A stretch of DNA of 64,000 bases, taken from positions 16,183 to 80,182 of the forward strand of contig JACCXN010000055.1 of the NCBI GenBank assembly GCA_013696965.1, read 5' to 3'. Shown in pieces: positions 1 through 64,000 of this stretch. The stretch is from Bacteroidota bacterium (GTDB taxonomy: Bacteria; Bacteroidota; Bacteroidia; JACCXN01). Numbering within the stretch: the stretch's first letter is position 1; the number at the start of each line of letters is the position of its first letter. The notes under the pieces were generated by a model. The model searched no databases. It was not told the DNA's origin and saw only the letters and a program-made list of their open reading frames with translations. The position numbers and the translations under genes were made by a program.

Positions 1-1
1 T

Positions 2-1084
2 GACAGCGTTTCTTCCTTAGGCGATAATGTAATATTTGTTCAAAAATGGCCCTGGACTTTTGGTGCGGATTATCCTTGGTGGAAATATTGGCAAAGACCT
101 GTTCCATCAGTTAAAGAAATGCAAGAAATTCAAAGAAGGGGAACTATAATACAAGCAGCAACTTTTTTGGCTTCTGTAAATAAAACAATTTCTTTTGAAA
201 ACAACAGCATTGAAAATGTGGAAGTACTTGCTGTTTCCCAGGATTACAATAAGGTAAAGTCCTTTGAATTACAAAACGGGCGTTATTTTTCTGAAAATGA
301 ATCTGCAAGTGGAAAAAATATTGCTATTATTGGAAACACTGTTGCAGAAAATCTTTTTTTAAATACCAATCCAATTGGTAAATCCATAAAAATTGCTGGA
401 AATAAATGCATGGTTGTTGGTGTTTTTAGTAAAGAAGGGGAGAGTATGTTCGGTAATTCCATGGATAATCAAGTAATTGTTCCTGTTACTTTCGGAAGGA
501 GTTTTATTGATGTAAAAGATGAAAGTACAAATCCTTTTATTATGGTAAAAGCCATCAATGAAGTGAGTAATGACCAGCTTAAGGACGAATTAACCGGCAT
601 AATGCGTTCGTTAAGAAAATTGAAACCTAAGGTAGAGGATGATTTTGCATTAAATGAAACTAGCCTTATTTCAAATGGTTTTGATCAATTGTTTACTATG
701 GTTAATTTTGCCGGAGGAATTATTGGTTTTTTTTCAATTATAGTAGGTGGTTTTGGGATTGCAAATATTATGTTTGTATCTGTAAAGGAAAGAACAAATA
801 TAATTGGCATTCAAAAATCTCTTGGTGCTAAAAATTCATTTATTCTTTTTCAATTTTTAGCCGAAGCAGTAATCCTCTGTTTAATCGGAGGAATTGCCGG
901 ACTAGCTATTATTTTTAGCGGCACAATCTTTTTTAATTTGCTTTTGGATATGGAAATAGCACTTACAATTAAAAACATAATAATTGGTTTGGGAATATCT
1001 GCCTCAATAGGTTTGATTTCTGGAATAATACCTGCCTATTTTGCATCACGCATGGATCCTGTTGAAGCAATTAGGAGTAATTGA
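2..1084 (+). CDS. MacB/FtsX-type ABC transporter permease (5'-truncated)
   Basis: The gene runs off the left edge; the open frame is continuous from base 2, so the first ATG inside (119) is not the real start. About 360 C-terminal residues are visible. They hold the end of a MacB-type periplasmic domain, followed by the FtsX domain with three to four hydrophobic helices (roughly bases 690-780, 840-930 and 970-1060) and the usual ending with PVEAIRSN. The short cytoplasmic segment after the first helix (VKERTNIIGIQKSLGA) is the family signature. Proteins of this type pair with an ATPase and move lipoproteins, peptides or drugs in the envelope; the substrate cannot be told. The ATPase gene is not in the window. 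A hairpin with a T-run follows at 1096-1138. Confidence 0.9.
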   Translation, partial: DSVSSLGDNVIFVQKWPWTFGADYPWWKYWQRPVPSVKEMQEIQRRGTIIQAATFLASVNKTISFENNSIENVEVLAVSQDYNKVKSFELQNGRYFSENESASGKNIAIIGNTVAENLFLNTNPIGKSIKIAGNKCMVVGVFSKEGESMFGNSMDNQVIVPVTFGRSFIDVKDESTNPFIMVKAINEVSNDQLKDELTGIMRSLRKLKPKVEDDFALNETSLISNGFDQLFTMVNFAGGIIGFFSIIVGGFGIANIMFVSVKERTNIIGIQKSLGAKNSFILFQFLAEAVILCLIGGIAGLAIIFSGTIFFNLLLDMEIALTIKNIIIGLGISASIGLISGIIPAYFASRMDPVEAIRSN

Positions 1085-1095
1085 TTTTATTAAAA

Positions 1096-1138
1096 ACATT
1101 CAGGCTTTTCTGTAAAAAATGCCTGATTGTTTTTTTTT
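1096..1138 (+). terminator. Rho-independent terminator after the ABC permease
   Basis: Inverted repeat TCAGGC (1100-1105) and GCCTGA (1121-1126), followed by a run of T from about 1129 to 1138, just downstream of the permease stop codon. Confidence 0.75.
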
Positions 1139-1140
1139 AG

Positions 1141-1314
1141 TTAATGGGCCCTTTTTTGAAATTCAGTAACTTTTCCTTTTTCAAGCTTTTTATCTGGGTC
1201 CTCTCCCTTTACTTTCATTGTATCTTGTTTTCTTTTTGAAGGATTATGTTGTGGCCTTTCCTCCTTTTCCTCACCTTTCATAGGTTTAGCAGTTTGCTTT
1301 TTATTGTTTGCCAT
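1141..1314 (-). CDS. small hydrophilic hypothetical protein (57 aa)
   Basis: A 57-codon frame reads from ATG at 1314 to TAA at 1141. The product is highly charged and lysine-rich, with no hydrophobic segment (start MANNKKQTAKPMKGEE, end VTEFQKRAH). Composition and the clean fit between the permease terminator and the mfd gene suggest a real small gene. I do not recognise a function. It lies downstream of mfd on the same strand, with about 120 bases between them. Confidence 0.5.
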   Translation of the reverse strand: MANNKKQTAKPMKGEEKEERPQHNPSKRKQDTMKVKGEDPDKKLEKGKVTEFQKRAH

Positions 1315-1436
1315 AATTTTTATATTTTATTTAATTAGTATAAAACGCAAGCAAAAATCAGGCAGAATATTTATTTATCCGAATAGCTTTTTTTAGAATA
1401 AATCAATTCTGAAAATACAGATGAGAAAAGGTTGAT

Positions 1437-4400
1437 TTAAACTACTTGTTGGGTTTGAACTACAAGTAAGGAAAGAGTTTTAATTGCCTCCTGCACATTG
1501 CTTACATTTTCAAATGCCAGTGATAGTTTATCTATACTCTGTTTCATGCGGCAAGTCCTTGGGTTTTCTTGTACAAATTGCAATACTTTTGTAAAGGCGG
1601 GGGACTGGTAATAGGGAGAATCCTGCTTGGTAATAAAATAACCAATTAGCTTATTGTTTTTTAATACAAGTTTCTCAAATCCTATATCCATTGCAATCCA
1701 TCTTAAACGAAGAACATGCATTAATTCCAAGGTCGATTCAGGAACAGTTCCAAAGCGATCAATCAGATTGTATTCAAATTTTTTAAGATCTTCCTCCTTT
1801 TCAATGTTATCAAGCTCCTTATAAAGACTTAAGCGTTCAGTAATATTAGTTACATATTCATCCGGGATTAGAATTTCTAAATCCGTGTCAACCTGACAAT
1901 CATTGATGTATCTTTTCTTTTTTGACTTTCCAAATTCATCTGAACGTGTTTCTTCAAAAAGTTCTTTAAACTCTTGTTCTTTGAGTTCTTGTATAGCCTC
2001 ATCAAGAATTTTTTTGTACATTTCAAAGCCAATTTCATTGATAAAACCGCTTTGTTCTCCTCCTAATAAATTTCCGGCACCCCGAATATCTAAATCACGC
2101 ATGGCTATATTAAATCCACTGCCCAGTTCTGAAAACTGTTCGATAGCAGTAAGCCTTTTTCTAGCCTCCGGAGTCAATAAAGATAATGGTGGGCAAAGCA
2201 GGTGGCAGAATGCTTTTTTATTAGAGCGCCCAACCCTACCCCTCATTTGATGAAGGTCGCTTAGCCCAAACATATGTGCCTGGTTTATAATAATTGTATT
2301 GGCGTTGGTAATATCAAGTCCTGCCTCAATAATTGTTGTTGAAACCAATACATCCACCTCGCCCTCAATAAAAGAAAGCATTCTTTCTTCAAGCTCCTTT
2401 CCCTCCATTTGTCCGTGAGCGAATAAAACCCTGGCATCCGGAACCAGCCGCTGTATCATTCCCGCTACTTCAGGTAAATTTTCTATCCTATTGTGTACAA
2501 AAAACACTTGGCCGTCACGAGAAATTTCAAAGCTTATTGCATCTCTAATTGTTTCTTCATTAAAAGTATGTAATTCAGTTTGAACCGGATAGCGATTAGG
2601 CGGGGGGGTATTAATCACAGATAAATCCCTTGCTCCCATTAATGAAAATTGAAGCGTGCGAGGTATAGGAGTTGCTGTTAAGGTAAGGGTATCAACAGTT
2701 TCTCTCATAGTTTTTAACTTGTCTTTAACTGCAACTCCAAATTTTTGTTCCTCATCTATTATTAGTAAACCCAAATCTTTGAATTTTACATCCTTACCTG
2801 CAATTCTATGGGTTCCAATTAAAATATCAATCTCTCCTTTTTCAAGTTTTTGCAATGTTTCCTTTTGTTGTTTTGCTGTCCTGAATCTATTTATATATTC
2901 AATGTTGCAAGGAAAGTCTTTTAACCTTTCACGAAAAGTTTTATAATGCTGAAGTGCAAGTATGGTAGTTGGTACTAAAATAGCTACTTGCTTTGAGTCA
3001 GTTACAGCCTTAAATGCCGCCCGAATAGCTATTTCTGTTTTTCCAAAACCCACATCACCACATATTAACCTGTCCATAGGAATAGTTGATTCCATATCTC
3101 TTTTTACGTCCATAGTGGATTTAATCTGATCTGGAGTGTCTTCGTAAATGAAAGACGCTTCCAATTCGTTTTGAAGGTAGGTGTCGGGTGTAAAAGCAAA
3201 TCCCTTTTTTGTCCTTCTTTTAGCATACAATTTAATGAGATCGAAAGCAATTTCCTTTACCTTTTTCTTTGTCTTTTGCTTTAAAGTTGCCCATGCACCC
3301 GAACCCAATTTGTTTAATTTTGGTTCAGTTCCCTCTTTCCCGGAATATTTGGCTATCCGATGAAGAGAATGTATACTTACATATAAAATGTCATTGTCCT
3401 TATAAACAAGTCTTATTGCTTCCTGCATTTTGCCATTCACCTCAAGTTTTTCCAGCCCGGCAAATCGACCAACTCCATGATCTATATGAGTAACAAAATC
3501 TCCCTGATTAAGACCATAAATCTCTTTAAGAGTAATTGCTTCATTTTTTTTATAGGTACTGCTTTTTAATCGGAAACGATGGTATCTTTCAAAAATCTGA
3601 TGATCTGTATAACAGGCTAAACCTAAATCATTGTCAATAAAACCTTCCTGGACAGATAATAATATTGGGGTAAAATTAAAATCATTTTCTACTTTTTTGC
3701 TAGCTTTTAAATCCTCAAAAATTGTATAAATTCTTTCTGTCTGCTTTGCTGTATCTGCAAAAATTATATTTTTATAGTTCTTTTTACTATTGCTGTGTAG
3801 GTTTTCTATAAGCAATTCAAAATTCTTGTTGAAAACTGGCTGGGGCTTACAATTGTATTGGATTTTAAGAGCTTCCGGGAAATAAAACCGTGTTCCAAAT
3901 TCAATTGTTGTACATTTTAAACATTCACTGGCAAAACTTTCTGCAGAAGTAAATAACTCAGAGGGGGGTAAGTGTTTTAAGGGAGAATTAAGTCCGGTGA
4001 AAGCCTGCTCTGAAAGTTCATATTGTTTCTGGAGTAAATCTTTGGATAGGTGATAATCTTTAAGCCACAAAATCGTGTTTTTGTCCTGGCCCAAGCCCTC
4101 TGAAAGATATTCCAGAAAAGTTGTCCGGCTCTCCTGGAGAAGCTTTTCCTGAACATTGGGAATTATAACAATGCGTTCATGGTTTTTAATGGAAAGTTGG
4201 TCCACTGTATCAAAGGAACGAATCGTTTCTACTTCATTTCCAAAAAATTCAATACGGTAGGGGTTATCATTGGAAAAGGAAAAAACATCCACTATGCCAC
4301 CTCTTATCGAAAATTGGCCTGGTTCTAGCACATAATCAACCCGTTCAAAATGGTATTCCGTAAAAAGTTCATTTAAAAATTCAAGGGATAGTTGGCTTGC

Positions 4401-4841
4401 CCTGCTTATTTCAAAGGTATTACTCTCAAGATGTTTTTTGGTGACAACTTTTTCAGTAAGTGCCTCTGGATAGGTTACAATTATAAATCTTTTTTTTGCC
4501 TTATTTATCCTGTTAAGTACTTCAGCCCTTAATAAAATATTTGCATTGTCTGTACTTTCAACCTGGTAGGCTTTTCGGTACGATGAAGGAAAAAATACTA
4601 CCGTTTGTTCTCCTAAAATATTTTCAAGATCATTTAAACAGTAAGCAGCTTCCTCCTTACTGTTTAATAAAACAAGATGATTTTTTTCTGATTTTTTAAA
4701 AACACTTGAAATTGCAAAGGCTGATACAGAACCAGTAATACCGGTTAAATGAAGATGATTTCTGCCCGTTTTAATTCCCTCTGCTATGCTTTGAGTTCGT
4801 GTGTCGTTGTAATAAATTCCTATTAATTCCTCTATTCCCAT
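1437..4841 (-). CDS. mfd: transcription-repair coupling factor Mfd
   Basis: Mfd removes RNA polymerase stalled at DNA lesions and recruits the UvrA/UvrB excision machinery. The 1134-aa length is normal. Order of parts: N-terminal UvrB-homology region (about residues 20-320), CarD-like RNA-polymerase-interaction domain beginning near residue 447 (GDFVTHIDHGVGRFAGLEKL), then a RecG-type translocase with Walker A GDVGFGKTE near residue 595 and Walker B DEEQ near 698, helicase motif VI QMRGRVGRS, and the C-terminal TRCF domain (about 980-1090). The N-terminal Walker A position reads TGITGSVSAF, without the GKT of UvrB, as expected for Mfd. A TAGATTTG -7 box lies 20-odd bases upstream. Confidence 0.97.
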   Translation of the reverse strand: MGIEELIGIYYNDTRTQSIAEGIKTGRNHLHLTGITGSVSAFAISSVFKKSEKNHLVLLNSKEEAAYCLNDLENILGEQTVVFFPSSYRKAYQVESTDNANILLRAEVLNRINKAKKRFIIVTYPEALTEKVVTKKHLESNTFEISRASQLSLEFLNELFTEYHFERVDYVLEPGQFSIRGGIVDVFSFSNDNPYRIEFFGNEVETIRSFDTVDQLSIKNHERIVIIPNVQEKLLQESRTTFLEYLSEGLGQDKNTILWLKDYHLSKDLLQKQYELSEQAFTGLNSPLKHLPPSELFTSAESFASECLKCTTIEFGTRFYFPEALKIQYNCKPQPVFNKNFELLIENLHSNSKKNYKNIIFADTAKQTERIYTIFEDLKASKKVENDFNFTPILLSVQEGFIDNDLGLACYTDHQIFERYHRFRLKSSTYKKNEAITLKEIYGLNQGDFVTHIDHGVGRFAGLEKLEVNGKMQEAIRLVYKDNDILYVSIHSLHRIAKYSGKEGTEPKLNKLGSGAWATLKQKTKKKVKEIAFDLIKLYAKRRTKKGFAFTPDTYLQNELEASFIYEDTPDQIKSTMDVKRDMESTIPMDRLICGDVGFGKTEIAIRAAFKAVTDSKQVAILVPTTILALQHYKTFRERLKDFPCNIEYINRFRTAKQQKETLQKLEKGEIDILIGTHRIAGKDVKFKDLGLLIIDEEQKFGVAVKDKLKTMRETVDTLTLTATPIPRTLQFSLMGARDLSVINTPPPNRYPVQTELHTFNEETIRDAISFEISRDGQVFFVHNRIENLPEVAGMIQRLVPDARVLFAHGQMEGKELEERMLSFIEGEVDVLVSTTIIEAGLDITNANTIIINQAHMFGLSDLHQMRGRVGRSNKKAFCHLLCPPLSLLTPEARKRLTAIEQFSELGSGFNIAMRDLDIRGAGNLLGGEQSGFINEIGFEMYKKILDEAIQELKEQEFKELFEETRSDEFGKSKKKRYINDCQVDTDLEILIPDEYVTNITERLSLYKELDNIEKEEDLKKFEYNLIDRFGTVPESTLELMHVLRLRWIAMDIGFEKLVLKNNKLIGYFITKQDSPYYQSPAFTKVLQFVQENPRTCRMKQSIDKLSLAFENVSNVQEAIKTLSLLVVQTQQVV

Positions 4842-4863
4842 TATCTTAATTGCTCATTCTTTG

Positions 4864-4871
4864 CAAATCTA
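4864..4871 (-). promoter_or_regulatory. -7 promoter box for mfd
   Basis: CAAATCTA on the plus strand reads TAGATTTG on the minus strand, matching the Bacteroidota -7 consensus TAnnTTTG. It would give a 5' leader of about 15-20 bases for mfd. Confidence 0.55.
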
Positions 4872-5093
4872 TATATAATAACGAAAGTAAATTTTTTTAT
4901 GGTGTGGAAAGGGTATAAGTTTTAAAAGAATGTTTTTTGATTTAGATATAAAAGCAACCTTTTATTCAAAGAATGGGTGTTTATTCAATGTTGGTTTTTG
5001 CTTATTAAAGTTTAGGAAAATTACAATTGGAAAAACATTCAGAATTAATTGCCCATAGAAAAAATCAAGCATTTATTTAAAGTTAAATTAGCT

Positions 5094-6179
5094 TTAAATG
5101 TTTTCTTGTTTTTTCATTCCTCTAATATAAATAGATGATCTAGCCTCTTCTTTGGCCTTTATATGAGAATGGATTTGCATAAATTCCTCTGCTTTTTCAA
5201 CCATTTCGGTTGACCCAATAAAATAGGGTATACGTTGATGAATTTCAACGGGTTGAATATCAAGGACACGGTTAAAACCATCCGTTGCTTTGCCTCCTGC
5301 TTGCTCTGCAATAAAAGCAAGAGGATTGCATTCGTAAAGTAACCTTAGTTTCCCATTAGGTGCGCTTGCTGTGGAAGGATAAATAAAGATCCCTCCTTTT
5401 ATCATATTTCTATGAAAATCAGCAACAAGCGAACCAATATACCTTAGCGAATAGGGGCGTTTAGTAGCAATGTCTTCTTGCTGGCAATATTTTATATATG
5501 CTTTTACACCATCAGGAAAATGAACAAAATTCCCTTGATTTATTGAATAAGTATTCCCACCCGTTGGAATTTTCATATCTGGATGAGATAAACAAAATTC
5601 TCCAATGGATGGATCAAGGGTAAATCCATTAACTCCGTTTCCTGTAGTATATACAAGCATTGTAGAGGATCCGTAAATTATATAACCCGCTGCCACATGA
5701 TTGGTGCCTTTTTGCAAAAAGTCATTAGGCACTCCCGGGCATCCATTCTCCGAAGTTCTTCTATATATGCTGAAAATTGTTCCAATAGAAACATTTACAT
5801 CGATGTTCGATGAACCATCAAGGGGATCTATCGCTACAACATATTTGGCATTTTTTGATACATCTCCATCAATTGGAACAATGTCTTCCTGTTCCTCGGA
5901 TGCTACTGCACAACATTCACCTCCTGCACGCAAGGCAGCCATGAATTGTTCATCAGCAAAAACATCAAGTTTTTTTACATGCTCTCCCTGAACATTTGTT
6001 AAACCAGCTTCTCCTAAAATGTCTACCAAGCCTGCTTTATTTACCTCCCGGTTTACAATTTTAGCCGCAATGCCAATATCTCTCAGTAATCTGGATAATT
6101 CACCTTTTGAATTTGGATACTCATTCTGGCGTTCTATAATAAACTGCCCCAGCGTTACCATGCGAATTTTATTGCTCAT
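5094..6179 (-). CDS. fbp: class I fructose-1,6-bisphosphatase
   Basis: The enzyme hydrolyses fructose-1,6-bisphosphate to fructose-6-phosphate, the committed step of gluconeogenesis, in the cytosol. The metal- and phosphate-binding signature [17 protein letters not shown] is at about residues 117-133. The substrate-binding region follows, with [16 protein letters not shown] and the conserved [21 protein letters not shown] segment. At 361 aa it is slightly longer than E. coli Fbp because of a C-terminal tail rich in E/K/R after the conserved core. It stands alone, with a TATATTTG -7 box upstream, divergent from the MoeB-like gene. Confidence 0.96.
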
Positions 6180-6215
6180 TGAATCTTGTTTTAGCTACAA
6201 TAGTTAAATATTATA

Positions 6216-6223
6216 CAAATATA
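6216..6223 (-). promoter_or_regulatory. -7 promoter box for fbp
   Basis: CAAATATA on the plus strand is TATATTTG on the minus strand, a full match to TAnnTTTG, about 37 bases before the fbp start codon. Confidence 0.55.
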
Positions 6224-6362
6224 AGGGAAGATAAACTATTTTTACTGTTTATTTTAATTTTTTTTGCTCTATTAGTAGTATGTATAAGCCTTTTACTAGA
6301 ATAGGATATTGCTTTTTATGTTTAAAAAACTTTCAAACCTTAATAAATAAACTTTCCGTTCA

Positions 6363-7424
6363 ATGCTATCTCCCAGCGAAAATAAAAGATACAACAGACA
6401 TTTGATTCTTCCTGTAATTGGATTAAAGGGTCAGTTGAAACTTAAAGAGGCTAAAATCCTCATGGTTGGAGCTGGCGGTCTTGGTTGTCCAGTGCTTCAA
6501 TATTTAACGGCTGCAGGAGTAGGTAATATTGGAATTGTTGATAATGATATTGTAGATGAATCCAATTTACAAAGACAAATATTATTTACTCCAGGCGATA
6601 TAGGAAAATCAAAAGCAGTTGCCGCTAAAGACATTTTGATTAATCAAAACCCACACATAAATATTTATGCTTTTAATGAATTCATCAATGTTGATAACGC
6701 CATTTCACTAATTTCCCAATTTGATATTATTATTGATGGCACTGATAATTTCAATTCCAGGTATTTAATTAACGATGCTTGTATAATTGCTGATAAACCA
6801 TTGGTTTTTGGATCTATTCACCAATTTGAAGGACAAATGAGCGTGTTCAATTATAAAAATGGGCCAACATACCGGTGTTTGTACCCTGAAGTTCCACAAC
6901 TGGGAAATGATTGTTCTCAAGCAGGTGTAATTGGAGTACTTCCTGGAATTATTGGAACTTTAATGGCGAATGAAGCCATTAAAATGATTGTAGAAATTGG
7001 TGAAATTCAATCTGGAAAATTGTTTGTTATCAATGCCCTTGATTTGCAGATTCAGGTACTTGAATTTACCAGAAGTTCTCTTGCCAAAGTTACTCAGTTG
7101 GGTAACTATAATCATACATGTGAAACAGCCCAAGTTAAAGAAATTACTGTTGCACAATTAAAAGTAAAAATAACCTCAGGAGAAGATTTTCAGCTTTTGG
7201 ATTTGAGGGAAATATATGAACAGCAGAATAGATTACCAAAAAGCGAATCCCTTTCTTTTGGAGAAATTATGCAGGAATATAAAAAAATCAAAACACATGT
7301 TCCTGTTATACTATTTTGCAAGCAAGGGAACAGAAGTAAAATTGCCATAATGAATTTGCAAGAAAAATTTGGCTTTGATAATCTTCATAACCTGGAAGGT
7401 GGCGCAGATGCCTGGAAAGAATAA
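6363..7424 (+). CDS. MoeB/ThiF-type adenylyltransferase with C-terminal rhodanese domain
   Basis: An E1-like enzyme that adenylates the C-terminal glycine of a ubiquitin-fold sulfur carrier (MoaD, ThiS or similar) and can pass sulfur through its rhodanese domain. The N-terminal Rossmann ATP site is GAGGLG at residues 36-41; the metal/ATP segment IDGTDNFNSRYLIND is near 124-138; the likely catalytic cysteine is C184 (GNDCSQAGVIGV). The rhodanese domain covers about 258-353 with active-site C319 in FCKQGNRSK. At the first zinc-knuckle position, where many MoeB proteins have CxxC, this protein has TYRC (residues 169-172), so the structural zinc is probably absent. No moa or thi genes are adjacent, so the partner carrier cannot be named. 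Confidence 0.9.
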   Translation: MLSPSENKRYNRHLILPVIGLKGQLKLKEAKILMVGAGGLGCPVLQYLTAAGVGNIGIVDNDIVDESNLQRQILFTPGDIGKSKAVAAKDILINQNPHINIYAFNEFINVDNAISLISQFDIIIDGTDNFNSRYLINDACIIADKPLVFGSIHQFEGQMSVFNYKNGPTYRCLYPEVPQLGNDCSQAGVIGVLPGIIGTLMANEAIKMIVEIGEIQSGKLFVINALDLQIQVLEFTRSSLAKVTQLGNYNHTCETAQVKEITVAQLKVKITSGEDFQLLDLREIYEQQNRLPKSESLSFGEIMQEYKKIKTHVPVILFCKQGNRSKIAIMNLQEKFGFDNLHNLEGGADAWKE

Positions 7425-7558
7425 TTTCAGATAATCCATTTGCAAGCGTAAACCTCGTTTTTTAATTCTGCAAACCTTTATTGTTGACTTTGCAAATGCA
7501 ATCTTTTTTGCGGTTTACTCTTATTTTTTTTTGTAAAATTTATAGACTAATTATTTAC

Positions 7559-8329
7559 TTACGAATATCCTTCAATTACATTGCTTTTTTTAACAACATC
7601 AGCAATGGGTTTAAGTGCAGAAATATTGTTCTCAAAGGCAGTTCCTATTACAATTATGTCAGCCCCTGCAAGGCATGCTTCATAAGCCTGTTCTGGTGTT
7701 TTTATACCACCTCCAACTATCAAAGGAACAGTAATGAATTCTTTGGTTTTTAAAATCATTGCAGAACTTATGGGTTTAAGTGCACCACTACCTGTTTCAA
7801 GGTAAATAAGTTTCATGCCCAATTGTTCCCCGGCAAGTGCGGTACATGCTGCAATTTCAGGTTTGTCATACGGAACCGGAGTAGTGTTGCTTATATAGGT
7901 AACGGTAGTTGTTTTTCCACTGTCAACCAAAATATATCCGGTAGGTAAAATTTCAAGCCCACTTGCCTTTAAAATTGGTGCAGCAGCTACATGTTGCCCA
8001 ATTAATAATTCAGGATTTCTACCTGAAATCAAGGATAAAAGGAGAATTCCATCTGCATTTTTATTAACCTGTACCGGACTTCCTGGAAATAAAATTACAG
8101 GAAGTCTGGAATGTGCTTTAATGGCTACTAATTTTTCTTCGAAATCAGAATTTACCATCAAACTTCCTCCTACAAATATTAAATCGGCTCCATTTTCTGC
8201 AATTGTTTTTACAAGGAGCGGAATTGATAAAAGATCCTGCTTATCCGGATCGATCAAAACAGCAAGTAATTTTTTGCCTTTTTTCTTGTTTTCAAGAATT
8301 AAACTATAGATGTTTTTGTTGGATAGCAT
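7559..8329 (-). CDS. geranylgeranylglyceryl/heptaprenylglyceryl phosphate synthase (PcrB/GGGPS family)
   Basis: A TIM-barrel prenyltransferase that joins sn-glycerol-1-phosphate to a polyprenyl diphosphate through an ether bond, the first step toward archaeal-type lipids; Bacteroidota carry group II enzymes. Visible motifs are AVLIDPDKQD near the N-terminus, DLIFVGGSLM, ILFPGSPVQVN, LPTGYILVDSGKTT, IYLETGSGA and the phosphate-binding VGGGIKTPEQA ... AGADIIVIGTA. I choose the ATG at 8329 (MLSNKNIYS, 256 aa), because the longer frame to 8395 would run 65 bases into the upstream gene and its extra residues do not fit the family. The stop of the PPTase gene lies one base before this ATG, so the two are co-transcribed. 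Confidence 0.92.
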   Translation of the reverse strand: MLSNKNIYSLILENKKKGKKLLAVLIDPDKQDLLSIPLLVKTIAENGADLIFVGGSLMVNSDFEEKLVAIKAHSRLPVILFPGSPVQVNKNADGILLLSLISGRNPELLIGQHVAAAPILKASGLEILPTGYILVDSGKTTTVTYISNTTPVPYDKPEIAACTALAGEQLGMKLIYLETGSGALKPISSAMILKTKEFITVPLIVGGGIKTPEQAYEACLAGADIIVIGTAFENNISALKPIADVVKKSNVIEGYS

Positions 8330-8330
8330 G

Positions 8331-8984
8331 CTAAATGTTTTGTAAATTAATCTCTTCCAATACATAAACCAAAATATGGCCCTGTATTTTTTCATAATTT
8401 AAAAGGTAATTTTTTTTAACATTTCCTTTTATTATTCTTCCTTCAATTGTTCCAGATTTCTTAAATTTAAATGGGGGTATAAATAAATTCTCTTTAAATG
8501 TAAGTTCTTTTTCACCATATACCTTATATAATGATTCTTTTGCTCCCCAATAAACGAGTAGTTTTTCGAAATCCCCAGAATTTTGAATGTCTGATAATTC
8601 AATTAGGCTTAAAAATTTATTTTTTATTCTTTCTACTTTAGGATTTGCTTTTTCAATATCAACTCCGGTTTCCTCCTTTTCATTAATAATTAAAGACACA
8701 AAACTTTCAGTATGGGATATTGATATTTTTAATGTCGAGTCTTTTAAATAGGGTTTTCCTGTTTTTGAATACAGAATTTGAAATCCTTTGCCTAACATTT
8801 TTTTAAGTAATACTCGTACTGAAAGCCATTGTATTTTTTTTGTTTCAAGATTTATCTGCTCTAGCTGTTGCAATTCAATAGAGGATAGGTTGATTTCCGA
8901 AATTAAATCTGCTCTGGTTTCTGTAATTTCCCATAACCCAATATTTAGGCAGGAATTAATATTGTTAATTGAATATAAACTCAT
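8331..8984 (-). CDS. 4'-phosphopantetheinyl transferase superfamily protein
   Basis: It moves the phosphopantetheine arm of CoA onto a serine of carrier proteins such as acyl carrier protein. The two magnesium-binding motifs are present: GVDIE at residues 107-111 and WGAKES at 146-151, with KISISHTESFVSL at about 86-98 as the CoA-binding strand. At 217 aa it is of the Sfp/Gsp class rather than the short AcpS class. It overlaps nothing and sits one base ahead of the GGGP synthase start. The pairing suggests joint expression in lipid metabolism, but no carrier protein is encoded nearby. Confidence 0.9.
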   Translation of the reverse strand: MSLYSINNINSCLNIGLWEITETRADLISEINLSSIELQQLEQINLETKKIQWLSVRVLLKKMLGKGFQILYSKTGKPYLKDSTLKISISHTESFVSLIINEKEETGVDIEKANPKVERIKNKFLSLIELSDIQNSGDFEKLLVYWGAKESLYKVYGEKELTFKENLFIPPFKFKKSGTIEGRIIKGNVKKNYLLNYEKIQGHILVYVLEEINLQNI

Positions 8985-9077
8985 TGCCTAAAAGTTTTCC
9001 ATAAACAATGAAATGGATATCTTGTGAAAAACAAGCATAAATTATAGCGATTAGTTGTTAAAAAGTTAAATTCTTGG

Positions 9078-9085
9078 TAAATTTG
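9078..9085 (+). promoter_or_regulatory. -7 promoter box for ahcY
   Basis: TAAATTTG matches TAnnTTTG, 35 bases upstream of the ahcY ATG; a GTTG that could act as a weak -33 element ends about 19 bases before it. Confidence 0.55.
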
Positions 9086-9119
9086 CCCCTTTCATCAATT
9101 AAAAACAAATTTATTTCTA

Positions 9120-10442
9120 ATGGAAAATGTATCAACAAACAATCAAGTGTTAAAATATAAGGTAAAAGATATGTCCCTTGCTGATTGGGGCAGACGCGAA
9201 ATCAGACTTGCCGAGGCAGAAATGCCAGGCTTAATGGCAATAAGGGAAGAGTTTGGAGCAAAAAAACCATTGAAAGGTGCACGAATTGCTGGTTGCCTTC
9301 ATATGACTATCCAAACAGCAGTGTTGATTGAAACATTAGTTGAACTTGGTGCAGAAGTTACCTGGTCATCATGTAATATTTTTTCAACCCAGGATCATGC
9401 TGCCGCTGCTATAGCTGCTGCCGGAATTCAGGTTTATGCTTGGAAAGGGTTAAACGAAAAGGATTTTGACTGGTGTATAGAGCAGACTCTGTTTTTTGGT
9501 GAAGATAAAAAACCATTGAACATGATTCTTGATGATGGTGGTGATCTTACCAATATGGTTTTTGATAGATATCCTGAATTAGTAAAAGATATCAAAGGTC
9601 TTTCAGAAGAAACTACAACTGGAGTGCACAGACTTTATGAAAGAATGAAAAATGGCACTTTGCCAATTCCTGCCATTAATGTTAACGATTCCGTTACAAA
9701 ATCTAAATTCGACAATAAATATGGTTGTAGAGAATCTCTTGTAGATTCTATTCGTAGAGCCACTGATGTTATGATGGCTGGTAAAGTAGCAGTTGTTGCT
9801 GGTTTTGGCGATGTTGGAAAAGGTTCTGCTGAATCTTTAAGTGGAGCCGGAGCAAGGGTTATTGTTACTGAAATTGATCCAATTTGTGCTCTTCAAGCTG
9901 CAATGGAAGGGTATGAAGTAAAGAAATTTGCTGATGCAGTTAAAGAAGCTGATATTGTGGTTACTGCTACGGGAAATTTTAATATTGTAACAGAAAAAAG
10001 TTTCCGTTCAATGAAAGATAAAGCTATCGTTTGTAATATTGGTCACTTTGACAATGAAATAGACATGGCTTGGTTGAATAAAAACTTTGGACATACCAAA
10101 GAAGAAATCAAACCACAAGTTGATAAATATACTATTGATGGTAATGATGTTATTGTTCTTGCAGAAGGCAGACTTGTGAATTTAGGATGCGCCACAGGTC
10201 ATCCTTCATTTGTAATGTCTAACTCTTTCTCTAACCAAACCCTGGCCCAATTGGAACTTTGGACAAATCCTGGCCAGTATGAAAACAAAGTATATACTTT
10301 GCCTAAGCAACTGGATGAAAAAGTGGCCAGATTACACTTAGCTAAAATTGGTGTTGAGCTCGATGAACTTTCTTCTGAACAAGCAAAATATATTGGAGTA
10401 GATATTAAAGGGCCATTTAAACCGGATTACTACAGATATTAA
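9120..10442 (+). CDS. ahcY: adenosylhomocysteinase
   Basis: It splits S-adenosylhomocysteine into adenosine and homocysteine, removing the product inhibitor of methyltransferases; a cytosolic, NAD-dependent tetramer. The 440-aa length fits. Family blocks visible are [15 protein letters not shown] near residue 80, the substrate/NAD region [20 protein letters not shown], the NAD-binding GFGDVGKG near 227, VTATGNFNI, and the C-terminal [20 protein letters not shown] ending in the conserved KPDYYRY. It is a single-gene unit with its own promoter and a strong terminator. Confidence 0.98.
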
Positions 10443-10467
10443 TAGTTGCTTTTATTAGTAAAGATTC

Positions 10468-10513
10468 AAAAAAGGAAGGGGCTGCAAGTTATTTGCAGCC
10501 CCTTCCTTTTTTA
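10468..10513 (+). terminator. Strong Rho-independent terminator after ahcY
   Basis: A near-perfect 20-base stem, GGAAGGGGCTGCAA (10474-10487) against TTGCAGCCCCTTCC (10494-10507), with a six-base loop and flanking A- and T-runs. The symmetry lets it act on both strands. Confidence 0.9.
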
Positions 10514-10787
10514 TAAGAAATTAATTACTGCTGTCGAGTAAAAGTTTTTTAGATTCCTCGCTATGCTCAGATTGTAGGCATTTCAAGAGTTTTAGTTTGC
10601 TAAAACATATGTTTCTCACTTTCAATGTAAATCCGAACGAATGCAGTGTAGTGAGGAATCTTTTCTTTTTTACCGGACATTGATTTCATCCCAACAATGT
10701 AAGAAGTAATTGAAGGTTTTATTTGCAATTCTTCCAAACAAAAATAAATGCGATTAATTAGGAAAAATCAAGGTAGTGTTTTTACTA
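10514..10787. other. non-coding stretch holding a long imperfect inverted repeat
   Basis: No open frame is seen between the ahcY terminator and the lipoprotein gene. AGATTCCTCGCTATGC at 10551-10566 is mirrored by GCAGTGTAGTGAGGAATCT at 10643-10661. The roughly 76-base interior has no coding sign. The arms resemble the dispersed palindromic repeats found in many Bacteroidota genomes, but a single copy in the window cannot prove that. Confidence 0.5.
10551..10661. repeat. imperfect inverted repeat, arms about 16-19 bases
   Basis: The outer 9 bases AGATTCCTC / GAGGAATCT pair perfectly, and pairing continues with mismatches toward GCTATGC / GCAGTGTAG. No T-run follows, so it is not a plain terminator. 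Confidence 0.6.
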
Positions 10788-11222
10788 TTAATTAGATATA
10801 ATAAGTTTTACCCCGTCATAAGTGGTTTGGTATTGTTTTAAAGGGTATTGAGCTGGGCCTTGTTGAACTGAACCGTCAATAAGAAAAAATTGGGAAGAAC
10901 AACTCCTGTCAACAGCAGAAAAACTATTTGCAGAATCAAGCATTACCACTGCCAATGGATTTTCAGAGTCATAAGTACAATGTCGATCATAGGCCATAAA
11001 TTCATCTTGCGATTTCCTATAAACTATAATTCCTCTTGATCCACCATTTAATTGTGTTGAGCCGCTTATTGCATTTAAATTAAAAAATTCAGGATCAGAT
11101 ACGTGCAGTGTAATGTTTACTGGCACATAGGGCACTGGATGCTCTTCTCTTCTACAGGAACTCAAAACACAAATGCAAATCATGAAAATGGGCACAAAAA
11201 CTCTGTATGTATTAGTTATCAT
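10788..11222 (-). CDS. lipoprotein with a Rieske-like fold lacking the histidine ligands
   Basis: A 144-aa protein with a hydrophobic signal and lipobox ending in LSSC, so lipidation is expected at C23. The C-terminal half follows the Rieske ferredoxin pattern: AYDRHCTY (residues 77-84), then CSSQFFLIDGSV (108-119), then GPAQYPLKQY (122-131). In true Rieske proteins the cluster ligands are CxH and CxxH. Here both cysteine positions remain (C82, C108) but the histidines are replaced by Y84 and Q111. A [2Fe-2S] Rieske cluster is therefore unlikely; a redox role through the cysteines or a purely structural role is possible. The assignment rests on pattern recognition, not on an alignment. Confidence 0.65.
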   Translation of the reverse strand: MITNTYRVFVPIFMICICVLSSCRREEHPVPYVPVNITLHVSDPEFFNLNAISGSTQLNGGSRGIIVYRKSQDEFMAYDRHCTYDSENPLAVVMLDSANSFSAVDRSCSSQFFLIDGSVQQGPAQYPLKQYQTTYDGVKLIISN

Positions 11223-11274
11223 TCGTTTTTTTGTATTAATTTAGCGTGAATTAATTTATTTCAAATCTAATCAA

Positions 11275-11580
11275 ATGAAGCGGTTTTTCAAATTCTTGTT
11301 CATGGTTGTGTTTATTTTCTTTACCACTGCTTGTTTTTCTTTTACACAAGGTCAATCAAAGCAGCCTTCAACAAAAAAGAAACACAGTGAGGCTGCAAAG
11401 GAAAAGAGAAGAAAAGAAAAAGAAGTAATTAAATATGAAAACGAATCAAGAAAAAAACACCTTGATATACAAACTAGACAAACCCGAAAAAGAATGAAAA
11501 GGAATATGAAAAACACAACAGTAGCCAAAAACAACAAGAAAGAAATTTTTATAAAAAGATGGTTTTCCAGAAAGAATTAG
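11275..11580 (+). CDS. small basic protein with signal peptide (101 aa)
   Basis: An N-terminal hydrophobic segment (residues 5-24, with TACFSFTQG at the end) predicts export. The rest is strongly basic and helical, rich in K/R/E, with no cysteines after the signal. I recognise no family; low-complexity composition makes homology calls unsafe. It is divergent from the Rieske-like lipoprotein gene, about 52 bases apart. Confidence 0.55.
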   Translation: MKRFFKFLFMVVFIFFTTACFSFTQGQSKQPSTKKKHSEAAKEKRRKEKEVIKYENESRKKHLDIQTRQTRKRMKRNMKNTTVAKNNKKEIFIKRWFSRKN

Positions 11581-11675
11581 AGCTTGAATTGGCTGGTTAT
11601 ACTGGGTTTTTAGCACTTTTAGCAAAAAAAAACGCATTTTAAATAAAAAAACATTTTTAGTATGATTTTTTATTT

Positions 11676-11683
11676 TAAATTTG
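11676..11683 (+). promoter_or_regulatory. -7 promoter box close to the 11694 start codon
   Basis: TAAATTTG matches TAnnTTTG and ends only 10 bases before the ATG at 11694, so the transcript would be nearly leaderless. Confidence 0.45.
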
Positions 11684-11693
11684 TTGCACTACT

Positions 11694-12083
11694 ATGGAAA
11701 ACATTGACGTAAAAACGATAATTTATTTTGTAATTGCCATTGTTTGGTTTTTATACAGTACTTTTCGAAAGTCGCAGAATAAGGCCAAAAAACAAAGCGA
11801 GGCACTTCCTCCATTAAAAAACCAAGAAATTAGAGAGATTGTAAAAGAGGATTCATTTTCTGAAAGAAAATATCTTGAGGAAATTCAAAACGCTGAGATA
11901 ATTAGTATAAGGAAACCAAAAATAAAAAAGAAAGTTGCTTCTGCAAAAACAAACCAAGACGATTATTTTTCTGATGCAAACAATCGGATCGAAGACGGTG
12001 ATAAATCATCGGATGTACTTGCAGGCCTTGATCCTAGGGACATGGTTATCTATTCTGAAATATTAAAAAGGCCCATTTACTGA
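11694..12083 (+). CDS. single-pass membrane protein of unknown function (129 aa)
   Basis: Residues 8-23 (TIIYFVIAIVWFLYST) form one N-terminal transmembrane helix, followed by a charged, probably cytoplasmic tail with a conserved-looking C-terminal patch LDPRDMVIYSEILKRPIY. This architecture of one helix, a linker and a short ordered C-terminus is common among uncharacterised Bacteroidota proteins. I recognise no function. The following TonB receptor gene begins 157 bases later. Confidence 0.65.
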   Translation: MENIDVKTIIYFVIAIVWFLYSTFRKSQNKAKKQSEALPPLKNQEIREIVKEDSFSERKYLEEIQNAEIISIRKPKIKKKVASAKTNQDDYFSDANNRIEDGDKSSDVLAGLDPRDMVIYSEILKRPIY

Positions 12084-12240
12084 TATAACTAATGATTTAA
12101 TAAATTTAAATTGTAAAAAATTTGGAATTGAGTTTTATGATTTTATATCTTTACAGGCTTTATGTCAACTGATTTGTATTATATCCATTGTGTTTATTCT
12201 TTTTTCAACTATATTAAATTAAGTAAATAATTTATTCTAT

Positions 12241-15200
12241 ATGCTAAAACAAATACAACTGTTGTTTTTAATTACTCTTGCTTCGGTTACCATTGCAAAA
12301 GCACAGGTAGGCCAAGGTGGTTTAAAAGGTAAAGTTTTGGACAAGGTAAATAATGAGCCTGTTCCTTTTGCAAATGTTGTTGTGGAATTAAACGGCAATC
12401 AAATTGCAGGTGTTACTACTGATATTGATGGTAATTTTTTCATTAAACCGCTTTCTCCCGGAAAGTATGATGTTAAAGCATCTTTTGTAGGTTATGAGAA
12501 AATTCAAATATCCGGAGTAGTAGTTTCTTCTGATCAAATTGCTTTCTTAAATATTAAAATGTCTCAGGGTATTGAACTTGCTACTTTTGAAAAAGTGGAG
12601 TATGAAGTTCCTTTGATATCTAAAGATAAAACTTCTTCTGGAGGTACTGTTACCCGGGAGGAAATTGCCAAAATGCCGGGGCGTTCCGCGGAAATGGCCG
12701 CTCTTACTGTAGGTGGTATTTATTCTGCTGACGGTGAAAGAGGTAGTGTAAGAGGAGCAAGAGAGGATGCAACGGATACTTATATTGATGGTGTTAAAGT
12801 TAGAGGTGCAGTTACAGTTCCTAACCAGGCTATTGAACAAGTTACTGTTATTATGGGAGGAGTACCTGCTCAATATGGTGATGCTACCGGAGGTATTATT
12901 AGTATTACAACCAGGGGCGCATCTTCCACTTATTTTGGAGGGGTGGAGCTTATTTCTTCTCAATTAACAGATGCATATGGTTATAATCTTATGGGTTATA
13001 CCCTTTCCGGACCTTTATTAATGAAAAATGATCCTCAGGATTCTACCAAGAAAAAACCTTTAGTTGGATTTTTCTTTTCTGGTGAATTGAAATCTGAAAA
13101 GGACCCTCGTCCTTCAGCCATTGGTTCTTGGAAAGTGAATGAAGATAAAATGCAATCACTCAGAGACAATCCTTCCAAACCTGTTGGGACCGGTTTCTTT
13201 CCTACCGGTGAGTTTGTAAGGACAAGTGATATGGAGCAAATTAAAGCAAGACAAAATGTTTCTACTAAAGGAGCTGTGGTTGCAGGCAAAATTGATATTA
13301 ATACCAGTACAAACACCCATCTTACACTGGGTGGTACAATGGACTATGGAACAAAGAGAACGGGTGTTTCTAATGATATTAATAGGAATGTTTTTGAAAA
13401 TACTTTGTTTAACTCTGACCATAATCCATTAATAACAGAAAATGTGTGGAGGGTTTATACAAATTTCACACATCGTTTTACTGGCGATGCCATGCAGGAA
13501 GAATCTGCTTCAGTAATTAAAAATGCATACTATTCTTTGCAGTTGGATTATTCCAAAAACAACAGAAGAATTGAGGACCCGATTCACAAAGACAAAATTT
13601 TCAACTATGGTCATATTGGAAAATTCAATTCTACATTTGTGAATTACTATACTCCTTTTCCTGTTTTTGAAGACTCTACTGGATTAACTGCATACGTGCA
13701 TGAGAATTTTCAACAAACTGCTTATGAATTTGAACCTGGCACCAGCAATCCTATTCTTGCTAATTATACACAGAATTACTATGATTTATATGAGGACCCT
13801 GCAGGGCATTATGAAAATCCTCAACAAGTAATTGAAGGAGGAGGTTTGTTAAATGGACGTTATCCAATGAATAAATCTCGTGGTCATGTTTATGATATTT
13901 GGAACGCACCTGGAATGCCTTACAATGGATATTCAATTATGGACAATTCTCAGTTCAGAGTAAGAGCTACCGGATCTGCAGATATTAAAAACCACGCTAT
14001 TCTTGTAGGTTTTGAATACGAACAGCGCTCAGATAGATTTTTTAATGTTACAAACCCTTATCAATTGTGGCAAAGAGCCAGAGATCTTGCAAACCTGCAC
14101 ATACAACAACGTGATGTTGCTAACCCAGAAGTGGTTTACACGGAGGGGAATCCAATTCCAACCATCACTTATAAAAGGTTTAATAATTCTCCAGGAGAGT
14201 ATGACAATTTTAATGGTGACGAAACCCAGTCCTTTTTTGATTATAATTTAAGAGGAAAATTAAACCTGGATCAGGATGGCCTTGATTTTCTTGATGTGGA
14301 TTCTTACGATCCAAGCCTTTATACGCTTGATATGTTTAGTGCAAATGAATTGTTGAATGAGGGTTATAATTTTGTTAGCTATGCCGGATATAACCACAAA
14401 GGAGAAAGACTTAAAGGGAAGCCAAGTTTTGATGGTTTCTTTAACGATAGAGATGAATTTGGAAATTTAAAACGTGAAATAGGTGCTTTTCAGCCAATTT
14501 ACATTGCAGGGTATATTCAGGATAAATTTGCTTTTGAAGATCTTATTTTTAATGTTGGTCTTCGTGTTGACAGGTTTGATGCCAATCAGTTTGTTTTGAA
14601 AGATCCTTATTCTTTATTTGAAACAAGGAAAGCTGCTGAACTTCCTGCTGATTTACGCCCTTCCAATATTGGCGATAACTTCGTTGTTTATACCTCAGAT
14701 GATGCGACTGCAGATATTTCTGAGCCAAATTCAATTTTAGGTTACAGAGATGGCGATAAATGGTATAACGCTAAAGGAATTGAATTGAATGACCCTAGTG
14801 TGCTTCTAACTTCTAAGGGCGTTACGGCTCCATGGTTGCTTAATCCTGATAAGAGAAATGCAAGTACTGATCTTACCAGTTCTGCATTTACAGATTATAC
14901 TCCACAGGTAATAGTTATGCCGCGTATCGCTTTTTCATTCCCTATTTCTGATGAAGCATTGTTTTTCGCACATTATGATGTACTTGCAAAAAGACCAGGA
15001 AGTGGCTTAAGATTAGATCCTACGGATTATCTTTTTCTTCAAAGTGGTCCGAATTCAACTTTAAACAATCCAAATTTGAAACCTGAGAAAACAATTACCT
15101 ATGAATTGGGTTTTCAACAAAAGTTAACTTATAGCTCTTCTTTGAAGTTTTCTGCCTTCTACAATGAAATGAGAGACATGGTTCAGGTGATAAACGTGAA

Positions 15201-15972
15201 TTATGCTTATCCAAGAACCTATAGAACTTATGGTAATATGGATTTTGGAACAGTAAAAGGGATGACAATTGTTTATGATTTAAGAAGGACCGGAAATATT
15301 TCACTTAGAGCATCTTATACTTTGCAATTTGCTGATGGTACAGGCTCTAGTGCAACTACCGGTTTAAATATGATCAATGCTGGCCAGCCCAATTTAAGAA
15401 CAGCATTTCCTTTGGAATTTGACCAGCGCCACAATTTTACCGCAAGTCTTGATTTTAGATTTGGAAAAGGAAAAAATTACAATGGCCCGGTTTGGTTTGA
15501 TAAGCAGGTTTTCTCAAATACCGGTCTAAATGTTCTGGGAATGGCAGGCTCAGGTACTCCTTATTCCCAGCAGTCTAACATTAGCCCGGAAGCATTAGTG
15601 AATGGCGGTAGAAGTGTAATGAAAGGAAGCATGAATGGATCAAGAAATCCAGGACAAATGCGCCTTAGTTTAAGATTAGACAAAGACATTGATTTGCAGT
15701 GGGGTAAAGAGGAAGAGAAAAAGAAAAAAGCTGCTTTAAATGTTTACCTATGGGTTCAAAATGTGTTAAATACCAAGAATGTTATTAATGTTTACAGAGC
15801 TACAGGGAATCCTGACGATGATGGTTTTTTGAATGCTGCCGAATATCAGCAAGGCATCCAGCAGCAAAACGATGAAGCTGCTTACAGAGAATTATATGCT
15901 CTTAAAGTTAACAATCCACGTAATTACAGTATGCCAAGAACAATAAGGTTAGGAGTAATCCTGAGCTTTTAA
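12241..15972 (+). CDS. TonB-dependent receptor with N-terminal carboxypeptidase-like domain
   Basis: An outer-membrane gated barrel of 1243 aa. Signal peptide is residues 1-22 (cleavage after AKA). A CarboxypepD-reg-like beta-sandwich follows at about 27-115 (GLKGKVLDKVNNEPVPFANV ... DGNFFIKPLSPGKYDVKASF), then the plug at about 130-230 with MPGRSAEMAALTVGGIYS and DTYIDGVKVRG, then a long barrel ending in an aromatic-hydrophobic strand (RLGVILSF). There is no SusD gene beside it, so this is not a usual glycan-uptake pair. The next gene starts 23 bases downstream and encodes a giant secreted protein, then a PorV-like barrel, all on one strand: a probable operon. Substrate unknown. Confidence 0.93.
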   Translation: MLKQIQLLFLITLASVTIAKAQVGQGGLKGKVLDKVNNEPVPFANVVVELNGNQIAGVTTDIDGNFFIKPLSPGKYDVKASFVGYEKIQISGVVVSSDQIAFLNIKMSQGIELATFEKVEYEVPLISKDKTSSGGTVTREEIAKMPGRSAEMAALTVGGIYSADGERGSVRGAREDATDTYIDGVKVRGAVTVPNQAIEQVTVIMGGVPAQYGDATGGIISITTRGASSTYFGGVELISSQLTDAYGYNLMGYTLSGPLLMKNDPQDSTKKKPLVGFFFSGELKSEKDPRPSAIGSWKVNEDKMQSLRDNPSKPVGTGFFPTGEFVRTSDMEQIKARQNVSTKGAVVAGKIDINTSTNTHLTLGGTMDYGTKRTGVSNDINRNVFENTLFNSDHNPLITENVWRVYTNFTHRFTGDAMQEESASVIKNAYYSLQLDYSKNNRRIEDPIHKDKIFNYGHIGKFNSTFVNYYTPFPVFEDSTGLTAYVHENFQQTAYEFEPGTSNPILANYTQNYYDLYEDPAGHYENPQQVIEGGGLLNGRYPMNKSRGHVYDIWNAPGMPYNGYSIMDNSQFRVRATGSADIKNHAILVGFEYEQRSDRFFNVTNPYQLWQRARDLANLHIQQRDVANPEVVYTEGNPIPTITYKRFNNSPGEYDNFNGDETQSFFDYNLRGKLNLDQDGLDFLDVDSYDPSLYTLDMFSANELLNEGYNFVSYAGYNHKGERLKGKPSFDGFFNDRDEFGNLKREIGAFQPIYIAGYIQDKFAFEDLIFNVGLRVDRFDANQFVLKDPYSLFETRKAAELPADLRPSNIGDNFVVYTSDDATADISEPNSILGYRDGDKWYNAKGIELNDPSVLLTSKGVTAPWLLNPDKRNASTDLTSSAFTDYTPQVIVMPRIAFSFPISDEALFFAHYDVLAKRPGSGLRLDPTDYLFLQSGPNSTLNNPNLKPEKTITYELGFQQKLTYSSSLKFSAFYNEMRDMVQVINVNYAYPRTYRTYGNMDFGTVKGMTIVYDLRRTGNISLRASYTLQFADGTGSSATTGLNMINAGQPNLRTAFPLEFDQRHNFTASLDFRFGKGKNYNGPVWFDKQVFSNTGLNVLGMAGSGTPYSQQSNISPEALVNGGRSVMKGSMNGSRNPGQMRLSLRLDKDIDLQWGKEEEKKKKAALNVYLWVQNVLNTKNVINVYRATGNPDDDGFLNAAEYQQGIQQQNDEAAYRELYALKVNNPRNYSMPRTIRLGVILSF

Positions 15973-15995
15973 TAAATTTTTATAAAAAAATCTAT

Positions 15996-18900
15996 ATGAA
16001 AAAATTAAGCTTTTTATTCTTAAATATTTCTGTTTGCCTTGTTTTTGTTGCAAATACTACTTTCGCAAAAAATAGTACTAATAGTTCCAATGGAGGGCAA
16101 AACAATCCTGGTTCAAACCAAAACACCCCTTCCTTGGCCGCTGGTTGCGCAGTTGCTAGTGCTTCCCGTGATCTTGATTTAAACAATGTTAGAGCTTTAA
16201 TTCACACTGGTGGAGATATGTGGTGGGATCTTGTTGGAAGTCCCAGATATGAAATTCCTAAAGGTTCAGGAAATCATTCTATGTTTTCAGGAGCACTCTG
16301 GATGGGTGGTGTGGATGTTAATGGACAATTAAAATTAGCTGCTCAAAGATTTCGTAATAAAGGAAATGATTATTGGCCTGGTCCTTTAAACAAAATAACC
16401 GTAGATATTGATGCTCCTACTTGCTATGAATACGATAAGTTTTTTGTTACAACAAGAGCGGAGGTTGAGGAATTCAATGCCTGGTTTTTGGCTACTCAGG
16501 ATAATCCTGCACAAGCTGCTTTAGATTTTCCCGGATACCTTATTCCTAAATCTATTTTGGATTGGCCTGCCCATGGTAATCCTGGCAATAATGAAGGATA
16601 TTACCTTGCACCTTATTTTAAGAGAGATGGATCAACTGGGGCATACAACCCTTATGACGGTGACTATCCTGGATACGAGTTGGTTTCCGGAGGTGAATGT
16701 GGAACAACAAGAGATGTGAAACTTTACGGTGATAAAAACCTATGGTGGGTATTTAACGATAAAGGAAATGTACATACTGAAACAGGTGGTTCACCAATTG
16801 GTATGGAAGTGAGAGCGCAAGCCTTTGCCTTTTCTACAAACGATGAAATTAACAATATGACATTTTACAATTATGAACTTATTAACCGTTCAACCTTTTC
16901 ACTTGAAAATACCTATTTTGGTGTATGGGCTGATGCAGATTTAGGTTTTTACGATGATGATTTTGTTGGTTGCGATGTTCAAAGAGGATTAGGTTATGCT
17001 TACAATGGCGCGGAAACTGATGGTACTGGTGCACCAGGACATTATAAAGGTACTCCTCCTGCTATAGGTATTGACTTTTTTGAAGGGCCTTATCAAGACA
17101 ATGATGGGATAGATAACCCTTTGGTTTATGATTACAATCTTGCTAAAGCAGGTAATGGTATTCCCTATTCTGGTCTTGGTATTGGCTATGGTGATGGGAT
17201 TATAGACAATGAACGTTTTGGGATGTCACGTTTCCTGTATCACAATAAAGGAGGTCAAGGTGCTAACGCTATTCAGGAACCAGAAACAGCTCCAGATTAT
17301 TATAATTTCCTAAGAGGTATATGGAAAGACAATACTAAAATGGTATATGGAGGAAACGGTCACGTTTCTGGTGGAGGAGTTGGTGAATGCAATTATATGT
17401 TTCCAGGAACTACTGATCCAATTGGATGGGGTACAAATGGAGCGCCACAACTAAACTGGACAGAAGAAACTGCTCTCAATGTTGCTGCTGATAGACGTTT
17501 TGCTCAATCAGCAGGACCCTTTGTTCTTAAACCGGGAGCTGTAAATAATATTACTGTTGGTGTGGTATGGGCTCAGGCACTTTCAGGTGGTCCTTTTGCA
17601 TCTGTGGAAAAGTTAAAAATTGTAGATGATAAAGCACAATCTTTATTTGATAATTGCTTTAGAATTCTTAATGGACCCGATGCTCCTGAATTAACTATTA
17701 AAGAATTAGATAAAGAGCTTATACTTTATTTAAGTAACCCAAGAGGGAATAATGTGAATGAATCGTATATTGAAAAAGACTATACAATTCCTTCCATAAA
17801 TATTGAAACAGGACAAGCTTTTGACCAATTTTATAGATTCCAGGGATATCTTATTTACCAGGTAAAGGATGGAACTGTAACGGCAGATGAAATTGGGAAT
17901 CCGGATAGAGCAAGATTAACTGCACAGGTTGATATTAAAGATGGCGTTTCAAGGTTAATTAATTTTAAATTTGATGAAAATATTCTTGCAAATGTACCTG
18001 AAGATGTTATAATCAATGGTACGGATAAAGGAATTTACCATTCATTTAGAATTCTCGAAGATAAATTTGCTTTAAATGCTAAAAAACTTGTTAATCATAA
18101 GCCTTATTACTTTTTAGCAATTGCTTATGCTTACAATAATTTCAAACAGTATAATCCTCTTCAGCCGTCAGGATTAGATGGACAAACTAAAACCTATAAA
18201 TTAAGCCGTAAGACTGCTAGTGGGAGTATTAAAGCTTTTAAAGCTGTTCCGCATAATTCATCACCCAGAGAAACTGGTATTTTAGTTAACAGTTCATATG
18301 GCGATCAGCCAATAATTACTAGGATTGAAGGTCAAGGTAATGGAGGATTAAACATTGAATTTTCTGCTGAGAGCGAAGCCCAAATATTCTCTGCAGGTAA
18401 AATTGAATTTCCTGTTTACAAAAAAGGATTTGGGCCTGTTGATATTAAAGTTGTAGATCCGTTAAATGTTCCTGATGCAACTTTTGAGATTAAATTAAAT
18501 GTCCCGGGAACTTCTTCTATTGACACTGCCAGCTGGATACTTACTAACACTTCAGCTTTTGAAGTGGATGGACAAAGCTATGCCGCTGGAGAATTTGTTG
18601 TAAATTCTGGAACCTCAATTAAAGTAGCTTATGAGCAATTAATTCCGGCCATTGGCCTTTCTATTCGTATCGAACAGGCCGAAAATCCTGGAATTCCTAC
18701 TTCACTTACCAATGGTTACATTGGGGCTTCCATGGAATTTAATGATGAACAAAACAGATGGCTTACAGGTGTTTCTGATGCTGAGCAGTTCAGTCAAACC
18801 AATTGGATTCGTTCTGGTACTTTTGATGATACAACAATGTTTAATTATCCATACAATAAAATATATTTTGATTATGGTGGAAAAGACGATAAAGAAATAT

Positions 18901-19991
18901 ATGAAAAAGTATTGAATGGAACTTGGGCTCCTTATGGTTTAACTTCTGTTTATGAACATGGTCCGGCTATACCTGTAACTGGGGGTAATACAGATTTAAG
19001 CAAGGTGAAAAGTGTTGATGTTGTTATTACTGATGACAAAACCAAATGGACCAGATGTCCTGTTCTTGAAAATCAATTCAATCCGCTTTTATCCCTTGGT
19101 GGTGCTGTTAAAAATGGATTAAGAAAATCACCTTCTGTTAATAAGGATGGAATTGCTGATGGAAGTGGCAATGGAATGGGATGGTTTCCAGGTTATGCTG
19201 TTTGTGTTGAAACTGGTGAACGTTTAAATATGGCTTTTAGTGAGGATACCTGGCTAGGTGATGCCAATGGTAGGGATATGTTATGGAACCCAACATCAGT
19301 TGTGTATACAAATACTGGCCAAATAAGAGGTGGAGGAAAGCATTTTATATATGTGTTTAATAAACGCGGAAATCTACCAAATCAAATGCCTGCTTACGAT
19401 GAAGGAGAAAAATTGAAGGAATTTATTACTGCAGGTGGAACTGCTTTGCGTGAAGTATGGAACAATTGTATGTGGGTAGGTTATCCTTTGCTTGTAAAAG
19501 ATAAGAAACTTTTAGGAACAGAAGTTAAAATTAAACTTAGAGTTTCAAGAAAGTATGAGAAATATGAAACAAGCAGTGTTGCAAATGACAAAAATCCACT
19601 TTACTCTTTCGATCTTAAGGATCTTGCCACTGAAAAGGGAAGTTCAATCGCACTGGATTCTGCACTTTCACTTGTGAATGTTGTTCCGAATCCTTATTAT
19701 GCATATTCAGGTTATGAAACCAACCAATTGGACAACAGAATTAAGATTATTAACTTGCCTGTAGAAGCTTCTGTTACAATTTATACTGTAAATGGCACTT
19801 TAATTCGCAAATTTGCAAAAGCTGATAAGACAACCTCACTTGAATGGGATTTGAAAAACCATGCTGGCATACCTATTTCAGGTGGTGTTTATTTAATACA
19901 TGTAAGTTCGAAAGACGAAACGGGTGTTTTAAGAGAAAGGGTATTAAAGTGGTTTGGAATTATGCGACCGGTTGATCTTGATTCATTTTAA
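15996..19991 (+). CDS. giant secreted protein with type IX-like C-terminal domain
   Basis: A 1331-aa exported protein: signal peptide 1-24 (VFVANTTFA), then a low-complexity N/S/G/Q segment, then a conserved-looking N-terminal block (NNVRALIHTGGDMWWDL, GALWMGGVDVNGQLKLAAQ, GNDYWPGPL). The body is rich in aromatic and glycine residues. Near residue 1226 comes NVVPNPYYAYSGYE, the usual opening of a C-terminal beta-sandwich of the type IX sorting (Por) class, continuing with VTIYTVNGTLIRKF, LEWDLKNHAGIPISGGVYLI and an unusual tail that ends MRPVDLDSF. I recognise the architecture as recurring in Bacteroidota next to a TonB receptor and a PorV-like protein, but its function is unknown to me. It probably ends up at the cell surface. 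Confidence 0.85.
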   Translation: MKKLSFLFLNISVCLVFVANTTFAKNSTNSSNGGQNNPGSNQNTPSLAAGCAVASASRDLDLNNVRALIHTGGDMWWDLVGSPRYEIPKGSGNHSMFSGALWMGGVDVNGQLKLAAQRFRNKGNDYWPGPLNKITVDIDAPTCYEYDKFFVTTRAEVEEFNAWFLATQDNPAQAALDFPGYLIPKSILDWPAHGNPGNNEGYYLAPYFKRDGSTGAYNPYDGDYPGYELVSGGECGTTRDVKLYGDKNLWWVFNDKGNVHTETGGSPIGMEVRAQAFAFSTNDEINNMTFYNYELINRSTFSLENTYFGVWADADLGFYDDDFVGCDVQRGLGYAYNGAETDGTGAPGHYKGTPPAIGIDFFEGPYQDNDGIDNPLVYDYNLAKAGNGIPYSGLGIGYGDGIIDNERFGMSRFLYHNKGGQGANAIQEPETAPDYYNFLRGIWKDNTKMVYGGNGHVSGGGVGECNYMFPGTTDPIGWGTNGAPQLNWTEETALNVAADRRFAQSAGPFVLKPGAVNNITVGVVWAQALSGGPFASVEKLKIVDDKAQSLFDNCFRILNGPDAPELTIKELDKELILYLSNPRGNNVNESYIEKDYTIPSINIETGQAFDQFYRFQGYLIYQVKDGTVTADEIGNPDRARLTAQVDIKDGVSRLINFKFDENILANVPEDVIINGTDKGIYHSFRILEDKFALNAKKLVNHKPYYFLAIAYAYNNFKQYNPLQPSGLDGQTKTYKLSRKTASGSIKAFKAVPHNSSPRETGILVNSSYGDQPIITRIEGQGNGGLNIEFSAESEAQIFSAGKIEFPVYKKGFGPVDIKVVDPLNVPDATFEIKLNVPGTSSIDTASWILTNTSAFEVDGQSYAAGEFVVNSGTSIKVAYEQLIPAIGLSIRIEQAENPGIPTSLTNGYIGASMEFNDEQNRWLTGVSDAEQFSQTNWIRSGTFDDTTMFNYPYNKIYFDYGGKDDKEIYEKVLNGTWAPYGLTSVYEHGPAIPVTGGNTDLSKVKSVDVVITDDKTKWTRCPVLENQFNPLLSLGGAVKNGLRKSPSVNKDGIADGSGNGMGWFPGYAVCVETGERLNMAFSEDTWLGDANGRDMLWNPTSVVYTNTGQIRGGGKHFIYVFNKRGNLPNQMPAYDEGEKLKEFITAGGTALREVWNNCMWVGYPLLVKDKKLLGTEVKIKLRVSRKYEKYETSSVANDKNPLYSFDLKDLATEKGSSIALDSALSLVNVVPNPYYAYSGYETNQLDNRIKIINLPVEASVTIYTVNGTLIRKFAKADKTTSLEWDLKNHAGIPISGGVYLIHVSSKDETGVLRERVLKWFGIMRPVDLDSF

Positions 19992-20027
19992 TAAAATTTA
20001 TACATACGATACATATAATTAATACTT

Positions 20028-21089
20028 ATGAATAGATATTTAAAATTCGCCTTTGCAGTAGTTGGTTCAGCAATTTTATGCTCAAATGGTATTGCGGGTA
20101 ATAAGGATAGAGCAGGACAAGCCGGTGGATCTGCACTATTAATAAACCCTTGGGCCAGGAGTACTGGATGGGGAGGCGCAAACACTGCCAGTGTATCTGG
20201 TATTGAAGCCATGAGCCTTAATGTTGCAGGAATTGCTTTTACAAAAAAAACAGAAATTGTTTTTGCACATACTAACTGGCTTAACATTTCAGGCTCAATT
20301 GATGACAACATTAACATTAACGCATTCGGTTTATCTCAGCGTGTTGGTGAAACCGGGGTAATTGGCCTTAGTGTATTATCCATGAATTTTGGAGATGTAA
20401 TGGTTACCACTGTTGATTTGCCTGAAGGTGGATTGGGTAATTTTTCTCCTTCTTACTCTGTAATTGGTCTTTCCTACGCGAAGGAGTTTTCGAACAGTAT
20501 ATATGGAGGATTAACGCTTAAAATGGTTTCTGAGAAAATAGCAAATGCCGGTGCTACTGGAGTTGCTATTGATGCCGGTGTAAGATATGTTACAGGTGAA
20601 AATGATAAAATAAAATTTGGAATTGCACTAAGAAATGTTGGCCCACCAATGAAATTCAAAGGAGATGGTCTTTCTATTAGAGGTGTTATTCCTACTACAG
20701 GTGCTAGTCTTACCGTTGAACAAAGAACTTCTCCATATGAGTTACCCTCAATGATTAATATTGGTGCTTCTTATGATTTCAAGCTTCTAGAAGATCACAG
20801 ATTAACTCTTGCAGGAAATTTTGCCTCCAATTCGTTTACCAGAGATCAAATTTTGTTAGGACTTGAATATGGTTTCAAAAATTATTTCATGCTTAGAGGT
20901 GGATATGCTTACGAAGAAGGAATTACTAGTGTTAGTGACAGAGTAACAGCCTTTACTGGTCCTTCTGCAGGTGCTACTTTTGAACTTCCTTTAAATGATA
21001 AGGGAACCACCTTTGGTTTCGATTACTCTTACCGTGCTACAAATCCTTTTAACGGTGTTCATAGTTTAGGGGTGAGAATTAATTTATAG
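20028..21089 (+). CDS. PorV/PorQ-family outer-membrane beta-barrel protein
   Basis: A 353-aa protein with a signal peptide (residues 1-23) and the PorV-family opening GGSALLINPWARSTGWGGANTASV, followed by EAMSLNVAGIAFT and repeated amphipathic strands to a C-terminal SLGVRINL. PorV of the type IX secretion system shuttles cargo from the translocon to the attachment complex. This copy sits 36 bases after the giant secreted protein gene, which suggests that it serves that protein and the TonB receptor rather than the general system; no other por/gld genes are near. A terminator follows at 21138-21170. Confidence 0.85.
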   Translation: MNRYLKFAFAVVGSAILCSNGIAGNKDRAGQAGGSALLINPWARSTGWGGANTASVSGIEAMSLNVAGIAFTKKTEIVFAHTNWLNISGSIDDNININAFGLSQRVGETGVIGLSVLSMNFGDVMVTTVDLPEGGLGNFSPSYSVIGLSYAKEFSNSIYGGLTLKMVSEKIANAGATGVAIDAGVRYVTGENDKIKFGIALRNVGPPMKFKGDGLSIRGVIPTTGASLTVEQRTSPYELPSMINIGASYDFKLLEDHRLTLAGNFASNSFTRDQILLGLEYGFKNYFMLRGGYAYEEGITSVSDRVTAFTGPSAGATFELPLNDKGTTFGFDYSYRATNPFNGVHSLGVRINL

Positions 21090-21137
21090 TGGTATATAAA
21101 TAATTTTTTTTTATTAAATTTGTTATAGTATTTATAA

Positions 21138-21170
21138 AGAGTCCCGACTTTGTCGGGATTCTTTTATTTT
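21138..21170 (+). terminator. Terminator closing the TonB-receptor / secreted-protein / PorV unit
   Basis: Stem TCCCGAC (21142-21148) and GTCGGGA (21152-21158), three-base loop, then a T-rich tail to about 21170. Confidence 0.85.
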
Positions 21171-21207
21171 TTATTATACTTAAACAATGATTTTTATTTA
21201 AACAGTT

Positions 21208-21681
21208 ATGGGCAAACCAACATATTTTACTCAGGAAGGTCTGGAGAAGTTGAAGGATGAATTACATCAATTAACAACTTTTGAGCGCCCTTCCATTTCC
21301 AAACAAATTGCAGAAGCAAGAGACAAGGGTGATCTTTCAGAAAATGCGGAATATGATGCAGCCAAGGAAGCCCAGGGTTTACTTGAATTGAAAATATCAA
21401 AATTGCAGGATGTTTTAAGTACTGCCCGTATTATTGATGAATCTAAACTGGATAATTCCAAAGTACTTATTCTTTCTAAAGTTAAAATAAAGAATACAAA
21501 AAATGGAGCAACAATGATTTATACACTTGTTCCTGAAAATGAAGCCGATCTTAAAACGGGTAAAATCTCAATAAATTCACCCATAGCAACTGGCTTGTTG
21601 GGCAAAAAAATTGGTGAGAGTGTTGCTATTGCCGTCCCATCTGGAGAAATGGAATTTGAAATAATTGAAATTGGCAGATAA
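21208..21681 (+). CDS. greA: transcription elongation factor GreA
   Basis: GreA binds the secondary channel of RNA polymerase and stimulates cleavage of backtracked RNA. The 157-aa length is typical. The N-terminal coiled coil carries the catalytic acidic tip in RDKGDLSENAEYDAAKEAQ (residues 40-58), and the C-terminal FKBP-like domain includes ISINSPIATGLLGKKIGE. The next gene begins on the base after its stop codon. Confidence 0.97.
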   Translation: MGKPTYFTQEGLEKLKDELHQLTTFERPSISKQIAEARDKGDLSENAEYDAAKEAQGLLELKISKLQDVLSTARIIDESKLDNSKVLILSKVKIKNTKNGATMIYTLVPENEADLKTGKISINSPIATGLLGKKIGESVAIAVPSGEMEFEIIEIGR

Positions 21682-22089
21682 ATGGCATCTGTATTCACTA
21701 AAATCATAAATGGCGAAATTCCTTCTCACAAGATTGCTGAGACAGATGATTTTTTCGCATTTTTAGATATTAGCCCACTTGCACTTGGCCATACGCTCGT
21801 AATTCCCAAAAAAGAAGTTGATTATATATTGAATCTTGAAGACGAATTATATTCACATTTATGGGCTTTTGCTAAAACTATTGCCATTGCTCTTGAAAAA
21901 TCAGTTGATTGCAAAAGAATTGGAATAGCTGTTATTGGCCTGGAGGTGGCTCATACTCATATTCACCTTATTCCAATTAATAAGGTTGATGATATTAATT
22001 TTTCCAGGCCTAAAATGAAATTATCGGATGAACAATATGCCCTAATCGCAAAGGATATTCGTAATAACCTTGCTTTTCCTTTTAATTGA
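21682..22089 (+). CDS. HIT-family nucleotide hydrolase
   Basis: A 135-aa Hint/PKCI-like protein that hydrolyses nucleoside phosphoramidates or dinucleotides. The catalytic histidine triad is HTHIH at residues 91-95 within [12 protein letters not shown], and the opening [16 protein letters not shown] is the standard N-terminus. ATG directly follows the greA stop, so translation is probably coupled. Its 3' end overlaps the convergent ruvC by 8 bases. Confidence 0.95.
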
Positions 22090-22636
22090 TTTTTCGTTTA
22101 GGGTTTGCAACAATGAAAGATTCCCAACCTGAATAAACTTTTTTTTCACCAGCTGAATTCTTTTGAAAATAATGGCATACCGCTGCGGCAAGCCCATCCG
22201 TAGCATCAAGGGAATTTGGTATGTTTTGAAATACCAATAAGCTTTGCAGCATGGCCGATACTTGTTCCTTTGAAGCATTACCATTTCCGGTAATGGATTG
22301 TTTTATTTTTTTTGGTGCATATTCAGTAATTGGGATATTTCTATGCAATGCAGCTGCAATTGCAACACCTTGGGCACGGCCCAACTTTAACATAGATTGA
22401 ACGTTTTTTCCGAAAAATGGTGCCTCAATTGCCATATCATCCGGTTTGTAAAGTTCGATTAGCTGAACCGTTGATTCAAAAATGTTTTTTAGTTTTATAT
22501 GATGGTCATCAATTTTGCTCATATTTATTGTACCCAGAGATAGTAATTCCATCTTTTTTTGTTTGATGTGAATTACTCCATAACCCATAATGTTTGTACC
22601 AGGATCAATTCCCAGAATTATTCTGTCTGAATTCAA
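22082..22636 (-). CDS. ruvC: crossover junction endodeoxyribonuclease RuvC
   Basis: It resolves Holliday junctions by paired nicks, working with RuvAB. The 184-aa protein opens with the RNase H-like [12 protein letters not shown]. Acidic catalytic residues are visible at D11, E71 ([13 protein letters not shown]) and the D144/D147 pair ([13 protein letters not shown]). No ruvA or ruvB lies nearby. The gene converges on the HIT gene with a short overlap and is divergent from the UPF0104 gene. Confidence 0.96.
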
Positions 22637-22694
22637 TTTTATTAAAATTAAAGATTAAATCATTTTAAGTATATTGCCAGCAATTACAATAGCA

Positions 22695-23654
22695 ATGAAG
22701 ACAAATTTAGCTAAATATGATGCATTTTTAATTCTTTTTGTCAAATCTCTGGTTATTTGTCTTTCCTTTTGGTTTATTTACCATAGAATTTTTATTTCAC
22801 AGGATTTTGCACAATTTGAATCTGCATTTAAGAATGCCTTTCTTGCACCAACTTTTTTTCCATTATTAAGTGTTGTTTGTATTCTCTTTTTAATTAATTG
22901 GGGAACCGAAGCCTACAAATGGAAAATGATTATCAAAAAGCTTCAGATAATTTCTTTTCCGCAATCTTTCAAGGCTGTTTTTTCTGGAATCACTGTTGGT
23001 CTATTCACCCCAAATCGAGTTGGTGAGTATGGAGGTAGAATTATTTATTTAAATAGAAGTAATAGAACCAATGCTGTTGTAATTGCCATAGCCGGAAATC
23101 TGAGCCAACTTTTAACTACGCTTGTTTTTGGTATATTAGGAGTGATTTTTTATTACCTTTATTTTAGTCAGTTAAATATCGGATTCATTTCCCTTGTTCT
23201 GTTGTTGATTATTCCAATTTGTTTCTTTTTGTTTTTTAATATTAGAAAAATTCCTGTTCTTTTTGGTTCAAAAATTGAAAAATATCTAAGGGCTTTTGCT
23301 TTTTTTAGTAATCTTGAATTAATCAAATTGGTATTTTTAAGTACTTTAAGATATTTAATGTTTTTTCTCCAATTTTATATTTTGTTATTGATATTTAAAA
23401 TTGAAATTCAAATTTTAGATGCACTTGTTTTATTGCCTGTGATATTTCTTGTTATAAGTGTAATTCCCACTTTTGCACTTGTTGAATGGGGAGTTAGAGG
23501 ATCTGCTGCTTTATTTTTTGTTGGTGCGGTTTCATCTAATAGCGCTGGAATACTTGCTGCTGCAACTATGTTGTGGCTAATCAACATTGCCTTTCCAGCC
23601 TTACTGGGTGTAATGTTTATTGCAAACCATAAGCTTTCAATAAATGAATACTGA
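22695..23654 (+). CDS. UPF0104 / lysylphosphatidylglycerol synthase-like membrane protein
   Basis: About 319 aa with roughly eight hydrophobic helices, of the integral-membrane (flippase-like) family related to the membrane half of MprF. The conserved loop TVGLFTPNRVGEYGGRIIYL lies near residue 100, and LVEWGVRGSAALFF is near 265. The C-terminal catalytic domain of MprF is absent, so a lipid-transport or lipid-synthesis accessory role is inferred. I start at ATG 22695 (MKTNLAKYD) rather than an in-frame TTG 21 bases upstream. The next gene starts inside this one (11-base overlap), a coupled pair. Confidence 0.85.
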   Translation: MKTNLAKYDAFLILFVKSLVICLSFWFIYHRIFISQDFAQFESAFKNAFLAPTFFPLLSVVCILFLINWGTEAYKWKMIIKKLQIISFPQSFKAVFSGITVGLFTPNRVGEYGGRIIYLNRSNRTNAVVIAIAGNLSQLLTTLVFGILGVIFYYLYFSQLNIGFISLVLLLIIPICFFLFFNIRKIPVLFGSKIEKYLRAFAFFSNLELIKLVFLSTLRYLMFFLQFYILLLIFKIEIQILDALVLLPVIFLVISVIPTFALVEWGVRGSAALFFVGAVSSNSAGILAAATMLWLINIAFPALLGVMFIANHKLSINEY

Positions 23655-24792
23655 TATTTTACTGTGGGTTGTTGTTTTTATTAGCTCAATTTATATTCTT
23701 GTAGTTTCCTCTGCATCCTATCTTTGGGTTAAACACAAACCTATTGAAAAAATAAACTCATTTGTTTCTCCTGTTCCTATTTCTGTAATAGTTGCTGCCA
23801 GAAATGAAGAAGATAGTATACTCAGTTGTCTTTCGTCTATTTTAAATCAGAACTATCCTCTTGATTTATTTGAAATTATTGTTGTAAATGATAATTCCAC
23901 GGATTCAACAAGTAGAATAATTGAAAAGTGCATGAGTGAGAATTCTGAAAATCTAAAACTCATTCACCTGCCATGCGATGCCAGAACAAAATCGTATAAA
24001 AAACTGGCAATTCAAACAGCTATAAAGCAGGCTAAAGGAGAGTTAATTGTTACAACTGATGCCGATTGTGTAATGGGACCTGAATGGTTAAACTCAATTG
24101 CATGTTTTTACAAGCAACATGGCCATAAAATGATTGTAGGGCCAGTATTTATTGGCCCTGTGGATTCACTTTCCGGAAAATTACAAAATCTTGAATTTTC
24201 AGCACTCATTGGAATGGGAGGAGCATTTTTATTGGCAGGCATGCCTTTAATGTGTAATGGCGCAAACTTAATTTACGAGAAAAAATCCTTTAATGAAATC
24301 CAGGGATTTAAATCAATTGATAACAAGGCATCGGGAGATGATATGTTGCTTATGCTAAAGTTTAAGAAATATTTTGGTTCAAAAGAAATTGGTTTTATAA
24401 AGAATTATGATGCTGTTGTTTATACAAAACCCATTGAAAAATTAAAAATATTTTTTCAACAGAGAAAGCGATGGGCGTCTAAATCAAGAGATTATCATGA
24501 CGTTGCAGTTGTTTTCCTTGCAGGCATTGTATTCTCTGCATCTTTTTCTTTATGCTTTTGCTTAATAATGTCATTTATTTCCAATAAATTCGCACTCTTA
24601 TTTGTTTTCTTGTTTGGAGTAAAGTGTTTGATAGATTTGATATTTTTATTTTGTTTATCCTCATTTTTTAAAAACAGAAAGTGGCTTTGGTTAGCAATTC
24701 CAGGACAATTGTTAAATATTATTTACGTTCCGGTTATTGCAATAGCTTCTCAATTTGGAAGTTACAACTGGAAAGGAAGAAAATTAAGTTAA
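23644..24792 (+). CDS. family 2 glycosyltransferase, membrane-anchored
   Basis: A 382-aa processive-type GT-A enzyme: N-terminal helix (residues 5-27), nucleotide-binding VIVAARNEEDSILSCL, FEIIVVNDNSTDST, the metal-binding DADC near 139-142, and QRKRW near 273-277 (the QxxRW motif). Three to four C-terminal helices follow. It transfers a sugar to a membrane lipid or polymer, substrate unknown. It overlaps the UPF0104 gene by 11 bases, which suggests that both act on the same envelope product. Confidence 0.92.
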   Translation: MNTDILLWVVVFISSIYILVVSSASYLWVKHKPIEKINSFVSPVPISVIVAARNEEDSILSCLSSILNQNYPLDLFEIIVVNDNSTDSTSRIIEKCMSENSENLKLIHLPCDARTKSYKKLAIQTAIKQAKGELIVTTDADCVMGPEWLNSIACFYKQHGHKMIVGPVFIGPVDSLSGKLQNLEFSALIGMGGAFLLAGMPLMCNGANLIYEKKSFNEIQGFKSIDNKASGDDMLLMLKFKKYFGSKEIGFIKNYDAVVYTKPIEKLKIFFQQRKRWASKSRDYHDVAVVFLAGIVFSASFSLCFCLIMSFISNKFALLFVFLFGVKCLIDLIFLFCLSSFFKNRKWLWLAIPGQLLNIIYVPVIAIASQFGSYNWKGRKLS

Positions 24793-24810
24793 TTGTACTT
24801 TTTATAGTTT

Positions 24811-26079
24811 ATGTTTTTTAAAAAAGATACCTCAGATTTTTATTCCCGCTCACTTTCATATTATACCTGGAAACGATTAAAGAGAAGTAAATTGGCTCTT
24901 TTTGGATTAGTGGTAATTGGAATTTCTGTTATTATTGCCTTGCTCGGATCTGTCATCAGGCCTGATTCAAGCCCTATGGCTAATGAAATGCTCTTGCAAC
25001 TTACTGCAAAAGAACCAGGCTTTACCGCTCAAATATTAAAAATTAGAAAAAACAAAGAGATTCCTTCGGTTAACATTCTGGATAAAATGTTTTTTGGTGG
25101 AAAAGAAAACGATCACAATGAAGTTCCAATTAATCGTTATTGGTTTGAATCAGAATACATAGTTGTAGAACAGTATACCGGGCTAAAAGGACATGAAGGC
25201 TTACAAACAAAATTCCATATTGCAGATGTACTTTATCCATTGGATTATAATGTGAAGTATGAAGATTATGCAGATAATGGATTTTTAGAATTTCATGTTT
25301 TGGGGAATAAAAAAATTAGTAAACCACTACAGGATTTAAGAGATGAGATTGAAAAGAAAAATATAGTGTCAAATACTTACATTTTAGGAACCGACCGCTT
25401 TGGAAGAGATATGTTAAGTCGTTTAATGTCCGGTACTATTGTGTCTCTTTCAGTTGGATTTATTTCCGTTTTCATTTCCCTTGTAATAGGTATAAGTTTA
25501 GGTGCAATAGGTGGATTTTTTAAAGGAAGAATTGATGATTTTATTGTTTGGCTAATTAATGTTGTTTGGTCTATTCCAACACTTTTGTTGGTTATCGCAA
25601 TTACATTGGCTTTGGGAAAAGGATTCTGGCAAGTATTTATTGCAGTGGGTCTAACCATGTGGGTTGAAGTGGCGCGTGTGGTAAGAGGGCAAATACTGAG
25701 TCTTAGGGAAAAAGAATTTATTGAGGCTGGCAGGGCTTTAGGCTTTTCTGATTCCAGATTGATCTTTCGTCATGTTTTGCCAAACATAATGGGTCCTGTA
25801 ATTGTAATTTCTGCTGCTAATTTCGCATCCGCAATATTAATTGAAGCAGGATTGAGCTTTTTGGGTATTGGGGCACAGCCGCCAATGGCCTCATGGGGAA
25901 CTATGATAAAAGATCATTATGGATATATAATTACTGGAAATGCCTTTCTAGCCCTTATGCCAGGGTTTGCCATTATGTTAATGGTTCTTGCCTTTATGCT
26001 TGTCGGAAATGGCCTTAGAGATGCTCTTGATAGCAGATCGGCAGATGATTATGATAAAACATCAGGCCCGGTAGTTTAA
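24811..26079 (+). CDS. OppC/DppC-type ABC transporter permease with enlarged periplasmic domain
   Basis: Its C-terminal half is a clear binding-protein-dependent permease: LGTDRFGRDMLSRLMSG near residue 192, the EAA loop EAGRALGFSDSRLIFRHVLPN, and AGLSFLGIGAQPPMASWG. Between the first helix (residues 27-48) and the first motif there are about 145 residues, roughly 100 more than in standard OppC, so total length is 422 aa. The insert is charged and periplasmic by topology. No partner permease, ATPase or binding protein lies next to it. It follows the glycosyltransferase by 18 bases and overlaps the convergent transporter gene by 4. Confidence 0.88.
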   Translation: MFFKKDTSDFYSRSLSYYTWKRLKRSKLALFGLVVIGISVIIALLGSVIRPDSSPMANEMLLQLTAKEPGFTAQILKIRKNKEIPSVNILDKMFFGGKENDHNEVPINRYWFESEYIVVEQYTGLKGHEGLQTKFHIADVLYPLDYNVKYEDYADNGFLEFHVLGNKKISKPLQDLRDEIEKKNIVSNTYILGTDRFGRDMLSRLMSGTIVSLSVGFISVFISLVIGISLGAIGGFFKGRIDDFIVWLINVVWSIPTLLLVIAITLALGKGFWQVFIAVGLTMWVEVARVVRGQILSLREKEFIEAGRALGFSDSRLIFRHVLPNIMGPVIVISAANFASAILIEAGLSFLGIGAQPPMASWGTMIKDHYGYIITGNAFLALMPGFAIMLMVLAFMLVGNGLRDALDSRSADDYDKTSGPVV

Positions 26080-27434
26080 AACAATAATAAACCTGTTATA
26101 AAAATTATTGCTCCCACCACCATCAATATAAGTGTATAAGGCAAAATTTCTTTTCCTTTTAGCCCTGTAATACCTAATAAAGGCAAAGCCCAGAATGGCT
26201 GAACCATATTTGTCAATTGATCACCATAGGCCAAGGCCATTATTGCTTTGGCTGGCAAAACGTTTAACTTTAAAGCAGCCTCTGCTATAATTGGGCCTTG
26301 AACAGCCCACTGACCTCCTCCGCTGGGCACAAATATATTTACAATGCCTGCACTTAGTAAAGTCAGAACCGGAAATGATTCTGTTGTTGAAATCGAAATA
26401 AAGAAATCAGACATTAAAATTGTTAAGCCTGAATATTTCATTATACCCATAATACCAAAATAAAGCGGAAATTGTATTAAAATTCCAGATGCTCCGGATA
26501 TTGCACTATCAACAGCAAGTAAAAACGATTTGAAATTTTGGTGAAAAACAATAGCCAAACCGAGTAAACTCATGTTAATGAAATTCGGTGTAATTACTGA
26601 CAGGGAAACAGTTTCAGGGGGAATAAAAATCAGGTATAATATATAAGTTAGTATAAGGCCTCCAGTAACCAGAGATACTAATTGTGAGTTATCTATTTTT
26701 TCTGCCCCGGAAATGGTGTGTTTTAAAAGTTCTGTTTGTGGTTTTAATTCGATCTCAGGCTTTGAGTCTTTTGCATATTTACCAAGTAAATACATAAGCA
26801 ATGGCAAAAAAATCAATAAAGCCAGGGAAACACTAATATTCATTGTTGAAAAAATTGTTTGCGATTGAGAAATCAATCCAAGTTTAGCTTCTAAAAAATG
26901 GCCAGGTTCTGCTACTTTAATGGGAGCAGAACCGGATAAACCTCCGTGCCATACCATTAATCCGGAATATCCTGCGGCCCCAATTAATCCATAATTTATT
27001 TTATAACCATTGATTAGGGCTTTTTCTGCAATTTTTCTTGCAAATATAGCTCCGAACACAAGGCCTAGTCCCCAATTAAAAAAACTAACAATTAAAGAAA
27101 AAAAACAAACTATTAATGCAGTCTTTGCTGTGTTTGAACAAGTTTTAACCAACAGGTTGATTAATTTATCCACTGGTTTAGAAAGTGCGAGAACATGACC
27201 AAGAACCAGTATTAGCATCATCTGCATTGCAAAAACCATCAAAGCAGAATCCCAAACTCCTGCATACCAATAATCAGCTAACTGGACTAGATAAGGCCTG
27301 GAATTATCCGCTAAAGGATCATCAGTAAGGATGCCAGCAAGACTAAAGGTGATGAATGTTAATAAAAGGGCAATTGCAAATGGCGATGGTAAAATTTTAT
27401 GAAATGCCCTGGCAAACCTGTCTGAAAAATTCAT
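26076..27434 (-). CDS. short-chain fatty acid transporter (AtoE family)
   Basis: A 452-aa polytopic membrane protein of the AtoE/short-chain fatty acid permease family, expected to import acetoacetate or butyrate-like acids. Family segments include NWGLGLVFGAIFARKIAE, GAAGYSGLMVWHGGLSGSAP and the C-terminal VNIFVPSGGGQWAVQGPI with MVQPFWALPLLGI. About eleven to twelve helices. The gene stands alone; no CoA-transferase or thiolase lies nearby. Confidence 0.9.
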   Translation of the reverse strand: MNFSDRFARAFHKILPSPFAIALLLTFITFSLAGILTDDPLADNSRPYLVQLADYWYAGVWDSALMVFAMQMMLILVLGHVLALSKPVDKLINLLVKTCSNTAKTALIVCFFSLIVSFFNWGLGLVFGAIFARKIAEKALINGYKINYGLIGAAGYSGLMVWHGGLSGSAPIKVAEPGHFLEAKLGLISQSQTIFSTMNISVSLALLIFLPLLMYLLGKYAKDSKPEIELKPQTELLKHTISGAEKIDNSQLVSLVTGGLILTYILYLIFIPPETVSLSVITPNFINMSLLGLAIVFHQNFKSFLLAVDSAISGASGILIQFPLYFGIMGIMKYSGLTILMSDFFISISTTESFPVLTLLSAGIVNIFVPSGGGQWAVQGPIIAEAALKLNVLPAKAIMALAYGDQLTNMVQPFWALPLLGITGLKGKEILPYTLILMVVGAIIFITGLLLF

Positions 27435-27510
27435 TGTTTAAAAAAGAATGTTTTGTTTTTCAATAAATTATTAGAGCTAATTATTTTAGCTAATGCTTGG
27501 GTTAAATGTA

Positions 27511-27542
27511 AAAAAAAAGCTGCCAATTCAGGCAGCTTTTTT
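27511..27542 (-). terminator. Bidirectional terminator after the DUF3127 gene
   Basis: AAAAAAGCTGCC (27512-27523) and GGCAGCTTTTTT (27531-27542) form a stem with a seven-base loop and T-runs on both strands. It lies just downstream of the DUF3127 stop codon. Confidence 0.85.
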
Positions 27543-27561
27543 CAACTATTTCAATGTTTAA

Positions 27562-27912
27562 TTAAAACGGCAAATCATCATCAGCAGGTGGCAATGTTCC
27601 ATTTAAAGATTCACCGGAACCAGATGAAGCGGCAGCTGCTTGTGCTGAAGAAGCATCCACAGCATCTATTTTCCATGCTTGAAGATTTACAAAATATTTT
27701 CCGTTAAATTCATTTCCCCTTAAGTTAAAAGCAACCTTAACTTCACTTCCAGGAGTTACCCTGTCTAAAAGACTGCATTTATCCTTTATTACTTCCAGTT
27801 TAATATCCTGTGGATATTGTTCATTTGTTGTTACTACAAATTCTCTTTTTGTAAACCCGCTATCAAAAGTTTGCACATCACTTACTAATTTCACTTTTCC
27901 TGTTAATTCCAT
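27562..27912 (-). CDS. DUF3127 OB-fold-like protein with SSB-type acidic tail
   Basis: A 116-aa protein of the Bacteroidota-specific DUF3127 family. Residues 1-80 form the conserved core (GKVKLVSDVQTFDSGFTKRE, VTPGSEVKVAFNLRGNEF, KYFVNLQAWKI). A low-complexity A/S/G linker follows, and the last six residues are DDDLPF. That tip is almost the same as the C-terminal tip of bacterial SSB (DDDIPF in E. coli), which recruits many genome-maintenance proteins. The function is not established; a DNA-binding or SSB-like role is an inference from architecture. Confidence 0.85.
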   Translation of the reverse strand: MELTGKVKLVSDVQTFDSGFTKREFVVTTNEQYPQDIKLEVIKDKCSLLDRVTPGSEVKVAFNLRGNEFNGKYFVNLQAWKIDAVDASSAQAAAASSGSGESLNGTLPPADDDLPF

Positions 27913-27988
27913 AATACATTAATTTTTATAATTGAACTTTTAAAATGTAAAAATACTATTTTTTTAAAACATAAAAAACAGCTGTTAA

Positions 27989-28882
27989 TTATCCGTTAAA
28001 GGCTAAAAGTGTTTTCCATGCATCCATTACCTGGCCCTTATCCAGCAGTGTTTTTGCCATTTTATGCAATTGCTGTTCTAATTGCTCAGGATTGTCCTTT
28101 AGCTTTATGAAGAACTCACTTAATTCCATTAATTTAAATTCGTTTACTTCTGTTTCATCAGGCAGTTTTTCTACGTTGCCTAATTTTCCAAGGTCATTTC
28201 CTGTTAAAATACTGCTGCTGGAAATATTCTTTGGTATTTTATCGTATCCTATTCCTATGGTAGCTAAAGGCTTTTCTACCTCGAACAATGCATCTCCGCT
28301 TGCCCGGCAGTACCAGTTTGCACCCATTCTTGCAACAAGATCTATCTTAAAAGGATCAATCATTTGATTTTCATTTAACACTTCTTCACTTATGTGCATT
28401 TTAATAATTTCACAAATTATTAGGTTTCCTGCACCTGCAGAATCTCCCAGTTCAATAATATCAATAACTGTGCATTCCATTTGCACTGGTGATTCCTTTA
28501 CCCTGAAAGGCTTTACTAAATCAGATTTAAGGGGAGTAAAGCCTGATTTTTCAAACTCATTTACTCCTTTTGCATATTCCGTGCTGGAAAGCGACATTTG
28601 TTGGACCATGTCATAACTTACCATGTTTATAACCACTTCCATGGTTTCTTTTATATTTTCAAATGTGTGTTTGGTGGTATTGTCACGCCCTCTTCTTGCA
28701 GGCGAGAAAACAGCTATTGGGGGATTAGCGCTAAATACATTGAAAAAACTAAATGGACTTAAATTCGGATTCCCATCCGTGTCCATTGTGCTTGCAAAGG
28801 CAATAGGCCTGGGTGCAACTGCACTTAACAAATAACTGTGCAGAATGGATGTTTTAGTATTCTTGGGGTCAATGGTGAGCAT
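27989..28882 (-). CDS. flavin reductase-family (FMN-binding split barrel) protein
   Basis: A 297-aa protein of the flavin reductase/split-barrel family that binds FMN. Residues 15-100 show the fold's pattern: LLSAVAPRPIAFASTMDTDG, LSPFSFFNVFSANPPIAVFS, and NMVSYDMVQQMSLSSTEYAKG. It has an extra C-terminal part of about 100 residues beyond the flavin domain. Its donor and acceptor cannot be told, and no monooxygenase is adjacent. Transcribed away from tRNA-Leu. Confidence 0.88.
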   Translation of the reverse strand: MLTIDPKNTKTSILHSYLLSAVAPRPIAFASTMDTDGNPNLSPFSFFNVFSANPPIAVFSPARRGRDNTTKHTFENIKETMEVVINMVSYDMVQQMSLSSTEYAKGVNEFEKSGFTPLKSDLVKPFRVKESPVQMECTVIDIIELGDSAGAGNLIICEIIKMHISEEVLNENQMIDPFKIDLVARMGANWYCRASGDALFEVEKPLATIGIGYDKIPKNISSSSILTGNDLGKLGNVEKLPDETEVNEFKLMELSEFFIKLKDNPEQLEQQLHKMAKTLLDKGQVMDAWKTLLAFNG

Positions 28883-29030
28883 TTTTTATTTAAATTAAAT
28901 GAACTTCAAAATTAACAATTAACAGGGCAAATGATCAATATTATGGGGTGTATAATTTATTGAAAGGAAAAATAGTTTAATATAATACGCAAGAAAGTGT
29001 AAAATATAATTTTTGAAATAAAAAAAATTG

Positions 29031-29038
29031 TATCTTTG
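29031..29038 (+). promoter_or_regulatory. -7 promoter box for tRNA-Leu(UAG)
   Basis: TATCTTTG matches TAnnTTTG, 20 bases before the tRNA. A TTTG at 29012-29015 could be the -33 element, with a shorter than usual spacer of 15 bases. Confidence 0.6.
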
Positions 29039-29058
29039 CAGTCCTTAAAAATAAGAAT

Positions 29059-29140
29059 GCGGATGTGGCGTAATTGGCAGCCGCGCCAGACTTAGGATCT
29101 GGTGCCGTGAGGCGTGGGGGTTCGAGTCCCTTCATCCGCA
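29059..29140 (+). tRNA. tRNA-Leu(UAG)
   Basis: An 82-base cloverleaf: acceptor arms GCGGATG and CATCCGC pair fully, with A as discriminator. Anticodon stem CCAGA/TCTGG closes a loop with TAG as anticodon, which reads CUA leucine codons. A long variable arm (class II tRNA) and T-arm GGTTCGAGTCC are present. CCA is not encoded. A hairpin terminator follows. Confidence 0.96.
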
Positions 29141-29143
29141 CTG

Positions 29144-29184
29144 AAAAAAAACCGTAAATAGTTAATTACTATTTGCGGTTTTTA
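29144..29184 (+). terminator. Terminator after tRNA-Leu(UAG)
   Basis: AAACCGTAAATAGT and ACTATTTGCGGTTT form a 14-base stem with one G-T wobble, followed by a T-rich tail. Confidence 0.8.
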
Positions 29185-29267
29185 TTTATTTCTTATTTCC
29201 ATTAATAATCTATAGAAACAGCCAATCAGAATGCCTTGGGATCAAGCGGAAAAGTTGGGGGGAATGA

Positions 29268-29501
29268 ACAAAAATCATTTCTTTGCAAAAAACATTCTAC
29301 GTGCAAAGAGACGAAAATCACTGCCTGGCAAACTTGATCTTGCCAGAAGGAATCTTGGAATTTTTTAAGATTGCCAAAATAGATCCTTTAGAAAAATCTT
29401 ATCATATTTATTTGGAAGAAAAGAATACTATTCCTGAAGAATATTCCCATCATAAACTAACCTTGCTTGCTTTTTCAGCATGGTTTAAAATTGCTTCCTA
29501 A
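29268..29501 (+). pseudogene. decayed ISAon1-type transposase N-terminus
   Basis: A 72-residue frame without an ATG start resembles the N-terminal region of ISAon1-family transposases: LANLILPEGILEFFKIAKI, IYLEEKNTIPEEYSHHKLTL. In intact copies this region is followed by a conserved GF...DFP segment and the catalytic domain. Here the reading frame ends after AFSAWFKIAS, so the rest is missing. The family call comes from remembered sequence pattern and needs a search. It sits directly behind a tRNA gene. Confidence 0.55.
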
Positions 29502-29525
29502 TTGTTTGATCCCGATTTTTGGCAT

Positions 29526-29556
29526 AAAAAAAGAAGCTGCAAATGAAATACAGCCT
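29526..29556 (-). terminator. Terminator after the DEAD-box helicase
   Basis: AAGAAGCTG (29531-29539) against CAGCCTCTT (29551-29559 region) with A- and T-runs outside, just downstream of the helicase stop codon. Confidence 0.7.
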
Positions 29557-29575
29557 CTTTTTTTAGGAATTCGTA

Positions 29576-30781
29576 TTAATTTCTTCTTCTCTGAAAAGTT
29601 CTGCTGTGAGTCCTTTTAACTTCGCCCACTACACCAACTGGCGCCTTGGAAAAAGTAAAATGTTCAGGTACAGCAACAGGAATGTTTGATTTAAGTAACT
29701 TGTTTATCCCTTTTAAACTGTCTTTTTCATCAGTTGCACAAAAGGATAAAGCTACACCTTCTTCTCCAGCCCTGCCTGTTCTGCCTATACGATGAACATA
29801 TGTTTCAGGAACTTCAGGTAGTTCGTAATTAATTACGTGAGTTAATTTATCTACATCTATTCCCCTTGAAGCAATATCTGTTGCAATTAGAATTTTTATA
29901 GTCCTGTTTTTAAAGCCGGTTAATGCTTTTTGCCTTGCATTTTGTGATTTGTTTCCATGAATTGCCTCAGCACTAATTCCATTTCTATTTAAATCCTTAA
30001 CCACTTTATCAGCTCCTCGCTTAGTTCTTGTAAATACCAAGGCGTGTTCAATTACCTCTGATTTCAAAAGATGTTGTAACAAAGCATTTTTATCTCCTTT
30101 CTCAACATAATAAACCGATTGTTTAACCTTTTCGGCAGTAGATGAAACAGGAGCAACCTGCACAGAAACAGGGTTGTTCAGTAAACTGTCAGCCAATCCT
30201 TTTATTTCGGGTGGAACTGTTGCGGAGAAAAATATAGTATGTCTCTTTACTGGTATTTTCGTAATTATTTTCTTTATATCCTTAACAAAACCCATATCGA
30301 GCATTCTGTCTACTTCATCAAGTACGAAAAATTGAAGCGAATTAAGTCTTACAAAGCCCTGATTCATAAGATCAAGAAGTCTTCCTGGAGTTGCAATAAC
30401 AATATCTACCCCTCTTTGCAGAGCGTTTGTTTGTTTGCCCTGTGAAACTCCACCAAAAATAACAGTGTGTTTTATGTTTAGGCCTTTGCCATAATCCCTG
30501 AAACTCTCATCTATTTGAATAGCCAGTTCCCTGGTTGGAGCAAGAATTAAAGCTTTAATTCCTGGTCTTCTTTCTTTTAATTGTTGCTGATGAAGTAATT
30601 GTAAAATTGGAACAGCAAATGCAGCGGTTTTTCCAGTACCTGTCTGTGCACAGCCAAAAACATCCTGTCCTTTTAGAATATGTGGTATCGCTTTTTCCTG
30701 AATAGGTGATGGCTGTGTGTATCCCTTTGATTTTAAGGCCTGGGAAATAGGCTCAATAATATTTAGATTTTCAAATGTCAT
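29576..30781 (-). CDS. DEAD-box RNA helicase, RhlE-like
   Basis: An ATP-dependent RNA-unwinding enzyme of 401 aa. Motifs in order: Q motif near residue 24, AQTGTGKT (45-52), PTRELA (82-87), motif II DEVD at 155-158, SAT (186-188), TDIASRGIDVDKL and HRIGRTGRAG near 331. The motif II residue that gives the family its name is valine rather than alanine, a conservative change. The C-terminal tail is short and arginine-rich. It has a long leader: a TATATTTG box lies about 106 bases upstream of the start. Such helicases are often cold-induced through long leaders, an inference here. Confidence 0.94.
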   Translation of the reverse strand: MTFENLNIIEPISQALKSKGYTQPSPIQEKAIPHILKGQDVFGCAQTGTGKTAAFAVPILQLLHQQQLKERRPGIKALILAPTRELAIQIDESFRDYGKGLNIKHTVIFGGVSQGKQTNALQRGVDIVIATPGRLLDLMNQGFVRLNSLQFFVLDEVDRMLDMGFVKDIKKIITKIPVKRHTIFFSATVPPEIKGLADSLLNNPVSVQVAPVSSTAEKVKQSVYYVEKGDKNALLQHLLKSEVIEHALVFTRTKRGADKVVKDLNRNGISAEAIHGNKSQNARQKALTGFKNRTIKILIATDIASRGIDVDKLTHVINYELPEVPETYVHRIGRTGRAGEEGVALSFCATDEKDSLKGINKLLKSNIPVAVPEHFTFSKAPVGVVGEVKRTHSRTFQRRRN

Positions 30782-30886
30782 AAAGTTGTTTTAATAAATA
30801 ATTGTAAATGTAATGACCGGAAAAAACTAAATAGTTCTGAGAAGAGTTCCTGGTCTTTTTAGAGGGTAGGTTGAGTTTCTAAGGTG

Positions 30887-30894
30887 CAAATATA
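30887..30894 (-). promoter_or_regulatory. -7 promoter box for the DEAD-box helicase
   Basis: CAAATATA on the plus strand equals TATATTTG on the minus strand, giving a leader of about 100 bases. Confidence 0.5.
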
Positions 30895-31357
30895 TGCTAT
30901 TTAAACTTATTAACCTAATTTAGAGGATTATAATATTCAAATCAACCAATGTATTGTCTTAAATTCATTCATCTTTTTAAGGTAAAACCTCAACCCCTTA
31001 ACATAATATTTAAAACGGTGCTTATCCATAATAAGTATATTCAATAGCTGGGTTTGGAGTTAGAGTAAAATAAATTATAAATCTCGGTTTACCTTTATAT
31101 AAAGAGTAAAAAACAAGTATCATAAGGTCATCAAAGACAATAAATCCTTTTCATTAATTTTTTTCCAAAACCAAATTTTCAATGCCTTAAGTTTTATTAA
31201 AAGATACTCGGTTTATCAACGCATTACAATGATTAATAGAAATAGAAATTTTAAATTACCGTTTAAATTAAACACAGGTAAATAATTTAGGTTTTAATAT
31301 TCAATCTTTTTAGGATATAATTTCACCTAAAACTTTTAAAAATCACTTATTTATTGA

Positions 31358-31365
31358 TATTTTTG
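31358..31365 (+). promoter_or_regulatory. -7 promoter box for tig
   Basis: TATTTTTG matches TAnnTTTG about 100 bases before the tig start; no strong -33 element is seen. Confidence 0.4.
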
Positions 31366-31466
31366 CCTCACTGCTTTTCATTATTTGTGTAAAGTATTGG
31401 ATTTTATACTAATATTCTTTAATTTCAATTAAATACAATAATTATTACCTATTTATGATATCTGAA

Positions 31467-32816
31467 ATGAACATTACGAAAGAACAAATTGATAATTTAA
31501 ATGCTGTTGTAAGGATTAAACTTTCTCCTGAGGATTATGCCTCTAAAGTTGAAAAAACGCTTCGCGATCACAGTAAAAAAGTGAGTATGCCAGGATTCAG
31601 GCCAGGAAAGGTTCCTTTTGGAATGGTGAAAAAGATGTATGGAAAAACTGTAATGGCTGAGGAGATAAATAAAATTTTATCTGAATCTTTATATTCATAC
31701 TTACAAGAGAATAAAATTGAAATTTTAGGAAACCCATTACCAAGAACGGATGAACATATAGACTGGGATAATCAAAAAGAGTTTGAGTTTTCTTATGATC
31801 TAGGTTTACTTCCTGAATTTTCGGTAAACTTAGATAAAATGAAAAAATTTGATTTCCAAACCGTTAAAGTGGATGAGGATTTGATAAACAAACAAATAGA
31901 AGACATCAGAAAAAGATACGGTAAAATGGGATCTCCAGAAATATCAAATCAAAATGATGTGTTGTTTGCGGAATTGGTTGAACTGGATGAAAACGGCAAT
32001 GTTAAAGAAAATGGTATTGCAAAATCATCCACAATAGTACTTGATCGGATGAAAGATGAACAAACCAAAACTAAACTTACTGGTTTGAAACTAGAGGATA
32101 CTATTAGTGTTGATCCAAAAAAGCTAAGCGAAAACAGCACTGATTTAGCTGCAATGCTAGGAGTTGACAAAACTATTGCCGAACAGTTAAATACAAATTT
32201 TCAACTTACGGTTAAAAATATTTCCCGCATTGAGCCCTCTGAAATCAATCAGGAAATGTTTGATAAGGTTTATGGGCAGGGAACTGTAACTACAGAAGAA
32301 GAATTCAGAACAAAGGTGGCCCAGGATATTTCTGCTATGTTTCAGGGAGATGTAGACAACAAGCTTTTTAATGAAATTAGTAGTGCATTGATAGACAATA
32401 CAGCAATATCGCTTCCAGATGAATTCTTGAAAAGATGGATGCAAACGGTAAGTGAAAAACCTGTAACAATAGAACAAATTGAGGCAGAATACGATAAGTA
32501 TGCCAAGGGCCTAAAATGGCAACTCATAGAAAACAAGTTGATTAAAGAGTATAAAATTGAAGTAAGCCATGAGGAAGTACTTGCCTTTACAAAGGAAATT
32601 ATAAAAGATCAATTCGCACGTTACGGGCGTATGAATATGTCTGATGAGGAATTGAGCGAGACTGCAAAGAGAATCATGGAAAATAAAGAAGAGATTAAAA
32701 GGATCTATGAGCGGATTTACGATAAAAAAATGTTGGATCTTTTTAAGGAAACTATTCCCTTAAATGAAAAACCAGTTTCGATTGATGAATTTTATGAGTC
32801 GGCCAATAAGGCTTAA
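31467..32816 (+). CDS. tig: trigger factor, ribosome-associated chaperone
   Basis: It binds nascent chains at the ribosome exit tunnel. With the chosen start (MNITKEQ, 449 aa) the ribosome-docking signature GFRPGKVP falls at residues 43-50. A middle domain at about 150-240 occupies the PPIase position but shows little FKBP signature, as often in this phylum. The C-terminal helical arms follow. An in-frame ATG 12 bases upstream is also possible. It begins the tig-clpP-clpX unit, a common bacterial order. Confidence 0.93.
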   Translation: MNITKEQIDNLNAVVRIKLSPEDYASKVEKTLRDHSKKVSMPGFRPGKVPFGMVKKMYGKTVMAEEINKILSESLYSYLQENKIEILGNPLPRTDEHIDWDNQKEFEFSYDLGLLPEFSVNLDKMKKFDFQTVKVDEDLINKQIEDIRKRYGKMGSPEISNQNDVLFAELVELDENGNVKENGIAKSSTIVLDRMKDEQTKTKLTGLKLEDTISVDPKKLSENSTDLAAMLGVDKTIAEQLNTNFQLTVKNISRIEPSEINQEMFDKVYGQGTVTTEEEFRTKVAQDISAMFQGDVDNKLFNEISSALIDNTAISLPDEFLKRWMQTVSEKPVTIEQIEAEYDKYAKGLKWQLIENKLIKEYKIEVSHEEVLAFTKEIIKDQFARYGRMNMSDEELSETAKRIMENKEEIKRIYERIYDKKMLDLFKETIPLNEKPVSIDEFYESANKA

Positions 32817-32879
32817 TTGTTTGGTAATATTACTTTTTATATATAATTTTAAAAATTATCTAATTTAAATCTAAAAAAG

Positions 32880-33557
32880 ATGTTTGATCAGAACGAATTC
32901 AGAAAGTACGCAACTAAACATCGCGGAATTAACAGCCTAACCTTTGATAGTTATACTGCTTCGGTAACACCATATATTATAGAAGAGCGCCAGCTTAATG
33001 TTGCCCAAATGGATGTTTTTTCCAGATTGATGATGGATAGGATCATTTTTTTGGGAACTGGTATCAATGACCAGGTTGCAAATATTATACAAGCTCAGCT
33101 TTTATTTCTTGAGTCAGCAGACGCTAAAAAAGACATCCAGATTTATCTTAATTCTCCAGGAGGAAGTGTTTATGCAGGTCTTGGGATTTATGACACCATG
33201 CAATATATTGCACCTGATGTTGCCACTATTTGTACCGGTATGGCAGCTTCGATGGGCGCAGTCTTATTATGTGCTGGTGCTGCAGGCAAGCGTTCTGCAT
33301 TAAGACATGCAAGGGTTATGATCCACCAGCCTATGGGTGGAGCAGAGGGTCAAGCATCTGATATTGAAATCACTGCCAGGGAAATACAAAAACTAAAAAA
33401 GGAATTGTATGATATAATTGCTGACCATTCAGGACAACCTTATGATAGGGTTTGGGGTGATAGTGACCGTGATTACTGGATGACAGCAACCGAGTCAAAA
33501 GAATACGGAATGATTGATGAAGTATTGATTAGAACCAAAGCATCACCTAATAAATAA
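32880..33557 (+). CDS. clpP: ATP-dependent Clp protease proteolytic subunit
   Basis: The serine protease chamber that degrades proteins fed by ClpX. Of the catalytic triad, S124 (GMAASMGAVLL) and H149 (MIHQP) are clear, and D198 (DSDRDYW) fits the third position. The oxyanion loop NSPGGSVYAG is near 91-100. An N-terminal segment of about 25 residues precedes the conserved PYIIEE start and may be a propeptide. It lies 63 bases after tig and 51 before clpX. Confidence 0.97.
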   Translation: MFDQNEFRKYATKHRGINSLTFDSYTASVTPYIIEERQLNVAQMDVFSRLMMDRIIFLGTGINDQVANIIQAQLLFLESADAKKDIQIYLNSPGGSVYAGLGIYDTMQYIAPDVATICTGMAASMGAVLLCAGAAGKRSALRHARVMIHQPMGGAEGQASDIEITAREIQKLKKELYDIIADHSGQPYDRVWGDSDRDYWMTATESKEYGMIDEVLIRTKASPNK

Positions 33558-33608
33558 AAACACCTTAATTGCCGTTGTTGTTTTAATGATTTTGAAATAA
33601 CCAGGTTA

Positions 33609-34862
33609 ATGGAAACAAAAGAAATGACTAAGAATAATATAAGGTGCTCTTTTTGTGGAAGAGATAAACAGGATACCGCTGTTTTAATCGCAGGTATTAC
33701 AGGTCATATTTGTGATCATTGTGTTACACAAGCCCAAACAATAGTAAAAGAAGAGATAGCCGAGAAGTCCAATAAGGCCTTAAACAAATCACTAAAACTA
33801 CTTAAGCCCAAAGAAATTAAGCAATTTATTGATGAATATGTAATAGGACAGGATGAGGCTAAAAAAGTTTTATCTGTTGCTGTTTACAATCATTACAAAA
33901 GGATTACCCAGAAGTTTCCCAAAAATGCAGATGAGGTTGAAATTGAAAAATCAAATATCATTATGGTTGGAGAAACTGGGACAGGTAAAACACTATTGGC
34001 AAAATCAATTGCTAAAATGTTAAACGTGCCTTTTTGCATTGCCGATGCCACCGCTTTAACCGAAGCTGGTTATGTTGGAGAGGATGTTGAGAGTATTCTT
34101 GCCAGACTTTTTCAGGCTGCAGATTATGATATGGCTGCAACTGAGAGAGGTATTGTATTCATTGATGAAATTGATAAAATTGCTCGTAAGAGTGATAATC
34201 CTTCTATTACCAGAGATGTTTCAGGCGAGGGTGTTCAACAGGCTTTGCTCAAATTAATTGAAGGAGCTGTTGTAAACGTTCCACCACAAGGGGGCAGAAA
34301 GCATCCTGATCAAAAATACCTTCAGGTAAATACGAAGAATATACTTTTTGTATGTGGTGGTGCTTTTGATGGAATTGACAAAATAATTTCAAAGCGATTA
34401 AATACAAATTCAATTGGATATAGCTCAGGACAGGATACAGAAGTATTGGACAAGGAAAACATGCTTCAGTATATTACTCCCCAGGATTTGAAAAGTTTTG
34501 GATTAATCCCTGAATTAATAGGTAGAATTCCAATGTTAACATACCTGAATCCACTTGATAAGGAAACATTAAGAAGAATTTTAACCGAACCCAAAAATGC
34601 GCTTGTTAAGCAATATATAAGACTTTTTGAAATAGATGGAATAAAACTTACAATTGAAGAACCTGTTTATGATTTTATTGTGGATAAAGCAATTGAATAT
34701 AAATTGGGCGCAAGGGGACTAAGGACTATATGTGAGGCTGTGATGCTTGATGCTATGTTTGATTTACCTTCAGATAAAAACGTTAAGGATATTAAAATAA
34801 CCATAGCCTATGCACAGGAAAAATTAAGCAAAGCAAGAATTAATAAACTTAAGGTTGCATAA
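33609..34862 (+). CDS. clpX: ATP-dependent Clp protease ATP-binding subunit ClpX
   Basis: An AAA+ unfoldase of 417 aa that recognises substrates and threads them into ClpP. The N-terminal zinc-binding domain has C13, C16, C35 and C38 (CSFCGRDK ... CDHCV). Walker A is GETGTGKT at 121-128, Walker B ends in [10 protein letters not shown], and pore loop GYVGEDVES and sensor-2 [10 protein letters not shown] are present. Its partner clpP is directly upstream. Confidence 0.98.
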
Positions 34863-34870
34863 ATTTGATT

Positions 34871-34918
34871 ACAATAAAAAAAGAGGGTGGTTTATTAAAA
34901 TCACCCTCTTTTTTTATT
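34871..34918 (+). terminator. Bidirectional terminator between clpX and folA
   Basis: GAGGGTG (34883-34889) and CACCCTC (34902-34908) pair with A-run and T-run outside, between convergent genes, so it can serve both. Confidence 0.85.
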
Positions 34919-34934
34919 GTAATTTTTTTGATGT

Positions 34935-35420
34935 TTATTTCCTTTCATAAATACAAAAGGAATATCCATATTTATTCTTTTCATCAGCTTCAAAGTCTTG
35001 CTTTTCCTTTAATTTCCATTCCTGTGAATTTAATTCAGGAAAAAAAGCGTCTCCTTCAAATTCTTCGTTTATCCGGGTTAAATAAATTCTGTCTGCAATC
35101 GACATTGATTGACTGAAAATTTCTTCTCCACCAATAATAAAAATTTCTTTTTCAACTGCAGCAGTTTTAATGGCCTCTTCAATAGAATGCACAACAATAC
35201 AACCTTGGGAATTATAATCTTTTTTCCTGGTAATTACAACGGAAGTCCTGTTTGGCAACGGCTTACCAAAAGACTCAAAAGTTTTCCTGCCCATTATAAT
35301 ATGATGACCTGTGGTAAGGTTTTTGAAAAACCTTAAATCAGCAGGTAAATACCATGGAAGCTTATTGTCCTTGCCAATTACGTTGTTTTTTGCAACTGCC
35401 ACTAAAAAAGATTTTATCAT
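34935..35420 (-). CDS. folA: dihydrofolate reductase
   Basis: It reduces dihydrofolate to tetrahydrofolate with NADPH, regenerating the cofactor that thymidylate synthase consumes. The 161-aa protein shows VAVAKNNVIGKDNKLPWYLP at the N-terminus, then FKNLTTGHHIIMGRKTFES, then IIGGEEIFSQ for NADPH binding. It lies downstream of thyA on the same strand with about 200 bases between, so a shared transcript is likely. Confidence 0.97.
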   Translation of the reverse strand: MIKSFLVAVAKNNVIGKDNKLPWYLPADLRFFKNLTTGHHIIMGRKTFESFGKPLPNRTSVVITRKKDYNSQGCIVVHSIEEAIKTAAVEKEIFIIGGEEIFSQSMSIADRIYLTRINEEFEGDAFFPELNSQEWKLKEKQDFEADEKNKYGYSFCIYERK

Positions 35421-35467
35421 TATTTATAGATTCAAAAATGGATTAATAGCATTTGAAAATTCATCTT

Positions 35468-35563
35468 TTATTGACAAAAAGCAAATAAAGAAATTATAAT
35501 CACTATAGCCCAACCCACAAGGTTAATAATTTGAAATTTAGTTAATTTTTTCTTTGGTTTCAT
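35468..35563 (-). CDS. possible 31-aa membrane microprotein between thyA and folA
   Basis: ATG at 35563 opens a 31-codon frame with a basic start (MKPKKKLTKFQ) and one hydrophobic helix (IINLVGWAIVIIISLFAF). It fills the gap between thyA and folA on the same strand. Such small lysine-then-helix peptides are often real, but there is no family match that I know, and the frame is short enough to be chance. Confidence 0.35.
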   Translation of the reverse strand: MKPKKKLTKFQIINLVGWAIVIIISLFAFCQ

Positions 35564-35624
35564 AATTGCCAATTTTGCTTGTGTTAATAGTATTAAGTGC
35601 ATCAATATACAAACAAAACATTGT

Positions 35625-36419
35625 TTATACAGCAACTTTTCCTTTAATTGCAGGATGAGGATCATATCCTTCCAGTGTAAAATCCTCGAATTTAAAATCA
35701 AAAATATTTTTCACCTGTGAATTTATTTTCATTACAGGTAATTTTTTTGATTCTCTTGATAATTGAAGGTTCACCTGTTCCATATGGTTTGAATAAATAT
35801 GAGCATCACCAAAGGTATGAACAAAATCTCCTGGTTCCAATCCACAAACCTGGGCAACCATTAATGTTAAAAGGGCATAGGAGGCAATGTTGAATGGTAC
35901 GCCTAAGAATATATCTGCACTGCGCTGGTAAAGCTGACATGACAATTTATTGTTGGCAACATAAAACTGAAAAAAAGCATGGCAAGGCGGTAAAGCCATT
36001 TTTTCTATTTCACCTACATTCCACGCACTTACAATAAGTCTTCTGGAATCCGGATTTTTCTTAATTTGTTCAATCAATTGGGTTATTTGGTCAATATGTC
36101 TTCCATCCGTAGTTGGCCAGGATCGCCATTGATATCCGTATACTGGTCCAAGGTCCCCATTTTCATCAGCCCATTCATCCCAAATACTTACTCCGTTTTC
36201 ATTTAAATATGCTGTATTCGTATCACCCTTTAAAAACCATAAAAGTTCATGTACTATCGATTTTAAATGTAATTTCTTTGTTGTAACCAAAGGGAATCCT
36301 TCCTGAAGGTTAAAGCGCATTTGGTACCCAAAAACACTAGTAGTGCCTGTTCCCGTTCTATCTGTTTTTTTTGTACCGTGCTTAAGCACGTGATTCATCA
36401 AATCATGGTATTGCTTCAT
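35625..36419 (-). CDS. thyA: thymidylate synthase
   Basis: It methylates dUMP to dTMP using methylene-tetrahydrofolate, releasing dihydrofolate for FolA. At 264 aa it matches E. coli ThyA in length. The catalytic cysteine is C146 in [12 protein letters not shown]. Further blocks are [25 protein letters not shown] and the dUMP-binding [20 protein letters not shown]. It lies between the nucleoside transporter and folA on the same strand. Confidence 0.98.
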
Positions 36420-36530
36420 TTTTCACTGATGTTTTAAAGGAATTTTAGAATTGTAAAATTAGAAAAAAACAAGCAAGTGTTTTCAAGGGTTGAAAAGTTA
36501 TGAAAAGTAGTTTTTTTTATTTAAATCGAA

Positions 36531-38339
36531 TTAAATAAGCATTCCAATAATTACAGCTGTAAATAAGGATGCAAGTGTACCAGCAATAAGTGCTTTTATA
36601 CCTAATTGAGAGAGCAGAGTTCTTTTATTTGGAGCAAGAACTCCTATTCCACCAATTTGAATACCAATGGAAGAGAAATTTGAAAATCCACAAAGGATAT
36701 AAGTGGCAATAATTATTGATTTTTCATCTGTAAATAATCCCGAGTTTTTAAGTTCTCCAAGTGTAACGTAGGCAACAAATTCATTTAGTATAGTCTTCTC
36801 ACCCAATAGTTGCCCCACAAGAGCACTATCGGCCCAGGATGTCCCCATTAACCACGCCAAAGGCTTAAGAACTATTCCAAGCATAAATTGCATGGTCAAA
36901 CTATTGTATTGTCCATTACTCCAGGCAAAAATTTTGCTATTTAAACCAGTGTAATCACCAATAATGTCCGAAAAAATATAATTGGTCATAGCTATAAATG
37001 CAATGAAAACAATAATCATTGCAGCTACATTTACTGCTAGTTTTAAACCCTGTACTGTCCCATTAGCAATTGATTCCAAAGCATTGTCGCCTATTTTCTC
37101 TTTACTTACCTCCATTTTACGTTTAATTTCTTCTGTTTCCGGAAGCAATATCTTTGCTGCCACAATTGCCGCTGGAGCAGAAAGGAGGGATGCAATAATA
37201 AGGTGTTTAGCGAAAAATAATTGCTGTTGAGGATCATCCCCACCTAAAAAACCAACATAAGCCACCAATACTCCTCCTGCTATAGTTGCCATACCTCCGC
37301 TCATAAGGCAGAGTATTTCTGATTTAGTCATGCTATCTATGTACGGCTTTATCAGCAGTGGGGCTTCCGTTTGGCCTAAAAATATATTGCCAGCTGCCGC
37401 AAGACTTTCCGCACCAGATAAGCCCATTAATTTATTCATCAACCAGGCAAAAGCATATACTATTTTCTGAATGATGCCTAAGTAGAATAGTAGACTAGTT
37501 AAAGCGGAAAAAAATATAATAGTAGGCAATACCTGGAAAGCGAAAATAAATCCATAAGCACTAGTGTCACTTACCAAACCACCAAATACGAAAGTAGAAC
37601 CAGCTCTGGTAAAATTCAATATTTCTACAAAAACAGTACTTACACCTTCAAAAAAAGTTTGAATAAGTGGTATTTTTAAAACACAAACTGCTATTAATAT
37701 TTGTAGCCCCAATCCCTTAGCAACTAAAATCCAATTGATTCCCCTGCGATTACTGCTGAATAGAAAAGCGATTAGAAGAAGGGTAAATAACCCTAATAAT
37801 CCACGAAAAAAACCATTTAAGGTAAACCCGGATTTATAGATTTCAGTAGGGGTGAATTTAAAAAGGTATTTAATTTCAGGGTTAGATAATTGCAGTGCGT
37901 CATTAGAAAATTCAAAATTAAACTGTTCAATTTTTTTTTCTGTTTTCAACTGACTGCTTTCCTGCCGCAATACTTGCTTTCCCTGTGAAAAGTATATTAT
38001 AACAGGTTGATTTTCTATAACTTCGTATACCACCGAATCAACTGTTGCAGAAAAAGGAGTTAGATCATAAATAAGTATTAAAGTGCTATCTGATATGTAC
38101 CAGTCGCCAGAAGTAGTATTTGAATCTATACTGAAATCAAATCTTTTTCTGTTGTTTTTTATAAAGAAACTCAAATGACTCTCTTTAGAAAATAGTGTTG
38201 CTGAGATATCCTTAGTATATTGGATTTGTTCCAAGTCCCACTTTCGCGACAATTGCTGTTCAACAGGGGGATTTGCAGCATGCCCTAATTGTGTGAATAA
38301 CCCGAAAATTAAAAGGAGAACAAAAGGATAAAATTTCAT
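36531..38339 (-). CDS. CNT-family nucleoside transporter with N-terminal exported domain
   Basis: A concentrative (NupC-type) nucleoside:cation symporter of 602 aa; standard bacterial members have about 400. Residues about 178-602 form the transporter (FFRGLLGLFTLLLIAFLF ..., GNIFLGQTEAPLLIKPYI, GGMATIAGGVLVAYVGFLGG, CGFSNFSSIGIQIGGIG). In front of it are a signal-like helix (1-21, ending GHAA) and about 140 residues of predicted beta-rich soluble sequence (RKWDLEQIQYT, HLSFFIKNNRKRFDF, SGDWYISDSTLILIY), which resembles lipocalin-like domains seen in Bacteroidota lipoproteins. That domain would be periplasmic. Downstream thyA and folA suggest nucleoside supply. Confidence 0.92.
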   Translation of the reverse strand: MKFYPFVLLLIFGLFTQLGHAANPPVEQQLSRKWDLEQIQYTKDISATLFSKESHLSFFIKNNRKRFDFSIDSNTTSGDWYISDSTLILIYDLTPFSATVDSVVYEVIENQPVIIYFSQGKQVLRQESSQLKTEKKIEQFNFEFSNDALQLSNPEIKYLFKFTPTEIYKSGFTLNGFFRGLLGLFTLLLIAFLFSSNRRGINWILVAKGLGLQILIAVCVLKIPLIQTFFEGVSTVFVEILNFTRAGSTFVFGGLVSDTSAYGFIFAFQVLPTIIFFSALTSLLFYLGIIQKIVYAFAWLMNKLMGLSGAESLAAAGNIFLGQTEAPLLIKPYIDSMTKSEILCLMSGGMATIAGGVLVAYVGFLGGDDPQQQLFFAKHLIIASLLSAPAAIVAAKILLPETEEIKRKMEVSKEKIGDNALESIANGTVQGLKLAVNVAAMIIVFIAFIAMTNYIFSDIIGDYTGLNSKIFAWSNGQYNSLTMQFMLGIVLKPLAWLMGTSWADSALVGQLLGEKTILNEFVAYVTLGELKNSGLFTDEKSIIIATYILCGFSNFSSIGIQIGGIGVLAPNKRTLLSQLGIKALIAGTLASLFTAVIIGMLI

Positions 38340-38434
38340 TTAACTGCGTAGGATTTTTAAATGAAAAAATTAAAAACAATATTACTGATTTTCAGCAACA
38401 TATATTTTTAGGGGTAAATATAGTAAAGAAATTC

Positions 38435-39034
38435 TTAATTGGATTTTTTTCTGCTGGATATTTCATCCCTTATTTTTGAGGCTTTTTCATAATTTTCCTC
38501 ATCAATTGCATTTTTGAGCATTTCTTTAAGCTCATTTTCGGAAGCAGCCCCAAGATTGCCTTTCTTTTTATCTTCTTTTGCTTCCTCCTCATGTGTGCCT
38601 TCAAAGGCTTCGGGTGAGGCGCCCTCTTCCAGGATAATGCCTGCAGAGGAAAGAATAAATTCATATGTAAAAACTGGGCATTTGAATCTAACAGCAAGTG
38701 CAATTGCGTCAGAAGTACGCGTGTCAATTTCTACTTCTTTTTCTCCATTTGTACAAATAAGTTTAGCGAAGAAAATTCCTTCAACCAAGTTATAGATAAT
38801 TACTTCATTGATGGTGATATTAAAATTGTCAGAAAGATTTTTAAACAAATCGTGAGTAAGGGGTCGGCTTGGGCTTATCTTTTCCAGTTCAATAGCAATG
38901 GCCTGGGCCTCAAAACCTCCTATAATGATGGGTAATCTTCTTTTGCCTCTGGCCTCACCTAATACAAGAGCATATGCTCCCGATTGCGTCTGACTATATG
39001 ATAATCCAACAATTTCTAATTTGATCTTTTTCAC
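38435..39034 (-). CDS. bifunctional nuclease-family (DUF151) protein with C-terminal UVR motif
   Basis: A 199-aa protein. Residues 1-130 are the DUF151 domain (GARG-type sequence LGEARGKRRLPIIIGGFEAQA, SRPLTHDLFKNL, DARTSDAIALAVRFKCPVF-like block). Plant and Thermotoga members have reported or proposed nuclease activity. An acidic, glycine-containing linker leads to a C-terminal UVR-type helical motif (ELKEMLKNAIDEENYEKAS, 165-183) of the kind used for UvrB-UvrC contact. Function in this organism is unknown. It sits directly downstream of etfA. Confidence 0.88.
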   Translation of the reverse strand: MKKIKLEIVGLSYSQTQSGAYALVLGEARGKRRLPIIIGGFEAQAIAIELEKISPSRPLTHDLFKNLSDNFNITINEVIIYNLVEGIFFAKLICTNGEKEVEIDTRTSDAIALAVRFKCPVFTYEFILSSAGIILEEGASPEAFEGTHEEEAKEDKKKGNLGAASENELKEMLKNAIDEENYEKASKIRDEISSRKKSN

Positions 39035-39090
39035 GTATTAATTTTTGTTTTGCTCAACAATCCGTTATTATAAAGATAATAAATCTTTAT

Positions 39091-40056
39091 TTAATTCGCA
39101 CTAGCTTTTAATTTTTTAAAAGCCTCAATTAATTTGGGAACTATTTCAAAGGCATCGCCTACAATTCCATAATCAGCTGCTTTAAAGAAGGGTGCTTCAG
39201 GATCTTTGTTGATGACAACGATTGTCTTGCTTCTGTTAACTCCAGCTAAATGTTGAATAGCTCCTGAAATACCTATTGCAATATAAAGATTGGGTGCAAT
39301 AGCAACTCCTGTCTGTCCTACATGTTCATGATGTGGCCTCCACCCGATGTCAGCTACTGGCCTGGAGCAAGCAGTTGCAGCGTGAAGTTCTCTTGCAAGT
39401 TCCTCAATCATTCCCCAATTTTCAGGACCCTTTAATCCTCTTCCTGCTGAAACAACTATTTCAGCCTCGCGCAAAGATATTTCATCAACTTTTTTCTTCA
39501 CCTCTTTAACTGTAATTTTTGATTTTAATAAATCCTCACTTACTGAAAAATCAACCACTTGGGCTGATCCACTTATTTTTTCAACAGGGAAAGAATTAGG
39601 AAGAAGAGAAATTACTTTTTTATTTGAAGTTATTTCAATTTCAGCAAAAGCTTTTCCGGAAAAAACGGCTTTTTTAACAGTAAAACCAGCATCTGTTTTT
39701 GGTAATTCAATAGCTCCTGCTACAAATCCAGCATCTAGTCTTGCTGCCACTCTTGGTGCAATTGCTTTGCCAGCTATATCGTGAGAAAAAATAATGACAG
39801 AAGAATTTTCCTGTTCCGCTGCCTTTGTGATAATTCTGGTTAGAACCTGGTTCTCTAAAGTGTTCGTGTTTTTTGCATGTAAAACTTTCGATGCTCCATA
39901 CTCTGAAATTTCATTTATATTGCTGCAGTCTCCTGTTACAACTACGGTTGCTGTTGTTCCTGTCTGGGAGGCGATTTTACTTCCATAACAAATGGCTTCA
40001 AATCCTGACTTAATTACTTTTCCATTGGAAGAATCTGCAAATATTAATACTGACAT
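39091..40056 (-). CDS. etfA: electron transfer flavoprotein alpha subunit
   Basis: The FAD-carrying subunit of the heterodimer that takes electrons from acyl-CoA dehydrogenases. At 321 aa it fits the family. The C-terminal FAD domain shows SAGRGLKGPENWGMIEELA near residue 205, then SRPVADIGWRPHHEHVGQTG, then IGISGAIQHLAG and INKDPEAPFFKAADYGIVGD. It follows etfB by 24 bases. Confidence 0.97.
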   Translation of the reverse strand: MSVLIFADSSNGKVIKSGFEAICYGSKIASQTGTTATVVVTGDCSNINEISEYGASKVLHAKNTNTLENQVLTRIITKAAEQENSSVIIFSHDIAGKAIAPRVAARLDAGFVAGAIELPKTDAGFTVKKAVFSGKAFAEIEITSNKKVISLLPNSFPVEKISGSAQVVDFSVSEDLLKSKITVKEVKKKVDEISLREAEIVVSAGRGLKGPENWGMIEELARELHAATACSRPVADIGWRPHHEHVGQTGVAIAPNLYIAIGISGAIQHLAGVNRSKTIVVINKDPEAPFFKAADYGIVGDAFEIVPKLIEAFKKLKASAN

Positions 40057-40080
40057 TTTTCTTGATTTTATAATTATAAA

Positions 40081-40821
40081 TTAAATGGCTTTTGCCTCAT
40101 TGTGAAGTAGCTCGATTAACTGTTCTGGCGTTTCAGCTGGAATCATTTTGCAACCTTTTTTCTCAACAGGCAAGCTGTACGATTTTATTGAAGTGTGTGT
40201 TGGTAAATCAACAGGTGCAACAACATTTAAAGGCTTAGTTCGAGCAGCCATAATTCCACGCATATTTGGTATTCTGGCCTCTGCCATGCCTTTTGAAGCA
40301 CTAACTACAAATGGAGTATTTACTTCAACTACTTCCGATCCACCAGGAATGTCTATTTCAAGGGTGGCTGTGTTAGCGTTAATATCTAATTTGGAAGCAT
40401 GTGAAATAAAGGGTTGATCAAGTAATTCGGCTAGCATTCCTCCAACTTGTGAACCATTATAATCAATTGTTTCCTTCCCTGTTAAAATTATATCGAAATC
40501 TTTGCCTTTAGCATAAGCTGCTAATTGTTTTGCCACATATAAAGCATCAAGAGGCTGAGCATCTATTCTCACTGCTTCATCTGCTCCAATTGCCAAGGCT
40601 TTCCTTATAATGGCATCATCAACAGCGGTTCCAACGGTTATAATTGTAACACTTCCGCCAAGTGTTTCTTTAATTTCCAGGGCTCTCACAAGTGCAAACC
40701 ATTCATCATAAGGGTTAACAATAAATTGTACTCCACTTTCATTGAAAGTAGTATTGTTATTTGTGAAGCTGATTTTACTTGTGGTATCAGGAGCTTTGCT
40801 TATGCAAACTAATAATTTCAT
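40081..40821 (-). CDS. etfB: electron transfer flavoprotein beta subunit
   Basis: Partner of EtfA; binds AMP. The 246-aa protein opens LLVCISKAPDT, and has NPYDEWFALVRALEIKE, ILTGKETIDYNGSQVGGMLA and the C-terminal MRGIMAARTKPL. It is the first gene of a minus-strand unit (etfB, etfA and probably the DUF151 gene). A TAAATTTG -7 box lies about 36 bases upstream. Confidence 0.97.
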   Translation of the reverse strand: MKLLVCISKAPDTTSKISFTNNNTTFNESGVQFIVNPYDEWFALVRALEIKETLGGSVTIITVGTAVDDAIIRKALAIGADEAVRIDAQPLDALYVAKQLAAYAKGKDFDIILTGKETIDYNGSQVGGMLAELLDQPFISHASKLDINANTATLEIDIPGGSEVVEVNTPFVVSASKGMAEARIPNMRGIMAARTKPLNVVAPVDLPTHTSIKSYSLPVEKKGCKMIPAETPEQLIELLHNEAKAI

Positions 40822-40856
40822 GCTTAATAATGTTTTTGATTTTCTTTATAGGATTG

Positions 40857-40864
40857 CAAATTTA
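40857..40864 (-). promoter_or_regulatory. -7 promoter box for etfBA
   Basis: CAAATTTA on the plus strand is TAAATTTG on the minus strand, matching TAnnTTTG. Confidence 0.5.
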
Positions 40865-41011
40865 GTTAAAACTTACTAAACGATTAAATAATAAGTAATG
40901 ATATTTAAAATAATATCAAAATTTGATAATAATATCAATAAAACAACTTAAACCTCAAGGGTAATTGCAATTTTTAAATATTAAAAAAAGCATATAGAAT
41001 TAAAAAATAGT

Positions 41012-41019
41012 TATTTTTG
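41012..41019 (+). promoter_or_regulatory. -7 promoter box that fixes the pdhB start
   Basis: TATTTTTG matches TAnnTTTG. An in-frame TTG at 41017 lies inside this box, so it cannot be the start codon; ATG at 41041 is used instead. Confidence 0.55.
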
Positions 41020-41040
41020 CCCGCATTTAAAGAAAGAAAT

Positions 41041-42024
41041 ATGAGAACAATTAAATTAAGAGATGCTTTGCGTGAAGCAATGGTTGAAGAGATGAGAAGG
41101 GATGATAAAGTGTTTTTGATGGGCGAGGAAGTTGCTGAATACAACGGGGCATATAAAGTAAGTCAGGGAATGTTGGATGAATTCGGTCCAAAAAGAGTTA
41201 TTGATACACCCATTGCAGAACTTGGTTTTGCAGGTATTGGCGTTGGAGCTGCAATGAATGGATTAAGGCCAATAATCGAATTTATGACCTTTAACTTTTC
41301 CCTGGTTGCAATTGACCAGGTTATTAATTCAGCCGCAAAAATTATGTCCATGTCAGGTGGGCAATTTCATGCACCCATGGTATTTAGGGGCCCAACAGGA
41401 TCTGCAGGGCAATTGAGTTCACAGCACTCCCAGGCTTTTGAAAGCTGGTATGCAAACTGCCCAGGATTAAAAGTAATAGTTCCTTCCACCCCTTACGATG
41501 CCAAAGGTTTATTGAAATCTGCAATCAGGGATAACGATCCGGTTATTTTTATGGAATCAGAACAAATGTATGGAGAGATGGGAGAGGTTCCTGATAGTGA
41601 ATATTTAATTCCAATCGGACTGGCAGATGTGAAAAGAAAAGGCAAGGATGTTACTTTAGTAACTTTTGGAAAAATCACCAAGGTTGCTTTAGCAGCGGCA
41701 GTTGAATTAGAAAAAGAAGGCATTTCTGCTGAAGTAATTGATTTAAGAACAGTAAGGCCAATTGATTATGCCACTGTTATTGAATCAATAAAAAAAACAA
41801 ACAGGATGGTAATGGTTGAAGAAAGCTGGCCTCTTGGAAGTATTGCCTCTGAGGTTGCGTTTAAAGTTCAGCGTGAAGCTTTTGATTACCTGGATGCACC
41901 TGTGTTAAGGGTAACCGGAAAAGATGTTCCATTACCTTATGCTCCCACTTTAATCGAAGCCTATTTGCCTAATATAGAAAGAGTAGTGAAAGCAGTAAAA
42001 GCAGTAATGTATATAAAGTCATAA
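41041..42024 (+). CDS. pdhB: pyruvate dehydrogenase complex E1 component, beta subunit
   Basis: The beta half of the alpha2-beta2 E1 enzyme that decarboxylates pyruvate with thiamine diphosphate. The chosen start (MRTIKLRDALREAM, 327 aa) follows an upstream promoter box. Family blocks are MGEEVAEYNGAYKVSQGM, RVIDTPIAELGFAGIGVGAA, RGPTGSAGQLSSQHSQAFE, and the C-terminal VTGKDVPLPYAPTLIEAYLP. A branched-chain alpha-keto acid E1 is the main alternative. The alpha subunit, E2 and E3 genes are not adjacent. Confidence 0.93.
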   Translation: MRTIKLRDALREAMVEEMRRDDKVFLMGEEVAEYNGAYKVSQGMLDEFGPKRVIDTPIAELGFAGIGVGAAMNGLRPIIEFMTFNFSLVAIDQVINSAAKIMSMSGGQFHAPMVFRGPTGSAGQLSSQHSQAFESWYANCPGLKVIVPSTPYDAKGLLKSAIRDNDPVIFMESEQMYGEMGEVPDSEYLIPIGLADVKRKGKDVTLVTFGKITKVALAAAVELEKEGISAEVIDLRTVRPIDYATVIESIKKTNRMVMVEESWPLGSIASEVAFKVQREAFDYLDAPVLRVTGKDVPLPYAPTLIEAYLPNIERVVKAVKAVMYIKS

Positions 42025-42125
42025 AACATACTATTCTTACAATTCCTCTCTGAATACCTTAACCATATTGGTTTTTTATTGTATAATTTATACCAAGGTA
42101 TTTTGAGTTTAACTATTTTAATTGC

Positions 42126-42133
42126 TACTTTTG
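42126..42133 (+). promoter_or_regulatory. -7 promoter box for hppA
   Basis: TACTTTTG matches TAnnTTTG, about 50 bases before the pyrophosphatase start. Confidence 0.5.
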
Positions 42134-42182
42134 CCACCTTTAAAAAATAAGCTTAACCTAAAATACTAATTAATAAACAATC

Positions 42183-44879
42183 ATGGAAAATTTAATGTAT
42201 GTAATCCCTGTATTTGGTTTACTTGCCCTTTTGTATACTGCCATAAAATCAGCATGGGTTACCAAGCAGGATGCGGGAAATGAAAAAATGAGCACAATTG
42301 CTACCTATATAGCCGATGGTGCTATGGCATTTTTGAAGGCCGAATATAAGGTGATGGTGTATTTTGTAATAATTGCGTCTGTTTTCCTAGCTTATTTAGG
42401 GTATGTAGGGGAACATTCTCATCCTTTAATTGTTGGTTCATTTATTATTGGTGCTTTCCTCTCTGCCCTTGCAGGTTATATCGGGATGAAAATTGCTACA
42501 AAAGCAAATGTAAGGACAGCTCAGGCTGCAAGAACAAGTCTTTCAAAAGCCTTGAATGTTTCTTTTACAGGAGGAGCAGTAATGGGTCTTGGTGTTGCCG
42601 GACTAGCTGTTTTAGGTCTTGGATCTTTATTTATTGTATTTTATTACATTTTTGTTCAATCCACAGGAGCCAATGTTAATGGCGATGAAATGCAAAAAGC
42701 CCTTGAGGTTTTAACCGGATTTTCATTGGGTGCCGAAAGTATTGCATTATTTGCTCGTGTTGGTGGAGGTATTTATACAAAAGCAGCTGACGTAGGGGCA
42801 GATCTTGTTGGAAAAGTTGAAGCTGGAATTCCAGAGGATGATCCTAGAAACCCTGCTACTATTGCAGATAATGTAGGTGATAATGTTGGTGACGTTGCAG
42901 GTATGGGAGCGGATTTGTTCGGTTCTTATGTTGCTACAATACTTGCTACAATGGTTTTAGGAAGAGAAATTATTCTGACAGATAATTTTGGCGGAATTTC
43001 TCCAATTTTACTTCCTATGGTAATTGCGGGAATGGGTATTGTGTTTTCTATGATAGGAACACTATTTGTAAAGGTTAAAGAAGGTGGTAATGTACAGCTT
43101 GCTCTAAATATGGGTAATTGGTCATCCATTGTTTTAACGGTAATTGCCTCCTATTTTCTTATAAACTGGATGCTTCCTGATGGAGAAATGATCATGTCAA
43201 GGGAAGGTGCAATGCCTTTTACAAAAATGGGTGTTTTTTATGCTGTAACAATTGGTTTAATTGTAGGAACTATAATCAGTATGATAACTGAATATTATAC
43301 TTCGATGAACAGAAAACCGGTAAATTCTATTATTCAGCAATCCTCAACAGGTGCTGCTACAAATATTATTTCAGGATTAAGTGTAGGAATGATGAGTACA
43401 GCATTGCCAATACTTGTTTTAGCTGCAGGTATTATTGGTTCATATATGGTTGCCGGGTTATATGGTGTTGCCATTGCTGCTGCCGGAATGATGGCAACTA
43501 CAGCTATGCAACTTGCAATTGATGCATTTGGTCCAATTGCCGATAATGCAGGGGGAATTGCTGAAATGAGTGAATTGCCAAAAGAAGTGAGAGAAAGAAC
43601 AGATATTCTAGATGCAGTTGGAAATACTACAGCTGCAACCGGAAAAGGTTTTGCTATTGCCTCTGCCGCTTTAACGGCTTTAGCTCTTTTTGCTGCTTTT
43701 ATGGCTATGGCAAAAATTAATTCTATTGATATTTCAAAGGCCCAAGTTTTGGCAGGTCTATTCGTTGGTGGTATGATTCCTTTTGTGTTTTCAGCTCTTG
43801 CAATAAGTGCTGTTGGACGTGCTGCTATGGCTATGGTTCATGAAGTTAGAAGGCAATTTCGAGAAATTCCTGGAATTATGGAAGGTACAGGAAAACCTGA
43901 ATATGAAAAATGTGTTGCAATTTCAACGGATGCGGCCATCAAAGAAATGATACTTCCTGGTGCTATTGCACTTCTTGTTCCAGTAATTGTTGGCTTCTCG
44001 TTCGGTCCGGAGGTACTAGGTGGTGTACTTGCAGGAACTACTGTTTCTGGTGTTCTTATGGCTATTTTCATGTGTAATGCTGGTGGTGCATGGGATAACG
44101 CTAAGAAATCATTTGAAAAAGGCGTTGAAATTAACGGAAAAATGGAATATAAAGGCTCTGATGCTCACAAGGCTTCAGTAACTGGCGATACTGTTGGTGA
44201 TCCTTTCAAAGATACTTCTGGCCCATCAATGAACATTCTAATTAAGTTAATGTCAATTGTTTCTCTTGTAATTGCGCCTCATATTGCTATGATTGAAACT
44301 ACTGAAATTGCTAAGCCTATAGGTGAAATCGAAAATAGTAACAGTTCAGTTACAAATGGACTTTATACAGTAAATACAGCTGAATCGTCTTTAGCATGGA
44401 TAGGAAAAAAAGTTTCTGGTGCTCATGATGGTTTGGTAACCATAATAAAGGGTGAGTTAAAAGTTGAAAATGGTATTGTTACGGGTGGTTCTTATTTAAT
44501 AGATATGAATTCTATAAGCTGCCTTGATATTGAGGATATGGATGACAACGGAGATTTAGTAACACATTTGAAAAATGATGATTTTTTCTCTGTTGAAAAA
44601 TATCCAAGTTCAAGTTTTACTATTAATTCTGTTTCCTCAATTCAGGGTGATACTTATAATATTACTGGAATTTTAACTGTTAAGGGAATATCAAATGAAA
44701 TAATTGTGCCTGCAGTTATTACTGCAAATGAAAACAAAATAAGTGCTGTAGCAAATTTTTCAATTGACAGAACAAAATGGGATGTTAAATATAAGTCTAA
44801 GACTTTTTTTCCAGAACTTGCTGATAAATTTATTCATGATAATATTGAGTTTAAATTATTACTTGTAGCTAGGAAATAA
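42183..44879 (+). CDS. hppA: membrane-bound pyrophosphatase fused to a YceI-like domain
   Basis: A cation-pumping pyrophosphatase that uses PPi hydrolysis to export H+ or Na+. Residues 1-712 are the standard 16-helix enzyme, with [16 protein letters not shown] near 197, [18 protein letters not shown] near 228, and TAATGKG near 480, where alanine (not lysine) marks the K+-dependent type. After a linker, residues about 725-898 form a separate soluble domain with the YceI pattern: [67 protein letters not shown]. YceI proteins are lipocalin-like and bind isoprenoid lipids in the periplasm; the C-terminus of this pump faces the periplasm, which fits. The fusion is in one frame, without a stop. Confidence 0.93.
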
Positions 44880-44890
44880 TTAATTTTTTT

Positions 44891-44934
44891 ACAAAAAAGG
44901 CCGTTACTGAAAAAAAGTAACGGCCGCTTTTTTG
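44891..44934 (+). terminator. Strong terminator after the pyrophosphatase gene
   Basis: GGCCGTTAC (44899-44907) pairs perfectly with GTAACGGCC (44917-44925), and a T-run follows. Confidence 0.85.
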
Positions 44935-45140
44935 TAAAATAAATTCATTGTTGTCTATACAGGAATTGCCTCCAATTCCTGCCTTTGCCAAAAAAAGGTG
45001 ATGTTTTATTGCCTTTATGAATTTAGTATTAAATTCATAAAAAATCACTCGTGGTTTCGTTTTGACGAATGCTTTTATAACATTTCCCTTAGAATCATTT
45101 TGAAAATGAGAATGGGCTAGGTTGAATTAATATAAAATAA
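44935..45140. other. intergenic stretch with two perfect hairpins
   Basis: Between two terminators lie about 200 bases with no frame. It holds a 9-base hairpin at 44960-44981 and a 12-base hairpin at 45014-45041, neither with a T-run. Confidence 0.6.
44960..45041. repeat. paired perfect hairpins
   Basis: CAGGAATTG (44960-44968) pairs with CAATTCCTG (44973-44981) over a 4-base loop. TTTATGAATTTA (45014-45025) pairs with TAAATTCATAAA (45030-45041) over a 4-base loop, and GTGAT (about 44999) matches ATCAC (about 45044) just outside it. Confidence 0.65.
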
Positions 45141-45176
45141 AAAGCCCTCAATCTGGTAGAACATTGAGGGCTTTTG
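45141..45176 (-). terminator. Terminator after the DUF349 gene
   Basis: AAAGCCCTCAAT (45141-45152) pairs with ATTGAGGGCTTT (45163-45174), a 12-base perfect stem, with T-rich flanks on the minus strand. It lies downstream of the DUF349 stop codon. Confidence 0.8.
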
Positions 45177-45237
45177 TTTAATGAATTATTGATTATCATT
45201 AATTTAATCAATAGAATTTTGAATAAATGAATCAGGC

Positions 45238-47223
45238 TTAAACTTTAGGCATCCTGTTTAATTCATCCTTTAATTTTTGGATTTCAGCTTTCCCATCATC
45301 TATTTTCTTTTGAAAATCCGCTAGTAATGTTGATGCATTTTTTGATTTGCCAAAGAAACTCAAGTTGTTTTCCATTTGCATTACATCTGTAAGTAAATGC
45401 TTGATTTTATCTGAAATATTACTTCTTTCTTTTCGTATAGTAATTTTTCCTTCTTCTGAGCTCAATAGGTTTTCATACCTAAGATTAATAAATTCAGATT
45501 GGTTTGCACCGGTTTTTTCTTTAATTCTATTAATGGCATTGTCCAAGGCTTTGTTGAAATTTTTAATTACTATTTCATTATCTCTTGAAGTGCTTGCATC
45601 AATAGCATTAAAGTCATTCTGGATGCTTTTTATAACCTCCATGTTTGTTTCATTATCCTCTGAAATTTCAAGTGTGGAAAGGCTATTGATGATTTCTTTT
45701 CGTTTGTTAAGATTTTCATTGAGTTGGGCATTTTCAGTGGCTTTTTCTTTGTTTTTGTTGTCAAAGAATGTGTCACATGCTTTACGGAACCTGTTCCAAA
45801 CTTTATCAGATTGTCTTACAGCCACAGGTCCTGATTTTTTCCATTCGTTCTGAAGCCTTTTTAATTCATTTGCTGTGGTGTCCCAATCTGTACTGTCTTT
45901 AAGAGCTTCAGCTTTTTCACAAAGGTTTATTTTGATTTTTAAATTCTCCGTTTGCGTGTCCTTTATTTGGGAATAAAAAACATCCTTATCTTTAAAGAAC
46001 TGGTTTCTCAAGGATTTAAATCTTTCCCAGGTTTTGCCATTGTCTGATTTAGGAACAAAACTGATCTTTTTCCATTGAAGCATTAATTCTTCAACTTTTT
46101 CACTTTCACTTTTCCATTCTTTATGATTGGAAGGTTTTGCTTCCAGAAGTTGTTCCATTTGTCCACATAGCAAGAGTTTTGCTTTTAGGTTTTCTTCCAG
46201 CTTGCCTTTTGTTTTTTCATTTTGGATTTTTTGCTTTTCGAAAATTAATTCAGCAGCAGTTTTAAACCGCTCCCATAATACATCACTCTCATCCTTAGGA
46301 ATAAAGCCAATTTCCTTCCATTCGTCCTGAAGGCTTTTTAATTCCTTTGTTGCCTTGTTTGCAATGCGTTCTTCTTTTAATGCTTCTGCCTTAATACATA
46401 AAGCTGTCTTTAGTTCTATGTTCTTTGTGCGGTCTAAATCACGCAATTCTTTATTCAAACTTACCGTATTAAAAAACAATTCGTTTTGAAACCGGTAATT
46501 TTGCCAAAGGTGTTCCTCATCAGCCAAAGGTACTTTTCCAGTTGCTCTCCATTTGGCTTGTAGTTCATGAAATTTTTCAAATGCTTTGCTTAAATTTTCT
46601 GAAGTTTTAGCAAGATGTTTAAGGTCCTCTATAATTTGTGTTTTAACCACAAGGTTTAAAATCAAAGCTTTTTCTTTCTGGATTTTAATTTCTTTTCTCT
46701 TTTTAAAAAACTTCTTAATTAAGTCTTCAAAAGCTTCATCAAATTCAGAACGAATAGTTGAAAAGTCTTCAGCTACTCCTCCAGAGTTAATATATTCTTG
46801 AAGCTTTTGTTCATTTTCATTTTGAACACGAGAACGGTAAATATCTTTTATAGAATTTATTACAGATAGATTTTCCTGGATTTTATCCTCTTTGATAATT
46901 CCTTGTAATCTTTCAAAAAGGTCATTTGTTGGCCAGGAGAAAAAGTCTTCTTCATTTTCCTCTAAACCGGGTTCTTCATTTGAAATTTCCTCTGATTCAT
47001 TTATAGAAATTATACTTTCAGCAGGGTTTGGATTTTCAGTATTATTAGTGTTGTTTTCTGAAATTTCGGGTTGAGCAATGTTTAATTGTACATTGTTTTC
47101 AGAATTGTTTTCAGTTGCATTTACCTGCTGGGTGTTTTCAGAAACTTCTTTATGCGTACTATTTAACTGTTCTGCGTTTTCAGAAACTTCTTCTTGTTCA
47201 AATTTTTTATTCTCGTTCATCAT
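45238..47223 (-). CDS. DUF349-repeat protein
   Basis: A 661-aa, mostly helical protein. Residues 1-95 are a low-complexity N/E/S-rich segment with near-repeated SENxQQxN units. The rest carries about five DUF349 repeats, each with a W-K/R-x-x-G or similar core (ELQAKWRATGKVPLADEEHLW, LQDEWKEIGFIPKDESDVLW, LMLQWKKISFVPKSDNGKTW, LQNEWKKSGPVAVRQSDKVW), and ends in a coiled coil. Such proteins are widespread in Bacteroidota and of unknown function; helical repeat surfaces suggest protein or nucleic acid binding. Monocistronic, with its own terminator. Confidence 0.9.
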   Translation of the reverse strand: MMNENKKFEQEEVSENAEQLNSTHKEVSENTQQVNATENNSENNVQLNIAQPEISENNTNNTENPNPAESIISINESEEISNEEPGLEENEEDFFSWPTNDLFERLQGIIKEDKIQENLSVINSIKDIYRSRVQNENEQKLQEYINSGGVAEDFSTIRSEFDEAFEDLIKKFFKKRKEIKIQKEKALILNLVVKTQIIEDLKHLAKTSENLSKAFEKFHELQAKWRATGKVPLADEEHLWQNYRFQNELFFNTVSLNKELRDLDRTKNIELKTALCIKAEALKEERIANKATKELKSLQDEWKEIGFIPKDESDVLWERFKTAAELIFEKQKIQNEKTKGKLEENLKAKLLLCGQMEQLLEAKPSNHKEWKSESEKVEELMLQWKKISFVPKSDNGKTWERFKSLRNQFFKDKDVFYSQIKDTQTENLKIKINLCEKAEALKDSTDWDTTANELKRLQNEWKKSGPVAVRQSDKVWNRFRKACDTFFDNKNKEKATENAQLNENLNKRKEIINSLSTLEISEDNETNMEVIKSIQNDFNAIDASTSRDNEIVIKNFNKALDNAINRIKEKTGANQSEFINLRYENLLSSEEGKITIRKERSNISDKIKHLLTDVMQMENNLSFFGKSKNASTLLADFQKKIDDGKAEIQKLKDELNRMPKV

Positions 47224-47344
47224 AATTTTAAAAAATAGATATAGACTTACATCTAATTTAGTAATAACGGCAATTATTAACTAAAAATATTGAGGTTAAT
47301 TTTTATTTTGTATCAAATATTTATTTAATGGAATTCAGCAATTG

Positions 47345-47959
47345 CTAAAATAAACCATGAATTTCTCCATCAATCATATTGATTATTTTTCCCAGATCCT
47401 CGGCATTTTCCGAAAAATTATTTGTGTCAACATCCACAATCAATAATTTGCCTTTATCATAAGTACTTATCCAAGCCTCGTATCGCTCATTGAGCCTTTT
47501 TAAATAATCAAGTCGAATTGAATTTTCATATTCCCTTCCACGTTTCTGGATTTGATGGACAAGGGTAGGAACAGAAGCTCTTAAATAAATAAGTAAATCA
47601 GGAGCCTGGATGTATTTGTCGAGCAATGAGAAAAGTGAAAAATAATTTTCAAAATCACGGGTGGTCATTAGATTCATTGCATGGAGGTTTGGCGCAAAAA
47701 TATAAGCATCCTCAAATATAGTCCTGTCTTGGATTACATTTTTACCTTTTTCCCTGATCTCCCTAACCTGGTTAAAACGGCTATTAATAAAATAGATTTG
47801 CAGGTTAAATGACCATCTTTGCATCTCATTGTAGAAATCATTCAGATATGGATTCTCATCCACATCTTCAAAATGAGATTCCCAATTGTAATGTTTTGCA
47901 AGTAAGGTTGTAAGTGTTGTTTTTCCTGAACCTATATTGCCGGCTATTGCTACATGCAT
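47345..47959 (-). CDS. deoxynucleoside kinase
   Basis: It phosphorylates salvaged deoxynucleosides. The 204-aa protein shows the P-loop GNIGSGKTT (residues 7-15), the substrate-binding segment VIQDRTIFEDAYIFAPNL with the catalytic DRT, and the LID-type arginine segment KRGREYENSIRLDYL. The family includes dAdo/dGuo/dCyd kinases; specificity cannot be told. It fits with the CNT transporter and thyA in the window as part of nucleotide supply. Confidence 0.94.
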   Translation of the reverse strand: MHVAIAGNIGSGKTTLTTLLAKHYNWESHFEDVDENPYLNDFYNEMQRWSFNLQIYFINSRFNQVREIREKGKNVIQDRTIFEDAYIFAPNLHAMNLMTTRDFENYFSLFSLLDKYIQAPDLLIYLRASVPTLVHQIQKRGREYENSIRLDYLKRLNERYEAWISTYDKGKLLIVDVDTNNFSENAEDLGKIINMIDGEIHGLF

Positions 47960-48115
47960 TGTTTATTGAATTTTACCGCCAAAGTACAAATAATAGTGCT
48001 TTAAACCTTTCTAAAAATCACTTTTTTAATATGAAATGTGTTTTTTTTTCTGATAATTCTTACTATTTGTAAAGCAGTATATTAAAAAGGAACAACCAGA
48101 ATTAGGTTTAAAGGT

Positions 48116-48910
48116 TTATTCAACAGAATAAATAGTAAGATTTTCCGGAAATAAAACATATATCCTTTTTTTCTCAAACCTTACTTGCAAGGGTGTTTGA
48201 TTTGTATATTCCACTCTTGATTCTTCAAGAGTTTTTAAATCATAGCTAATGAATTCTTTATTCTGGAAATAAAAGACTTTGTTCTCAATTATCTGAAAAC
48301 TTTCAAGCTCTTTAATTGGTATTGTTTTAAAATAAGTTCCAAATATATCAAAAACGAGTATTCCGGTTGAAGGATTATTAATATAAAGCATGTTGTTGTT
48401 TTCCAAAATGAAATTAGGCTTTATACTCATGTTTAACAATTGCATTAGATTTCCGGTTTGATGGGTTACCTTTAAATTCTGGTCAAGCCGAATGGCCTGG
48501 AAAGACACTTGTTCGTAGGCCCAAATTCCATTGTTATGGGAGGATGCAACAATCATGGCCTGATCCAGATTTAAGTTTTGCAATTGAACTGGTGAGCGGG
48601 TAGGGGTGAGCATATTGTCGAGAAAAGCAATTTTTGAAAAATCAGCATAGAAAATCAATAGTTTTAAAAAATTTGTGGCATCTACGGATGTGATTTTACC
48701 AAGAGATTTATCGCTGAAATTATTCAGGAAAACACCATTTTTATCATACTTTCTTAACTCATCGCCTTTCAATAAATATACATTACCAACATTATCTGTT
48801 GTAATACTATTAGCTTTTATCTCTATCCTGCTAATTTCTTTAAAATTAGAAGGATTTAAATCCAAAAGAATTGGAAGAAGCATAAAATAAAAAATCAAGA
48901 GCTTTGGCAT
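48116..48910 (-). CDS. exported beta-propeller-like protein of unknown function
   Basis: A 264-aa protein with an N-terminal hydrophobic segment (residues 3-17, LLIFYFMLLPILLDL) and repeated short strands separated by turns: ITTDNVGNVYLLKGDELRKY, LILYINNPSTGILVFDIFG-type and KRIYVLFPENLTIYSVE at the end. This matches the look of NHL/propeller repeats but the repeats are weak. No function is recognised. It lies between the deoxynucleoside kinase and the GH3 gene, all on the minus strand. Confidence 0.7.
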   Translation of the reverse strand: MPKLLIFYFMLLPILLDLNPSNFKEISRIEIKANSITTDNVGNVYLLKGDELRKYDKNGVFLNNFSDKSLGKITSVDATNFLKLLIFYADFSKIAFLDNMLTPTRSPVQLQNLNLDQAMIVASSHNNGIWAYEQVSFQAIRLDQNLKVTHQTGNLMQLLNMSIKPNFILENNNMLYINNPSTGILVFDIFGTYFKTIPIKELESFQIIENKVFYFQNKEFISYDLKTLEESRVEYTNQTPLQVRFEKKRIYVLFPENLTIYSVE

Positions 48911-49050
48911 TGGTTTATGGTCGAAATTCAGTTAAAAATGGGTTTGTTTATTCATGATTTTATTGATTTCAGGTGGCTTTAATTAATTCATTTAAACAAA
49001 AAAATAGCTCCTGCTTTTTCATCTCTGTTTTTAAATTTTCATGGTTTCTT

Positions 49051-50562
49051 TTAAATTCTTAGGCTTAAAATTTCTTCAATAAATTTTCTGTCATTGGCAA
49101 GTCTTGGAACTTTGTTTTGTCCACCTAGTTTGCCTTTGCTTTTAAGCCATTCATAAAAAGTATTTTCCTTCATTATATTCACAAGTGGCATTTTAAGCAC
49201 GAAATCATTGAATCTCTTGGCTTCATAATCAGAATTAACAGTTTTAAGAGCATTGTCAAGATAAGTAGTGAATTTTTCAAGATTTTCAGGTTCTTTTTCA
49301 AATTCAATTAACCATTGATGTCCACCTGTATTGTCTTCATCCATAAATATTGGTCCTGCAGTATAATCCTTAATTTGAGCCTTGGTTTTTTCACAAGCAA
49401 TGCTTAGTGCTTTTTCAGCATTTTCAATCATTAATTCTTCGCCAAAAGCATTTATGAAATGCTTGGTCCTTCCAGTGATTTTAATCCTAAAAGGATTTAA
49501 AGATGTAAATTTAATTGTATCCCCAATTATATATCTCCATAGTCCTGCATTTGTAGAAATTACAAGGGCATAGTTTTCATTTGTTTTTACATTCTCTAAG
49601 GTAATTGCCTGAGGATTTTTTTGGCCAAATTCCTCCATTGGAATAAATTCATAAAAAATTCCATAATCGAGCATGAGTAAAATTTCATCAGAACCAGGAA
49701 TGTCACTAATTCCAAAAAAACCTTCAGAAGCATTGTATGTTTCCAGGTAATTCATTTTTGGAGAAGGAATTAATTTTTGAAATTGTGCCTTGTAAGGACT
49801 AAAACTTACACCACCATGCATAAACAGTTCCAGGTTAGGCCACACTTCAAGAAGGTTTTGTTTTCCCGATTTCTCCAGTACTCTTTTAAGTAAAACTAAT
49901 GTCCATGAAGGCACCCCTGCAATGTTGGTAATGTTTTCCTTCATTGTAACATCGGCCATTTTTTCAATTTTCTCTTCCCAATTATCCATAAGTGCAATTG
50001 AGCGTTCAGGTGATCTTAAAAACTGTGCCCAAAGAGGCATGTTTTGTATTAAAACAGCTGAAAGGTCACCAATGTAAGTTTCATTATTCATTTCATTTAT
50101 GTGATGACTGCCACCCAACATCAAACTTTTTCCTGAGAAAATCTGGGTAATTTCAAAATTGTTGCAATATATTGATAACATGTCCTTGCCACATTTATAA
50201 TGGCATTCTTCTAAAGACTCCTCTGTTACCGGAATAAATTTGCTTTTATCGCTGGTAGTTCCAGAGGATTTAGCGAACCATTTTACTTCCCCTGGCCATA
50301 ATAAATCTTGTTCCCCTTTCATTGCACGTTCAATATATGGCTTTAAAGATTCGTAATCCTGAAGAGGGACTCTCTGGCGAAAATCATTTACATTGCTTAT
50401 GGATTTATAATCATGCTTTATACCCCAAACAGTATTTTTTGCAGAAGCTATTAATTGCTTGAAATGTTCATTCTGAACTTCAATTGGGTATTTTCTAAAC
50501 AGATCTATTTGATGAATCCGTTTTTTAATTATCCACGAAGCAATTGAATTTATTATAGTCAT
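49051..50562 (-). CDS. GH3-family acyl-adenylate-forming enzyme
   Basis: A 503-aa member of the GH3 auxin-responsive promoter family, known in plants for conjugating amino acids to plant hormones through acyl-adenylates. Visible ATP-binding segment is WFAKSSGTTSDKSKFIPVT (about 106-124), then LMLGGSHHINEMN, then YNASEGFFGI and the adenylate-binding LVISTNAGLWRYIIGDTIKF, then RTKHFINAFGEELMIENAE. Bacteroidota homologues are widespread and their substrate is unknown. It is 38 bases from the upstream PolX homologue. Confidence 0.92.
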   Translation of the reverse strand: MTIINSIASWIIKKRIHQIDLFRKYPIEVQNEHFKQLIASAKNTVWGIKHDYKSISNVNDFRQRVPLQDYESLKPYIERAMKGEQDLLWPGEVKWFAKSSGTTSDKSKFIPVTEESLEECHYKCGKDMLSIYCNNFEITQIFSGKSLMLGGSHHINEMNNETYIGDLSAVLIQNMPLWAQFLRSPERSIALMDNWEEKIEKMADVTMKENITNIAGVPSWTLVLLKRVLEKSGKQNLLEVWPNLELFMHGGVSFSPYKAQFQKLIPSPKMNYLETYNASEGFFGISDIPGSDEILLMLDYGIFYEFIPMEEFGQKNPQAITLENVKTNENYALVISTNAGLWRYIIGDTIKFTSLNPFRIKITGRTKHFINAFGEELMIENAEKALSIACEKTKAQIKDYTAGPIFMDEDNTGGHQWLIEFEKEPENLEKFTTYLDNALKTVNSDYEAKRFNDFVLKMPLVNIMKENTFYEWLKSKGKLGGQNKVPRLANDRKFIEEILSLRI

Positions 50563-50600
50563 AATTTAAAATCATAAGCCTAATTTAACTTTTGTTTTGA

Positions 50601-52247
50601 TCAAAAGGAAGTATTAGTTTTCTTTAAACGAAAATAATTCTCTATTTCTGATATGGATAGTGTATTAAATGTCATTGCTTTTATTAATCCTCCTTTTCTG
50701 GCAGCACAAGTACCCCAATACATATCATTATACGATTCTTTTTGATGAGAATCAGGATTTATTGAAATCTTTACTCCCTTGTTTATTGCATAAGGGATTT
50801 TTCTCCAGTCCATGTCCAGGCGGTAGGGGTGGGCATTTAATTCAATAATCACATTGTTTGCTGCACAAGCATCAATTATTTTTTCATAATTTACAGGATA
50901 GCCTTCTCTTGAAAGCAAAAGTCTTCCTGTCATATGTCCTAGTATAGTAGTGTAAGGATTTTCAATGGCTTTTAACAATCTCATTGTTGCTTTTTCTTCA
51001 TCCATTTTTAAATTACTGTGGACAGATGCAACAACAAAATCAAAAGTTTTAAGGATTTCTTCAGAATAATCCAGTTCTCCGGAATTTAAAATATCCGATT
51101 CAATACCTTTAAATATTTTAAAAGGAAAAAGTTTTTGGTTCAGCAAATCTATTTCCATTTGTTGGGCTAGGATTCTATCGGGTTTTAAACCATTTGCATA
51201 AAATGCAGATTGTGAATGATCGCAAATTCCAAGGTATTCAAACCCTGATTTTTTGCAATGAACTGCCATTTCCTCAAGTGAATGCATTCCATCACTATAG
51301 GTTGTATGTACATGTAAAACCCCTTTGAGGTCTTCATAAGAAATTAAATCTTCCTCTTTGTTATCTTTGATCCAACTAAATTCAAATTTGCCTTCTCTTA
51401 ATTCTGGAATAATAAATGGCAGATTAATTTTCGAATAAATATCTTTTTCATTGGAATACTTTTGATTCTCTATATTTTCCCAGGCTGAATTTTTCTGAAT
51501 AATTGCTATATGATCAGATGAGGCTGTAGTTTCAAATAATTTCAAATAAAAATCCTCTGCATGGCATAAAATGAAATTAACTGGAATTGAAGAAGGATTA
51601 TAGGCGTCATTAAACGCTGAAATTTCTGGCTCCTTTACAGCAGAAATCAATACATCAATACACGTTACTATTTCACATTTTCTTCTTATTTCTCCTGTAA
51701 GTGAAATTAGCTCTGTTTTTAAAGATTCCTTTAAAAAATCCACCAGCTGCTTGGCAAACATTGCAGCCATGGCATAATGAAACTTTCCCGAGTTTGAAAT
51801 TTTATATTCTATTGCCTGTTTGATCATCAATTGAGTTTTCAAGCCAAAACCCTTCAGGTCAATTAAACGGTTTTCATTGCAAGCGTAGAGCAATTCCCCC
51901 GGAGATTCAATATTCAACGTTTTCCAGATTACGGCTATTTTTTTGGGGCCTACACCCTTTATAGCCAGCATTTCGATTACTCCGGGAGGGGTAATTTCAA
52001 TAATACGGCTTAATTCAGGGAAATTCCCCAATGAAAGCAACTGCGAAATACATGCTGATATACTTTTTCCTATTCCTTCAAGATTGGAAATTTCCTGAAC
52101 ACTGTATTCGTTGAGTTGTTTAGGCAAGCGATCAATTTTAAATGCGGCATTGGAATAAGACTTTATTTTAAAAGAATTCTCCTCATGCAATTCCATGAGT
52201 TGAGCAGTAAGTTTAAATGTTTTAGAAATTTCTTTGTTTGTCAGCAT
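50601..52247 (-). CDS. PolX-type protein: HhH and degenerate polymerase core with intact PHP domain
   Basis: PolX proteins join a family-X polymerase to a PHP 3'-5' exonuclease or phosphatase and act in base excision repair. In this 548-aa copy, residues 1-160 carry the 8-kDa-like and HhH region (LEGIGKSISACISQ, IKGVGPKKIAVIWK, LKGFGLKTQLMIK). The polymerase site is changed: SLTGEIRRKCEIVTCIDVLI aligns with the usual GSxRR...DxD, but the first Asp is C196 while D198 stays. The third acidic position, usually VDxR, reads VNF (N224). The PHP motifs are intact: HVHTTYSDG (312-320), CDHS (342-345), GIESD, SVHS and INPDSH. So nuclease function is likely, polymerase function doubtful. Confidence 0.9.
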   Translation of the reverse strand: MLTNKEISKTFKLTAQLMELHEENSFKIKSYSNAAFKIDRLPKQLNEYSVQEISNLEGIGKSISACISQLLSLGNFPELSRIIEITPPGVIEMLAIKGVGPKKIAVIWKTLNIESPGELLYACNENRLIDLKGFGLKTQLMIKQAIEYKISNSGKFHYAMAAMFAKQLVDFLKESLKTELISLTGEIRRKCEIVTCIDVLISAVKEPEISAFNDAYNPSSIPVNFILCHAEDFYLKLFETTASSDHIAIIQKNSAWENIENQKYSNEKDIYSKINLPFIIPELREGKFEFSWIKDNKEEDLISYEDLKGVLHVHTTYSDGMHSLEEMAVHCKKSGFEYLGICDHSQSAFYANGLKPDRILAQQMEIDLLNQKLFPFKIFKGIESDILNSGELDYSEEILKTFDFVVASVHSNLKMDEEKATMRLLKAIENPYTTILGHMTGRLLLSREGYPVNYEKIIDACAANNVIIELNAHPYRLDMDWRKIPYAINKGVKISINPDSHQKESYNDMYWGTCAARKGGLIKAMTFNTLSISEIENYFRLKKTNTSF

Positions 52248-52275
52248 TGTTAATTTTGTAATCAGTTATAAATTT

Positions 52276-52283
52276 CAAATTTA
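52276..52283 (-). promoter_or_regulatory. -7 promoter box for the PolX homologue
   Basis: CAAATTTA on the plus strand reads TAAATTTG on the minus strand, about 29 bases upstream of the start codon. Confidence 0.45.
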
Positions 52284-52300
52284 CAGTATCTGGTATTAAT

Positions 52301-52340
52301 AAAAAAGAAAAAGAGCCATCTCTTAACGATCTGGCTCTTC
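52301..52340 (-). terminator. Terminator after sppA
   Basis: AAGAGCCA (52311-52318) pairs with TGGCTCTT (52332-52339); the A-run at 52301-52312 becomes a T-run on the minus strand downstream of sppA. Confidence 0.7.
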
Positions 52341-52410
52341 TTCGGAAAAATACAGTTAACTAAATCTACTGACTACCATTTTAATAAAAAGCAATCAGTT
52401 TTAGAAAAGG

Positions 52411-54180
52411 TTAATAAATCTCTATTTCATACTCCATTCTTGCCTGAATCCCTTTTTGGTTCATAATGGATTTCACATGTTTGTAAAACTTATAGTTTTC
52501 ACCTAACTCACTTTGAAGAAGTGATGTTTTGGCTTCACCAGAAATTTGAGACATGATTTTGGTAAATGGGTCTTCCTGTTCAGGCATTGAAACTATTCTG
52601 TATTTCTCAAGACCGGCTTTATTTGCCGCAATTTCAATTGCCGTTTCCAATCCTCCCAATACATCCACAAGTCCAATTCTTTTAGCATCAACACCACTCC
52701 AAACCCTTCCTTGACCAATGCTATCAACCATTTCCTTTGTCATTCCTCTTCCTTCGGCAACTCTTGAGATGAAAACATCATAGACCTGTTCCACACTTTT
52801 TTGAATTATTGCTCTTTCATTTGTAGTAAGAGGTCTGTAAAAAGCACCAAGGTCGGAGTGTGTATTCGTCTTAACCGTATCGATGTTAATACCTAATTTG
52901 TTATTCATAAAATTTTGCATGTTAAACATAACACCGAATACTCCAATAGAGCCTGTAATTGTATTTGGGCTAGCAACAATAGTGTCGGCCATACAGGCTA
53001 TGTAATAGCCTCCTGATGCAGCATAATTGCCCATAGAAACAATAAATGGTTTTGCTTTTTTAGCCAAATGGGCCTCTCTCCACATTACTTCTGAAGCTAG
53101 TGCACTTCCACCCGGAGAATTAACTCTTAAAACGATTGCTTTAACATTCTCATCAAGTCTTGCATCCCTAATAGCTTTGGAAATACTTTCTGACCCAATA
53201 GTTTCATTATCACCTTCTCCACTTTCAATATTACCAACAGCATAAATTACTGCTATTTTATCTTTTGTGATTTCTTTTTTAATAGTATTTGGGGCCTTGA
53301 TGTATTTTTTAATAGGCATGAAGTTAATTTTCTTTGTGCTTTCAGCCTCTGTTTTAGTTTTTAATATTTCCAGTATCTCATCTCTGTATGCCAATTGGTC
53401 AACAAGTTTATGTGTAACAGCATCTTCTGCTTTTTGAAGCAAAAACTCATTTGCTATCCTGTTTAATTCATCAACAGTAATATTCCTGCTTTTAGAAATT
53501 CCATTTAAGGTATGCTTCCAAATAGAACCAATGAAGGTTGTTGTTTGTTCCCTGTTGGATTCACTCATTTGATTTAATAAAAATGGCTCTACTGCACTTT
53601 TGAATTTTCCATGCCTTATAATTTGGGGCTCAATTTCAAGTTTTTCAAGAGCATTTTTAAAGAAAAACAATTGGGCTGCTAAGCCTTTAAAATCCACAGC
53701 ACCTTGTGGGTTTAGATAAATTTCATCAGCAACAGAGGCAAGGTAATAAGCTGACTGGGTATAATATTCACTGTAAGCAATTATGTATTTCCCTGATTCT
53801 TTGAAATCAATTAATTTGTTTCTGATTTCTTCAACAATGGCAGTTCCTCCTTTAATTGAGCTGGCATCAATGAATATACCTGAAATATTATCATCTGTTT
53901 CAGCCTTTTTAATGTTTTCAAGAATTTCATCTAAGCCTATTTTGGGTTGTGATGAAAAAGAAGAAAAATCAAAATGTTCAAGTGGGTTTTTCGTTCCTCT
54001 TTCAATAATTTCTTCTTCAAATTTCAGATGCAAAAGTGAATTTGATTTTACTTCAATACTTTCTGATTCAGATGAAGAAACCACTGCAACCAGGACTCCA
54101 ATAAAAAGTACAAAAATAAGGAATAATGACAGGAAAACTCCTAGCATTGAGGCAAACATAAATTTAAAAAACTGTTTCAT
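52411..54180 (-). CDS. sppA: signal peptide peptidase SppA, 67K type
   Basis: A membrane-anchored serine/lysine protease that degrades leftover signal peptides. I start at MKQFFKFMF (54180, 589 aa); an in-frame ATG 60 bases upstream would add a hydrophilic extension ahead of the helix. One N-terminal helix (about residues 8-36) anchors two tandem peptidase S49 domains. The N-terminal domain has YTQSAYYLASVADEIYLNPQ; the C-terminal domain has VSMGNYAASGGYYIACMAD with the predicted catalytic serine near residue 385, then SPNTITGSIGVFG. Confidence 0.93.
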   Translation of the reverse strand: MKQFFKFMFASMLGVFLSLFLIFVLFIGVLVAVVSSSESESIEVKSNSLLHLKFEEEIIERGTKNPLEHFDFSSFSSQPKIGLDEILENIKKAETDDNISGIFIDASSIKGGTAIVEEIRNKLIDFKESGKYIIAYSEYYTQSAYYLASVADEIYLNPQGAVDFKGLAAQLFFFKNALEKLEIEPQIIRHGKFKSAVEPFLLNQMSESNREQTTTFIGSIWKHTLNGISKSRNITVDELNRIANEFLLQKAEDAVTHKLVDQLAYRDEILEILKTKTEAESTKKINFMPIKKYIKAPNTIKKEITKDKIAVIYAVGNIESGEGDNETIGSESISKAIRDARLDENVKAIVLRVNSPGGSALASEVMWREAHLAKKAKPFIVSMGNYAASGGYYIACMADTIVASPNTITGSIGVFGVMFNMQNFMNNKLGINIDTVKTNTHSDLGAFYRPLTTNERAIIQKSVEQVYDVFISRVAEGRGMTKEMVDSIGQGRVWSGVDAKRIGLVDVLGGLETAIEIAANKAGLEKYRIVSMPEQEDPFTKIMSQISGEAKTSLLQSELGENYKFYKHVKSIMNQKGIQARMEYEIEIY

Positions 54181-54362
54181 GTATATTTTTTTTATCAAAT
54201 GATCTTGATCCCTTGTTAAAGTTCCAAGGTTCAACTCCACATTTTTTTGGTTTAATTAATAACTCAAAATTATTGCTTAAGTTTTAGGTTAATACTTAAT
54301 TTACATAAAAGGCTAAAATCAGGTTTAAATGGAAATCCATTGGTTTTGCTTTAATATGCTTT

Positions 54363-54370
54363 TATCTTTG
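54363..54370 (+). promoter_or_regulatory. -7 promoter box for folK
   Basis: TATCTTTG matches TAnnTTTG and ends 17 bases before the folK ATG, implying a leader of about 10 bases. Confidence 0.5.
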
Positions 54371-54387
54371 CGGGGTTTAATGAAAAA

Positions 54388-54870
54388 ATGGAAAAAGCAG
54401 TTTTATTATTAGGAAGTAATTTGGGTGATTCGCTTGAAATACTTCACAAAGCACTCTCTTTGATTGTTGAGAGGATAGGTAAGGTGGAGAAAATTTCTGA
54501 AATTTATCAATCAAAGCCATGGGGATTTGAGCATAAAAATGATTTTCTAAATCAGGTAATAGTTGTAAATACCACAAAAAGTCCGGCAAATCTCTTAAGT
54601 TCGATTCTTGAAATTGAACACGAAATGGGAAGAATAAGAATAGGACATGTCTATATGGCAAGAATAATAGATATTGATATACTGTATTACAATGAAAAAG
54701 TTTTGAATCTCGAAAACTTAAAGATTCCCCACCCGCTTTTACATAAAAGAAAATTTACTTTAATACCACTAGTTGAAATTCTACCTGAATTCATTCATCC
54801 GATTTTTCAAAAAACCAACTTGGAATTGCTGGAAGGTTGCACTGATAATTCAGAAATTCTAAAAAGATAA
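54388..54870 (+). CDS. folK: 2-amino-4-hydroxy-6-hydroxymethyldihydropteridine diphosphokinase
   Basis: HPPK transfers pyrophosphate from ATP to the pterin, a step in folate synthesis. The 160-aa protein begins VLLLGSNLGDSLEILHKAL, has SKPWGFEHKNDFLNQ near 42-56, and the magnesium-binding RIIDIDILYY with D95 and D97, followed by IPHPLLHKRKFTLIPLVEI. A promoter box lies very close upstream. The product feeds the pathway that FolA and ThyA use. Confidence 0.96.
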   Translation: MEKAVLLLGSNLGDSLEILHKALSLIVERIGKVEKISEIYQSKPWGFEHKNDFLNQVIVVNTTKSPANLLSSILEIEHEMGRIRIGHVYMARIIDIDILYYNEKVLNLENLKIPHPLLHKRKFTLIPLVEILPEFIHPIFQKTNLELLEGCTDNSEILKR

Positions 54871-55341
54871 TGAATAATCTTTGATTCTTTAAAACAATTA
54901 AGGATTGAAGAAAAATTTAATTTTAGTAATGAATTTTCCTAATTTAGATAATCTTTACTGAAATTACTTTTCTTTTTTTTGAAACCTTTATTGATCAAAT
55001 CAATCAATTAATTTGTTTTTTCTGCTTTATCATGGATTGTAGTTTCCATTTTAATTAAAGTACACTCGCATTATTATAGTAAGAATTTATTAAACAAAAT
55101 GCAAAAAAAATTCAAAAGCAGACAATAAAAGAAATATTGAGATGTTTGTATTTTGCCGGTATCACAAGGATTGCGAGTTAAAAGTAAAAAGTTAAATCAT
55201 TATTTACGAATTGTTTAAAAAGTAACTAAATTTCATAATTATTTAAATTAAATAAAATTTAAGGTGTAATATTTCATATAATAAAAAGTTTGATTAATAT
55301 TGTACCCTCAAAAAGAACTATTAAAAGAAAAACAAATTAAA
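54871..55341. other. AT-rich intergenic region before the OmpA/TPR lipoprotein
   Basis: About 470 bases without a supported frame, tRNA or hairpin terminator. TAATATTG at 55295-55302 is a one-mismatch -7 box for the downstream gene. Confidence 0.6.
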
Positions 55342-57066
55342 ATGAAAAATAAAAGTGTAAAATTAGCAATAACAGCCGTTTCAACTGCAATTGTTTTAGC
55401 AGGTTGTGGTGGACTGGGGAAAATGGTTAAGAATTCCAATCAGGTTACTTACGAAGTAACTCCTAAGCCACTGGAAATGCATGGAGACAGTGTTCTCATA
55501 ACCATTAATGGAAAATATCCTCCAAAATTCTTTGCTAAAAAAGCACAGGTAAATATAACACCAACATTAAAATATGGTGATACTGAAAAGGAATTTAAAA
55601 AGGTAAGTTACAAGGGCGAGACTGCAGAGGGTGAAGGTACAGTTATTAATAACGCTTCAGGTGGAGCAATAACTTATACAGATAAAATTCCATATTCATC
55701 TGATATGAGGGTTTCAGAGTTGATGTTAAAATCAACTGCATCTATAAAGACAAAATCAAAAGAATTTCCTGCCGTAAAAATTGGTGATGGTGTAATCGCT
55801 ACACCTGCTTTAGTGATGAATGATGATAAGCCTTCTTTAGGTTCTGATAAATTCACTAAAACTGTTCCAAGAATTGCTGACGCACAAATTCAGTTCGTAA
55901 TTCAACAATCACAGGTAAGATCCACCGAACTTTCAAAGCCGGAAATGAAGTCCTTAGCTGAATTTGTTAAAAATGGACAAAGCAAAGGATTTATTTTTAA
56001 CAATATTGAAATATCCTCTTATGCTTCACCAGATGGAGAAGAGCGTTTAAATGCAGGATTGTCCGAAAGAAGAGCAGAGGAAACTGCAAATTATATTTCT
56101 AAAGAATTCAAGAAGAATAAAGTACAAGCTGCTAATTCTACTGATTTTATTAAGAAGTCATCTACTCCTGAGGATTGGGAAGGATTCAAAAAAGCGATTG
56201 AAAAATCGGATATTCAGGACAAAGATTTAATTCTTCGTGTTCTTACAATGTATTCTGATCCAATACAAAGAGAACAGGAAATTAAAAACATGGCTAAAAC
56301 CTATACTGTAATAGCTGACAAAATACTTCCTGAATTAAGAAGATCAAAAATCAGAATTAATGCAGAAGAGAAAAGCAGATCTGATGAAAAAATAGCTAGC
56401 TTAGTAAGCACAAATCCAGATTCACTTTCAGTAGAAGAAGTTCTTTATTCTGCTACACTTACCAATGATATGGATGCTAAATTGAATATTTATAAAACTG
56501 CTGAACGTATTTATCCTAATGATTGGAGAGGCGCTAATAATGCAGGTTATGTGTTGATGCTTCAAAACAAGTTAAATGATGCTAAAGGCCAATTTGAGAA
56601 AGCAGACAAATTATCTGCAAATAATGCAGTAATTAAAAACAATCTTGGTGTTGTTGCTCATTTGCAAGGTGACAGAAAAAAAGCCGAAGCTTTATACAAA
56701 GAGGCTTCAGCTTCAGATAATAATGCAAAATACAACCTTGGGATAATCAACATTAAGAATGGAGATTATTCAATGGCGGTAACAAATATGAGTGGTACAA
56801 ATACTTTTAACGCAGCCCTTGCAAATACATTAGCAGGAAATAATGATGCAGCTGCCAAAGCAGTTGAAGCTTCTGCGGATAAAGATTCTGCCATTGGTCA
56901 TTATCTTAGAGCAGTTATTGCTGCAAGAGCAGGTGATGCCACACAGGTAGCCAAGAGCTTAAAAGCAGCTGTAAGTAAAGATGCTTCACTTAAAGAAAAA
57001 GCTAAAACTGATCTTGAATTCGCAAAATATAAAACTTCAGCAGAATTTATCTCTGCCTTGAACTAA
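55342..57066 (+). CDS. lipoprotein with OmpA-like and TPR regions
   Basis: The start is ATG 55342 (574 aa): the frame extends 14 codons upstream only through a TTG, and the lipobox LAGC at 19-22 fits this start. Residues about 190-300 hold an OmpA-like peptidoglycan-binding segment (FNNIEISSYASPDGEERLNA ... LSERRAEETANYI). From about 365 to 500 come TPR-like helical repeats (NPDSLSVEEVLYSATLTND, WRGANNAGYVLMLQNKLNDA, NNLGVVAHLQGDRKKAEALY). A role in holding an envelope complex to the cell wall is inferred. A strong terminator follows. Confidence 0.85.
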   Translation: MKNKSVKLAITAVSTAIVLAGCGGLGKMVKNSNQVTYEVTPKPLEMHGDSVLITINGKYPPKFFAKKAQVNITPTLKYGDTEKEFKKVSYKGETAEGEGTVINNASGGAITYTDKIPYSSDMRVSELMLKSTASIKTKSKEFPAVKIGDGVIATPALVMNDDKPSLGSDKFTKTVPRIADAQIQFVIQQSQVRSTELSKPEMKSLAEFVKNGQSKGFIFNNIEISSYASPDGEERLNAGLSERRAEETANYISKEFKKNKVQAANSTDFIKKSSTPEDWEGFKKAIEKSDIQDKDLILRVLTMYSDPIQREQEIKNMAKTYTVIADKILPELRRSKIRINAEEKSRSDEKIASLVSTNPDSLSVEEVLYSATLTNDMDAKLNIYKTAERIYPNDWRGANNAGYVLMLQNKLNDAKGQFEKADKLSANNAVIKNNLGVVAHLQGDRKKAEALYKEASASDNNAKYNLGIINIKNGDYSMAVTNMSGTNTFNAALANTLAGNNDAAAKAVEASADKDSAIGHYLRAVIAARAGDATQVAKSLKAAVSKDASLKEKAKTDLEFAKYKTSAEFISALN

Positions 57067-57086
57067 TATTAATTAAGTTTTTCTTT

Positions 57087-57122
57087 AAAAGGGTGCTTTG
57101 TTTTCAAAGCACCCTTTTTTAT
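57087..57122 (+). terminator. Terminator after the OmpA/TPR lipoprotein
   Basis: GGGTGCTTTG (57091-57100) pairs perfectly with CAAAGCACCC (57105-57114), then a T-run of about eight. Confidence 0.9.
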
Positions 57123-57216
57123 TTACACTTTTTATAAGGTTAAAGTTAATATGCCAGGGAGATAAAATAGGCAATGATTCATATTTGTCTTAAGCCTTAA
57201 CAGCAGTAGGGTTTTC

Positions 57217-57753
57217 TTACAACTTAAGTTTTCTATAGAAATCCCATAACACAATGCCCATGCTAACAGCAATGTTTAATGAATGCTTTGTTCCTGACTG
57301 GGGAATTTCAATACAGCCTAAGCATTGATCTATTATTTGCTGGTCAACTCCTTTTACTTCATTGCCAAACACCAAGGCATATGTTTTTTCTTTTTCAATT
57401 GAAAATTCATTCAGATATTCGCTTTTGTCTACCTGTTCTACAGCCCAGATTTCAGTTTTTTCTGATTTTAACTGATTTATTGCTTCCAGGGTATGCTGGA
57501 AGTATTTCCATTCTACGCTTTTTGTTGCCCCCAGGGCTGTTTTTTCAATTTCTCTGTTCGGAGGATATGCGCTAAAACCACAAATATATACTGCTTTAAT
57601 TAAGAAGGCATCAGCAGTTCTAAAAACTGAACCTATATTATGAGCACTTCTTATATTATCTAAGACAATTATTAAGGGAGTTTTTTCTGCAATTTTAAAT
57701 GCTTCTGGTGATTTTCTTTCTAATTCAGTAGTAGTTAATTTTATTTTTTGCAT
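57217..57753 (-). CDS. SpoU/TrmH-family RNA methyltransferase
   Basis: A knotted SAM-dependent RNA 2'-O-methyltransferase of 178 aa. Motif 1 is LDNIRSAHNIGSVFRTADAF, motif 2 LVFGNEVKGVD, and motif 3 IPQSGTKHSLNIAVSMGIVL. The target may be tRNA or 23S rRNA and cannot be told. It starts 15 bases after the DUF6787 gene on the same strand, so the two form a short unit. Confidence 0.93.
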   Translation of the reverse strand: MQKIKLTTTELERKSPEAFKIAEKTPLIIVLDNIRSAHNIGSVFRTADAFLIKAVYICGFSAYPPNREIEKTALGATKSVEWKYFQHTLEAINQLKSEKTEIWAVEQVDKSEYLNEFSIEKEKTYALVFGNEVKGVDQQIIDQCLGCIEIPQSGTKHSLNIAVSMGIVLWDFYRKLKL

Positions 57754-57767
57754 CCCTATATTCTAAT

Positions 57768-58082
57768 TTATTTGATGTTTATCCTTAGGATTCTTGCCAA
57801 CATTTTCTTTTCAATATTCCAGAAAAAAGCAAACTGACCACAAAGTGTTCCGAATATAATTAACAGTATCTGATAAATAGGGAAAATTGTAAAAATCCTT
57901 AAAGGCCAATAAATAAAAGGTTTAAGTGTGTTGTGGATTCCAAGAAAATCCAAAACAGGAGCAGCTAATTTTACTGAAGTAGATCCTGTAACAGCAAAAA
58001 CAAAACAAATTACCAGTACTTGCCAATTGCTATTGATTCCCCATTTTTCTTTTAGTCGGGTAATGATTTTATTTTCTGCCAT
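57768..58082 (-). CDS. DUF6787-family membrane protein
   Basis: A 104-aa protein with two to three hydrophobic helices (WQVLVICFVFAVTGSTSVKL, RIFTIFPIYQILLIIFGTLC) and the conserved-looking end GQFAFFWNIEKKMLARI. I recognise it as DUF6787, small Bacteroidota membrane proteins of unknown function. Start MAENK at 58082 is preferred over an ATG at 58112, which lies in a -7 promoter box. Confidence 0.75.
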   Translation of the reverse strand: MAENKIITRLKEKWGINSNWQVLVICFVFAVTGSTSVKLAAPVLDFLGIHNTLKPFIYWPLRIFTIFPIYQILLIIFGTLCGQFAFFWNIEKKMLARILRINIK

Positions 58083-58109
58083 CGGGGATTTTTCTTTTAA
58101 ACTATAAAA

Positions 58110-58117
58110 CAAATGTA
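58110..58117 (-). promoter_or_regulatory. -7 promoter box for the DUF6787-methyltransferase unit
   Basis: CAAATGTA on the plus strand is TACATTTG on the minus strand, matching TAnnTTTG and lying about 28 bases before the chosen ATG. Confidence 0.5.
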
Positions 58118-58391
58118 GTATGATTAATCCTTTTTCTATAAAGAAGTAAATATTATATTATTGTTAATGCTTTTATTTATACTGAATTCTAGTTTTAATT
58201 AATGCATGATCTTTTTTTAATAGGCTTGTTAAATACGACTTTCGGAGTTTTTTTTATTCTACTCCTTTTAAATGCCTGTGTTAATCACAGTTCGAATTAA
58301 AAACAGGTGCAATTATTTTGCAAAAATAATTGCTCAAAATAAAATAAAATGTAAATTTGAAATTTATATATAAATTAACTTTAATAATCTT

Positions 58392-58625
58392 ATGAAAATG
58401 AAAACTACCAAAATGCTTGCTATTGTGGCTATATTCGTAGCCGGATTAACTTTTACTTCTTGTAAAAAATGTATTGAATGCACTGTTTCTTTTAGTGGAT
58501 ATAATGGTTCAGATACAGAATGTTATGAAAACAACAAGGCTATGAAAGCTGAAAAAGCAGAAATTGACAAAGATTGTGAAGAAATTAATAAGAATGGCGG
58601 AACATGTAAATGTAAAGCTGTTTAA
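58392..58625 (+). CDS. small cysteine-rich lipoprotein (77 aa)
   Basis: Signal plus lipobox (FTSC, lipid anchor at C24), then only 53 residues with six more cysteines (C27, C30, C44, C62, C72, C74), a CxC at the end (CKCKAV). The pattern suggests a disulfide-bonded or metal-binding periplasmic domain. No family is recognised. A terminator follows at 58655-58682, and mutS begins after it. Confidence 0.7.
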   Translation: MKMKTTKMLAIVAIFVAGLTFTSCKKCIECTVSFSGYNGSDTECYENNKAMKAEKAEIDKDCEEINKNGGTCKCKAV

Positions 58626-58652
58626 TACTAAGTAGAGCATTTTTTTATTTTG

Positions 58653-58684
58653 ACAAAAAAACTCCCTTAGGGAGTTTTTTTGTT
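58653..58684 (+). terminator. Terminator after the Cys-rich lipoprotein
   Basis: AAAAACTCCC and GGGAGTTTTT form a stem over a 3-base loop, flanked by A- and T-runs, at about 58655-58682. Confidence 0.8.
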
Positions 58685-58799
58685 TTTAGTAATTCACAAC
58701 AAGAATAAAAAGAATAGTATCCATTGATATTTATAAACCCTGTTTTATTAAAATGGTTATTAAAATATCCTTCTTACCTTAGCAAAAAAGGAAATTAAA

Positions 58800-61418
58800 T
58801 TGACAGAAAAGAAAAGCATAGCAGTTGAAACTCCTCTTATGAAGCAGTTTAATGCCATAAAAGCAAAATATCCTGATGCATTATTGCTTTTTAGGGTAGG
58901 AGATTTTTATGAGACATTTGGAGAGGATGCGGTAAAAACTGCAAATATTTTAGGGATTGTTCTTACTAAAAGGGCTAATGGATCTGCAAGCTTCATTGAT
59001 TTAGCTGGTTTTCCTCATCATTCCCTTGATGTGTATTTGCCAAAATTAGTCAGGGCAGGACAGAGGGTTGCAATTTGCGATCAATTGGAAGATCCTAAAT
59101 TAACAAAGACAATTGTTAAAAGAGGAGTAACAGAACTCGTTACCCCTGGGGTTTCCTATAATGATAAGGTATTAGACCACAAGAGCAATAATTTTTTGGC
59201 CAGCATTCACTTTAATGGGCAGGAGAAGCAAGTAGGAGTTGCATTTTTAGATGTTTCTACCGGAGAGTTCTTTACTGCTCAAGGATCTATTGAATATCTT
59301 GATAAACTATTACAAAGCTTCAATCCCAGTGAGGTGCTTTTTCAAAAAAACGCTCAAAAACAGTTCAAAAACTATTTTGGTGATCGATTCTATACCTACA
59401 CTTTGGATGAATGGATTTTTGCTCCTGAATATACAACAGAATTGTTGTTAAAACATTTTGGAACTAAATCTTTAAAAGGATTTGGTGTTGAAAATGTAAC
59501 CAATGGTACAATTGCAGCAGGTGCAGCATTGCATTATCTTTCAGCAACCAATCACAATCAAACTGCTCATATTTCTAAATTGACCAGGATTGAAGAGGCA
59601 AATTTTGTTTGGCTTGACAGATTTACAATCCGTAACCTGGAATTGTTTTCTTCAGCTAATCCTGATGCTGTAACACTTATTGATGTTATTGATCATACAG
59701 TATCTCCAATGGGCTCTCGCATGCTTAAACGGTGGCTAGCCCTCCCTTTAAAAGAACTCCAACCAATTGAAGAAAGACTGGAGGTAGTTCAACATTTTTT
59801 TGATCATTCTGATTTTTATGCTTCAATACGTAACCAGGTTCAACAAACAGGGGATTTGGAAAGAATTATTTCCAAAGTTTCAGCCTCCAGAATTAATCCT
59901 AGGGAAACTGTTCAGTTAAAAAGATCATTGGAAGCGGTATTGGAAATAAAAAATTTGTGTTCCACCTCTAATAATGCCCAGCTTGTTAAGCTCTCAGAAC
60001 AATTCAACAGTTGCAATTTTATAAGGGGAAAAATTGGACGTGAACTGGTTACCGATCCTCCCGTATTGCTACATAAAGGAGGAGTGATTGCAAATGGAGT
60101 AAACGAAGAATTGGATGAACTAAGGAAAATTTCCTATTCAGGAAAGGATTATCTGCTGCAAATTCAAAAACGGGAAATGGAAAAAACAGGAATATCTTCT
60201 CTTAAAATTTCCTACAACAATGTTTTTGGATATTACCTTGAAGTTACGAATTCCCATAAAAACAAAGTTCCTGTAGAGTGGATTCGAAAACAAACATTGG
60301 TAAATGCAGAGCGGTATATTACAGAAGAACTTAAACAATACGAAGAAAAGATTTTAGGTGCGGAAGAAAAAATACTTGCAATTGAAACCAGGTTATATAC
60401 TGATTTGGTCCTTAGTTTGGCAGATTATATTATTCCAGTCCAATTAAACGCCTCACTTGTTGCAAGACTTGATTGTTTGATTTCCTTTGCTGAGATTGCC
60501 AAAAAAAACAATTACGTTAGGCCCAATTTAAATAATTCTGCTGTAATTGATATAAAAAAAGGCCGTCATCCTGTAATTGAAAAGCAATTAGCAGTTGGGG
60601 AAGAGTATGTTCCAAATGATGTACTCTTAGATCCACAGGAACAGCAGATCATGATTATCACTGGTCCTAATATGTCCGGGAAATCAGCTTTATTGCGTCA
60701 AACAGCCCTCATTACATTGCTTGCTCAAATAGGAAGCTTTGTTCCTGCTGAATCTGCCCAAATTGGTTTGGTGGATAAAATATTTACACGGGTTGGAGCA
60801 TCAGATAATATTTCCTCCGGAGAATCGACCTTTATGGTTGAAATGAATGAAACAGCTAGCATATTAAATAACCTTTCTGATAGGAGTTTAATTTTACTGG
60901 ATGAAATTGGTAGAGGAACAAGTACTTATGATGGAATTTCCATAGCCTGGGCCATTGCTGAGTTTTTGCATGAGCACCCTTCAGCAAGAGCAAAAACACT
61001 TTTTGCCACACATTACCATGAACTCAATGACATGGCTGAAATATTTAACAGGATTAAAAATTTCAATGTATCAATAAAAGAAATAAGCAATAAAATAATC
61101 TTCTTAAGAAAACTGGTAGAGGGGGGTAGTGAACATAGTTTTGGAATTCATGTTGCCCGTATGGCTGGCATGCCAAAAAGGGTAATTCAAAGAGCAACAG
61201 AAATTTTACAAAAGCTCGAAGTAAGTCATAGCTCCACAGGAGATAAAAAAGAAAAAAAGGCAAAGGTGGATGATAATTTCCAATTGAGTTTTTTCCAACT
61301 TGATGATCCTATATTAACCCAAATTAAGGATGAAATTGTAAATACCGATATTAATACACTTACTCCTGTTGAGGCATTAATGAAATTAAACGACATTAAA
61401 AAATTATTAGTCAGGTAA
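58800..61418 (+). CDS. mutS: DNA mismatch repair protein MutS
   Basis: MutS recognises mismatches and recruits MutL. The 872-aa protein has the conserved mismatch-reading opening [20 protein letters not shown] and [14 protein letters not shown] near residue 31. The clamp and core domains follow, then Walker [10 protein letters not shown] near 620 and a [12 protein letters not shown] Walker B, then the C-terminal [12 protein letters not shown] region. The start is an unusual TTG: no in-frame ATG occurs between the upstream stop at 58761 and the conserved TPLMKQF, so the TTG at 58800 is the only choice that keeps the family N-terminus. Confidence 0.96.
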
Positions 61419-61483
61419 TTACAGCTATAGAATAGAATAATAAAAAAAATAAAAATTTCGAGCAAAAATATTCGTTTTTGTTT

Positions 61484-61491
61484 TATATTTG
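61484..61491 (+). promoter_or_regulatory. -7 promoter box for tRNA-Gly and tRNA-Leu
   Basis: TATATTTG matches TAnnTTTG about 57 bases before tRNA-Gly; the two tRNAs are only 35 bases apart and probably share a transcript. Confidence 0.55.
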
Positions 61492-61547
61492 CATCCCAAA
61501 ATAAATCAACAAAGGTTGATGGTTGGATTGAAATTTTGATTAGAAAA

Positions 61548-61620
61548 GCGAAAGTAGCTCAGTTGGTAGAGCGCGACCTTGCCAAGGTCGAGGTCGCCGG
61601 TTCGAACCCGGTCTTTCGCT
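61548..61620 (+). tRNA. tRNA-Gly(GCC)
   Basis: A 73-base cloverleaf with acceptor arms GCGAAAG/CTTTCGC and discriminator T. Anticodon stem CGACC/GGTCG closes loop TTGCCAA, so the anticodon is GCC. T-arm GGTTCGAACCC is intact. CCA is not encoded. Confidence 0.97.
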
Positions 61621-61655
61621 CTTTTTTTATTACCAACTGCATTTAATTTGCAGAT

Positions 61656-61740
61656 GCTTGGATGGTGGAATTGGTAGACACGCAGGACTTAAAATCCTGT
61701 GACCATTGCGGTCGTGCGGGTTCAAGTCCCGCTCCGAGTA
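61656..61740 (+). tRNA. tRNA-Leu(UAA)
   Basis: An 85-base class II tRNA: acceptor GCTTGGA pairs with TCCGAGT including two wobble pairs, discriminator A. Anticodon stem CAGGA/TCCTG, loop CTTAAAA, anticodon TAA. A long variable arm and T-arm GGGTTCAAGTCCC are present. Everything after it has the look of an integrated element. Confidence 0.96.
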
Positions 61741-61743
61741 CAT

Positions 61744-61776
61744 TGAAAGGCAAGCTTTTAAGCTTGCCTTTTTTGG
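61744..61776 (+). terminator. Terminator after tRNA-Leu(UAA)
   Basis: AAAGGCAAGCTT (61746-61757) pairs with AAGCTTGCCTTT (61760-61771), then T residues. Confidence 0.8.
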
Positions 61777-61803
61777 TTTAAAAAAGATCGGTTTTTTTGA
61801 CGG

Positions 61804-61834
61804 GTCAAACATAGGTCAAACAAATTTGTCAAAT
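61804..61834. repeat. short direct repeats GTCAAA(C/T)
   Basis: GTCAAAC at 61804-61810, GTCAAAC at 61815-61821 and GTCAAAT at 61828-61834, spaced 11 and 13 bases start to start. They lie 64 bases from the end of tRNA-Leu(UAA). Their place suggests protein-binding sites of an integrase attachment region, but that is inference. Confidence 0.4.
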
Positions 61835-62132
61835 AGACCTTTTTTCATTCTCCTTCTTGTTTATAAACTCACCTTAATAACTTCTGACCCATTAAGGTTG
61901 AATAATAGAAATAAACCTCTAAAGAATCTTTAAAGTGTGCCTTCTGCATACAAACCTACCACTCTTGAGCACCTGAAAGCATAGAATTGTCATAAATGAT
62001 GCTATGGTTTGATCCATTTTTTATTTTTTGTTCCTCAAATAGCCAACATTTCAAACCTGTTATTAACTTCTTGTTAAAACTCTCCTCTCTATTTAAGCTT
62101 TAAAAATAAAGGGTAATAGTTTCATTCACTTA

Positions 62133-62162
62133 TTTTTCTTTACAAAAGCGTGTAAAGAAAAA
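62133..62162. repeat. perfect 12-base hairpin in the island edge
   Basis: TTTTTCTTTACA (62133-62144) pairs with TGTAAAGAAAAA (62151-62162) over the 6-base loop AAAGCG. No T-run follows on the plus strand. Confidence 0.6.
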
Positions 62163-62476
62163 AGCATTAAAAAAAAATTTCGGTGTCGATTATTATCCTA
62201 GGTTAGCGGCATGTATTTTTTCAAACACTTTTACACTTTTTCTAATTTTTATCCTCTGAAGGATATCCTGAATTTTGATAAGGAGGGAGTCCGCACTCAA
62301 AAGAAAACAACCTTAAAACTATATTTTCTTTTCTGGGAAGATTTTATGATAGAAAATTTCCAAAATAACAAGGCTATTAAAAAGATGCTCTGTATATATA
62401 ATGCGGTTTCAAAGCCAATCCATTTTTCATCTAAATATTCACTTCTTCGGAAAAACATATATCAAAATTTACTTCA

Positions 62477-62764
62477 ATGGATGTGATAGTGATTGACTCT
62501 GAAGCTTTTGATGCGCTGAAGATAGAATTTAAAACCTACGTAAAGCAAGCAGTTGCTGAAGCCTTAGCAGAAAAAAAAGCTGCTGAAGATTCTGATTGGA
62601 TATCTATTGAAGTTGCTCAAATCTTACTTCCATTCAAATCAAAAACTTCCTGGCAAAAATTACGGGATACCAGTACAATTAAATTCACTCAGTTTGGGAG
62701 AAAGATTATGTATTCCAGGAAGAGCATCCTTGAATACTTAAATAGCAACAAGATTAAATTTTAA
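62477..62764 (+). CDS. helix-turn-helix (excisionase-like, HTH_17) DNA-binding protein
   Basis: A 95-aa protein. Residues 8-37 form a charged amphipathic helix, and residues 40-92 are an HTH_17-type winged helix (DWISIEVAQILLPFKSKTSW, then KFTQFGRKIMYSRKSILEYL). Proteins of this type in Bacteroidota mobile elements act as excisionases or regulators beside integrases. No integrase gene lies in the window. Confidence 0.75.
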   Translation: MDVIVIDSEAFDALKIEFKTYVKQAVAEALAEKKAAEDSDWISIEVAQILLPFKSKTSWQKLRDTSTIKFTQFGRKIMYSRKSILEYLNSNKIKF

Positions 62765-62768
62765 TACA

Positions 62769-63134
62769 ATGAAAAAGACAATAAAGAAATGCGAAAATCC
62801 TGCCTGCGATTAATCATTAGAATCTAAAAATCCTAAAAAGAAATTTTGTGATCTGGAATGTAAAAATATGGCTGCTTATTTAAACAAGCTCAGAAATTAT
62901 AATTGGGAAGTAATGAAGCAAAAAGCAAGGCAAAAAAATATTTTGATACTGGAGAATCTAATAGCTAGAGGATTCAATAAAACAAATGAAAAAGAATTGA
63001 GAAAAATGGGATTTGATGCTACGGCAGCATATTTGCATTTGAAAGATAAAGAGGGTCAAAAAGTTTTTAGATATGGCAACATAGGGATACGCCAATCATC
63101 AAATTTAGAATTTGAAATATTTCATGTAAAATAA
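62769..63134 (+). pseudogene. zinc-ribbon protein gene broken by an in-frame stop
   Basis: ATG at 62769 opens a frame that reads KKCENPACD and then TAA at 62811-62813. The same frame continues without a shift: SLESKNPKKKFCDLECKN, and on to the stop at 63134. Together the parts give two cysteine pairs, CENPAC and FCDLEC, of a short treble-clef or zinc-ribbon domain, followed by about 85 basic residues. The downstream part alone (ATG 62868, 88 aa) would lack the first pair. One substitution or a sequencing error would explain it; function of the family is unknown to me. Confidence 0.7.
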
Positions 63135-63144
63135 TAAATATATT

Positions 63145-63432
63145 ATGTCAGAATATACGGCAACAGCATTATTTGACCAGTTTCCAGTCATTGAGCCATC
63201 ATTGTCAATAACTCCTGCAATTCAAAAAGTGGCGCCAGTTCCAACAGATTTTCCTGAGGTTGTATTTTCAAATATGTTACCTGGAATTGACCAAAAGAAA
63301 AATGACAATACTATAAAAGATCTAATTATTGGAGGTGCCATAGTTATATGCTTACTTGCAACAATATACATTCATTACCAGAAAATGGACAGGAAGAAAA
63401 GTTATGCAGCCTGCTTAAAAAGAGAAAATTGA
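63145..63432 (+). CDS. small single-pass membrane protein (95 aa)
   Basis: Proline-rich N-terminal half without a signal, then one hydrophobic helix near residues 58-76 (IKDLIIGGAIVICLLATIYI) and a basic end (QKMDRKKSYAACLKREN). It starts 11 bases after the broken zinc-ribbon gene and may share its transcript. No family recognised; typical of mobile-element cargo. Confidence 0.6.
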   Translation: MSEYTATALFDQFPVIEPSLSITPAIQKVAPVPTDFPEVVFSNMLPGIDQKKNDNTIKDLIIGGAIVICLLATIYIHYQKMDRKKSYAACLKREN

Positions 63433-63814
63433 TTTCCGTTTCCCCACCGGATTCATTAAAATGTCAATTATCGCAAATAAGGAAAAACGCTGAACAGTCA
63501 ATTTTAATGGAGTTTAGGAGGAATGTCGAAAAAAGGTGTATTAATTATAAGAACAATTATAGAAAATACTGATTAACTGGAAGAAAAATAGTTCAAATAC
63601 AATTGAGTTCCTTCATCGCAATGAAAAAAACCGTAATTAGCTATTTTGAAGTTAATAACGGTTTTTTATTTGCTTGCTTTCCCTGCGTTTTCCACACAAG
63701 TTTTATTTTAAACATAGTTATTCAAAATAAAATTATTAAAAAATGGTATCCCCCCGGCCAACTACATCTTGCCTAACCCCATCATTTTCCTGAGTTTTGC
63801 CAAAAAAACAAATC
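63433..63814. other. gap before the IS66-type element, with a terminator
   Basis: No supported gene. A hairpin terminator lies at 63624-63669. The insertion element's left end should be in the last 80 bases or so; GTATCCCCCCGG at about 63743 is a candidate edge, but no matching right end is in the window. Confidence 0.5.
63624..63669 (+). terminator. Terminator after the small membrane protein
   Basis: AAAAAACCGTAATTAG and GTTAATAACGGTTTTTT form a long stem with one or two mismatches, ending in T-run. Confidence 0.7.
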
Positions 63815-64000
63815 ATGAGCGAAAATAGAAAAATGTTAAACCTGGTAGAAGAGTGCTTAAAAAGCGGATTACAAAAGAAAGATTTTATCCGCCAAAAAAA
63901 CATTAGTCCTCACAAATATTACTATTGGCAAAAGAGGTACCTTGCCCAAAAAGGAAAGAGCGAGGAGAGACCGGTGTTTAAAGAAGTATCCATTCCTGCG
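63815..64000 (+). CDS. tnpA: IS66-type accessory protein TnpA (3'-truncated by window edge)
   Basis: ATG at 63815 opens a frame of 62 codons that runs off the right edge. The sequence fits the first small protein of IS66 elements: KMLNLVEECLKSGLQKKDF, RQKNISPHKYYYWQKRYL, then a variable region ending KEVSIPA. This protein is a DNA-binding HTH factor that with TnpB supports TnpC transposase. tnpB and tnpC should follow outside the window. Confidence 0.85.
   Translation, partial: MSENRKMLNLVEECLKSGLQKKDFIRQKNISPHKYYYWQKRYLAQKGKSEERPVFKEVSIPA

Follow-up and report, generated by a model that had tools for sequence, protein, structure and literature searches.

A conserved trio of a TonB-dependent receptor, a giant probable type IX substrate and a PorV/PorQ-family barrel as a candidate surface unit of Bacteroidota

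Results

A receptor, a large surface protein and a barrel are encoded in a row

We analysed a stretch of 64,000 nucleotides, referred to here as the window. It contains three adjacent genes that encode a TonB receptor, a large surface protein (BIG) and a barrel protein (PORVL). The features of the locus are as follows.

12241–15972, plus strand: TonB receptor gene (open reading frame, 1243 aa); parts: signal peptide, carboxypeptidase-regulatory domain (residues 28–109), candidate TonB box (around 117–126), plug and beta-barrel
15996–19991, plus strand: BIG gene (open reading frame, 1331 aa, surface protein)
16128–17690, plus strand: BIG N-domain, residues 45–565, predicted super-beta-sandwich (AlphaFold2 pLDDT 92, pTM 0.92)
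19638–19958, plus strand: BIG Ig-like C-terminal domain (CTD), residues 1215–1321 (model pLDDT mostly 80–90, one loop below 50)
19959–19988, plus strand: BIG C-terminal tail IMRPVDLDSF, residues 1322–1331, past the last strand
20028–21089, plus strand: PORVL gene (open reading frame, 353 aa)
21136–21174, plus strand: terminator-like stem and T-run (13 pairs, 6 G-C)
21208–22089, plus strand: greA and HIT-family genes (HIT by Pfam, GreA by sequence), context outside the unit

The open reading frames bear out the original prediction of three genes on one strand, with 23 bases between the receptor and BIG and 36 between BIG and PORVL. Each product has the expected signal peptide, of the Sec type and evident by eye; the calls are thus a visual judgement for all three. 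The terminator proposed to close the unit is present as a 13-pair stem followed by a T-run at 21136–21164, which is the strongest terminator-like site of the region, and such sites are no commoner here than in shuffled sequence (8 observed, 7.7 in shuffles). No RNA element or riboswitch was found near the unit, and the window holds only three tRNAs, all away from it.

Two other genes of the window deserve mention. An S-adenosylhomocysteinase gene lies 5' of the unit (9120–10442, plus strand), and the same gene is found upstream of the triads in L036, L039, L041, L043, L089, L112, L127, L153, L159 and L160; no riboswitch was found in the window. Further downstream (42183–44879, plus strand), a membrane H+-pyrophosphatase of 898 aa carries a fused C-terminal YceI-like domain. 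Open frames of 911–952 aa with matches that reach the YceI part occur in at least five other families (for example in G006, G008, G014, G026 and G028), and in many relatives the pyrophosphatase seemingly lacks this part.

The first gene encodes a TonB-dependent receptor that is not of the SusC type

Judged by sequence, the product of gene 1 is a TonB-dependent receptor with both a plug and a beta-barrel. Three Pfam models matched above their cut-offs: the carboxypeptidase-regulatory domain PF13620, the plug PF07715 (32.8 bits, cut-off 23.9) and the barrel PF00593 (49.3 bits, cut-off 27). An alignment of 48 receptors revealed a conserved stretch ending in PLI or PLV ahead of the plug, a candidate TonB box. 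SusC models did not match the receptor at E ≤ 0.1. In line with the original prediction of no SusD nearby, a scan of window genes that covered both neighbours within the unit yielded no SusD. A SusCD identity of the unit was thus rejected, with no SusC model match for the receptor and no SusD match for BIG or PORVL.

BIG is predicted to combine a carbohydrate-type fold with an Ig-like C-terminal domain

The predicted N-domain of BIG resembles the N-terminal super-beta-sandwich of the GH15, GH94 and GH116 glycoside hydrolases (Z about 17–19, rmsd 3–4, 231–274 aa). In a search with the predicted structure it matched 9ju0 with a Z of 19.4 (rmsd 3.0, 251 aa) and glucodextranase 1ug9 with a Z of 18.6. 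The (alpha/alpha)6 catalytic barrel of these hydrolases is not apparent in either predicted half of BIG, and BIG gave no GH Pfam match. Residues 558–753 or thereabouts are predicted to be fibronectin-III-like, the fold search gave no clear match for residues 754–1215, and no PDB homologue of BIG was found at E ≤ 1. From the modelled fold of the N-domain, a carbohydrate-type ligand is a first guess, and one that we regard as rather unlikely to prove right. Two proteins of only 585–716 aa (L067 and L068) share the N-domain and have the C-terminal end of ordinary type A cargo; therefore, the N-domain is not tied to a receptor. BIG was also considered as a lipoprotein. Its sole invariant cysteine near the N-terminus, C51 (AAGC), is set apart from the signal peptide by a polar linker, and this identity was rejected.

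The predicted structure of residues 556–1331 (pLDDT 89) ends in an Ig-like sandwich. Its last strand (1312–1321) carries K1318, a lysine that is invariant in 26 sequences, and is followed by a low-confidence tail. As modelled, the end of BIG has two features of type A proteins, an Ig-like beta-sandwich and a last strand that carries a conserved lysine. The type A model TIGR04183 gave borderline scores around its cut-off of 23 bits (21.6 bits with the protein, 26.0 bits in the genome search), and the type B model gave no match at E ≤ 0.1. The best structural match of the CTD was the CTD of PorZ (Z 10.9, rmsd 2.4, 89 aa, 26% identity), followed by that of PorU (Z 9.6, rmsd 2.9), in a score that favours longer CTDs such as these two. 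The CTDs of PorZ and PorU are unprocessed (PMC11285876). BIG itself is not PorZ: the PorZ model NF052228 reached 31.6 bits, with a cut-off of 260, and matched the CTD only.

The BIG family has its own conserved C-terminal tail

The original prediction noted an extra MRPVDLDSF tail not usual for such signals. This tail is real and conserved. In 125 of 130 BIG proteins the last-strand lysine lies at position −14, so that 13 more residues follow it. A pattern derived from this same family, K-x9-[LIF]-[DNQES]-x-[FYLIW]-end, describes 110 of the 130 members, and none of 40 ordinary type A CTDs from the same genome. Those ordinary CTDs usually stop no more than six residues past the lysine, and their final residue is typically K, Q, N, E or H. 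The ordinary type A spacing, with an end at most about six residues from the lysine, was thus rejected for BIG, in which 13 residues follow. We infer with moderate confidence that the K-x9-L-[D/N]-x-F tail is likely a recognition or retention element.

PORVL belongs to the PorV/PorQ family and is neither PorV nor PorQ

PORVL matched the PorV/PorQ family model NF033709 with 155.3 bits (cut-off 90), and its nearest solved structure is PorV of Flavobacterium johnsoniae (6h3i, E 1.2e-16). It also has weak matches to the FadL type (TodX). Several known identities were tried and rejected. PORVL scored below the cut-offs of canonical PorV (63.6 of 250 bits), PorQ (66.4 of 220) and PorV2 (42.0 of 325), and reached 20.8 bits with the PorP/SprF model TIGR03519 (cut-off 90.6). 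It is not BamG either: strong PORVL matches are absent from families f40, f39, f35 and f15, while BamG is reported to be universal (PMC12611786).

The trio is conserved in the class and in the phylum

Among 40 relatives from the same class, 34 carry BIG, and almost every one of these represents a different family. Among these 34, the full order of receptor, BIG and PORVL was seen at 27 loci, and several other loci are cut by contig ends. The best BIG copies of the class share about 50% identity, and the order is kept at protein identities of roughly 35–60%. At least 583 BIG loci are present in species genomes; 48 of 80 named loci from such genomes are full triads. Another part of these 80 loci has BIG without these neighbours, mainly in Crocinitomicaceae-like genomes. 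One cultured carrier is Brumimicrobium oceani.

With profiles of PORVL and BIG we searched 296 genomes from across the phylum. The BIG profile detected its protein in 73 of them, of which 72 have a strong PORVL and 63 have PORVL on the same strand within 4.5 kb downstream of BIG; these counts score the top candidates per genome, in genomes that include many draft or metagenome assemblies and are not phylogenetically independent. Twenty regions were inspected, 17 of them outside the class and 3 inside it but in other families, and yielded 21 complete triads. In the other classes the trio often occurs in several paralogous or tandem copies. Of the regions inspected, L183 holds two triads in tandem, and at L182 a BIG–PORVL pair without a receptor of its own follows a triad. 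In class Bacteroidia, the genes next after a triad are usually greA and one of the HIT family, a flank that did not appear behind the triads of other classes. Across the 21 triads, divergence agrees closely between the three proteins (r 0.83–0.88), and the cassette therefore evolves as a unit.

Some loci depart from this layout. Full-length BIG genes with the conserved tail and no adjoining receptor or PORVL gene were seen at L034, L035, L050 and L054, and at about 25 of the loci L086–L165. All four relatives with such an orphan BIG that were checked (G020, G024, G025 and G026) also hold a triad, which means that one barrel may serve two substrates. At L184 (2678–7648, minus strand), a PORVL gene and a shortened receptor gene (855 aa) with no intact BIG lie beside a complete triad, possibly a decaying copy.

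Conservation of the neighbours had been set beforehand as the test on which the unit would stand or fall, and the three genes hold their order both across the class and in further classes. Operon-like spacing alone is weak evidence of a unit and conservation decides, so that a mere chance neighbourhood of the three genes is refuted and of negligible probability. The receptor, BIG and PORVL families are each known in kind. We found no description of the trio among open-licence papers. What appears new, in that it was not found in the papers searched, is the combination: a PorV/PorQ-family barrel paired across the phylum with a tailed PorZ-like CTD, in regular coupling with a TonB receptor.

The type IX secretion system is encoded elsewhere in the genome

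The original prediction had remarked that no general type IX genes are nearby. Indeed, no core gene of the type IX secretion system (T9SS) was found near the unit. Elsewhere, the source genome encodes SprA, PorU–PorV, PorQ and PorU2–PorV2, along with about 148 type A CTD proteins. Because the genome has these genes elsewhere, their absence near the unit carries no weight. SprA is also present in every BIG genome sampled; this set is not phylogenetically independent, the SprA-negative genomes listed come mostly from one family, and the co-occurrence of SprA and BIG is supportive rather than decisive. We consider it very probable that BIG is a T9SS substrate.

A PorV-family barrel beside a large CTD protein is a recurring arrangement in this genome, found as PorU–PorV, PorU2–PorV2, a glycosylhydrolase with a PorV-like barrel, and BIG–PORVL. 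The gene for PorU2 (1655 aa) shares four bases with that for PorV2 (L169 on G000:C9, 3451–9494, minus strand), and the two form a sortase–barrel pair, on which our literature search found no paper. The third case (L167 on G000:C91, 3736–7668, minus strand) is a barrel scoring 233 bits with the PorV model (cut-off 250). It directly adjoins a CTD protein resembling F510_1955 glycosylhydrolases, a candidate substrate–shuttle pair.

The N-domain of BIG diverges in step with the receptor

We compared distance matrices on 61 complete loci, with GreA, PORVL and the other BIG parts partialled out. The BIG N-domain follows the receptor with a partial r of 0.61 (p 0.001, 999 permutations), a value that adjacency on the DNA (linkage) or distance saturation may inflate. 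The same domain follows PORVL with a partial r of 0.16. For the CTD of BIG, the value with PORVL (0.18) is as weak as that with the receptor (0.19). Coevolution of the CTD with PORVL was thus rejected as proof of their pairing, the correlation being just 0.18.

Mainly on the distance correlation, we lean slightly towards BIG working in contact with the receptor. Of the proposed link between export and import, what holds is that N-domain and receptor diverge in step beyond their operon history; the contact itself and the imported ligand would be plausible extensions of this pattern.

Discussion

A model of export, retention and uptake

Taken as a whole, the best explanation of the three genes is one outer-membrane surface unit, with export by the T9SS, retention by PORVL and uptake by the receptor, an account that we find evenly balanced between right and wrong. 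BIG would, with good confidence, use Sec to cross the inner membrane and pass the outer membrane through the general type IX translocon, by way of its Ig-like CTD. CTDs are bound inside SprA by PorV loops, with a lysine near the C-terminus (PMC10994853). At the translocon, PORVL may well substitute for PorV, taking up BIG and holding its uncleaved CTD, so that BIG would stay on the surface bound to PORVL; this retention is modelled on PorZ held by PorQ, PorU held by PorV, and type B proteins held by PorP/SprF. The N-domain of BIG might then sit on the receptor as a ligand-capturing partner, and the receptor might import the ligand at the expense of TonB. BIG would thereby do for the receptor, without lipidation, what SusD does for SusC.

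The half of this model that concerns export and retention is well supported by analogy with these known pairs. PORVL is probably a dedicated shuttle or anchor of BIG, which agrees with the original prediction that the barrel is dedicated to the 1331-aa protein and draws on gene pairing, the PorZ/PorU-like CTD and the family-specific tail. A broader proposal is that the trio represents a third general design of TonB receptor complex, in which the extracellular lid, in place of a lipoprotein, is a giant protein exported by the T9SS and held by PORVL through an uncleaved CTD with the K-x9-L-[D/N]-x-F tail, and one cassette of export, anchoring and import duplicates for different ligands. We regard this proposal as possible and somewhat doubtful.

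Other readings of the locus

The receptor could be merely co-expressed with BIG and PORVL, which would form an anchored surface protein (an adhesin, a coat or a glycan binder) with no physical coupling to it. Pairs of a CTD protein and a barrel that lack a receptor are common, as in PorU–PorV, PorU2–PorV2 and the glycosylhydrolase pair, and the receptor-less BIG–PORVL pair at L182 fits the same pattern. However, a receptor gene regularly opens the unit in the different classes and diverges in step with the N-domain of BIG, and we consider an uncoupled receptor unlikely, if worth serious attention.

BIG could also be ordinary PorV cargo that is cleaved by PorU and then attached or released, next to a PORVL that acts as an independent FadL-type barrel for small hydrophobics. 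The genome does encode canonical PorV and PorU, the CTD keeps the type A lysine, and PORVL has its weak TodX matches. The fixed tail of BIG, the pairing of BIG with PORVL throughout the phylum and the closeness of its CTD to unprocessed CTDs all speak against such processing, which makes this reading improbable.

Still less probable is that the unit is a second T9SS module resembling the attachment complex, with BIG as a PorZ-like glycolipid factor and a receptor that moves surface glycan. The PorZ-like CTD and the carbohydrate-type fold of the N-domain would suit this role. Yet many T9SS genomes lack the unit (e.g., in families f40, f39, f35 and f15), canonical PorQ is present in the source genome, and several paralogous triads per genome fit varied ligands better.

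Comparison with known systems

T9SS shuttles are known in two forms, PorV for type A signals and dedicated PorP/SprF proteins for type B. The unit, in which BIG would be anchored, resembles the type B arrangement (SprB–SprF and PG1035–PorP), where dedicated shuttle genes lie directly downstream of their substrates (PMC12618676) and PorP-like barrels serve as anchors (PMC9143113). There, the barrel is proposed to be both carrier and anchor and the CTD is thought to be kept, as we propose for BIG and PORVL. Unlike in type B, PORVL is of the PorV/PorQ family, the BIG CTD is Ig-like with a type A lysine, and a TonB receptor is part of the unit.

As we propose for BIG, the large surface proteins of the attachment complex (PMC10202324, PMC8545088) keep their Ig-like CTD uncleaved and are held by a PorV/PorQ-family barrel, PorZ being retained on PorQ and PorU on PorV (PMC10202324), and it is these two CTDs that the BIG CTD resembles most in fold. 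The passenger of BIG, however, is unrelated to the propellers of PorZ or the protease of PorU, PORVL is neither PorQ nor PorV, and BIG ends about eight residues further from the lysine than ordinary CTDs do.

SusCD and BtuB–BtuG share with the unit a TonB receptor encoded together with a large surface partner (PMC7782687, PMC10404256). Those known Bacteroidota partners, SusD and BtuG, are lipoproteins (PMC7782687, PMC10404256), whereas the signal peptide of BIG does not end in a lipobox, and BIG has a T9SS-type CTD and a barrel of its own. In contrast to SusCD, the unit has no SusD and its receptor is not of the SusC type. In the BAM complex, BamG–BamH similarly involves a FadL-type barrel that holds a surface protein (PMC12611786). 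Both BamG and the lipoprotein BamH are reported to occur in all Bacteroidota (PMC12611786), whereas many families lack PORVL and the non-lipoprotein BIG.

If our reading is true, Bacteroidota have a widespread, dedicated shuttle of the PorV/PorQ family with its own signal variant, which can be recognised by a simple C-terminal pattern. If the contact with the receptor holds as well, this would be, to our knowledge, the first TonB receptor complex whose surface partner arrives through the T9SS and not as a lipoprotein. The model thus offers a testable function for three linked genes that many uncultured Bacteroidota have in common, that are amplified in other classes of the phylum and that databases annotate only in part.
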